Below are positions 1 to 34,215 of a DNA stretch of 34,215 nt, in pieces (within the stretch, counting starts at the first letter, position 1; every line of letters starts with the position of its first letter). A program made the translations under genes and the position numbers. Below the pieces are notes generated by a model that had not been told where the DNA came from, made no database searches, and saw only the letters and a program-made list of their open reading frames with translations. The stretch comes from Lachnospiraceae bacterium (lineage in GTDB: Bacteria; Bacillota; Clostridia; Lachnospirales; Lachnospiraceae), in contig JAUNGI010000029.1 of assembly GCA_030524525.1 (NCBI GenBank), positions 1-34,215 of the forward strand. Reading direction: 5' to 3'.

Positions 1-1227
1 GAGACCGGGGACGGAGAGGAAACCGGGGATGAGACGGGAGACGGCGAAGAGACCGGCGACGGCGAAGAAGAAGCTCCCGTAATTACCTATAAAGAAAACG
101 TAGTCGGACAGGAGCTTGACCTGCCGTACGACTTTTATATTGCGGATTCCAAGAACAATCGGATCATCCACTGCGACTACAACCTGAACGTGATCGGAGT
201 GATCAAGGACCCGAAGGACGATACGCTGTCGGAAAACTATGAATTTATTCCGTGCAAGCTGATCGCCGACGCGGCGTACCGCGTTTACGTACAGGCGACC
301 GGCATCAACTCCGGTCTGATGGAGTTCGATAAGACCGGAACGTTCACAAGCTACGTCGGAGCCAATAAGGTTCAGGTCAGCATTGTGGATAAGATCTGGA
401 GAAAGCTGCAAACGAAGGAACAGAAAAACCGTACCGTACAATATGTGCCGACGGAGTACAACAACCTGAGTCTCGACTCCAAGGGCTTCATTTATGTAAC
501 GACGCATACGCTTGATGACGACGATATTTGGGCGGGAACCGCGACGCCGGTTCGTAAGCTGAATTCGATGGGTTCGGATATTCTTGTCCGAAACGGAAAT
601 GCGTTTCCCTCCGGAGACCTGACTTGGGGAACCGCGGAAAACATTTCCGGCGCTTCCAAGCTGATCGACGTGATCGCCTTTGCGAACGACACCTACGCGT
701 GTCTGGATCGGGCGAGAGGAAGACTGTTTGTTTACGACTTTCAGGGCAATATGCTCTGCGCTTTCGGAAATTACGGCTCGGTGGCAGGCTGCTTTACCTT
801 CCCGACCGCAATGGACAATCCGGACGAGGAGACGATCCTTGTTCTTGACAAGTACGGCTCCGTCACCGAATTTTCCATGACCAAGTATGGGCGCATGATA
901 AACGAGGCGCTTGCGGAATACAAGGTCGGACATTACGACTCCTCCGCCGAGATCTGGAAGGAAGTGCTGAAATACAACGGAAACAACGATCTGGCGTATG
1001 TGGGCATCGGGCGCGCGCTTCTGCGAAACGGCGAATATAAAGAGGCGATGGAATATTTCAAGGTGGCAAGAGACGAGGTCAACTACTCCAAAGCCTTTAA
1101 GCACTACCGGGAGGAAGTCGTAGAAAAGTATATCGGAGTTGCGCTTGTGATACTGGCGGTTCTGATTATTGTTCCGAAGCTGATCCGCGGTACGAAAAAA
1201 CTGCGAAAGGAGATTCGTGAGGCATGA
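1..1227 (+). CDS. NHL-repeat/TPR membrane protein of a sugar-transport operon (5' end outside window)
   Basis: The reading frame is open from base 1, so the N-terminus is missing and 408 residues are visible. The first ~25 residues are an acidic linker built of ETGDGE-like units. A beta-propeller-type region with NHL-like segments follows (for example ADSKNNRIIHCD near residues 50-60, and LVLDKYGSVTEF near 280). Next comes a TPR-like helical pair (GHYDSSAEIWKEVLKYNG and GEYKEAMEYFKVA), then one C-terminal membrane helix (about residues 378-395) and a basic tail. The layout suggests an extracytoplasmic propeller tethered to the membrane, although TPR placement next to the helix leaves topology open. 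The stop overlaps the next start (ATGA). Similar NHL proteins sit beside YIP1 and DUF5696 genes in Firmicutes sugar ABC loci (family knowledge). The function is unknown; a sensor or scaffold role for the transporter is inference. Confidence 0.8.
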   Translation, partial: ETGDGEETGDETGDGEETGDGEEEAPVITYKENVVGQELDLPYDFYIADSKNNRIIHCDYNLNVIGVIKDPKDDTLSENYEFIPCKLIADAAYRVYVQATGINSGLMEFDKTGTFTSYVGANKVQVSIVDKIWRKLQTKEQKNRTVQYVPTEYNNLSLDSKGFIYVTTHTLDDDDIWAGTATPVRKLNSMGSDILVRNGNAFPSGDLTWGTAENISGASKLIDVIAFANDTYACLDRARGRLFVYDFQGNMLCAFGNYGSVAGCFTFPTAMDNPDEETILVLDKYGSVTEFSMTKYGRMINEALAEYKVGHYDSSAEIWKEVLKYNGNNDLAYVGIGRALLRNGEYKEAMEYFKVARDEVNYSKAFKHYREEVVEKYIGVALVILAVLIIVPKLIRGTKKLRKEIREA

Positions 1228-1898
1228 AAAAAGTATTCTCAGGCATCCTGCAGTTTTTTAAGGGAGAAAAGTTTAAGCGCTATCTGAAAACGCTTCGCTA
1301 TTCCCTGTATGTTATCCTGCATCCGTTCGACGGGTTCTGGGATCTGGGACACGAGAAGCGCGGGTCGCTGGCGGCGGCGAATACGATCGTTATTTTGACG
1401 CTGCTGACCCACCTCTGGGATATGCGTTTCGCAAGCTTCATGTTCAACAATACCCGATGGGAGCGCGTCAACATTCTGATGACCGTTTTGGGAATTCTCG
1501 TCCCGCTGTGCATTTGGGTCGTGGCAAACTGGAGCCTTACGACGCTGATGGACGGAAAAGGAAAGCTGAAGGACATCTACATTGCGACGGCATACGCGTT
1601 TACGCCGTACGTTCTGATCGGGCTTCCGATGATCGTCGTCAGCAACATCATTACCTTTGAGGAAGGCGTGTTCTATACCTACTTCAACATATTTGCGCTG
1701 ATCTGGTGCGTGTTCCTGATTCTTGCAGGCATGATGATGGTTCACGACTACAGCTTTGGAAAGGGCGTTTTGTCCAGCCTGTGTTCCCTGCTGGGCATGG
1801 CGATCATTATCTTTATCCTGCTGCTGTTCTTCAGCTTGATCAGTGACGCGATCGCTTACTTTGTTTCCTTGTTTAAGGAAATCAGTTTCCGATTCTGA
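1224..1898 (+). CDS. YIP1-family integral membrane protein
   Basis: The protein has 224 residues. A short basic N-terminal cytoplasmic stretch (FFKGEKFKRYLKTLRYSLY) and an HPFDGFWDL motif, typical of bacterial YIP1-like proteins, precede about five hydrophobic segments (roughly residues 50-65, 82-105, 120-142, 150-172 and 184-212). The start overlaps the upstream stop by four bases (ATGA), indicating translational coupling with the NHL/TPR protein. The next gene begins 23 bases downstream. YIP1 proteins in eukaryotes work in membrane traffic; the bacterial role is unknown. Its place between an NHL protein and a DUF5696 protein suggests a membrane partner of the sugar uptake complex, which is inference. 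The family call rests on the HPFDGFWDL-type motif and topology. Confidence 0.8.
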   Translation: MKKVFSGILQFFKGEKFKRYLKTLRYSLYVILHPFDGFWDLGHEKRGSLAAANTIVILTLLTHLWDMRFASFMFNNTRWERVNILMTVLGILVPLCIWVVANWSLTTLMDGKGKLKDIYIATAYAFTPYVLIGLPMIVVSNIITFEEGVFYTYFNIFALIWCVFLILAGMMMVHDYSFGKGVLSSLCSLLGMAIIIFILLLFFSLISDAIAYFVSLFKEISFRF

Positions 1899-1921
1899 CG
1901 CAGGAATAGGAGGAAGATGGA

Positions 1922-4483
1922 ATGAAACGTAAAATTATAATTACTTTATCCTGTGTATGCGTCATTGCGGTTCTGGTCGTGCTCGCCATTCATTTCGGTT
2001 TTGGCGGAAGCGAAGAGCAGGAAAGCATCAAGCCGTACCGTTTTGATTCCGAGCTCAGCACCGAGGTGCAGACGATCAGCAACGGCTCGCTCAAGCTGGA
2101 ATTTGATCCGACGACGACGCATTTCACACTGACCGACCGCTTTGGAAATCAGTGGACCTCCAACCCGGAGGGAAGCGACGCCGCAGGCCGCAAGGAGCTG
2201 CAATCGACCGTGGTGATCTCATATACGGACACCAAGGGCGTTTCCACACAGCTGGACAATTACAAGAGCAGCGTGGAAAAGGGAAATTATTCCTATGAGG
2301 TCTTCCCGGACGAGAACAAGATCCGCGTGGACTACACGATCGGTCAGATCGAAAAGGTATATTACATACCGCTGGCGGTTCCGTACGAGCGCTACGAGGA
2401 ACTGTTCAACGCCGTTTCCGAGGACGGTCAGAAGGAGATGAAAAGCGCGTACCGGATCCTGAACTACGAAAAGCTTCAGGGAAAGGATGAGCTTGCGGAG
2501 CTTCTGAAGCTGTATCCGGATCTGGAGGAGCACGACGTTGTGGTTCTCCGTGAGAATACGCAGGAGTGGAAAAAGGAAGTTGTCGAGGGCTATCTGGCGG
2601 AGATCGGTTACGATGCCGAACAGTATGAAGCCGATCTGGAATTTTACAATGTGGAGACGACCGAAGACAAACCCGCAGTCAACCTGTCCGTATATTACAT
2701 TCTGGACGGAGACGATTTTGTCGTAAAGCTTCCATTTGACGAGATCGAGTATTATACCAAGTATCCGCTGACCGACTGCCGTGTGCTTCCGTTTATGTGC
2801 TCGGCGGGAAATCAGGAGGAGGGCTTCCTGTTCGTACCGGACGGCTCCGGCTCTCTGATCTACTTCAACAACCAGAAATACAATCAGACGCAGTATACGG
2901 CAAAGATCTACGGCTGGGACTACGGCATGACCCGCGACGTTGTGGTCAACGACCCGGAGGTACGCTTCCCGGTTTTCGGCATCAGCTACACAGAGAAGGA
3001 GCAGTCGATGCTCTGCATCGTAGAGGAGGGCGAAAGCTACGGCTACATTGAGGCGGACGTTGCCGGAAGAAAGCATAATTACAACTATGTGACCGCAGGC
3101 TTTACCATCGTTCACGGCGAGCTGGCGGATGTTTCGGGACGAACCGACGGCGGCGTGTATCTGTTTGAGGAGCAGCTTCCGAAGGGCGAGACCATCAGCC
3201 TGCGCTACCGGGCGATCGACTCGTCCAGCTATGTAGACATGGCAAAGGATTACCGTGAGTATCTGTTTGAAAAGTATCCGAGCCTTGCCGAAAGCGTGAC
3301 GGGAGAGCTTCCGATGGCGGTGGAGCTGATCGGAGCGATCACCAAAACGCAGCAGATCCTCGGATTCCCTAAGGATAAACCGTACGCTCTGACGACCTAT
3401 AAGGAAATGCAGGCGATCATTCAGGAGCTGAACGACGCGGGGCTGAAAGATCTCAGCGTTATTATCAACGGATGGTTCAACGAGGGCGTCGTACATTCGG
3501 TTGCGGACGATGTGGATCTGATCTCGGTTCTCGGCAGCAAAAAGGATTTCAAAAACATGCTGTCCGAGATCTCCAAGAGCAATCAGGCGGTATATCTGAA
3601 AGCCGATGTGACCTTCGTTTATAAGAACGGTCTGTTCGATTCGTACAGCACGCGATCGGATTCGACCAAGTACATTACCCGTGAGATCGCGGAGATGCAG
3701 GAGATCAGCAATATCTTTTATGCGATCGACAAAGAGGGCAGCGATTATCACTATCTGGCAAAGCCGAAGTTCTCGATGGACACCATCGACTCGTTCCTGA
3801 AGGAGATCAAGGACTACGGAACGAGCAACGTGGCGTTTAATTCCATCGGAAACGTGCTGGCGGCGGATTACAATCGTAAGGACCCGGTATCCAGAGAGGC
3901 GGTCAAGAAGCTGCACATCGACAAGCTCGGCAGCATGCGCGACGCGGGCAGCAATATCGTACTCTATGAGGGCAATGCGTACCTGCTTCCCTATGCGGAT
4001 CTGGTGATCAACATGCCGCTCAAGTCGCAGGGCAGCAACATTGTCGATCAGGAGATCCCGTTCTTCTCCATCGCGCTGCACGGTCATTTGAACTACACCG
4101 GCGACGCGCTGAACATCACCGGCGATTTCATCACCAATCTGCTGAAAACCGCAGAATCCGGCGCGGGTCTCTACTGCGTGCTGATGGATGCGGAGAGCAG
4201 CGCATTGCAGGATACCGAATCGACCGAATTTTACGGCGCGAACTTTGACAGCTGGAAGGACGATATCGTTTCCTACTATCAGCGGTTCGAAAAGGAGTTC
4301 GCCGGACTTTACGGTCAGACGATCGAGGATCATAAGATCGTGGCGGAAAACGTTACGATGACCGAATATGAGGACGGTACGCAGGTATATGTCAATTACC
4401 GGACCGCAGATTATCAGCTGAGCGACGGAACCGTCATTCCTGCACAGGATTGGATCGTTGTCGGCGGGAAAGGAGGAAACTAA
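1922..4483 (+). CDS. DUF5696-like large surface protein of sugar ABC operon
   Basis: The protein has 853 residues with an N-terminal signal anchor (about residues 4-27) and is then mostly extracytoplasmic. The start is supported by aggagg at 1908-1913, eight bases upstream. The first ~450 residues look beta-rich (SLKLEFDPTTTHFTLTDRFG and similar). The C-terminal half has alternating strands and helices reminiscent of a glycosidase-type TIM barrel, for example around NVAFNSIGNVLAADYNR and DAGSNIVLYEGNAYLL. I recognise the overall pattern as the DUF5696 family that accompanies carbohydrate ABC transporters in Clostridia and Bacilli. No catalytic activity can be assigned from sequence alone. The permease gene starts two bases after the stop, so co-transcription is near certain. 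A substrate-capturing or glycan-trimming role at the transporter is inference. Confidence 0.75.
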   Translation: MKRKIIITLSCVCVIAVLVVLAIHFGFGGSEEQESIKPYRFDSELSTEVQTISNGSLKLEFDPTTTHFTLTDRFGNQWTSNPEGSDAAGRKELQSTVVISYTDTKGVSTQLDNYKSSVEKGNYSYEVFPDENKIRVDYTIGQIEKVYYIPLAVPYERYEELFNAVSEDGQKEMKSAYRILNYEKLQGKDELAELLKLYPDLEEHDVVVLRENTQEWKKEVVEGYLAEIGYDAEQYEADLEFYNVETTEDKPAVNLSVYYILDGDDFVVKLPFDEIEYYTKYPLTDCRVLPFMCSAGNQEEGFLFVPDGSGSLIYFNNQKYNQTQYTAKIYGWDYGMTRDVVVNDPEVRFPVFGISYTEKEQSMLCIVEEGESYGYIEADVAGRKHNYNYVTAGFTIVHGELADVSGRTDGGVYLFEEQLPKGETISLRYRAIDSSSYVDMAKDYREYLFEKYPSLAESVTGELPMAVELIGAITKTQQILGFPKDKPYALTTYKEMQAIIQELNDAGLKDLSVIINGWFNEGVVHSVADDVDLISVLGSKKDFKNMLSEISKSNQAVYLKADVTFVYKNGLFDSYSTRSDSTKYITREIAEMQEISNIFYAIDKEGSDYHYLAKPKFSMDTIDSFLKEIKDYGTSNVAFNSIGNVLAADYNRKDPVSREAVKKLHIDKLGSMRDAGSNIVLYEGNAYLLPYADLVINMPLKSQGSNIVDQEIPFFSIALHGHLNYTGDALNITGDFITNLLKTAESGAGLYCVLMDAESSALQDTESTEFYGANFDSWKDDIVSYYQRFEKEFAGLYGQTIEDHKIVAENVTMTEYEDGTQVYVNYRTADYQLSDGTVIPAQDWIVVGGKGGN

Positions 4484-4485
4484 TT

Positions 4486-5421
4486 ATGGCAGAGCAAAAG
4501 ACCAAGGGCAAAAAGAGCAAAACGAAAAGACAGAAGAACCTTGCGAGAGGCAACGCCATTGCAGGCTACCTGTTTATCAGCCCGCTGATTATCGGCTTCC
4601 TTCTTTTCCTCGCATATCCGCTGGCGCAGTCCTTCTACATGTCGTTCTGCAAGGTCTCGCCGGTTGCCGGACAGGGCTTTGAATTCGTCTGGTCGGGACT
4701 GACGCACTACAAGTATATATTTACCGTCGATCCGGACTATACGCGGCTGCTGCTTGCGGAGCTGCAAAAGATGGCGCTCTATGTGCCGTCCATTTTGATC
4801 TTCAGCTTTTTCATGTCGCTTCTTTTGAATCAGGAGTTTAAGGGAAGGACCTTTGTAAGAGCAGTGTACTTCCTTCCGGTTATTCTCTCCTCCGGCGTCA
4901 TGGTCGGTCTGGAGACGAACAACTCGCTGCTTTCCGGAATGCAGGATCTGATCAAGGAAGATACGAACGGAACAAGTATTACGGCAACGCTCGAAAGCAT
5001 ATTATTGCAGGGAGAGAACGGAAACTCGTTTTTCGAATTGATCATAAGAGTCGTGGACGAGGTTTACAACATTGCGATCTCCTCCGGTATTCAGATCATT
5101 ATTTTCCTTTCCGGCTTACAGACGATCTCGCCGAGCATGTATGAAGCCGCGAAGATCGAGGGCTGTACCGGATGGGAGAGCTTTTGGAAGATCACCTTCC
5201 CGATGATCAGCTCCCTGATCTTGGTCAATATCATTTATACCATCGTCGATTTCTTCACGAAGTCCGACAGCGAGTTTATGGAGATGATCAACAAGACGCT
5301 GCTGACGGACTTCAATTACGGGCGAGTCTCGGCGATGTCGTGGGTATACTTTGCAATTATTATCGTGATTCTCGGCATAGTTTCACTGATCATTTCCAAG
5401 AGGGTATACTATTATGACTAA
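4486..5421 (+). CDS. sugar ABC transporter permease, first subunit
   Basis: The protein has 311 residues and belongs to the binding-protein-dependent sugar permease family (MalF/LacF/MsmF-like). A basic N-terminus precedes six predicted membrane segments. The ATPase-contacting EAA loop is visible as YEAAKIEGCTGWESFWKITF at about residues 222-241. I chose the ATG at 4486 rather than an upstream in-frame ATG at 4450 because aaaggaggaaac (4469-4480) gives a correctly spaced ribosome binding site and 4450 lies inside the preceding gene. The gene follows the DUF5696 protein by two bases and overlaps the second permease by eight. No ATPase gene occurs in the operon; Clostridia commonly share one MsmK-like ATPase encoded elsewhere. 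Confidence 0.93.
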   Translation: MAEQKTKGKKSKTKRQKNLARGNAIAGYLFISPLIIGFLLFLAYPLAQSFYMSFCKVSPVAGQGFEFVWSGLTHYKYIFTVDPDYTRLLLAELQKMALYVPSILIFSFFMSLLLNQEFKGRTFVRAVYFLPVILSSGVMVGLETNNSLLSGMQDLIKEDTNGTSITATLESILLQGENGNSFFELIIRVVDEVYNIAISSGIQIIIFLSGLQTISPSMYEAAKIEGCTGWESFWKITFPMISSLILVNIIYTIVDFFTKSDSEFMEMINKTLLTDFNYGRVSAMSWVYFAIIIVILGIVSLIISKRVYYYD

Positions 5422-6451
5422 GACGAAGAACATAACCAATACCATGACAAGAAAAGAGCGCTGGAATCTTTTCTGGGAAAGAAACCGGAAATCGGAGGGA
5501 TATCTGCTGAAAAAGAAGGTCAGCAGGTTCGTATATCGTGTATGCCGCGCGTTATTGATTTTCGGATTGTGCTTCCTGATTTTACAGCCGTTGGCAAGCA
5601 AGCTCTCCGTCAGCCTGATGGAGGAGCAGGACCTGTATGACAGCACGGTCATCAGCATTCCAAGACATTTCTCCCTCAGCGCATATGAGCTGGCTTGGGA
5701 TATGATGGAAGGCTTTAAGTCCTTCTGGACGTCCTTTTACGTCTCCTTCTTGGTTGCGGCAGCGCAGATCGTTTCCTGTACGCTTGTGGGTTACGGCTTT
5801 GCCAGATTTAAGTTTCCGCTGAAAAATTTCTGGTTCGCCTGCGTGATCCTGCTGATCATCGTACCGCCGCAGACGATCATCACTCCGCTGTACCTGTATT
5901 TCCAAGATTTTGATATCTTCGGGATCATCGGTCTGTTCAACGGCGGAAAGGGGCTGAATCTGCTCGGCAGTCTGACCCCGTACCTGATGATGTGTCTTGG
6001 CTGCGCCGGTTTTAAGGGCGGCTTGTACATTTACCTGCTGCGTCAGCACTTCCGGAACGAGCCGAAGGAGCTGGAAGAGGCGGCTTATGTGGACGGATGC
6101 GGACGGATGCGGACCTTCCTTCAGATCCTGCTTCCGGGCGCTACCCCGATCATTACGTCCTGTTTCCTGTTTTCGTTCGTATGGCAGTGGACGGACGCAT
6201 ATTACTCTCAGGTGTTCTTTGCAAAGGCATATGGCTGGACGCTCGTTACGAACCGGCTGACTACCTTGGTTGACCGTCTGGATGCGCATTATAAGGGCAT
6301 TTACGGTCAGAGCTATAAGATCGCGACGGCATTTGGCCAGCAGGTGCTTTCCACGGCCACGCTGATGACGCTTGTTCCGTTGATCGTCATCTATGTTCTG
6401 GCGCAGAAGAACTTTGTGGAGAGCTTGTCGCAGACCGGTATCAAGGGCTGA
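5414..6451 (+). CDS. sugar ABC transporter permease, second subunit
   Basis: The protein has 345 residues and is MalG/LacG/MsmG-like. An unusually long basic cytoplasmic N-terminus (about 45 residues, rich in Lys and Arg) precedes six membrane segments. The EAA loop reads EEAAYVDGCGRMRTFLQILL at about residues 220-240. The start ATG lies eight bases inside the upstream permease gene, indicating translational coupling, so the two subunits are made in a fixed ratio as expected for a heterodimeric channel. The gene ends 66 bases before the binding-protein gene, with an inverted repeat between them. The substrate is not deducible from the permease; the neighbouring family 3 glycosidase argues for an oligosaccharide. 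Confidence 0.93.
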   Translation: MTKTKNITNTMTRKERWNLFWERNRKSEGYLLKKKVSRFVYRVCRALLIFGLCFLILQPLASKLSVSLMEEQDLYDSTVISIPRHFSLSAYELAWDMMEGFKSFWTSFYVSFLVAAAQIVSCTLVGYGFARFKFPLKNFWFACVILLIIVPPQTIITPLYLYFQDFDIFGIIGLFNGGKGLNLLGSLTPYLMMCLGCAGFKGGLYIYLLRQHFRNEPKELEEAAYVDGCGRMRTFLQILLPGATPIITSCFLFSFVWQWTDAYYSQVFFAKAYGWTLVTNRLTTLVDRLDAHYKGIYGQSYKIATAFGQQVLSTATLMTLVPLIVIYVLAQKNFVESLSQTGIKG

Positions 6452-6470
6452 TACCGAAAAACCATCGAAT

Positions 6471-6492
6471 TAAAACTGGTTGGGCAGTTTTA
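6471..6492 (+). promoter_or_regulatory. intercistronic hairpin before the binding-protein gene
   Basis: There is a perfect 8-bp inverted repeat, taaaactg (6471-6478) and cagtttta (6485-6492), with a six-base loop. It is followed by an A/T-rich stretch with a short T-run (6498-6503) and then a strong AAGGAGGT ribosome binding site (6504-6511) for the lipoprotein gene. It could be a leaky terminator or a 3'-end-protecting hairpin that sets the usual excess of binding protein over permeases. The exact role is inference. Confidence 0.5.
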
Positions 6493-6517
6493 AGAATATT
6501 TTTAAGGAGGTAATTCA

Positions 6518-7930
6518 ATGAAAAACGTAAAGAAATTGATGCTGTTGCTTGTGGTTCTCGTTTTTGCATTCTCTGTTGTTGCATGCGGCGATAAGAACGA
6601 GGAGAAAAACAACAGTACGACCCCTTCGCCGACTTCGGGACAGAGCAGCACGAATCCCACCGAGCCCGTAGAAGAGGTAAGAGACCTTGGCGGCAAAGAG
6701 ATCGTTATTGCCGACTGGTGGTCCACCGACACTTATAGAGACGCGAATACGACGTATCTGGAAGATTACTGGAATCATCAGGATGAGATGATGAAAAAGT
6801 ATAACTACACGATCGTTCGTAAGGGCGTATCGAGCTGGGGAGACATGGGGCAGGACGCAATGCTCTCCATCACAAACGGCAGTCCGATCGGCGATATCAT
6901 CACTCTGGACTCCGGCTCCGTTGCAGCCCTTCTTGACAAGGGACTGTTCGCGGACGTATCGGTTCTGAAGGAATTTGACTTCACCGACGACAAGTGGAAC
7001 AAGGCCGTTCTTGAGGTTATGACCGTAGGCAACGCCGTATACGGCTTTGCAGGCTCCACCGAGCCGAGAACCGGCGTATTCTTCAACATGGATCTGTTTG
7101 AGACGCTGGGTGTTGACCCGCAGCTTCCTTATGATCTTCAGGAAAGCGGCGAGTGGAACTGGGCAAACTTTAAGGATCTCTGCGCTAGATTGAAGGCTGC
7201 CGGCGATACCGACTCCGACGGCGTTCAGGACGTATATCCGATCGCTTCCTTCTCGACGGACTTCTTCCCGGCTTGTATGGTAGCGAACGGTACCGACATT
7301 ATCGTAAACAACGAAGGTACGCTTGCAACCAATTTGGACGATCCGGCGATCTTGGAAGCTTTGAACTGGGGCTACTCCCTCTATGAGGAAGGCTATGTAA
7401 TGCCGCAGCCGGAAGGCTCCGAGTGGAACTGGTTCATTCCTGCTTTCCAGGAGCAGAAGACCTGTATGCGTGTTTGCGAGGAGTACGAAGCAGGCACGAT
7501 CGTAAACTACGATTTCAAGTCCGGCTTTGTTTGCTTCCCTTACGGACCGTCCAGCGACGGAAGTCTGGTATCCATCGTTCGTGAGAACATCCTGATCATC
7601 CCGTCCTGCTATACGGATGCCGAGATCGCTGACATTGCGTTTGCATACGACATCTTCACCGAGGAAACTCCGGGCTATGAAGACGACGACGCTTCTTGGA
7701 AGGGCAGCTACGAGGCAATGTTCAAGGATTCGAGAGCCGTAAACGAGACTCTGGATCTGATGATCAACGAGCTTCCGCAGGTCATGAGACCTACGATCCT
7801 GCTTCCGGACTATGTAAACGACTGGATCTGGGACATTGACGCTGGTGCAGCTACCCCTGCCGAGCAGCTGGAAGCATACGGCAGCCAGTGGCAGCAGATG
7901 GTTGATGAATTCAACGCAAAGGAACGCTAA
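6518..7930 (+). CDS. sugar-binding lipoprotein (extracellular solute-binding protein, family 1 type)
   Basis: The protein has 470 residues with a lipoprotein signal peptide (basic MKNVKK, hydrophobic core, lipobox VVAC; the lipidated Cys is residue 23). A low-complexity Thr/Ser/Pro linker (about residues 30-50) precedes the mature two-lobed binding domain. EIVIADWWST, TRT/GVFFNMDLFETLGV-like and WNWANFKDLCARLKAAGDTD segments are typical of carbohydrate-binding proteins of ABC importers. A consensus ribosome binding site AAGGAGGT lies seven bases upstream. The protein is tethered to the outer face of the membrane and delivers substrate to the two permeases encoded just upstream. It is the last gene before a strong terminator. 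The substrate is unknown; many Trp and Tyr residues fit sugar stacking. Confidence 0.93.
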   Translation: MKNVKKLMLLLVVLVFAFSVVACGDKNEEKNNSTTPSPTSGQSSTNPTEPVEEVRDLGGKEIVIADWWSTDTYRDANTTYLEDYWNHQDEMMKKYNYTIVRKGVSSWGDMGQDAMLSITNGSPIGDIITLDSGSVAALLDKGLFADVSVLKEFDFTDDKWNKAVLEVMTVGNAVYGFAGSTEPRTGVFFNMDLFETLGVDPQLPYDLQESGEWNWANFKDLCARLKAAGDTDSDGVQDVYPIASFSTDFFPACMVANGTDIIVNNEGTLATNLDDPAILEALNWGYSLYEEGYVMPQPEGSEWNWFIPAFQEQKTCMRVCEEYEAGTIVNYDFKSGFVCFPYGPSSDGSLVSIVRENILIIPSCYTDAEIADIAFAYDIFTEETPGYEDDDASWKGSYEAMFKDSRAVNETLDLMINELPQVMRPTILLPDYVNDWIWDIDAGAATPAEQLEAYGSQWQQMVDEFNAKER

Positions 7931-7957
7931 TTACATATTAGCCATGTAATGATCTGT

Positions 7958-7988
7958 AGGGGTATTTCCAACGGAAATACCCCTTTTT
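7958..7988 (+). terminator. intrinsic terminator after the sugar ABC operon
   Basis: A 12-bp perfect stem (aggggtatttcc at 7958-7969 and ggaaatacccct at 7973-7984) with a three-base loop is followed by a T-run (7984-7988). It separates the transporter operon from the family 3 glycosidase gene, whose start lies only about 34 bases further. Confidence 0.9.
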
Positions 7989-8021
7989 CAAGGTGAAAAA
8001 TGCTTTGCTATGGAGGGGAAT

Positions 8022-10151
8022 ATGAGCATTACGGCAGAGAATGTCGCGGATTACAAGCGCAGAGCAGCCCGGCTTGTGTCGCAGATGACATTGGAGGAGA
8101 AGGTATTTCAGACGCTGTATAACGCGCCGGCGATTGACCGGCTGGGAATCAAATCCTATAATTATTGGAACGAGGCGCTGCATGGAGTCGCAAGAGCCGG
8201 AGTAGCCACCGTATTTCCGCAGGCGATCGGTCTTGCCGCCGCATTTGACGAGGATCTGATGGAGGAGGTTGCGGAAACCGTCTCCACCGAGGGTAGAGCA
8301 AAGTTCAATATGCAGCAGAAGTACGGAGACCACGATATTTATAAGGGGCTTACGTTCTGGTCGCCCAACGTAAATATTTTCCGCGATCCCCGTTGGGGCA
8401 GAGGACACGAGACCTATGGGGAGGACCCTTATCTGAGCGGAAGGCTGGGCGTTCGCTTTATTCACGGTTTGCAAGGGCACGATGAAAAATATTTGAAAGC
8501 GGCGGCGTGCGCAAAGCATTTCGCGGTTCACAGCGGACCGGAGGATATTCGCCACAGCTTTAACGCCGTGGTCAGCAAGCAGGATCTCTGGGAGACCTAT
8601 CTGCCCGCCTTCGACGCCTGCGTCCATGAGGGCGGCGTTGAGGCGGTCATGGGCGCGTATAACCGGACGAACGACGAACCGTGCTGCGGCAGTCAGCTTC
8701 TTCTTGTGGACATTCTGCGCGGCATGTGGGGCTTTGACGGTCATGTGACTTCCGACTGCTGGGCGATCAAGGATTTCCACGAGTTCCACATGGTAACGAA
8801 AAATCAGGTGGAATCGGTAGCGCTTGCGATGAACAAGGGCTGCGATCTGAACTGCGGAAATATGTATGTGCATCTTTTGCAGGCCGTCCGCGAGGGGCTG
8901 GTGGAGGAAAGCACCATCGACACGGCGGTGACCCGTCTGCTGACGACCCGAATGAAGCTGGGACTTTTCGACGATCCCAAGGACGTGCCTTACAGCAGCA
9001 TCGGTTACGACCAGTGCGACGGCAAGGCGCAGAGAGAGCTGAATCTGAAAGCCGCAAAGAAAACGATCTGTCTTCTGAAAAACGAGAACGGGACCCTTCC
9101 GCTTGATCTGAGCAAGATCAAGACGATCGGCGTGGTCGGCCCGAACGCAGACAGCCGGAAAGCGCTCGTCGGAAATTACGAGGGTACGTCGTCCGAGTAT
9201 ATCACGGTACTGGAGGGCATCCGGGAGTATGTCGGCGACGACAAGAGGATCTTTTTCTCGGAGGGCTGCCATTTGTTTAAGGATCGGGTGCAGGGGCTGG
9301 GACAGCCTTACGACCGTACGGCGGAGGCGAGAGCCATTGCCGATCTGAGCGACGTGGTGATCGCGGTGTTCGGTCTCGATCCGGGACTGGAGGGCGAGGA
9401 AGGCGACGAGGGCAACGAATTTGCTTCCGGAGACAAGCCGAATCTGAACCTTCCGGGCATTCAGGAGGAGATCATCAAGGCGCTTTACGAAAGCGGAAAG
9501 CCGGTGATCCTTGTGCTTCTGTCCGGAAGCGCTTTGGCAGTCAAGTGGGAGCAGGAGCATCTGCCCGCCATTCTTCAGGGCTGGTATCCGGGGGCGCAGG
9601 GCGGTCGCGCCATTGCGCAGATCCTGTTTGGCGAAGCATGCCCGGAGGGCAAGCTGCCCGTCACCTTCTACGAGACCAGCGAGGAGCTGCCCGCCTTTAC
9701 CGATTATGCGATGAAGGGCAGAACCTACCGCTATATGGAAAGACCCGCGCTCTATCCGTTCGGCTACGGGCTCAGCTACACGAGCTTTGCGTTGAAGGAC
9801 GCATCGGTGGAGGGAACGATCGGTGAAGCTGCCACCGTGACCTGTAGGGTCACCGTGGCGAATACCGGCTCCATGACCGGAGCACAGACCGTACAGGTCT
9901 ATGTGAAGTCGCCGATGGCAGGCGCTCCCAACGCGCAGCTCAAGGGGCTTCGGAAGGTCACCTTGGCACCCGGAGAAGAGAAAAATGTGGAAATCATGCT
10001 TGATTACAAATCCTTTGCCGTATATAATGAGGAAGGTAAGAGAGTTCTCGCACCGGGAACCTACGAGATCTATGTGGGCGCGTCGCAGCCGGATGAACGC
10101 AGCGTTGCTTTGCTCGGAGAAGCGCCGGCAAGATTTACTTTGAACGTATAA
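8022..10151 (+). CDS. glycoside hydrolase family 3 (beta-xylosidase/beta-glucosidase type)
   Basis: The enzyme has 709 residues and hydrolyses terminal beta-linked sugars from oligosaccharides. It shows the N-terminal TIM barrel with MTLEEKV (22-28), IFRDPRWGRGHETYGEDPYL (119-138), the KH pair (165-166) and the nucleophile Asp245 in TSDCWAI. The (alpha/beta)6 domain contains an acidic loop (458-466) expected to supply the acid/base Glu. A fibronectin-III-like domain follows from about residue 590. The motif set resembles plant-type beta-xylosidases as much as beta-glucosidases, so specificity is open. There is no signal peptide, so it is cytoplasmic and acts on imported oligosaccharides. I chose ATG 8022 because ggaggg (8012-8017) sits at the right distance; the ATG at 8010 lacks a ribosome binding site. 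Confidence 0.93.
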   Translation: MSITAENVADYKRRAARLVSQMTLEEKVFQTLYNAPAIDRLGIKSYNYWNEALHGVARAGVATVFPQAIGLAAAFDEDLMEEVAETVSTEGRAKFNMQQKYGDHDIYKGLTFWSPNVNIFRDPRWGRGHETYGEDPYLSGRLGVRFIHGLQGHDEKYLKAAACAKHFAVHSGPEDIRHSFNAVVSKQDLWETYLPAFDACVHEGGVEAVMGAYNRTNDEPCCGSQLLLVDILRGMWGFDGHVTSDCWAIKDFHEFHMVTKNQVESVALAMNKGCDLNCGNMYVHLLQAVREGLVEESTIDTAVTRLLTTRMKLGLFDDPKDVPYSSIGYDQCDGKAQRELNLKAAKKTICLLKNENGTLPLDLSKIKTIGVVGPNADSRKALVGNYEGTSSEYITVLEGIREYVGDDKRIFFSEGCHLFKDRVQGLGQPYDRTAEARAIADLSDVVIAVFGLDPGLEGEEGDEGNEFASGDKPNLNLPGIQEEIIKALYESGKPVILVLLSGSALAVKWEQEHLPAILQGWYPGAQGGRAIAQILFGEACPEGKLPVTFYETSEELPAFTDYAMKGRTYRYMERPALYPFGYGLSYTSFALKDASVEGTIGEAATVTCRVTVANTGSMTGAQTVQVYVKSPMAGAPNAQLKGLRKVTLAPGEEKNVEIMLDYKSFAVYNEEGKRVLAPGTYEIYVGASQPDERSVALLGEAPARFTLNV

Positions 10152-10164
10152 GACAGGAAAGGAA

Positions 10165-10197
10165 AAAAGGTGTGGAGGAGCTTCCTTCACACCTTTT
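10165..10197 (+). terminator. hairpin terminator after the GH3 gene
   Basis: A long stem begins aaaaggtgtg (10165-10174) and ends cacacctttt (10188-10197). The stem continues inward through a G.T pair and agga/tcct to a three-base loop, about 15 bp in total. The T-run is part of the stem. It sits between the glycosidase stop and the signal peptidase start. Confidence 0.75.
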
Positions 10198-10207
10198 GTG
10201 ATAAGGG

Positions 10208-11005
10208 ATGGAAGAAAAGGGAAACACGTCCGTACGGGACGAACGCAGGGAAGCGGAGGCAGCGCCCAAGGGTTGGGAGCAGGAAGCGGCAGACATCGCG
10301 GAGCTGGACGCCGAGATCAGGGCGGAGGAAGACGCTGAGATGAGGGCGGAGCTGGACGCTGAGATCAGGGCACGGGAAGACGCTGAAATCAAGGCGGAGC
10401 TGGCGGCGGAGGCGGAGCTGTCCGACGAAGAGTTAGAGGCAGCCAAGGAGGAGTACAGGCGGCGCCAAAGGAAGGAGATTTGGGCAAACATCCGTTTTTT
10501 TGCGATCAGCTTTGTGGTCATCTTTGCGATCTTCTATGTTTTCCCGCCCTATCTGGTCAGCGGCACCTCAATGAACAACACGCTGAGCGACAAAGCCTTT
10601 GGCTTCGGCATTCGCTTCGGCGAGCTGGAGCGGGGCGATATTATTGTTTTCAGCAACGACAAGACCGACGGGAAGGATTATATCAAGCGGATCATCGCCT
10701 GCCCCGGCGATACGATCCGGCTTGTAAACGACGAGGTCTATGTCAACGGGGAGCTTTTGGAGGAGGATTATGCCTATTATGACCCGGATAGCCCCTTCCC
10801 CTATGTTACCGGCTATATTCCGGCAGAGGACGGAAGCGGCGAAATGATCCCGGAATATCATCTGAACGAATATACCCTTGGAGAGGATGAGTATTTCGTT
10901 ATGGGCGATAATCGTCACCATTCGAGCGACAGCCGACGCATCGGCTGCATTCGGAGGGAGGATGTAAAGTGCCGCATGCTGTTTTTTATCTGGGGAAAGC
11001 ATTGA
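10208..11005 (+). CDS. lepB: signal peptidase I with acidic repeat N-terminal extension
   Basis: The protein has 265 residues. The C-terminal ~170 residues are a standard type I signal peptidase: one membrane helix (about 95-113), catalytic Ser121 in SGTSMNN, catalytic Lys160 in DYIKRIIACPGDTI, and the C-terminal MGDNRHHSSDSR box. It cleaves signal peptides from exported proteins on the outer membrane face. The first ~90 residues are unusual: a highly charged, Ala/Glu-rich cytoplasmic extension with four eight-residue repeats (34-65), probably a long helix or coiled coil. Ordinary Gram-positive enzymes have only a short cytoplasmic tail here. The start has only aaggg immediately before ATG, a poor ribosome binding site. 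The symporter gene follows 20 bases later, so the two may be co-transcribed. Confidence 0.92.
   Translation: MEEKGNTSVRDERREAEAAPKGWEQEAADIAELDAEIRAEEDAEMRAELDAEIRAREDAEIKAELAAEAELSDEELEAAKEEYRRRQRKEIWANIRFFAISFVVIFAIFYVFPPYLVSGTSMNNTLSDKAFGFGIRFGELERGDIIVFSNDKTDGKDYIKRIIACPGDTIRLVNDEVYVNGELLEEDYAYYDPDSPFPYVTGYIPAEDGSGEMIPEYHLNEYTLGEDEYFVMGDNRHHSSDSRRIGCIRREDVKCRMLFFIWGKH
10307..10402 (+). repeat. four 24-base in-frame tandem repeats within lepB
   Basis: Four consecutive units encode DAEIRAEE, DAEMRAEL, DAEIRARE and DAEIKAEL (residues 34-65). The DNA units begin with gacgctgaga-like sequence and differ at several bases, so the array is not freshly duplicated. An eight-residue period does not match the seven-residue heptad exactly; a long charged single helix is as likely as a coiled coil. 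Confidence 0.85.
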
Positions 11006-11025
11006 GAAAATACTGAGGGAAAAAT

Positions 11026-12567
11026 ATGTCTGATTTTATGAAAAACTTAGAGCAAATCAACACGGCCGTCAACGACTTCGTGTGGGTAAAGCTGGGGATC
11101 GTGCTTTTGCTCGGTACGGGCATTCTGACCACCGTACTGACACGCTTTTTTCAGCTGTCCCACATCGGCATGTGGATGAAAAATACCATCGGAAGCTTGT
11201 TCCGCAAGGAAGTTGTCGGGCACACCGAGGATAAGGCTTCGATATCTCCGTTTCAGGCGCTCTGCACGGCGCTTGCGGCGACCATCGGCGTCGGCAACAT
11301 TGCCGGCGTGGCGACCGCCATCTGCATGGGCGGCGCGGGCGCGGTATTCTGGATGTGGGTCGCCGCATTTTTCGGGATGATGACGAACTATTCGGAAAAC
11401 GTGCTGGGCATTTATTATCGCCGCAAAAACGCAAACGGCGAGTGGTCGGGCGGGGCGATGTACTACCTCCGCGACGGTTTGGGAGGAAAAAAGGGCTGCA
11501 AGCTGCTCGGCAAGGTACTTGCGGCGCTGTTTGCCTGCTTTGCGCTGCTTGCCTCGTTCGGCATCGGCAACATGGGACAGGTCAACAAGATCGTCACGAA
11601 TTTTGCCTCGGCGTTTGAGATCAAGGCGCTTTCCGAAACCGAGGTGTTCGGCGGCGTGCCTCTTTATCATATCATCATCGGCGCGGTGATCATGGTGCTT
11701 GCCGCCGTGATCCTTTTGGGCGGCTTACAGCGGATCGCGAACGTTGCCGAAAAGGTCGTACCGCTCATGGTTGTTTTGTTCGTTCTGGGCAGCCTGATCG
11801 TGATCGGCGTCAACTTCCGACAGATCGGCGCGGCGTTTCGCGCGATCTTCGTTACCGCTTTTCGTCCGCGCTCGTTTATCGGCGGCGGGCTTGGCGTTTT
11901 GATTGAAAAAACGGTCACGCAGGGCTTTAAGCGCGGCATCTTTTCAAACGAGGCGGGACTTGGTTCTTCGGTTATGGTGCATTCCAATTCAAGCGTGAAG
12001 GAGCCGGTACAGCAGGGAATGTGGGGCATCTTCGAGGTGTTCGCCGACACGATGGTCGTATGTACGATGACGGCGCTTGTTATTTTGACCTCCGGCGTTT
12101 ACGACCTGAATACGGGAACGCTCGCGAAGGGTGCTTCGAGCGACGCGACGCTTGTCGCCTCCGCCTTCAATTCGGTGTTTGGGTTTGCCAATATCGGCGA
12201 GCGTTTTATCGCCGTTGCTATTTTCCTGTTTGCGTTTACGACGGTGCTCGGCTGGTCACATTACGGAACGAAGGCTTGGGAATATCTGTTTGGCACAAAG
12301 TCGGTGGTCGCCTACAAAATTTTCTTCGTGCTGATGATCATGTCCGGAGCAGTCATGACCTCGTCGCTGGCATGGGATATTTCCGACACGTTTAACGGCC
12401 TGATGATGATCCCCAACCTGATCGGTGTGATCGCGCTGTCCGGTCTTGTGATGCGCATTACCGGAAACTATATCGACCGGAAGGTGCGTCATAGGGACGT
12501 GGAGCCGATGCTCTCGGCGTTTCCCGATGTGCAGAAGGAGCAGCTGGAGGGGCTGCAAGATACATAA
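11026..12567 (+). CDS. sodium:alanine symporter family (AGCS) amino acid carrier
   Basis: The protein has 513 residues, typical for the AGCS family, which imports alanine or glycine with Na+ or H+. The hallmark segment ALCTALAATIGVGNIAGVAT (about residues 80-99) and the following GGAGAVFWMWVAAFFGMMT are clear. Further signatures are KRGIFSNEAGLGSS (about 302-315) and roughly ten to eleven membrane helices. The N-terminus (LEQINTAVNDFVW, then LGIVLLLGTGILTT) matches the family start, and gaggga lies about seven bases before ATG. It follows the signal peptidase gene by 20 bases and is closed by a terminator. The transported amino acid cannot be told from the sequence. Confidence 0.95.
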   Translation: MSDFMKNLEQINTAVNDFVWVKLGIVLLLGTGILTTVLTRFFQLSHIGMWMKNTIGSLFRKEVVGHTEDKASISPFQALCTALAATIGVGNIAGVATAICMGGAGAVFWMWVAAFFGMMTNYSENVLGIYYRRKNANGEWSGGAMYYLRDGLGGKKGCKLLGKVLAALFACFALLASFGIGNMGQVNKIVTNFASAFEIKALSETEVFGGVPLYHIIIGAVIMVLAAVILLGGLQRIANVAEKVVPLMVVLFVLGSLIVIGVNFRQIGAAFRAIFVTAFRPRSFIGGGLGVLIEKTVTQGFKRGIFSNEAGLGSSVMVHSNSSVKEPVQQGMWGIFEVFADTMVVCTMTALVILTSGVYDLNTGTLAKGASSDATLVASAFNSVFGFANIGERFIAVAIFLFAFTTVLGWSHYGTKAWEYLFGTKSVVAYKIFFVLMIMSGAVMTSSLAWDISDTFNGLMMIPNLIGVIALSGLVMRITGNYIDRKVRHRDVEPMLSAFPDVQKEQLEGLQDT

Positions 12568-12612
12568 GTCGGATCAAAAATTGTGCGGCGCAGAAGGCTG
12601 CTGCCGACCCAG

Positions 12613-12646
12613 ACGGAGCATTTCGCAGTGCGGGATGCTCCGTTTT
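12613..12646 (+). terminator. intrinsic terminator after the AGCS symporter
   Basis: A 9-bp stem (acggagcat at 12613-12621 and atgctccgt at 12635-12643) is followed by tttta. It also abuts the 3' end of the convergent regulator gene (stop at 12645-12647). Confidence 0.8.
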
Positions 12647-13148
12647 ATAGTTTGTCGGTTTGTGAAACATAAAGGCAAAAGGTCAGCGTGTTGGTGGCGA
12701 CCATCATCAGCAGAGAAAGCAGAAGGACAGCCACGCCAGCCAACCGAGGGCCGTCCGTGGAAAAAAGCATCGTCTGTGAAACGATCGTGATAATCAGAAG
12801 CGTTGTGACGGTCGAGCCGATCAGAAAACCGTAAAAAACCCGTTTCCAGTGCTTCATTGCCGCTTTCCGGCTGTTTTCCATATCTTCCAAGACCGCCGTC
12901 ATATTTTCCTCCGCATTCGCCTTATACTCCTCGTCTTTTAATCGCTGTCCGCTCAGGATCTCGTTGATGCTGATCTGGTAAAGTCCGCTTAATGCGAACA
13001 GAGCGTCCACCGGCGGCATGTAATTTCCGGTCTCCCAGCGGGAGATCGTCTTGTTGCTGACGCCGAGCTTTTCTCCAAGCTGCTCTTGTGTCAAATGATT
13101 TTCTCTGCGCAGCTCCGCCAATAGGTTTCCGATTTTCTGTGTGTCCAT
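12645..13148 (-). CDS. XRE-family regulator with two C-terminal membrane helices
   Basis: The protein has 167 residues. Residues 5-60 form a classical helix-turn-helix of the XRE/Cro type (LTQEQLGEKLGVSNKTISRWETG). After a short charged linker, two hydrophobic segments follow (about 106-128 and 136-158), so the DNA-binding domain appears tethered to the membrane. This architecture is common in Clostridia and usually points to a regulator that senses envelope state or is controlled by membrane association; that is inference. aaagga (13156-13161) lies upstream of the ATG at 13148. It is divergent from the M15-like peptidase gene, 206 bases away, whose promoter carries two overlapping palindromes, so regulation of that gene is a reasonable guess. 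Confidence 0.9.
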   Translation of the reverse strand: MDTQKIGNLLAELRRENHLTQEQLGEKLGVSNKTISRWETGNYMPPVDALFALSGLYQISINEILSGQRLKDEEYKANAEENMTAVLEDMENSRKAAMKHWKRVFYGFLIGSTVTTLLIITIVSQTMLFSTDGPRLAGVAVLLLSLLMMVATNTLTFCLYVSQTDKL

Positions 13149-13292
13149 CGTTTATTTCCTTTCCGCGCCGCTTGTTTTTGGCTTTTGATAAGCTTAGTGT
13201 ACAAAAAAACAGCCGAAAAAACCACCCCAGAAACAGCGAATCGCGGAAAATCGGAAACGGGCGCCGCCCTTGTACAGTCGGTTGAGAAATAA

Positions 13293-13321
13293 TTGACAAA
13301 AGAGATAGCATATGCTATTCT
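13293..13321 (+). promoter_or_regulatory. sigma-A promoter for the M15-like peptidase operon
   Basis: The -35 box TTGACA (13293-13298) is a perfect consensus. After a 17-base spacer comes the -10 box TATTCT (13316-13321). The start codon at 13355 lies 33 bases downstream of the -10, with aggagg (13340-13345) between. The spacer and -10 are covered by palindromes. Confidence 0.75.
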
Positions 13322-13329
13322 GAGAATAG
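13305..13329 (+). promoter_or_regulatory. two overlapping operator-like palindromes
   Basis: The sequence atagcatatgctat (13305-13318) is a perfect 14-bp palindrome inside the promoter spacer. The sequence ctattctgagaatag (13315-13329) is a 15-base odd palindrome covering the -10 box. They share four bases. Their placement is ideal for repression; the divergent XRE-type regulator is the obvious candidate to bind, which is inference. Confidence 0.5.
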
Positions 13330-13354
13330 AAGATATAAGAGGAGGAGATGTTAC

Positions 13355-14347
13355 ATGGCAATAACATCCTGCAAAGTAAAGTTTGTGGATATAAAGGGAG
13401 GAACCGGGAGTCTTCCGGAACCGAACGATGAACGTTCTGTGCTTGTGGACGGACTGAAAAAGGATTCCGTTGTTTTTGCGAGGGTGGAGGACGTTTCCTC
13501 CTGTCTGAAATGCAGTTTGTCCGGAAGCAGTACCAACATGGTTTTGCAGCGCAACGGGCAGATATTGGAACTCGTTGTTGGAAGCAAAACCATGAAGGCA
13601 AATTTCGGATATTTCGTAAAGAATTATCAAACGGGAAAGCAGGTCTCGTATAGTTTTCAATGGCTTTCCACGCTTCCCGCAGCGCCCTTTGTACATACCG
13701 ACGGAAAACGGTATGTTCCGGTTGATCTCGTTGCCATGCAGCTTGGCGCGCTGATCACGGGAACTTACAATTCGGTCTTTACGGTTTACGATTTCCGGGT
13801 CGGAGAAGCGGGGAACAATCCGGATAATAATACCTACATTGTCGGCGGCTCGTGGGTCACAAACTGGAGCACGATCTCCGGCAGCTACCTTGCGCCGCAC
13901 TTTAAGATCAACGAGCTCTTTAGTAAAGGGAGCGGCTCCAGCTACCGGCAGCTGAAGGTAGCGGTTTCGCTGCTTACCTCACTGGAAGCGGTGCGGCATG
14001 CCTACCGTGATGATGGGGCGTTGAAAGTCTTTCGCGCCTTCCGTTCATGGGAAGACAACAGGGGAATCAGCGGCAGTTGGGACAGGAGCTTTCATATGCG
14101 GGGCAGGGCGTATGATATTGCTTCTGGTGACGGTGGAACTGCGCTGTATAGCGACGTATATAAGGAGTTCTGCGGAACTGCAAGCGAACCCTTACATACC
14201 GGAGCAGCAAAGCCCTATGGCTTTTGGAAAACACGCGTGGCAAACGGCGCGTCGGGCGGGTATGAAATCGAAACCATGCCCCGCGGCAGCGAAAATACAA
14301 CATGGCTTCACTTGCAGGTAAAGCCCGGCTGTGAAGAGCAGAACTGA
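13355..14347 (+). CDS. M15-like D,D-/L,D-peptidase with N-terminal stalk-like domain, no signal peptide
   Basis: The protein has 330 residues. Residues ~25-135 resemble the copper-amine-oxidase-N1 (stalk) domain of clostridial surface proteins, with LQRNGQILELVVGSKTM and KRYVPVDLVAMQLGA. Residues ~180-325 look like an M15_3-type metallopeptidase: the HFKINELFSKG opening, FRAFRSWEDN, the zinc motif SFHMRGRAYDI with His247 and Asp254 in the HxxxxxxD arrangement, and a second His319 in TWLHLQV. Such enzymes trim peptidoglycan stem peptides. No signal peptide or membrane helix is visible, and no in-frame upstream start would add one; the ribosome binding site aggagg fits ATG 13355. It is followed 18 bases later by a lipoprotein gene. 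The peptidase call is by motif only. Confidence 0.7.
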   Translation: MAITSCKVKFVDIKGGTGSLPEPNDERSVLVDGLKKDSVVFARVEDVSSCLKCSLSGSSTNMVLQRNGQILELVVGSKTMKANFGYFVKNYQTGKQVSYSFQWLSTLPAAPFVHTDGKRYVPVDLVAMQLGALITGTYNSVFTVYDFRVGEAGNNPDNNTYIVGGSWVTNWSTISGSYLAPHFKINELFSKGSGSSYRQLKVAVSLLTSLEAVRHAYRDDGALKVFRAFRSWEDNRGISGSWDRSFHMRGRAYDIASGDGGTALYSDVYKEFCGTASEPLHTGAAKPYGFWKTRVANGASGGYEIETMPRGSENTTWLHLQVKPGCEEQN

Positions 14348-14365
14348 CGGAGGGAGGCGGTTTTC

Positions 14366-15421
14366 GTGAAAAAAGCAAACGGTATTCTGTTGACGCTGGT
14401 ATTTTTGTTCGGACTCCTGCTCGTGGGCTGCCGGGAAGAGCCTGCGCCGTTGCCGCAGGGAGACACCCGCCCGACGAAGCCTCTGCCGACTGGAACGCCG
14501 ACCCCAACGCCGGATCCCTACCGGGGAGTTGAAAACAGCTGGATAGAGCGGAAACAGATCGGCTCCTATTTGTGGACCGGCGGGTACGAGCGGGACGAGG
14601 TGTGGACTTCGGAGTTTGCGGATACTCCGGCGACCGGAGAGCGGGAAGCATTGAACGATATAGAAAAACGGATCCTTTCCGGGGAATGCGTGCTCTTGGG
14701 AAACGGGGCAGAGCTTGATCTGGACGGAAACGGAACAAGGGAGAAGATCTCTTTCGAAAACAAGCAGAAGATTCAGATCGGAGCGCGGGGGGGCTGGACG
14801 GGAAATTTTGCTTGGTACACCGGTAATGTGTACGGCGTATGTCTGGATGCGGAGAACCCACTTCAGATTCATCTTTTTATTGAAATGGTGGAAGATCAGA
14901 CTTTGGGAGACGCATCCCCGGAACCGTTCTATGAGCTCCTTACGTATCGGCAGGAGGAGGGATATTGCTGGGCAGATATTCTTTCGTATCCTTCGGGGTT
15001 CCCCGGTATGCCGTACGTCGGGGTTCCTTTCTCGCCGCAGGAATGGTCGGGGCTTTCGGAAAACGGGACTTATTCCGTAAACGGGGAGGAATTTCTTTAC
15101 CGCTGCTGGGAGACGGAGTGGGGACGGTATTCGGCTGTTTTTCCTGTGCCGGAGGGAACGACGGCTATCGGTCAATATGCAGTTACAACAGTTGATATTT
15201 TTGCATATAATAACAAGAAAAGACTGGTCGGCTACATTCCGGTAGAGAGCTGCTTGCTGCTGCTTGCCGGAAACGAGGAGTGGTTATACGTGACCGACTG
15301 CCATTTTAGCGTATATGCTTACGTTCAACTGTTGCAGGAGGAACAGGGAGCGACGGTCGATGCGCCCGATAAGAAGCTCAAAGAAGAGGTCTTTTCGATC
15401 TTGGAAAGCGCGCCGCATTGA
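14366..15421 (+). CDS. lipoprotein of unknown function with a DxDxNG calcium-type loop
   Basis: The protein has 351 residues. It starts with GTG at 14366, preceded by agggagg (14351-14357), and carries a lipoprotein signal with lipobox LVGC (Cys22). A Pro/Thr linker (about 26-52) leads to a globular region. Residues 118-123 read DLDGNG within a segment resembling the DLDGDG-type loops seen in FG-GAP and many clostridial lipoproteins. No known enzyme family is recognised. It lies 18 bases after the M15-like gene and is presumably co-transcribed, so a cell-wall-related role is possible. It is closed by a strong terminator about 90 bases downstream. Confidence 0.8.
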   Translation: MKKANGILLTLVFLFGLLLVGCREEPAPLPQGDTRPTKPLPTGTPTPTPDPYRGVENSWIERKQIGSYLWTGGYERDEVWTSEFADTPATGEREALNDIEKRILSGECVLLGNGAELDLDGNGTREKISFENKQKIQIGARGGWTGNFAWYTGNVYGVCLDAENPLQIHLFIEMVEDQTLGDASPEPFYELLTYRQEEGYCWADILSYPSGFPGMPYVGVPFSPQEWSGLSENGTYSVNGEEFLYRCWETEWGRYSAVFPVPEGTTAIGQYAVTTVDIFAYNNKKRLVGYIPVESCLLLLAGNEEWLYVTDCHFSVYAYVQLLQEEQGATVDAPDKKLKEEVFSILESAPH

Positions 15422-15513
15422 CAACAGCTTGCTGGAGGAAAGAGGCGGCAACGGTTTTCGAGAGATCACTCTGGAAGCCGCACTGCGAGACAGAGAAGAA
15501 TAAAGGGGCTGTA

Positions 15514-15559
15514 AAAAAGGCGGTCGATAAGGAAATACTCCCTTACCGATCGCCTTTTT
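15514..15559 (+). terminator. strong intrinsic terminator, likely bidirectional
   Basis: A 19-position stem opens with aaaaaggcggtcgataagg (15514-15532) and closes with its near-complement at 15541-15559. There is one G.T pair and one A.C mismatch, with an eight-base loop. The T-run 15555-15559 ends the stem and the matching A-run gives a T-run on the other strand. It lies between convergent genes. Confidence 0.85.
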
Positions 15560-15714
15560 GATTCTATAGGAAACTGCGTTTCCTATAGAATCAAAAAACG
15601 CTCCGCGGGGATCGCACTGCGGCGGAGAGGAAGGTGCCGCTGCGCAGCCCGCCGCAGGCGGAGAATCTCGCAAGTGAGATTCTTTGTTCCATGACGTGCC
15701 GCTCTGACGGCACG
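15560..15714. repeat. multi-hairpin non-coding element A, starting at the terminator T-tract
   Basis: This intergenic stretch is a chain of small inverted repeats. They are gattctataggaaa/tttcctatagaatc (15560-15573 and 15579-15592, perfect 14 bp), ctccgc/gcggag (15601-15627), ccgcc/ggcgg (15649-15661), agaatctc/gagattct (15662-15683) and cgtgccg/cggcacg (15695-15714). No coding sequence fits it. It begins on the base after the terminator T-run and ends 10 bases before the nadE stop. Element B at 32251-32371 has a similar layout, which suggests a repeat family. Copy number in the genome cannot be seen here. Confidence 0.65.
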
Positions 15715-15724
15715 GCAACGAATT

Positions 15725-17689
15725 TTATTCATCTTTGTCCAGCGCCGCAAGCCATTCGCCGTATTCTGCGTCGCTTGGCATCCGCCAGTCGCCTCTGGGC
15801 GAGAGCGTAGCGGAACCGACCTTCGGACCGTCCGGGAGGCAGGAACGTTTGAACTGCTGCGTAAAGAAGCGCCGCAGGAATACCTTCAGCCATTTGCGGA
15901 TGACCGCAGGCGAATAGGCGCCGCCAAAGGCGTAGCAGGCAAGGCGGTAGATCTTGTCCGGCGCGAAGCCGCAGCGCAGATGGTAGTACAGGAAAAAGTC
16001 GTGCAGCTCGTAAGGGCCCACCAGATCCTCGGTTTTTTGGGCGATGTTTCCGCCTTCGTCGGCGGGCAGCAGCTCCGGGGAAACCGGCGTGTCAAAAATA
16101 TCGAGCAGAATATCGCGGATCTCCTCGGCTTCGCGCTGGGGTCTTCCCTGCTGCACATATTCCTCATACAGGCGGTTCGCCTCAAAGCGGATGATATAGC
16201 GCACGAGCGTTTTCGGAACGGAGCAGTTGACCGCGTACATGCTCATGTGGTCGCCGTTGTAGGTCGCCCAGCCGAGCGCCAGCTCGGAAAGGTCGCCGGT
16301 TCCGACGACGAAGCCGCCGTATTCGTTGGAAAGATTCATCAGGATCTGCGTTCGCATCCGCGCCTGCGCGTTTTCGTAGGTCACGTCATGCGTTTCCGGA
16401 TCGTGCCCGATATCGCGCATATGCAGCAGCACCGATTCCTTGATGTCGATCTCCTTTAAGGTCACGCCGAGGCTTTCGCAGAGCCGCACCGCATTGGATT
16501 TTGTGCGGGCGGTCGTTCCGAAGCAGGGCATGGTGACCGCAAGGATGTCCGTGCGGGGGCGTTTCAGCAGATCAACGGCGCGTACCATAACGAGCAGCGC
16601 CAGCGTACTGTCCAGACCGCCCGAAATACCCAGTACCATGCTTTTGGCATTGACATGGGAAAAGCGCTTGACAAGTCCGTAGGTCTGGATCTGCAAAATC
16701 GCGTCCACACGCTCGCGAAGCTTATCGTCCGCCGGAGGAACGAACGGGTTCGCATCGACGGGACGGGTCAGCGAGGTTTTTTGCATCGGCTGTTCAAAGT
16801 ATATGGTCTCGTATTCCGAATCGGGCGTTGCCGTAAAGCTTGTCATCCGATGGCGTTCCAGCGCCAGACGGTTGACGTCGATCTCCGAGGTAATGCACAT
16901 GTCGTCGCCGAAGGGCGGGTTTTCCGCCAGAAGCGTACCGTTCTCGCTGATCAGATGATGGCGGCAGAAAACGAGATCCTGCGTGCTTTCCGAAGCGTCG
17001 GAGCAGGCGTATACATAGCCGCACAGCAGGCGGCCCGACGCCCCGTTTACGAGAGAACGGCGGTAGCTCTGCTTGCCGACGACCTCATTGGAGGCGGAGG
17101 GATTCGCGATGATCGTTGCGCCCGCTATGCACAGCCCGGTTGCGGGCGTGTCCGCGCTCCACGCATCCTCGCAGATCTCAATGCCGAAGCAGTAGTTTTC
17201 CATCGCCGCATGGGCAAACAGCAGATGCGTTCCGAACGGAATCTCCTCCTGTCCGATGCGAACGGTGTGAATGCGGGTTCCCAGATCCTTTCCGGAGGAA
17301 AACTGGCGCATTTCATAAAATTCCGCATAGGAAGGAATGCTGGTCTTCGGAACCAGTCCGAGTACGCGCCCGTCGTGCAGGACGGCGGCGCAGTTGTAAA
17401 GCTTGCCGCAGTAGCGCAGCGGCAGTCCTGCGATATAGATCGGGTAACGTCCGGCGGTGGCGTCCCGAAGCGTTTTCAGCGCTTCCAGACTTCCCTGTAA
17501 AAGGCAGTCCGAAAAAAAGAGATCGCCGCAGGTATAGCCGGAGATGCAAAGCTCCGGCAGACAGAGCAGATGAACCTTTTGTGCGTCCGCGTCGTCGATC
17601 AGCGGCAGCAGCTCCCGTACGTTCGCTGCGGGATTTGCGACATGGACCCGGCTGCACGCGGCAGAAACCTTAATAAATCCGTGAAACAT
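15725..17689 (-). CDS. nadE: glutamine-dependent NAD+ synthetase
   Basis: The protein has 654 residues and carries out the last step of NAD synthesis, amidating nicotinate adenine dinucleotide with ATP and ammonia from glutamine. The N-terminal nitrilase-fold glutaminase domain shows the triad Glu46 (LPELCISGY), Lys115 (VPKTSIPSY) and Cys173 (GIEICEDAW). The C-terminal synthetase domain has the ATP pyrophosphatase loop SGGLDS (356-361) and the expected DLSELALGW segment. Size and order match full-length two-domain enzymes. I placed the start at 17689 (MFHGFIKV) because aaggaagga lies about six bases upstream; a longer frame adds ten unsupported residues. It appears to be transcribed alone from the promoter at 17810-17838. 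Confidence 0.96.
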
Positions 17690-17809
17690 AGGTGTTCCTT
17701 CCTTTGTTTTTATTATCAATATGAACAGGCGGCGGGGCGTTTATTCAGTACGTCCGCAAAATCGGGGCTCTATGCTCCGCCGTTTTCTGCTTGTTTTGCC
17801 ATCGCGTAT

Positions 17810-17838
17810 ATTATACCGAAAAAACGCAGAAACCGAAA
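17810..17838 (-). promoter_or_regulatory. probable nadE promoter
   Basis: On the minus strand a perfect -10 TATAAT (17815-17810) is preceded, after a 17-base spacer, by a weak -35 TTTCGG (17838-17833). The predicted start of transcription gives a leader of about 115 bases before nadE. Confidence 0.55.
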
Positions 17839-17886
17839 GGGGAAAAACGAATTTCCTTAATAGAGCCGCGGAGCAGGAAAGCCCTT

Positions 17887-18567
17887 TTAGAGCAGTACCT
17901 CCGCATTGGTTCCGTAAAAGATGTCGGAACGTCCCGCGACGCGGCGGCAGAGCTCCTCCATGCGTCCCCAGTTGCCGTTTACGTCAAATTCGTAGCTGTG
18001 CCCCCAAATGTAGAGAAGCTGCGGTTCGCCCGAGGCGTCCGCCAAAAACGTGTCGATGCGCGCAAACAGCGTTTCGGCGTTGTGGTGCGCCGTCGGGCGC
18101 AGCCGGAGCAGATCGGCGGGCACGCTTGTGCTGTCCGAGGACCAGACCGTTCGGGCATAGCGCATGCCGCAGTCCCCTGCAATGCGCACAATGCGGTCGT
18201 CAAAGCTTCCGTACGGGTACGCCATTCCCACCACCTCCTGCGAAAAAAGCTGTTCCAGATAGCGTTTATCCAGAAGAATTTCGTTGTACAGCGTTTCGTC
18301 GTCCAGCTCCGTGGGATTGGCGTGCGTCAGCATATGCCCGGCGATCTCATGCCCGGCGTAGAGCTTGGGAAGCCCTGTCGCGTTCATGCGGCGGATCGTG
18401 ACCCCGTTGTCCTTCCAGCTGCTGGCAGCGGTCATAATGCCGCTGTTTAAGTTGAACGTGGCTTTCAGCCCGTAGCGATTCAAAAGCTCTACCAACCGTC
18501 GATCCTGTTCGACGCCGTCGTCATAGCTGAACGTGACCGCCTTCCGTTTTCCCATCCAATGCTCCAT
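17887..18567 (-). CDS. polysaccharide deacetylase (NodB-homology) family protein
   Basis: The protein has 226 residues. The NodB motif 1 is TFSYDDG (about 12-18), with the metal-binding and base Asp pair, and motif 2 is GHMLTHAN (about 74-81), with the two metal His. Such enzymes remove N- or O-acetyl groups from glycans such as chitin-type oligomers, peptidoglycan or xylan. There is no signal peptide with the chosen start, which points to a cytoplasmic enzyme acting on small acetylated sugars; the exact substrate is unknown. I placed the start at 18567 because aggagga (18582-18576) lies eight bases upstream; the longer frame begins inside the preceding gene. It follows the CDF transporter gene by 41 bases and is probably co-transcribed with it. 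Confidence 0.88.
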   Translation of the reverse strand: MEHWMGKRKAVTFSYDDGVEQDRRLVELLNRYGLKATFNLNSGIMTAASSWKDNGVTIRRMNATGLPKLYAGHEIAGHMLTHANPTELDDETLYNEILLDKRYLEQLFSQEVVGMAYPYGSFDDRIVRIAGDCGMRYARTVWSSDSTSVPADLLRLRPTAHHNAETLFARIDTFLADASGEPQLLYIWGHSYEFDVNGNWGRMEELCRRVAGRSDIFYGTNAEVLL

Positions 18568-18608
18568 ATGGATATTCCTCCTGTTTTCGTTCTTTCCGTG
18601 GTTTGCTA

Positions 18609-19778
18609 TTATACATAATCCTGCTCGATCTCCACGACGCACACATACTCCGGAGAGCGTTCCTTCGCTTTTTCTTCGAAGTAGGTCAGCAGCTCCTGTT
18701 CCGTCCGGTCGTAGCCTGCGGGCAGAACGCAGTCGAAGACGATGTTCGTGTGCGTCGTCCCCGGCACGAGCCGCAGGTCGTGGATCGTGAGGCGGGGATC
18801 GAAGGCGTGCGCCGCCTCCTCAAAATATGCCCGCAGCTCCGCCACGCGCGCGTCGCTCGTAACGATCGGGTCGTAGTGGATCGTTACGAGAACATGCTCC
18901 TCCACAAGAAAGTCGTGCTCGATCCGGTCGATCAGATCGTGCGCCTCCAATACGTCCACCTCGGCGGGAAATTCCACATGCAGGCTGATGAACACATGGC
19001 CGGGGCCATAGTCGTGTACCATCAGATTGTGCATCCCCATCACGCCGGGATAGGAGAGCACCTTTCGCTCGATGCGCTCCACGAACTCGCGGTTCGGCGC
19101 CTCGCCCACAAGCGGGCTGAGCGTGTCGCGCAGCAGCAAAAAGCCGCTGACAAGAATAAAAACCGCCACCAGAAGCCCCGTCAGACCGTCCCAGAACGCC
19201 CGGCCGGTCAGCTGGGAGAGCCCGATCGAAAGCAGTACGGCTCCGGTCGAAAGCACGTCGTTGCGGCTGTCCGCCGCCGTGCAGAGCAGCGTCTCCGAGT
19301 CGATTTTCCTGCCGATGGCGCGATAGAACAGAAACAGCCAGAGCTTCACAAGCACCGAAGCCAGCAAAATACCCACCGTGATCCATGAGAAGCTGATCCG
19401 CGAGGGATGCAGGAGCTTCCCAAGACTTTCCTTTGCCAGCGAAAGACCGATGGCAAGAATGATGACGCAGACCACGAGCCCCGCCAGATATTCGTAGCGG
19501 GCGTGGCCGTACGGATGCTTCGGATCGGGCTTTTTTGCGCCGAGCCGGAACCCGATCAGACTGACGATATTTCCGGACGCGTCGCTTAGGTTGTTGATCG
19601 CGTCCGCCGTGATCGCGATGGAGCCCAGCAGCGTTCCGAGCAGATACTTCCCCAGAAACAAAAGCACGTTGCAGAAAATACCCACGCCTCCGGCGAGATT
19701 TCCGTAGGCGGCGCGCACCCGCCGGTCGTCCGTATGGTCCGGTTCGCGGATAAAAAGTCGAATCAATAAGGCTGTCAT
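18609..19778 (-). CDS. cation diffusion facilitator (CDF) family metal exporter
   Basis: The protein has 389 residues and exports divalent metal ions in exchange for protons. Four to six membrane segments carry the family sites: TADAINNLSD on helix 2 (57-66) and ADSRND on helix 5, giving a DxxxD arrangement. KKPDPKHPYGHARYEYL follows helix 2, as in the FieF/MntE class. The C-terminal ~160 residues contain the cytoplasmic dimerisation domain with GPGHVFISLHVEFPAEVDVL, plus a longer than usual tail. DxxxD on helix 5 is known from manganese CDFs, but helix 2 has Asn instead of the second Asp, so I leave the metal open. The start at 19778 has gaggga four bases upstream; a TTG 18 bases earlier is less likely. 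Confidence 0.93.
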   Translation of the reverse strand: MTALLIRLFIREPDHTDDRRVRAAYGNLAGGVGIFCNVLLFLGKYLLGTLLGSIAITADAINNLSDASGNIVSLIGFRLGAKKPDPKHPYGHARYEYLAGLVVCVIILAIGLSLAKESLGKLLHPSRISFSWITVGILLASVLVKLWLFLFYRAIGRKIDSETLLCTAADSRNDVLSTGAVLLSIGLSQLTGRAFWDGLTGLLVAVFILVSGFLLLRDTLSPLVGEAPNREFVERIERKVLSYPGVMGMHNLMVHDYGPGHVFISLHVEFPAEVDVLEAHDLIDRIEHDFLVEEHVLVTIHYDPIVTSDARVAELRAYFEEAAHAFDPRLTIHDLRLVPGTTHTNIVFDCVLPAGYDRTEQELLTYFEEKAKERSPEYVCVVEIEQDYV

Positions 19779-19807
19779 AATTCCCTCGCAAAGCAAAAAA
19801 AGAGATT

Positions 19808-19836
19808 AAATTATCCTATCACAACTGCTCGGTCAA
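19808..19836 (-). promoter_or_regulatory. possible promoter for the CDF/deacetylase genes
   Basis: On the minus strand TTGACC (19836-19831) lies 17 bases before TAATTT (19813-19808). A GATAAT overlapping the second box is an alternative at a 15-base spacing. It sits between the ABC-exporter terminator and the CDF start. Confidence 0.4.
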
Positions 19837-19843
19837 TGCAACC

Positions 19844-19877
19844 AAAAACCGGAAGACTTTGTTGGGAAGTCTTCCGG
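19844..19877 (-). terminator. intrinsic terminator of the ABC exporter operon
   Basis: An 11-bp perfect stem (ccggaagactt at 19849-19859 and aagtcttccgg at 19867-19877) has a seven-base loop. On the minus strand it is followed by five Ts (19848-19844). It lies 36 bases after the stop of the second exporter subunit. Confidence 0.9.
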
Positions 19878-19913
19878 CGTATGAAAATGGATCCTGAAAG
19901 AGCGGCGCAAAAA

Positions 19914-21740
19914 TCAGACGTAGTACTGCGCCTGCGCGGCAAACATTTCGGCGTAGATGCCGCCCGGTTTGTTCACAAGCTCCGCGTGCGTGCCGTACTC
20001 CTTGATCGTATCGTCCGCGAAGACGGCGATGTGGTCGCAGAACTTGCAGCTCGAAAGCCGGTGGGAGATGTAGAGCGCGGTCTTCCCGCCCACCAGCTCG
20101 TGAAACCTTCGGTAAATTTCGTATTCGGCGACCGGATCGAGCGCCGCCGTCGGCTCGTCCAGAATGACGACGGGCGCGTTTTTGTACAGCGCGCGGCTGA
20201 TCGCCACCTTCTGCTTCTGACCGCCGGAAAGCTCGGTGCCCGTTTCGTCAAAGCTCTTGTAGATCATGGTATCCATGCCCTTTTCGAGCTTGATCGTATC
20301 GTCGTAAACGCCGCTCAGGCGAAGCGCCTCCTCAACGCGCGCCAAGTCCGCATGCTCCGAATCCTGTAAGGCGACGTTTTCCTTGAGCGAAAAGGCAAAC
20401 AGCCGGAAATCCTGAAAGACCACGGCGAACAGCTTCCGGTACTCCTCGTCGGAGTAGCGCTTGATGTTTTTGCCGTCCACAAGGATCTCGCCCTCGGTCA
20501 CGTCGTAGAGGCGGCAGAGCAGCTTGATAAACGTTGTCTTGCCCGCGCCGTTCAAGCCGACGATCGACAGATGTTCCCCGGAGCGGATCGTCAGATTTAC
20601 ATGACGAAGCACATAGGTTTCGCTGCGCGGATAGCGAAAGCCCACGTCCCGGAACTCGATGACATGCTCGTCCTCGCCGACCGGTTCCGTGCCTTTTTCC
20701 ATGGCGGCGGGGTAGTCGAGAAACTGTAGATATTCATACAGATAGCTGCACCGCTTGACGATCTCCTGCACGCCGTTTACGATGCTCCAGACGCCCCAGT
20801 AAAAGGTTCCGGCGGCGCTGCTGTACATCGAAAAGTCGCCCAGCGTGATCGCGCCCTTGATCGTCAGAAAGCCGATGTAAAAATAGCTTCCTCCGTCGCG
20901 CAGCGTGTTGACGACGTCCATTGCCAGTGAGTTTTTCCGTGTTTCCGTCGCCTGCCGTTTCCAGATCAGAAACATATTTTTGTTCTCACGAGCCGCCTTT
21001 TCCCCCATCATATCCACGCTGTCGTACAGCCGGATATCCTTTCCGTAGCGGAAATCGGCAAGCTGATAAAAGTAATAGCCGAATTTCCGGTTCACGGCGG
21101 CAAGAGCAAGAAAGCTCTGCACTTCAATTTTGTTGTTGCGGTAATTGAACCAACCGATCAGCAGCAGACTTGCGCCTTGGATGACGAGCAGCCACGGGCA
21201 GCCCATAACGACGATCGTTACGACGCCGACGATGACGGCGGCATTGAGGACGATCGCATATAGGCCTTGGAGGATTCCCTCCACGCCGCCGCTGTACCAG
21301 TCCGCGCCCTCGCGCGCCTTGTTGAGCTGATCAAGCGCCGCCGGGTCCTCGGTATGCTCGTAGTCCATCGCCATGGCGTGGTCGGCAAGCTGCTCGGACA
21401 GGCAGCGGTTGAACCATTCGCCCAGCGCCGTGCGGATGTGACCGCAGCCACTGCTGATCAGCGAGGCAAAAAACGTGACGCAGACGATCGCGGCGACGAT
21501 CCCCACAATGCGGCTTCGGTATTCCGAAAAGGGCGCGCCTCCCGCAACGGCGACAAAGGCTTCGATCAGATACTTTGGCAGGATCATCAGGAGCATGGTA
21601 CGCGCGACCTCCGCCGTCAGCTGGAGCAGATAAACGGCAAACAGAGCGGGGCGCTTCTTCCATGCGGTCTTGAGAACAAAGCCCAGCACCGACCGGAGCT
21701 TTTGCGAGGTTTTCGTTTTTGTGTCAGCCACAGAGCGCAC
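19914..21740 (-). CDS. ABC exporter half-transporter, second subunit
   Basis: The protein has 608 residues. An N-terminal six-helix exporter membrane domain (about 1-340) is fused to an ATPase domain. Walker A is GLNGAGKT (395-402), the ABC signature is LSGGQ (504-508), Walker B is VVILDEP with catalytic Glu (524-530), and the H-loop is YISHR. It starts with GTG at 21740, supported by aggagg six bases upstream, and overlaps the first subunit by 17 bases. Overlap and sequence similarity (both end in an AQYY segment) indicate a heterodimeric exporter. The substrate could be a peptide, lipid or drug and cannot be deduced. The regulator encoded upstream suggests inducible expression. Confidence 0.92.
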   Translation of the reverse strand: MRSVADTKTKTSQKLRSVLGFVLKTAWKKRPALFAVYLLQLTAEVARTMLLMILPKYLIEAFVAVAGGAPFSEYRSRIVGIVAAIVCVTFFASLISSGCGHIRTALGEWFNRCLSEQLADHAMAMDYEHTEDPAALDQLNKAREGADWYSGGVEGILQGLYAIVLNAAVIVGVVTIVVMGCPWLLVIQGASLLLIGWFNYRNNKIEVQSFLALAAVNRKFGYYFYQLADFRYGKDIRLYDSVDMMGEKAARENKNMFLIWKRQATETRKNSLAMDVVNTLRDGGSYFYIGFLTIKGAITLGDFSMYSSAAGTFYWGVWSIVNGVQEIVKRCSYLYEYLQFLDYPAAMEKGTEPVGEDEHVIEFRDVGFRYPRSETYVLRHVNLTIRSGEHLSIVGLNGAGKTTFIKLLCRLYDVTEGEILVDGKNIKRYSDEEYRKLFAVVFQDFRLFAFSLKENVALQDSEHADLARVEEALRLSGVYDDTIKLEKGMDTMIYKSFDETGTELSGGQKQKVAISRALYKNAPVVILDEPTAALDPVAEYEIYRRFHELVGGKTALYISHRLSSCKFCDHIAVFADDTIKEYGTHAELVNKPGGIYAEMFAAQAQYYV

Positions 21741-23583
21741 CCCCTTCCTCCTGATAATACTGCGCCTGAATGCGGAACATCTCCGCGTAAGCGCCGTTTT
21801 TTTTCAACAGCTCGTCGTGCGTGCCGTATTCGACCATTTTTCCGCTTTGAAACATGGCGACGTGGTCGCAGAAGCGCGTGGAGCTGAGGCGGTGGCTGAT
21901 GTAGACGGCGCTTTTGCCGCCGATCAGCCGGTCGAATTCCTGATACAGCCGGTATTCCGCCAGCGCGTCGAGCGCCGCCGTCGGCTCGTCGAGAACCACA
22001 ACGGGCGCGTCCTTGTACAGCGCTCTTGCAAGCGCCAGCTTCTGCCGCTCGCCGCCGGAAAAATCCACGCCCTCGTCGTCGATGACCTTGAGCACCTGCG
22101 TCATTACGCCGTCCTTCAGCTCTTTCAGCTTATCCGCAAAGCCCGCGTCTCGGAGGCACTGTTCCACGCGGCGGCAGTCGGTCGCCTCCGGCGTATCCAT
22201 GGATATGTTTTCGGAAAGCGGGAAGGCGAATAGCTCCACCTCCTGAAAGAGCGGGGCGAACAGCCGGTAATAATCCCGCTTTTCGTAAGTGCGCACATCC
22301 GTGCCGTTCAGCAGGATCCGTCCCTCCGTCGGCTCGTAGAGCCGGAGCAGCAGCTTGATCAGCGTGCTTTTGCCCGCGCCGTTTAAGCCGACCACCGCCA
22401 GCCGTTCGCCGGGGCGCAGCGTAAGGGTCAGATCCTTCAGCGCGCAGCTCTCCGCCTTTGGGTAGCGGAAGGAGACGTTTTCAAATGTAAATTCATAGCT
22501 TCCGGTGCGGGGAACCTTCTGCCCCTCGGCGTTCAGATCGCCGCCCTCAAAGTCGAGAAAGCTGCGGAAATCACAGACCTCCCGGCTGCGCTGGCGAAGA
22601 TCTGCAACGCTTTTGAGCAGCTGGGTCGCATAATTGAAAAACGTGCCTGCGGTCGCCGTATAGAGCGTTGCGTCGCCCACCGAGATGTTTCCGCGGACAA
22701 ATTGTACGACGATGAACACATAAATGCCGATCTGCGACACCATCCACATCAGGCTGTCGAACAGCCCGGCGGCAAACCAGAGCCATTCGTTCTTTTTCTG
22801 CATCCGATAGCGGTAGCGGTTCAGCTCCCTCATTTTTTCCAGCAGCCAGTCCTTCAAATGAAACATACGGATGTCTTTGGCGGCTTGGAAATCGGTGCTG
22901 ATATTTTGCATATAGTTGTTTTTGCGCCACCAGCTCGACAGAACGTCCCAGACGGTGCGCTTGGCGAGCGCATTGATCCGGTCGGTCATGAGAAACGAAA
23001 GCGCCGCGGTAAGCAGGAGCAGGACGATCAGCCCGGGGTGCAGCGTGCCCATAATGGCAATGCCCGTGCCGACGACCGTAAAGCTGCACAGAAGTCCCGC
23101 GCCGGTACGCATCATCCCCTCCACGCCGGAGTTGTTGTTCCCGGCAGAGTTTTGCGCCTTCTGGAACGCGTCCATGACGTCGGGGTTTTCCAGATGCTCA
23201 AAATCGACGGTCATTGCCTTGCGGATCAGACGGGTCAGAAGCGTCATTCGCGCGCCGATATAACGATACCAGCAGCTGGAATTGTAGAGCGTATTCAAAA
23301 GCGAGGCGGCAAGCTGTACCGCCGCAAAGCAGCCGATCACGAGCAGCAGACGCCGCCAGCCTTCGCCCTCCATCGCCATGTCGATCACGAGCTTGGCAAT
23401 AAAGCTCCAAAGATACTGCATGACCGGACTGACCAAGGCTCCGAGCGGAAGCAGCAGCCACAGAACCGGATATTCGGTCAGCAGGGCGTGAAAGATAAAC
23501 CTCAGGTTGCTGCCCACGGAATAGTCCCGGTGCAGCGGGTTCGCTTCTTCCGGCTTTTTCTTTACTTTCCTTTTTTCAGCCAT
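21724..23583 (-). CDS. ABC exporter half-transporter, first subunit
   Basis: The protein has 619 residues. A Lys-rich N-terminus, a six-helix membrane domain (about 25-330) and an ATPase domain are fused in one chain. Walker A is GLNGAGKST (399-407), the signature is FSGGE (508-512), Walker B is VVVLDEP (528-534) and the H-loop is YISHR. Both subunits keep the catalytic Glu, but this one has FSGGE in place of LSGGQ, so the two nucleotide sites may not be equal. The start at 23583 has aaggagg seven bases upstream and lies inside the end of the regulator gene (22-base overlap), so the three genes form one tightly coupled operon. Confidence 0.92.
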
Positions 23584-24443
23584 GGGAATTCCTCCTTTTG
23601 GAACAGCGGTTTCTCCGTCTGCTGCATTTGCAAACTATAGCTTTGGGGCAGATCCAGCATTTCTGCGGCGCATAAGAGAAGCTGCAGAAACGGCAGAAGA
23701 CAGGTATTGGAGATATGATAGATCGACTCGTTTTTCCCCACGGTCGTGCATTTCAAAAGGAAGGTGCGCGGCAGCTTCCGTAAAAAGGCGACGGCGTCCG
23801 AAAGCTCCTCTTGTGTAATGGAAAGCTCCGCCTTTAGAAAGCTTTCATCAACAAATTGGCAGGAACCCAGCGTTCCCAGATAGAGCAGGAGCTTCAGGTT
23901 GCTTTCGCTGCCGAGAAAGGCGAAGAGTTCGGAAAGGGCGGCGAGATCCTTTACGCAGCTCCCGTAGCCCTGCTTCGGTCTGGGAAACGCCATATAATAT
24001 TTCCAGTCGGGGCCAAGGCGCATAAAGGTGCAGATGCTGTCGGCGACAAGAGAGGAGGCGTTGGAGGCGGTAAAGTTGTCGGCGGCACGGTGCCATTTGC
24101 TGTCCTGATAGCCGCCGATCTGCATCGCCCAGCAGTAGTCCATGACTTTTTCCGTAAACTTTCGGATGTATTCGTCGGAATCCTTCGCCGAAATCGTTTG
24201 CAGGCTTGCGACGATCTCCTGTTCGACGCTGAGCTGCCGCTCGCCGCGTCCGTAGAGATAGTCGATTGTTACGTTAAAATAATCCGCCAGCCGCGGCAGC
24301 AGATCGCCGTCCGGATAGCTGCCGTTTTCCCACTTGGAAACGGCCTGCGGGCTGACGCCGAGCACGTTTGCAAGCTCCTCCTGCGTAATGCCCTTTTCCT
24401 TGCGCAGCAAACAGAGCTGCTGTGAAAAAATACTGCGTCCCAT
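23562..24443 (-). CDS. XRE-family regulator of the ABC exporter operon, with extra C-terminal domain
   Basis: The protein has 293 residues. Residues ~5-60 are an XRE helix-turn-helix ([23 protein letters not shown]) followed by the common [11 protein letters not shown] extension. The remaining ~220 residues are helical and end in a region (about 190-245) resembling a winged-helix fold, with [17 protein letters not shown] and [16 protein letters not shown]. This looks like a second, ArsR-like DNA- or ligand-binding module, which is inference. I chose ATG 24443 because gggagagg lies close upstream; the ATG at 24464 has no good site. The 3' end overlaps the exporter by 22 bases, arguing that it controls its own operon, perhaps in response to the exported compound. 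Confidence 0.88.
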
Positions 24444-24479
24444 GTTCCTCTCCCTTTTTGACATTCTTTTCTTGTTTTC

Positions 24480-24508
24480 ACTTTAACACAAGTTTTGGTT
24501 GTACACAA
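24480..24508 (-). promoter_or_regulatory. possible promoter of the XRE/ABC exporter operon
   Basis: On the minus strand TTGTGT (24508-24503) lies 17 bases before TAAAGT (24485-24480). TTGTGT occurs again just before the -10 (24491-24486), so a directly repeated operator is possible. Both boxes deviate from consensus. Confidence 0.35.
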
Positions 24509-24590
24509 TGGGGAATAAGAGGCGAATTTCTACCAAAAGTGGAGAACGGGAAGAAAAGTCTACTGATTTTGAATGATCCCTTTGGCGGTC

Positions 24591-24619
24591 AAAAACGGCA
24601 GGGAGCGTTTCCCTGCCGT
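24591..24619 (-). terminator. intrinsic terminator of the protease/ABC-2 module
   Basis: A perfect 10-bp stem (acggcaggga at 24595-24604 and tccctgccgt at 24610-24619) with a five-base loop is followed on the minus strand by a T-run (24595-24591). It lies 40 bases after the permease stop and is nearly identical to the terminator at 28319-28348. Confidence 0.9.
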
Positions 24620-24658
24620 GTGAGCGGTTCGCTTTGTGGAGCGCTTCGTCTTGATCAA

Positions 24659-25663
24659 TCACTCATAGCGGATTTGAAGGCTTCTCTTTGCCGAGTATAA
24701 CCAAGCAAGATAAATCAAAAGAGCTCCGACCAACAGCCGCGCCAAGGATGCCGCCAGATAGAAGCCGAGGGTTATATTATCCGAGAATATGGAAGGGATC
24801 AGGATCCTCCATGAGTATAAAAGCCGGTTTTCCTCCCAAAAGAACGTCAAGGCTCCGTAGGCAGCTACGACCGCAAGAGCCGCCGGCAGGTATTTTAGAG
24901 GATGATCGATCAGTTCGGAAACGAAAAAGAGCAGCGCCCAATATAAAAGAAGGACAAGATACAACGACGCTATGCTGAAAAGGTATTCCTGTCGTTCCGT
25001 AAGCAGGGTGATACCGCTGTCGTCGATAAACAAGACGAATTTTGTCTTGGAAGCAATTTGCGTTCTGAGAAGGGATAAGAAGCCTGTCTGAACGGCAAAG
25101 AAGAACGTCGCAAGAAGGAAAAAGCTTCCCGCCTCCCGAAGAAAGCATTTTTTTCTGCCCCGTAAAATAAGGCTGCAGACAGAAGCCCCGTTTGTACGCC
25201 CTTGGTTCACAATTTGACACAGGAGCAAAAGACCTGCGATGATCGAAAAGATCAGGCAGACGTCGATCGCCTGAAGGGAATAGCTTCTTCTGTCGCGGCT
25301 GTACGCAAACAGAATATTCCCGTCCACAACCTCCTCGTACGTTAGTTCATTCTTTTCCAGAAACTTTAGGATCTTTATGGATTCCTCGATATCCTTCCTG
25401 AGTTCGTCCAGTTCCTCCTCCTCCAAGTCCGGCTCCGCAGCCTCGCCGTCGTTTATTTCGTCGCGCCAAGCGGTTAATTCGTTGATTTGTGCTTTAAGCT
25501 CCTCGTGATTTTCATATTTTTCTACAAAGTGATTCCACCTGTCGTTCGTATCGGAACTGTTTTCGTAATATTTGACCGAGTACAGCAGGGTGGAAAAGAA
25601 GCACAAAAACAAAATCGTCCAAAACAGCCAGCCCTTTGTCAGTCGAATAAGAATATATTTCAT
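24659..25663 (-). CDS. ABC-2-like transporter permease with large extracellular loop
   Basis: The protein has 334 residues. One membrane helix at the N-terminus (about 12-30) is followed by a ~100-residue extracellular stretch with an acidic helix (EEEELDELRKDIEE). About five more helices follow (130-150, 172-192, 225-250, 256-275 and 300-325). This matches ABC-2-type permeases, in which the loop between helices 1 and 2 is external. The start codon overlaps the ATPase stop as ATGA, so the pair is translationally coupled. It is the last gene of the module. Family members export antibiotics, peptides or lipids or give self-immunity; the substrate here is unknown. Sequence alone gives no closer relative. 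Confidence 0.8.
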   Translation of the reverse strand: MKYILIRLTKGWLFWTILFLCFFSTLLYSVKYYENSSDTNDRWNHFVEKYENHEELKAQINELTAWRDEINDGEAAEPDLEEEELDELRKDIEESIKILKFLEKNELTYEEVVDGNILFAYSRDRRSYSLQAIDVCLIFSIIAGLLLLCQIVNQGRTNGASVCSLILRGRKKCFLREAGSFFLLATFFFAVQTGFLSLLRTQIASKTKFVLFIDDSGITLLTERQEYLFSIASLYLVLLLYWALLFFVSELIDHPLKYLPAALAVVAAYGALTFFWEENRLLYSWRILIPSIFSDNITLGFYLAASLARLLVGALLIYLAWLYSAKRSLQIRYE

Positions 25664-26511
25664 TTCGTTTTCTCCATTCCCGGTGAGGCGATATCCGACA
25701 GCAGCTTGACCGATACGATATTATACTCGGCGGTTTGGCGTATCATTTCCGAAATACTGTGCTGCTCTGTGGAAACCAGCAGCTTGTTCCGTACTTGCCC
25801 GCGCACCTCTTTTTCGTCGAGCTTTGCCGCCGCGCTTTTTGCGAATTGCTCGCTCGCAAAGGCGATTTCATATATTTCTGAGCGAACCCCAAGAGAAAGT
25901 CTTTGTTGCAGACGGCAGTCCTTTATTTCGTAAATGCAAGTGCAATTTTTTTCAAGCTCGTACATGATGTGCGTAACTAGGATTACGATCTTGCCGCGCG
26001 CCGCCGCTGCCTGCACCTGCTCGTAAAAAACGGAAATGCTTTGTATGTCAAGCGAGTTTGTGGGTTCGTCAAAAAGCAGCAGCTCCGCATTCGATTCAAA
26101 GGCAAGCAATAGGCTGAGCTTTTGCTTCATTCCCAGCGAATATTTTTTTAGTGGAGCGTCTGCGTACTCTGACAGACCCCATGCAGCAAGGGCGTTTTCA
26201 ACGCTCTTTTTGTCGTACTGCTTTTCAAGATAGTACTGCAGATTCTCGCGCCCGGTCATATCGCTCCATAATCTTGGCGTTTCAATAATCCCTGCCATGC
26301 GCGGACTTTCGCTTGAAGCGTCCGCATCCATAACAATATTTCCCGAAGCGGGAAAGAGAAATCCGGCAAGCAGCTTGATCAGCGTTGTTTTTCCGCTGCC
26401 GTTTTCTCCGATGACTGCGATAACGTCGCCGGGACGGGCCTGAAAGCTTGCCTCGGTGATAACTTTTTTCTTGCCGTACGCAAATGAGATATTGTTTACC
26501 AATACTTCCAT
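25660..26511 (-). CDS. ABC transporter ATPase of the protease/ABC-2 module
   Basis: The protein has 283 residues. Walker A is GENGSGKTT (about 34-42), the signature is SLGMKQ (about 129-134) as in drug- and bacteriocin-related ABC-2 ATPases, Walker B is LLLFDEP with catalytic Glu (about 150-156), and a VTHIMYE H-loop follows. The ~70-residue C-terminal extension beyond the ATPase core is typical for this group. The start at 26511 has ggagg five bases upstream; the longer frame runs back into the non-coding gap. It energises the permease encoded immediately downstream. A gap of 96 bases with two small hairpins separates it from the anchored unknown protein. Confidence 0.93.
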   Translation of the reverse strand: MEVLVNNISFAYGKKKVITEASFQARPGDVIAVIGENGSGKTTLIKLLAGFLFPASGNIVMDADASSESPRMAGIIETPRLWSDMTGRENLQYYLEKQYDKKSVENALAAWGLSEYADAPLKKYSLGMKQKLSLLLAFESNAELLLFDEPTNSLDIQSISVFYEQVQAAAARGKIVILVTHIMYELEKNCTCIYEIKDCRLQQRLSLGVRSEIYEIAFASEQFAKSAAAKLDEKEVRGQVRNKLLVSTEQHSISEMIRQTAEYNIVSVKLLSDIASPGMEKTK

Positions 26512-26576
26512 ATTTTCCTCCACAGTGGAGCAAACGATTTGCAAAGCGATTCCGCTGAGGGCTAAGCGCGCCGAGA

Positions 26577-26594
26577 ATGCCAAATTCTTGGCAT
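26577..26594. other. small perfect hairpin in the gap between module genes
   Basis: The sequence atgccaa (26577-26583) and ttggcat (26588-26594) form a 7-bp stem with a four-base loop. A second inverted repeat, gcaaa/tttgc (26530-26542), follows in the direction of transcription. Neither has a T-run, so RNA processing or stability is more likely than termination. Confidence 0.4.
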
Positions 26595-26607
26595 GTGTTT
26601 TCCGCTC

Positions 26608-27279
26608 TTAATTCTTCGCTTCCGTTATCAAAGAAACCTCGATCCCGTCTTCCGTAGCGTGTATTTTGGCGCCTCGCGGATACCATTCTGTGTCAAACAG
26701 GGAGACATAGATATCCTGATTTTCTTCGTCTACCTCGTAGAGTTCGGGCTGCACGCGCTCATAAAAGCCCACCAAGTCCGCAAACGAGCCAAGACCGGCG
26801 GTTTCCTCCCAACGAAACGAACTCACCTCGGCGTGGGCGAAGCCGTCCGCGTCAACAACGGGAGAGATCATTGTGCCGCCCCGGCGCTCCGGAGGGTAGA
26901 AGCCCCCAACCATTTCTTTGTAGGAAATGCTGCGCTCTGTTTCTTCTAGGTAGAAATAACGCTGATTTATGTATAAAAGATAACGCCCGGTTTCCCCGTC
27001 TGCAATTCGATAATGTTCGTCAAGCGAGTACAGATAATCGGGATTATCGGCAATATAATCCCGGTAAAAATTCTTGCCTTCTTTCAGAAAAAAACAATAT
27101 GTCAGATCGCCGATTCGTTTACACTCGGATGTGGTCGCATCCTTCAAAAGCAATTCGGCGGTACCGTCTTGGCTCATAAAAGATACGTCCTTGCTTTGCT
27201 CTGTGACGGTATGGAAGATAAGAAAGCCCGCAGCTCCTAAAAGGAGCGTAACGGAAATCACTAACAAAATTTTCTTCAT
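26608..27279 (-). CDS. membrane-anchored exported protein of unknown function
   Basis: The protein has 223 residues. A Lys start, one hydrophobic segment (about 4-23) and no lipobox Cys indicate a signal anchor with the remaining 200 residues outside. The mature part is rich in Tyr and acidic residues and has alternating strands (YLLYINQRYFYLEE; DIYVSLFDTEWYPRGAKIHA). I recognise no family. It begins 18 bases after the protease stop and shares the module promoter, so it probably works with the protease or the ABC transporter. It could be a substrate-recognition partner, an inhibitor or a sensor; nothing in the sequence decides this. Confidence 0.75.
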   Translation of the reverse strand: MKKILLVISVTLLLGAAGFLIFHTVTEQSKDVSFMSQDGTAELLLKDATTSECKRIGDLTYCFFLKEGKNFYRDYIADNPDYLYSLDEHYRIADGETGRYLLYINQRYFYLEETERSISYKEMVGGFYPPERRGGTMISPVVDADGFAHAEVSSFRWEETAGLGSFADLVGFYERVQPELYEVDEENQDIYVSLFDTEWYPRGAKIHATEDGIEVSLITEAKN

Positions 27280-27297
27280 TTACATTCTGCCCTCTGT

Positions 27298-28101
27298 TCA
27301 TTTCTTTCTGACCTTGGTTATTCCAAAGTCCCATCTGGAAAATACGTTCGTTCCGATTTCACACTCTGGAAAATACGAGTATTGTCTTAAACTGTTGTCT
27401 GACCATGTGTCATTGACAATAACAAAATCTTGCTTTTCCGTTTTTTTCACGGTTTTTCCCCAAACATTTTTTTGAGAATATCTGATGGTATAGGTCACAT
27501 AACCGCAGCCGGTCATTTCATGGTTGACGATTTTGAAAATACATACTCTGCCATTGTCGATTTCATCGCATAGAGTATCATAGATGTCATATCGGTCATT
27601 ATTGCCTTTCTTATTTTTGTGGTAGCAGGAGAACATCGTAGTCAGTAAGCTGTCTGCCTTTGCAAAGTCGAAAGAGCCTTCTCCGTCCCAGTATGAGAGA
27701 AAGTTGGCTCTATCTAATACCCGATAACCAATTTCTTTTCCTGTTCCCGTTACACCGTTAAATTTTAACACAGAGGCTTGCGCTGCCGCCCAACATACTC
27801 CGGTCTCTTTGGGTATTTTATTTTGTGACTTCATAAAGTTGTAATAATCTTTTATAACGGTTTGATCATAGTTTGGAGAATTCAGCTTGTGCTCCTGCCC
27901 GGCACTTATGGAAATAATGGATTTTTTCTTGTACATATTTTCTAAATATGCTTTCACGCTCTCTTGGTTTCTCTGGACAGAATTCGCCGTTCCTTCATCT
28001 TTTGGATCGACCAAAGCATACATAGCGAACAGATAAATCGCCAGTGAAGAGATTATAACTGCGATTAGTGTTTTTCCGATCCTCTCTTGTACAAGTTTCA
28101 T
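27298..28101 (-). CDS. membrane-anchored papain-like (C39/C70-like) cysteine protease
   Basis: The protein has 267 residues. One N-terminal membrane helix (about 11-32) leads to an extracellular domain. The likely catalytic triad is Cys103 in ETGVCWAAAQASVL, His194 in NHEMTGCGY and Asn230 in FVIVNDTW, the order and context seen in C39/C70 papain-like peptidases. The helix-capping CWAAA stretch is especially typical. The usual oxyanion Gln upstream of the Cys is not obvious. Two extra Cys (positions 178 and 187) and a CGY Cys are present. I chose ATG 28101 because aagggg lies at better spacing than for 28122 or 28104. It is the first gene behind a perfect consensus promoter. The composition is AT-richer than flanking genes, which hints at transfer. 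Confidence 0.7.
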   Translation of the reverse strand: MKLVQERIGKTLIAVIISSLAIYLFAMYALVDPKDEGTANSVQRNQESVKAYLENMYKKKSIISISAGQEHKLNSPNYDQTVIKDYYNFMKSQNKIPKETGVCWAAAQASVLKFNGVTGTGKEIGYRVLDRANFLSYWDGEGSFDFAKADSLLTTMFSCYHKNKKGNNDRYDIYDTLCDEIDNGRVCIFKIVNHEMTGCGYVTYTIRYSQKNVWGKTVKKTEKQDFVIVNDTWSDNSLRQYSYFPECEIGTNVFSRWDFGITKVRKK

Positions 28102-28196
28102 CATTTCCCCTTTCTCGACCATCTTGCTGTCGTGCAGATAAAAATAGAGGTTAATACCCTAGAACACCATACGGATGTTTTTAGAATTTTTATTCT

Positions 28197-28225
28197 ATTA
28201 TACAGTCCATTTGAGCCCGTGTCAA
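28197..28225 (-). promoter_or_regulatory. perfect consensus sigma-A promoter of the protease module
   Basis: On the minus strand TTGACA (28225-28220), a 17-base spacer and TATAAT (28202-28197) match the consensus at every position. A small hairpin, tagaat/attcta (28182-28197), starts at the -10 and would lie at the very 5' end of the transcript. The leader is about 90 bases. Confidence 0.85.
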
Positions 28226-28318
28226 TATACAGCTGAACATTTGCAGACTTTTTTATCTGGCGTGTTAAATGAAGAACTTCGTATTTTCCTTGAAAGGATA
28301 CCGCCGCTTTCGGCAGTC

Positions 28319-28348
28319 AAAAAACGGCAGGGAGCTTTTCCCTGCCGT
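28319..28348 (-). terminator. intrinsic terminator of asnB, twin of the one at 24591
   Basis: A perfect 10-bp stem (acggcaggga at 28324-28333 and tccctgccgt at 28339-28348) with a five-base loop is followed on the minus strand by six Ts (28324-28319). It lies 20 bases after the asparagine synthetase stop. Confidence 0.9.
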
Positions 28349-28367
28349 GTGCGTATCGGATATGAAG

Positions 28368-29948
28368 TTATTCTCCGCTGGCTCCATAGTTTGAGAGCAC
28401 TCTTGCGGAGGGGTCGTTGACGTTGCAGCCTTCCCACGACTTGTTGGGCATCCAGAAATCCACGATCATTTCCGCCTGCTCCGGATAGAAGCGCTCAAAG
28501 ATTTCGCGGTACCAGAGCGATTCCTTCGTAAACGGTCTGGCATGGGTGTATTTGGCGGAGAGGCGCTCAAACTCCTCGTCGGTGTATTGCTCCTCGGCGG
28601 CTTCCTTCAGATAATTCACCATCGAATGACCGACCGCGTCGCTGAACGCCGCTTTTTCGCGCATCAGAATGTTCTGCGGCAGATAGTCGCCCTCAAAGGC
28701 GCGGCGGAGCAAATACTTGCCCTTGTTGTAGGTATTGAGCTTCTTCTGCGGGTCGATGCTCATGACATATTCGACAAAGTCCAGATCGCCGAACGGAACG
28801 CGGGCCTCCAAGGAGTTGGCGGAGATGCAGCGGTCGGCACGGAGCACGTCGTACATATGCAGCTCGCGGATCCGCTTTGCCGCTTCCTCCTGAAACGCTT
28901 CGGCGGAAGGGGCGAAGTCGGTGTACTTATAACCGAACAGCTCGTCGGAGATCTCCCCGGTCAGCAGCACGCGCACGTCGGTGGTCTCGTGGATCGCCTT
29001 GCAGATCAGGTACATTCCGATGCTTGCGCGGATGGTGGTGATATCGTAGGTTCCGAGAATGTGGATGACCTCAGGCAGGATGGCGAGCACGTCGTCCTTC
29101 GTTATAATGATCTCGCGGTGGTCACTGTGGATATAATCCGCAACCTCCTTCGCATATTTCAGGTCGATGGCGTCGGTGCTCATGCCGATGGCAAACGTGC
29201 GGATGGGCTTTTTCAGAAGCTTTGCCGCCACGGCGCAGACAAGGGACGAATCCAGACCGCCGCTTAACAGAAAACCCAGCGGCGCGTCGGCGTCCAGTCG
29301 TTTTTCAATGCCCGAAACGAGCTTGTCGTGAATGTTTTTGCAGATCACATCGAGATCGTCGGTAACGACCCGCGCCACCTGCGTCATGTCCCGGTAGCAG
29401 ACAAAGCGGCCGTCCTGATAATAATGTCCCGGCGGGAACGGAGAGACCTTTTCGCATAGACCGACCAGATTTTTTGCCTCGCTGGCAAAGACAATGCTTC
29501 CCTCGCTGTCATAGCCGTAATAGAGCGGGCGAATGCCGATCGGGTCTCTGGCGGCGACCAGCGACTTGGTTTTGTGATCGTAAAGGATCAGCGCGAATTC
29601 CGCGTCCAGCATGGCGAACATGGAAACGCCGTGAAGCTGATAGAGCGGCAGCAGGATCTCACAGTCGGAATCGCTGGCAAAGGAATAGCCCTGCCGCTTC
29701 AATTCCTCGCGAATGGGGCGAAAGCCGTAGATCTCGCCGTTGCATACGAGCATATCGCCGTCCAGCGCAAAGGGCTGCATTCCCTCCGGAGTCAGACCCA
29801 TGATGGCAAGGCGGTGAAAACCAAAGAGCGCGTCGCCCTCCTGCCGAAGCCGGGTCATGTCCGGTCCCCGCGAGACGGTTTCCTGAAAGCCCTCCGTAAA
29901 TTGTTCGGCAGTGATGGCGCTGCCGAGATATCCCATAATTGAACACAT
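28368..29948 (-). CDS. asnB: asparagine synthetase (glutamine-hydrolysing)
   Basis: The protein has 526 residues and makes asparagine from aspartate, ATP and glutamine. The start at 29948 places the catalytic Cys at position 2 (MCSIMGYLG), as required for class II glutamine amidotransferases, and ggagg lies nine bases upstream. The glutaminase domain shows HRLAIMG and CNGEIY; the synthetase domain shows the pyrophosphatase loop SGGLDSS (229-235). The length is close to bacterial AsnB. It lies 82 bases after glutamine synthetase III with a long hairpin between, so expression probably comes from read-through plus possibly its own promoter. The pair couples ammonia assimilation to amide transfer. 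Confidence 0.96.
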   Translation of the reverse strand: MCSIMGYLGSAITAEQFTEGFQETVSRGPDMTRLRQEGDALFGFHRLAIMGLTPEGMQPFALDGDMLVCNGEIYGFRPIREELKRQGYSFASDSDCEILLPLYQLHGVSMFAMLDAEFALILYDHKTKSLVAARDPIGIRPLYYGYDSEGSIVFASEAKNLVGLCEKVSPFPPGHYYQDGRFVCYRDMTQVARVVTDDLDVICKNIHDKLVSGIEKRLDADAPLGFLLSGGLDSSLVCAVAAKLLKKPIRTFAIGMSTDAIDLKYAKEVADYIHSDHREIIITKDDVLAILPEVIHILGTYDITTIRASIGMYLICKAIHETTDVRVLLTGEISDELFGYKYTDFAPSAEAFQEEAAKRIRELHMYDVLRADRCISANSLEARVPFGDLDFVEYVMSIDPQKKLNTYNKGKYLLRRAFEGDYLPQNILMREKAAFSDAVGHSMVNYLKEAAEEQYTDEEFERLSAKYTHARPFTKESLWYREIFERFYPEQAEMIVDFWMPNKSWEGCNVNDPSARVLSNYGASGE

Positions 29949-29969
29949 ATATGTGAACCTCCCATATAT

Positions 29970-30014
29970 AAACATCCCGGTCGATGGCCGTTGGGACTGT
30001 CGACCGGGATGTTT
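29970..30014 (-). terminator. long hairpin between glnN and asnB (terminator or attenuator)
   Basis: A perfect 15-bp stem (aaacatcccggtcga at 29970-29984 and its complement at 30000-30014) with a 15-base loop is followed on the minus strand by tttatatat. It lies 16 bases after the glnN stop and directly before the asnB ribosome binding site. It could end glnN transcripts or modulate read-through into asnB. Confidence 0.75.
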
Positions 30015-30030
30015 CTGCATTGTTTTTCCA

Positions 30031-32124
<2,094 letters not shown>

Positions 32125-32182
32125 AATCGTTACCATCCTTTCTTTCTTAGCAAGTCGAATATCCCAGTGGACGAACCCAAAT

Positions 32183-32228
32183 AAAAAGCGGCAAAAATGC
32201 ACAGTAAAAATACCGTGACGTCTTTGCC
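32183..32228 (-). promoter_or_regulatory. leader hairpin 3 with T-tract, upstream of glnN
   Basis: On the minus strand ggcaaa (32228-32223) pairs with tttgcc (32195-32190). An inner stem cacggta/tactgtg with a four-T loop lies between, and five Ts follow (32187-32183). It resembles an intrinsic terminator about 60 bases before the start codon, hence a possible attenuator. Confidence 0.6.
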
Positions 32229-32250
32229 ACACAAGCATTCGGATTCAATT

Positions 32251-32371
32251 AAAAAAGCGCCGTGACACGTTCCTGTGCCAAGCAGGCTCGCCCTGCGGCA
32301 GGTTCCGCAGCGTGCGGGCGCGCATCCTTTGCAGAGCGCCTCTGTTCAATAGGGCAAATGTCTTATTGAAC
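32251..32371. repeat. multi-hairpin non-coding element B in the glnN leader
   Basis: On the minus strand it begins directly after a terminator T-tract with gttcaata/tattgaac (outer 8 bp of a longer hairpin). It continues with GC-rich inverted repeats including ctgcgg/ccgcag (32309-32292). It ends with ggcgc followed by six Ts (32261-32251). The order of one AT-rich and several GC-rich hairpins resembles element A. Two ggcgc copies (32340-32336 and 32261-32257) can each pair with the single gcgcc at 32321-32317, so alternative folds are possible. Confidence 0.55.
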
Positions 32372-32416
32372 AAAAAAAGAAACGGCTAGCCTTAACGCGA
32401 CCTCGTTGCCGTTTCT
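32372..32416 (-). terminator. terminator-like hairpin at the start of the glnN leader
   Basis: On the minus strand agaaacggc (32416-32408) pairs with gccgtttct (32386-32378) over 9 bp. An inner aacg/cgtt hairpin with loop AGGTCG lies between, and seven Ts follow (32378-32372). It begins only about ten bases after the -10 box, so it would either attenuate glnN transcription or release a short RNA of about 45-50 bases. Confidence 0.7.
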
Positions 32417-32425
32417 GATAGCCCT

Positions 32426-32454
32426 TTTATACAGCAAATCTGCGGCAATGTCAA
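32426..32454 (-). promoter_or_regulatory. sigma-A promoter of glnN
   Basis: On the minus strand TTGACA (32454-32449), a 17-base spacer and TATAAA (32431-32426) give a near-perfect promoter. Transcription should start near 32420, leaving a leader of about 295 bases before the start codon of glnN at 32124. Confidence 0.85.
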
Positions 32455-32504
32455 TCCCTTTTTTTCAAAAAAGGGAAAAAGAACGGAAAAGAGCAAAAGA
32501 CAGG

Positions 32505-32534
32505 TAGACCAAAGGCGGTAAAGTGTGTTATGCT
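32505..32534 (+). promoter_or_regulatory. weak candidate promoter for the CE15-like lipoprotein
   Basis: The sequence TAGACC (32505-32510) lies 18 bases before TATGCT (32529-32534), about 80 bases upstream of the start codon. Both boxes deviate from consensus; no better candidate is seen between the divergent genes. Confidence 0.3.
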
Positions 32535-32613
32535 GTTGGCGGCAAAAACCGGAGGCTTGGGGCGGAGCGCAGACCTTTCCGGAACAAAAATGCTCCGCTG
32601 TGGGGGAAAAATT

Positions 32614-34191
32614 ATGGGGAAAAGAACGAAAAAGATTATGCTGGGGCTGCTGCTGGGGTTCCTGCTTCTGACATGGGGCTGTCAGGAAAAGGGATCGGAG
32701 GCGGAAACCAATCGGGACACGACCGAGGCGACGCCCTCACCTGCGCCCACGTCCGCGGAGGCGGCGCAGAACGTCAGTACGGCGCGCTTAAAGGCGCTGC
32801 TCAATACGATGGAGCATCAGAATCTGGACAAGTACGCCAATCCGGAGATCATGGAGGAGCCGCTGGCAGCGGGCAGGGCGCTGCTCGAAAAAGAGGATCT
32901 GACGCAAAGCGAGGTGGATGCGGCGGTGAAAGCGATCGAAGAAGCATATGCAAAGCTGGGCGACGGAAGCGGGTTTACCGCGCCGGAAAATCTCCCGCTT
33001 CAGGAGGAACTGCCCGATCCGTTCCGCAGGCTGGACGGAACGACCGTTGCCTCCGTGGAGGACTGGACGGCGCGGGCGGAGGAGATCGGCGAGCTGTATC
33101 AGTATTATATGTACGGCGTTTGGCGAGACGGCTCGGACGAAGAAGTTACTTATGATTACGGTAACGGTTCGCTGACCGTTCATGTGAAGCGCATCAGCAC
33201 CGGGACCGAGGTCTCCTTCCGGGCGGCGGTGCAGCTTCCGGAGGCATCCGTCGAGGCTCCGGAGGGAGGCTATCCGGTGATCGTCGGGATGCACGCGGGC
33301 ATCAGTGAGGCGACGGCAAACGCGAGGGGCTATGCGACGATCACGCTCAATCCCTACGAGATCGCCTCGGACGACAATCTGCATAACGGCGTATTTTACG
33401 AGCTGTATCCCTACGGAAGCGCTTGGGAGGAGCAGAGCGGCGTCCTGATGGCATGGAGCTGGGGATGCAGCAGGATCCTTGACGCGTTGGAGGCAGGCGC
33501 GGGCGCGGAGCTGAATGTCAGTCCGGTCAATACGATCGTCACAGGCGTTTCCCGCTGGGGCAAGGCGGCGATGGTATGCGGGGCGTTTGAAAAGCGCTTC
33601 AAGATGGTTGCTCCGTCCTGTTCGGGAGCTGGCGGCGTGGCGCTGTATCGTTATAAGTCGGAAGGAAAGACCTACGATTTTTCGTCGAAGGGCGCTTCCT
33701 CCGCTTACACCTACGGGCAGAACGAGCCTCTCGGCAGTCTGCAGTCCGCAGCCGAGCAGGGGTGGTTCAACCGAAGCTTTATGAAGCTGTCCTCGCCGGC
33801 GCAGCTTCCGGTCGATCAGCATCTGCTCTGCAGTATGGCGGCGGATGAGGAGCGGTATCTGTTTATTATCGGCTCCTGCATCTCCGAGGACTGGGTCAAC
33901 GCGCCCTCCATGTGGTACAGCTATTTGGCGGCGCAGAAGGTGTTTGATTTTCTGGGACTGTCCGATCATCTCGCGATCAACATTCACAAGGAAGGGCACG
34001 CCGTGATCGCCGAGGACGTGGAATATATGACCGATTATTTTAATTATCATGTTTACGGCATTGAGCCGGAGAAGGAGCTGGATGATCTGAAAACCTCGGT
34101 GTTTGCGCTGGAACAAAACCGGGACGCGGCGTGGGACTCGTTCGCGGACGGCTGGGCGGTTCCGGAGCGGCGGGCAGAGACGGAGCGGTAG
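32614..34191 (+). CDS. FIVAR-domain lipoprotein with CE15 glucuronoyl-esterase-like hydrolase domain
   Basis: The protein has 525 residues with lipobox LTWGC (lipidated Cys23). A Thr/Pro/Ala linker (about 28-50) is followed by a FIVAR-like three-helix module (about 52-110, ending SEVDAAVKAIEEAYAKL). The alpha/beta hydrolase domain follows: VIVGMHAG, nucleophile Ser313 in TGVSRWGK (the GxSRxGK signature of CE15), DWVNAPS near 425, and His462 in KEGHAV. CE15 enzymes cleave ester links between lignin and glucuronoxylan. The canonical acidic residue before SGAGG is replaced (PSCSGAGG), so the acid must come from elsewhere or the enzyme differs. I chose ATG 32614 over the upstream frame because it gives a clean lipoprotein signal, though the ribosome binding site (ggggga) is modest. 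Confidence 0.82.
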   Translation: MGKRTKKIMLGLLLGFLLLTWGCQEKGSEAETNRDTTEATPSPAPTSAEAAQNVSTARLKALLNTMEHQNLDKYANPEIMEEPLAAGRALLEKEDLTQSEVDAAVKAIEEAYAKLGDGSGFTAPENLPLQEELPDPFRRLDGTTVASVEDWTARAEEIGELYQYYMYGVWRDGSDEEVTYDYGNGSLTVHVKRISTGTEVSFRAAVQLPEASVEAPEGGYPVIVGMHAGISEATANARGYATITLNPYEIASDDNLHNGVFYELYPYGSAWEEQSGVLMAWSWGCSRILDALEAGAGAELNVSPVNTIVTGVSRWGKAAMVCGAFEKRFKMVAPSCSGAGGVALYRYKSEGKTYDFSSKGASSAYTYGQNEPLGSLQSAAEQGWFNRSFMKLSSPAQLPVDQHLLCSMAADEERYLFIIGSCISEDWVNAPSMWYSYLAAQKVFDFLGLSDHLAINIHKEGHAVIAEDVEYMTDYFNYHVYGIEPEKELDDLKTSVFALEQNRDAAWDSFADGWAVPERRAETER

Positions 34192-34215
34192 ACGGAGACG
34201 GAGATAGACGGAGAC
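34178..34215 (+). repeat. short agacgga tandem repeat at the window edge
   Basis: The unit agacgga recurs about four times from the last codons of the CE15-like gene, across its TAG stop (34189-34191), to the end of the window. The array continues out of view, so its full length is unknown. Confidence 0.6.

What the first reader, a model, noticed from the sequence alone, without database searches (positions are those of the whole stretch)
24659..28101. Membrane-anchored papain-like protease, anchored unknown protein and ABC-2 transporter in one operon
Seen: four same-strand genes behind one perfect promoter, closed by one terminator. They encode an external cysteine protease (Cys103, His194, Asn230), an external protein of unknown family, an ATPase with a SLGMKQ signature and a six-helix permease, with an ATGA overlap in the last pair. 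Known: C39-type proteases and ABC transporters cooperate in peptide export, but there the protease is fused to a cytoplasmic face of the transporter. Here it is separate, and its membrane helix suggests it faces outside. No precursor peptide gene is visible. Inference: a peptide-processing export, sensing or self-protection system with a new arrangement.
Basis: partly seen in the sequence, partly recalled or inferred. Interest (0 to 1): 0.72.

Follow-up and report, generated by a model that had tools for sequence, protein, structure and literature searches.

The report
Surface protease and transporter gene set
In a gut bacterium, four neighbouring genes appear to make a cutting enzyme tethered to the outside of the cell, a second tethered protein and a two-part membrane pump; the same four genes recur together in related gut bacteria, but what they do is still a guess.

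Summary
Four minus-strand genes (27298-28101, 26608-27279, 25660-26511, 24659-25663) follow a perfect sigma-70-type promoter. They recur in the same order at 13 loci in 12 genomes, mostly Lachnospiraceae, with a second, diverged copy in the window's own genome. The four protein trees agree (12 loci, r 0.66-0.83). Protein 1 is very probably papain-like: two relatives score just below Pfam's C39_2 cut-off, and four more distant profile hits examined pass it. The structure tool was off, so no fold was shown.

No precursor peptide gene is shared by the flanks examined. Protease and partner also occur as a pair without the transporter, and a close copy of one operon partner sits behind a serpin, a protease inhibitor. 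Against a simple toxin-immunity reading, protease-free partner relatives reside beside deoB in at least nine genomes of the genus.

Best reading, moderate confidence: an outward-facing peptide-defence module, working like the nisin-resistance protease with its transporter but built from other families. Rival: a protease with a tethered inhibitor. A separate membrane protease beside an ABC transporter is not itself new.

The parts
28197..28225 (-). Perfect sigma-70-type promoter, TTGACA-17-TATAAT, about 95 bases before the protease start
   Evidence: read
27298..28101 (-). Papain-like (C39_2-like) cysteine protease, 267 aa, one N-terminal hydrophobic anchor, Cys103, His194, Asn230/Asp231
26608..27279 (-). 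Partner: 223 aa, one N-terminal hydrophobic anchor, body of a family with no significant Pfam, NCBIfam or PDB match
25660..26511 (-). ABC ATPase, 283 aa, exporter type (best NCBIfam model TIGR03740, far below its cut-off)
24659..25663 (-). ABC-2-like permease, 334 aa, 5-6 hydrophobic stretches, about 110 residues between the first two; ATGA overlap with the ATPase gene. The ABC-2 label rests on one of 8 relatives matching PF12698 at 2.5e-4 and on gene order
24596..24618 (-). Intrinsic-terminator-like stem-loop closing the operon
28325..28347 (-). Near-identical stem-loop behind asnB, bounding the operon on the promoter side; the strict pattern occurs only at these two places in the genome held

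Best explanation
The operon encodes an envelope module that handles peptides at the outer face of the membrane, most likely for self-protection. The ABC transporter (ATPase plus one permease, presumably 2+2) pushes or lifts a membrane-active peptide out of the membrane. The tethered papain-like protease cuts it outside. The tethered partner works with the protease there, either by presenting or capturing the peptide or by holding the protease in check. Shown: gene order, co-occurrence, agreeing trees, protease motifs, one N-terminal hydrophobic segment in protease and partner. Inferred: outside location, catalysis, what the transporter carries, direct contact of partner and protease. My confidence is about 0.85 that protein 1 is papain-like, 0.9 that the four genes are one functional unit, and 0.38 for the defence role.
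For: Same order at 13 loci in 12 genomes (window and L007; L008, L009, L010, L011; L019, L020, L023; L079; L137, L138, L139). Tree agreement r 0.66-0.83 over 12 loci, permutation p 0.005 or less for all six pairs. In 299 family genomes the permease profile hits strongly only the 6 operon loci it was built from; the other 4 places, in 3 genomes, are weak (9.8e-10 to 3.5e-4), so the permease family was not found strongly outside the operon. Papain-like: L009 21.1 and L079 19.3 bits against PF13529, cut-off 24; the four distant profile hits examined (L014, L080, L081, L082) all pass that cut-off; profile-profile P 1.4e-4, probability 52%, catalytic Cys on Cys. The lantibiotic-protection model TIGR03740 heads the list for the window ATPase and, of the 8 models that match all 6 ATPases scanned, has the lowest best E-value. 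No family of small genes shared between loci in the flanks of 9 of the 13 loci, apart from one weak pair, so making and exporting a locally encoded peptide is less likely. Two operons with 28% identical ATPases in one genome would fit different target peptides.
Against: ATPase scores are far below cut-offs (118.8 against 309.75) and CcmA scores nearly the same (117.9). The window protease itself has no significant Pfam match. The profile-profile alignment covers the Cys half only and ends just before His194. No two-component genes lie within the operons. Only one permease, not two. The partner has no lipobox. Protease and partner exist without the transporter at three or more loci, so the pair can occur without it. 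No substrate is known.
Confidence: 0.38

Rival explanations
1. Protease with a tethered inhibitor. The papain-like enzyme is a secreted or surface protease (for nutrition or against neighbours) and the partner is its membrane-anchored inhibitor, protecting the producer; the ABC pump is an added self-protection or release device.
For: Protease-partner pairs without ABC genes: L016 with two tandem partners, L072 and the second pair of L076. Each of the 17 proteases of the family that I read (13 operon loci, L016, L072, two in L076) has a partner beside it. Partner doubled around the protease in L010/L022. A partner 52% identical to the operon partner of the same genome sits directly behind a serpin gene (PF00079, 1.7e-72). 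In 2 of 13 operons the protease frame carries a stop while the other three genes are open. Bacteroides C10 proteases are co-transcribed with exported, partly lipoprotein, staphostatin-like inhibitors (passages of PMC3462683). C39-related papain-like domains are among the toxin domains of polymorphic toxins (passages of PMC3482391).
Against: No match of the partner to any inhibitor family. A separate clade of partner relatives sits beside deoB without protease in at least 9 genomes of the genus, which a dedicated inhibitor does not explain; others lie beside an ABC exporter. The reading gives the transporter no clear job. The 2-of-13 difference is small (about p 0.06, by hand).
Confidence: 0.27
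2. Peptide maturation, export or signalling system: the transporter exports a peptide encoded elsewhere and the outside protease trims it, as proposed for YydH.
For: Exporter models lead the ATPase matches; YydFGHIJ pairs a membrane-anchored putative protease with an ABC transporter (passages of PMC7026026).
Against: 145 small ORFs from the flanks of 9 loci show no family shared between loci except one weak pair (E 0.007, 33% over 33 residues, L079 and window, both antisense to the operon). No modification enzyme was seen to be constant beside the operon. In YydFGHIJ the transporter is a postulated immunity factor, found at most minor, not the exporter.
Confidence: 0.2
3. The four genes are chance neighbours or a loose cluster and do not form one system.
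For: Partner and protease families each occur elsewhere.
Against: Same order at 13 loci with differing flanking genes, overlapping genes, agreeing trees.
Confidence: 0.03

Closest known systems
NSR with NsrFP, nisin resistance of Streptococcus agalactiae (PMC4828448 abstract and introduction; PMC5786555 passages)
   Same: Membrane-associated protease encoded beside an ATPase and one permease
   Different: NSR is a serine protease; NsrP is of the BceB type (ten helices, outer domain of 200-250 residues); a two-component system is present. None of these was found in the operons here.
LanI with LanFEG, and CprABC with a lipoprotein (PMC5786555 passages)
   Same: ABC pump with six-helix permeases beside a membrane-attached outer protein; the ATPase model of this group scores best here
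   Different: Two permeases and a lipoprotein there; one permease and a helix anchor here; a protease here; scores far below cut-off
Papain-fold protease with linked inhibitor: staphopain-staphostatin, SpeB-Spi, Bacteroides btp-bti (PMC3462683 passages)
   Same: Papain-like protease directly beside a small protein (exported in Bacteroides), also as pairs without a transporter
   Different: Partner has no match to these inhibitors; protease is nearest C39_2, with no C10 or C47 Pfam match in the family members scanned; a transporter is added
YydFGHIJ epipeptide locus of Bacillus subtilis (PMC7026026 passages)
   Same: Separate membrane-anchored putative protease followed by a two-gene ABC transporter
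   Different: No precursor peptide gene found and no radical SAM gene in the operons here
Peptidase-containing ABC transporters (C39 fused)
   Same: Papain-like peptidase and ABC transporter serving peptides (recalled)
   Different: Fused and cytoplasmic there (recalled); separate gene with an N-terminal anchor here
PmtC, phenol-soluble modulin export ATPase (NF047568; PDB 6xjh, its naming as PmtC recalled)
   Same: ATPase of like length, aligned over residues 5-265 of 283
   Different: Score 108.9 against a cut-off of 375

Membership tests
Peptidase_C39_2 (PF13529), papain-like clan | Score over Pfam's curated cut-off (24 bits) | tested here: not met
   Window protein: no match. Of 8 members in A6 only L009 matched, 21.1 bits; L079 19.3.
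Peptidase_C39_2 (PF13529), papain-like clan | Catalytic Cys, then His, then Asp/Asn in order | tested here: met
   15 of the 17 family proteases (L023 and the broken one of L076 left out): GxC in 15 of 15; a His-x5-G/N pattern at the right place in 13 of 15 (strict His-x5-Gly-Tyr in 10), by eye in the other 2 (L139, L076 first); an Asn or Asp in the [NC][DNS]xW motif in 15 of 15.
Peptidase_C39_2 (PF13529), papain-like clan | Papain-like fold | not testable with these tools
Profile-profile with 6 C39_2-region proteins (of 14 loci tried, the 6 with a readable frame) gave probability 52%, P 1.4e-4, over the Cys half only.
NSR/NsrFP nisin resistance | Serine (S41-type, recalled) protease | tested here: not met
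   No such Pfam match for the window protein or the 8 members of A6.
NSR/NsrFP and BceAB | Ten-helix permease with 200-250 residue outer domain between helices 7 and 8 | tested here: not met
   5-6 hydrophobic stretches, long stretch after the first (hydropathy only).
NSR/NsrFP and BceAB | Two-component regulator in the operon | tested here: not met
   None within the four-gene operons (read by eye).
LanFEG / CprABC | ATPase over the TIGR03740 cut-off | tested here: not met
   118.8 against 309.75 bits for the window ATPase.
LanFEG / CprABC | Two different permease genes | tested here: not met
   One permease at each of the 13 operon loci read.
LanI | Lipoprotein | tested here: not met
   No lipobox pattern in 12 of 12 operon partners.
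Staphostatin/Spi-type inhibitors | Sequence match to a known inhibitor family | tested here: not met
   window partner; 12-member alignment; best chance matches were 0.0039 in Pfam and 0.54 in PDB, none an inhibitor.
Staphostatin/Spi-type inhibitors | Inhibits the neighbouring protease | not testable with these tools
   Needs a bench assay.
Peptidase-containing ABC transporter | C39 domain fused to the transporter | tested here: not met
   Separate genes.
Epipeptide locus (Yyd/Epe) | Precursor peptide and radical SAM epimerase genes | tested here: not met
   No shared small gene; no radical SAM gene within the operons (read by eye).

The most novel reading that the evidence does not exclude
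A previously undescribed envelope machine: a tethered papain-like protease whose activity is governed by a tethered partner of a new protein family, coupled to a dedicated ABC pump so that one unit extracts a peptide from the membrane and destroys it. The same partner family would have been re-used with a serpin and as stand-alone surface protease antagonists among competing gut bacteria.
Probability: 0.25. Interest if true: 0.75.

Novelty: new variant of a known kind. Interest (0 to 1): 0.5.

Why it matters
Rumen and gut Lachnospiraceae probably compete with peptides and proteases, and I know of few characterised resistance or weapon genes in them. This operon links a papain-like surface protease, an unnamed surface protein family and an ABC pump in a conserved unit that can be tested as a cassette in a laboratory strain. 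The partner family, found with proteases, with a serpin and alone, may be a new kind of surface protease regulator.

Tried and rejected
Family libraries: Pfam, NCBIfam and PADLOC gave nothing beyond chance for the window's protease, partner or permease; a few relatives gave hints. PDB sequence searches gave only matches I take as chance for protease, partner and permease (best E 1.2, 0.025, 0.54 and 0.0046; the last is a chaperonin stretch over the charged loop of the permease).

Orphan immunity genes: I first read partner copies without protease as orphan immunity genes. At least 9 genomes of the genus carry such a gene beside deoB, and the seven put in the tree form a clade of their own, so this branch is resident and inherited, not a relic. 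The alaS-rpsU copy in the window's genome (L070) is a relic with a frameshift near its start, at the site where G915 holds a full operon (L137). I therefore lowered that reading.

Insertion footprint: the operon is bounded by copies of a terminator in the window (43-45 nt) and of a 102-nt stretch in L021. But L023, a near relative with the same neighbouring genes, has only the right-hand copy. Of 10 four-gene loci, 3 beat their shuffles (window, L021, and L009 with a weak 18-nt match) and 7 did not (L022 has only 19 bases of left flank); 2 pair loci there and 4 loci (one, L136, the same contig as L019) did not. Controls were single-base shuffles. Not claimed as an insertion mark. In congeners something else follows asnB in the 11 of 18 loci that could be read.

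Mobile carriers: no match in plasmids (protease), phages (partner) or viral contigs (protease); not every protein was tried in every collection.

Not in print: in my eight paper searches no listed title or shown start of abstract describes this gene set; the lists were capped and the library lacks most subscription journals.
Full report
What is there. Four minus-strand genes lie between asnB (28368-30020; PF00733) and a helix-turn-helix regulator gene (23562-24464; PF01381): a 267-residue protein, a 223-residue protein, an ABC ATPase of 283 and a permease of 334 residues. A perfect promoter precedes them and a G+C-rich stem-loop with a T run closes them. Proteins 1 and 2 each have one hydrophobic stretch near the N-terminus and no lipobox; by the usual positive-inside rule (recalled) this places their bodies outside.

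Family of protein 1. Alone, the window protein matches nothing significant. With relatives the picture changes: L009 and L079 reach 21.1 and 19.3 bits against Peptidase_C39_2, cut-off 24, while the other 7 of the 8 proteins in A6 do not match it. The family profile's four distant hits that I examined, L014, L080, L081 and L082, all pass that cut-off (found; tested). Profile-profile alignment to six proteins drawn from C39_2 matches puts Cys103 on the catalytic Cys with P 1.4e-4 and probability 52%, but covers only the Cys half. The order GxC, His-x5-Gly-Tyr, Asn/Asp is as in C39_2. I take protein 1 as papain-like with a confidence of about 0.85. The third catalytic residue is either Asn230 or Asp231. 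The fold could not be predicted, because the tool was off.

Co-occurrence. Protein 1 was found in 5 of 299 sampled genomes of the family and 5 of 22 of the genus. A wider profile at E 0.001 hit 3 of 392 genomes of the order and 5 of 291 of the class; these counts include the window's own genome and the distant C39_2 proteins. A scan of genome contigs gave 6 loci, all titled Lachnospiraceae or Lachnoclostridium; three of them are contigs of the same length as those of G009, G039 and G073, from which I infer that the window's family is Lachnospiraceae. Four-gene operons in the same order: window, L007, L008 (same contig as L018), L009, L010 (as L022), L011 (as L021), L019 (as L136), L020, L023, L079, L137, L138, L139; that is 13 loci in 12 genomes. 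Genes were told by eye and by alignment. L079 is from another family of the class. L021 and L023 are near-identical, so the tree test used 12 loci: correlations 0.66 (protease-partner) to 0.83 (ATPase-permease), permutation p 0.005 or less for all six pairs. L007 and L139 form a deep second branch in all four trees.

The pair without the pump. L016 has a secreted protease and two tandem partners, L072 one of each, and the second pair of L076 has no transporter genes after it; for the first pair of L076 the contig ends too soon to tell. In G009 a partner 52% identical to that genome's operon partner follows a serpin gene, the two ORFs overlapping by 4 bases. In L010/L022 two partners flank the protease. 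Two of 13 operon proteases have an in-frame stop (L008, L139), while the other three genes are open at all 13 loci; this difference is small (by hand, about p 0.06) and these are metagenome assemblies in part. Serpins can inhibit papain-like enzymes, staphopains among them (passages of PMC7863939).

Against a simple inhibitor story. The partner profile hits 15 of 22 genomes of the genus at E 1e-6, more than the protease (5 of 22 at E 1e-3); in the family sample it hits 15 of 299 at E 1e-3, about half of them weak and doubtful, and in the order sample 2 of 310 at E 1e-6. Of the 17 regions I fetched in the genus, a deoB-like gene (named by recall; PF01676 for the L164 copy) is visible beside the partner match in 8; with L071 that makes at least 9 genomes. 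In three of the 8 the partner itself was not among the ORFs my script kept and is placed by the match. The seven deoB-side partners put in the tree form their own clade. A further set lies next to an ABC exporter gene (L174, L175, L176). The partner family is thus wider than this operon.

No peptide gene. A filtered scan of both flanks of ten loci found no common small ORF. An unfiltered scan of 9 loci (145 ORFs) gave only matches within one locus, caused by repeated terminators, plus one weak cross-locus pair at E 0.007. L137, L138 and L139 were not in these scans, and a peptide gene elsewhere in the genome would not be seen.

How it probably works. The known neighbours in function are lantibiotic-resistance operons, where an ABC transporter removes the peptide from the membrane and an extra lipoprotein or a serine protease may be present (PMC5786555 passages; PMC4828448 abstract and introduction). 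The operon here has the same kinds of part, but from other families, without a two-component system and with one permease. The window ATPase's best model is the lantibiotic-protection ATPase, though far below cut-off and closely followed by CcmA. I commit to a defence module at 0.38, with protease plus tethered inhibitor at 0.27 and peptide maturation at 0.20. These overlap: the partner may restrain the protease in any of them.

Novelty. A separate membrane protease next to an ABC transporter is known (NSR/NsrFP; YydH/YydIJ, PMC7026026 passages), and papain-like proteases with linked exported inhibitors are known (PMC3462683 passages). I found no description of the combination, of this protease class in this role or of the partner family in the listings I saw. 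Hence: new variant of a known kind.

On rechecking I corrected the count of repeat-flanked loci, added the limits of the profile-profile alignment and of the permease profile, and added.

Noticed in passing
window 24580-24622 and 28307-28351; L021 7700-7801 and 11382-11483: The operon is bounded by two near-identical terminator copies in the window (strict pattern only at these two places in the genome held). In L021 the bounding repeat is 102 nt, 98% identical, and holds the terminator plus the 3' end of the next gene; the near relative L023 has only the right copy.
   Followed up: partly
L075 150-1553 and 1550-2242: A serpin gene (N-terminal hydrophobic stretch by eye) overlapping a partner-family ORF that is 52% identical to the operon partner of the same genome.
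   Followed up: partly
L070 5947-6588; L137 6469-9949: Between alaS and rpsU the window's genome has only a partner relic with a frameshift near its start, where the congener G915 has the whole operon.
   Followed up: yes
L007 9367-10775: An orphan partner-family gene lies directly behind a staphylococcal-nuclease-like gene (PF00565, 3.5e-16) on the contig of the second operon.
   Followed up: no
L076 62-5403: Two tandem pairs of protease and a double-length (494 and 503 aa) partner; the second protease frame is broken.
   Followed up: partly
L082 13-1056: An RHS-like protein (by eye) with a C-terminal C39_2/C70 papain-like domain, found by the protease profile in another family.
   Followed up: no
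L014 961-2420; L080 7434-9251: Two distant C39_2 proteins are each followed by a small protein with an N-terminal hydrophobic stretch (142 and 170 aa, by eye; the first without Pfam match), so a protease plus anchored neighbour may be a wider theme.
   Followed up: no
window 19914-24464: A helix-turn-helix regulator gene followed by two ABC exporter genes (619 and 608 aa) on the same strand, just beyond the operon.
   Followed up: no
L164 3923-4621 and like places in the genus: A partner-family gene beside a deoB-like gene in at least 9 genomes of the genus; role unknown.
   Followed up: partly
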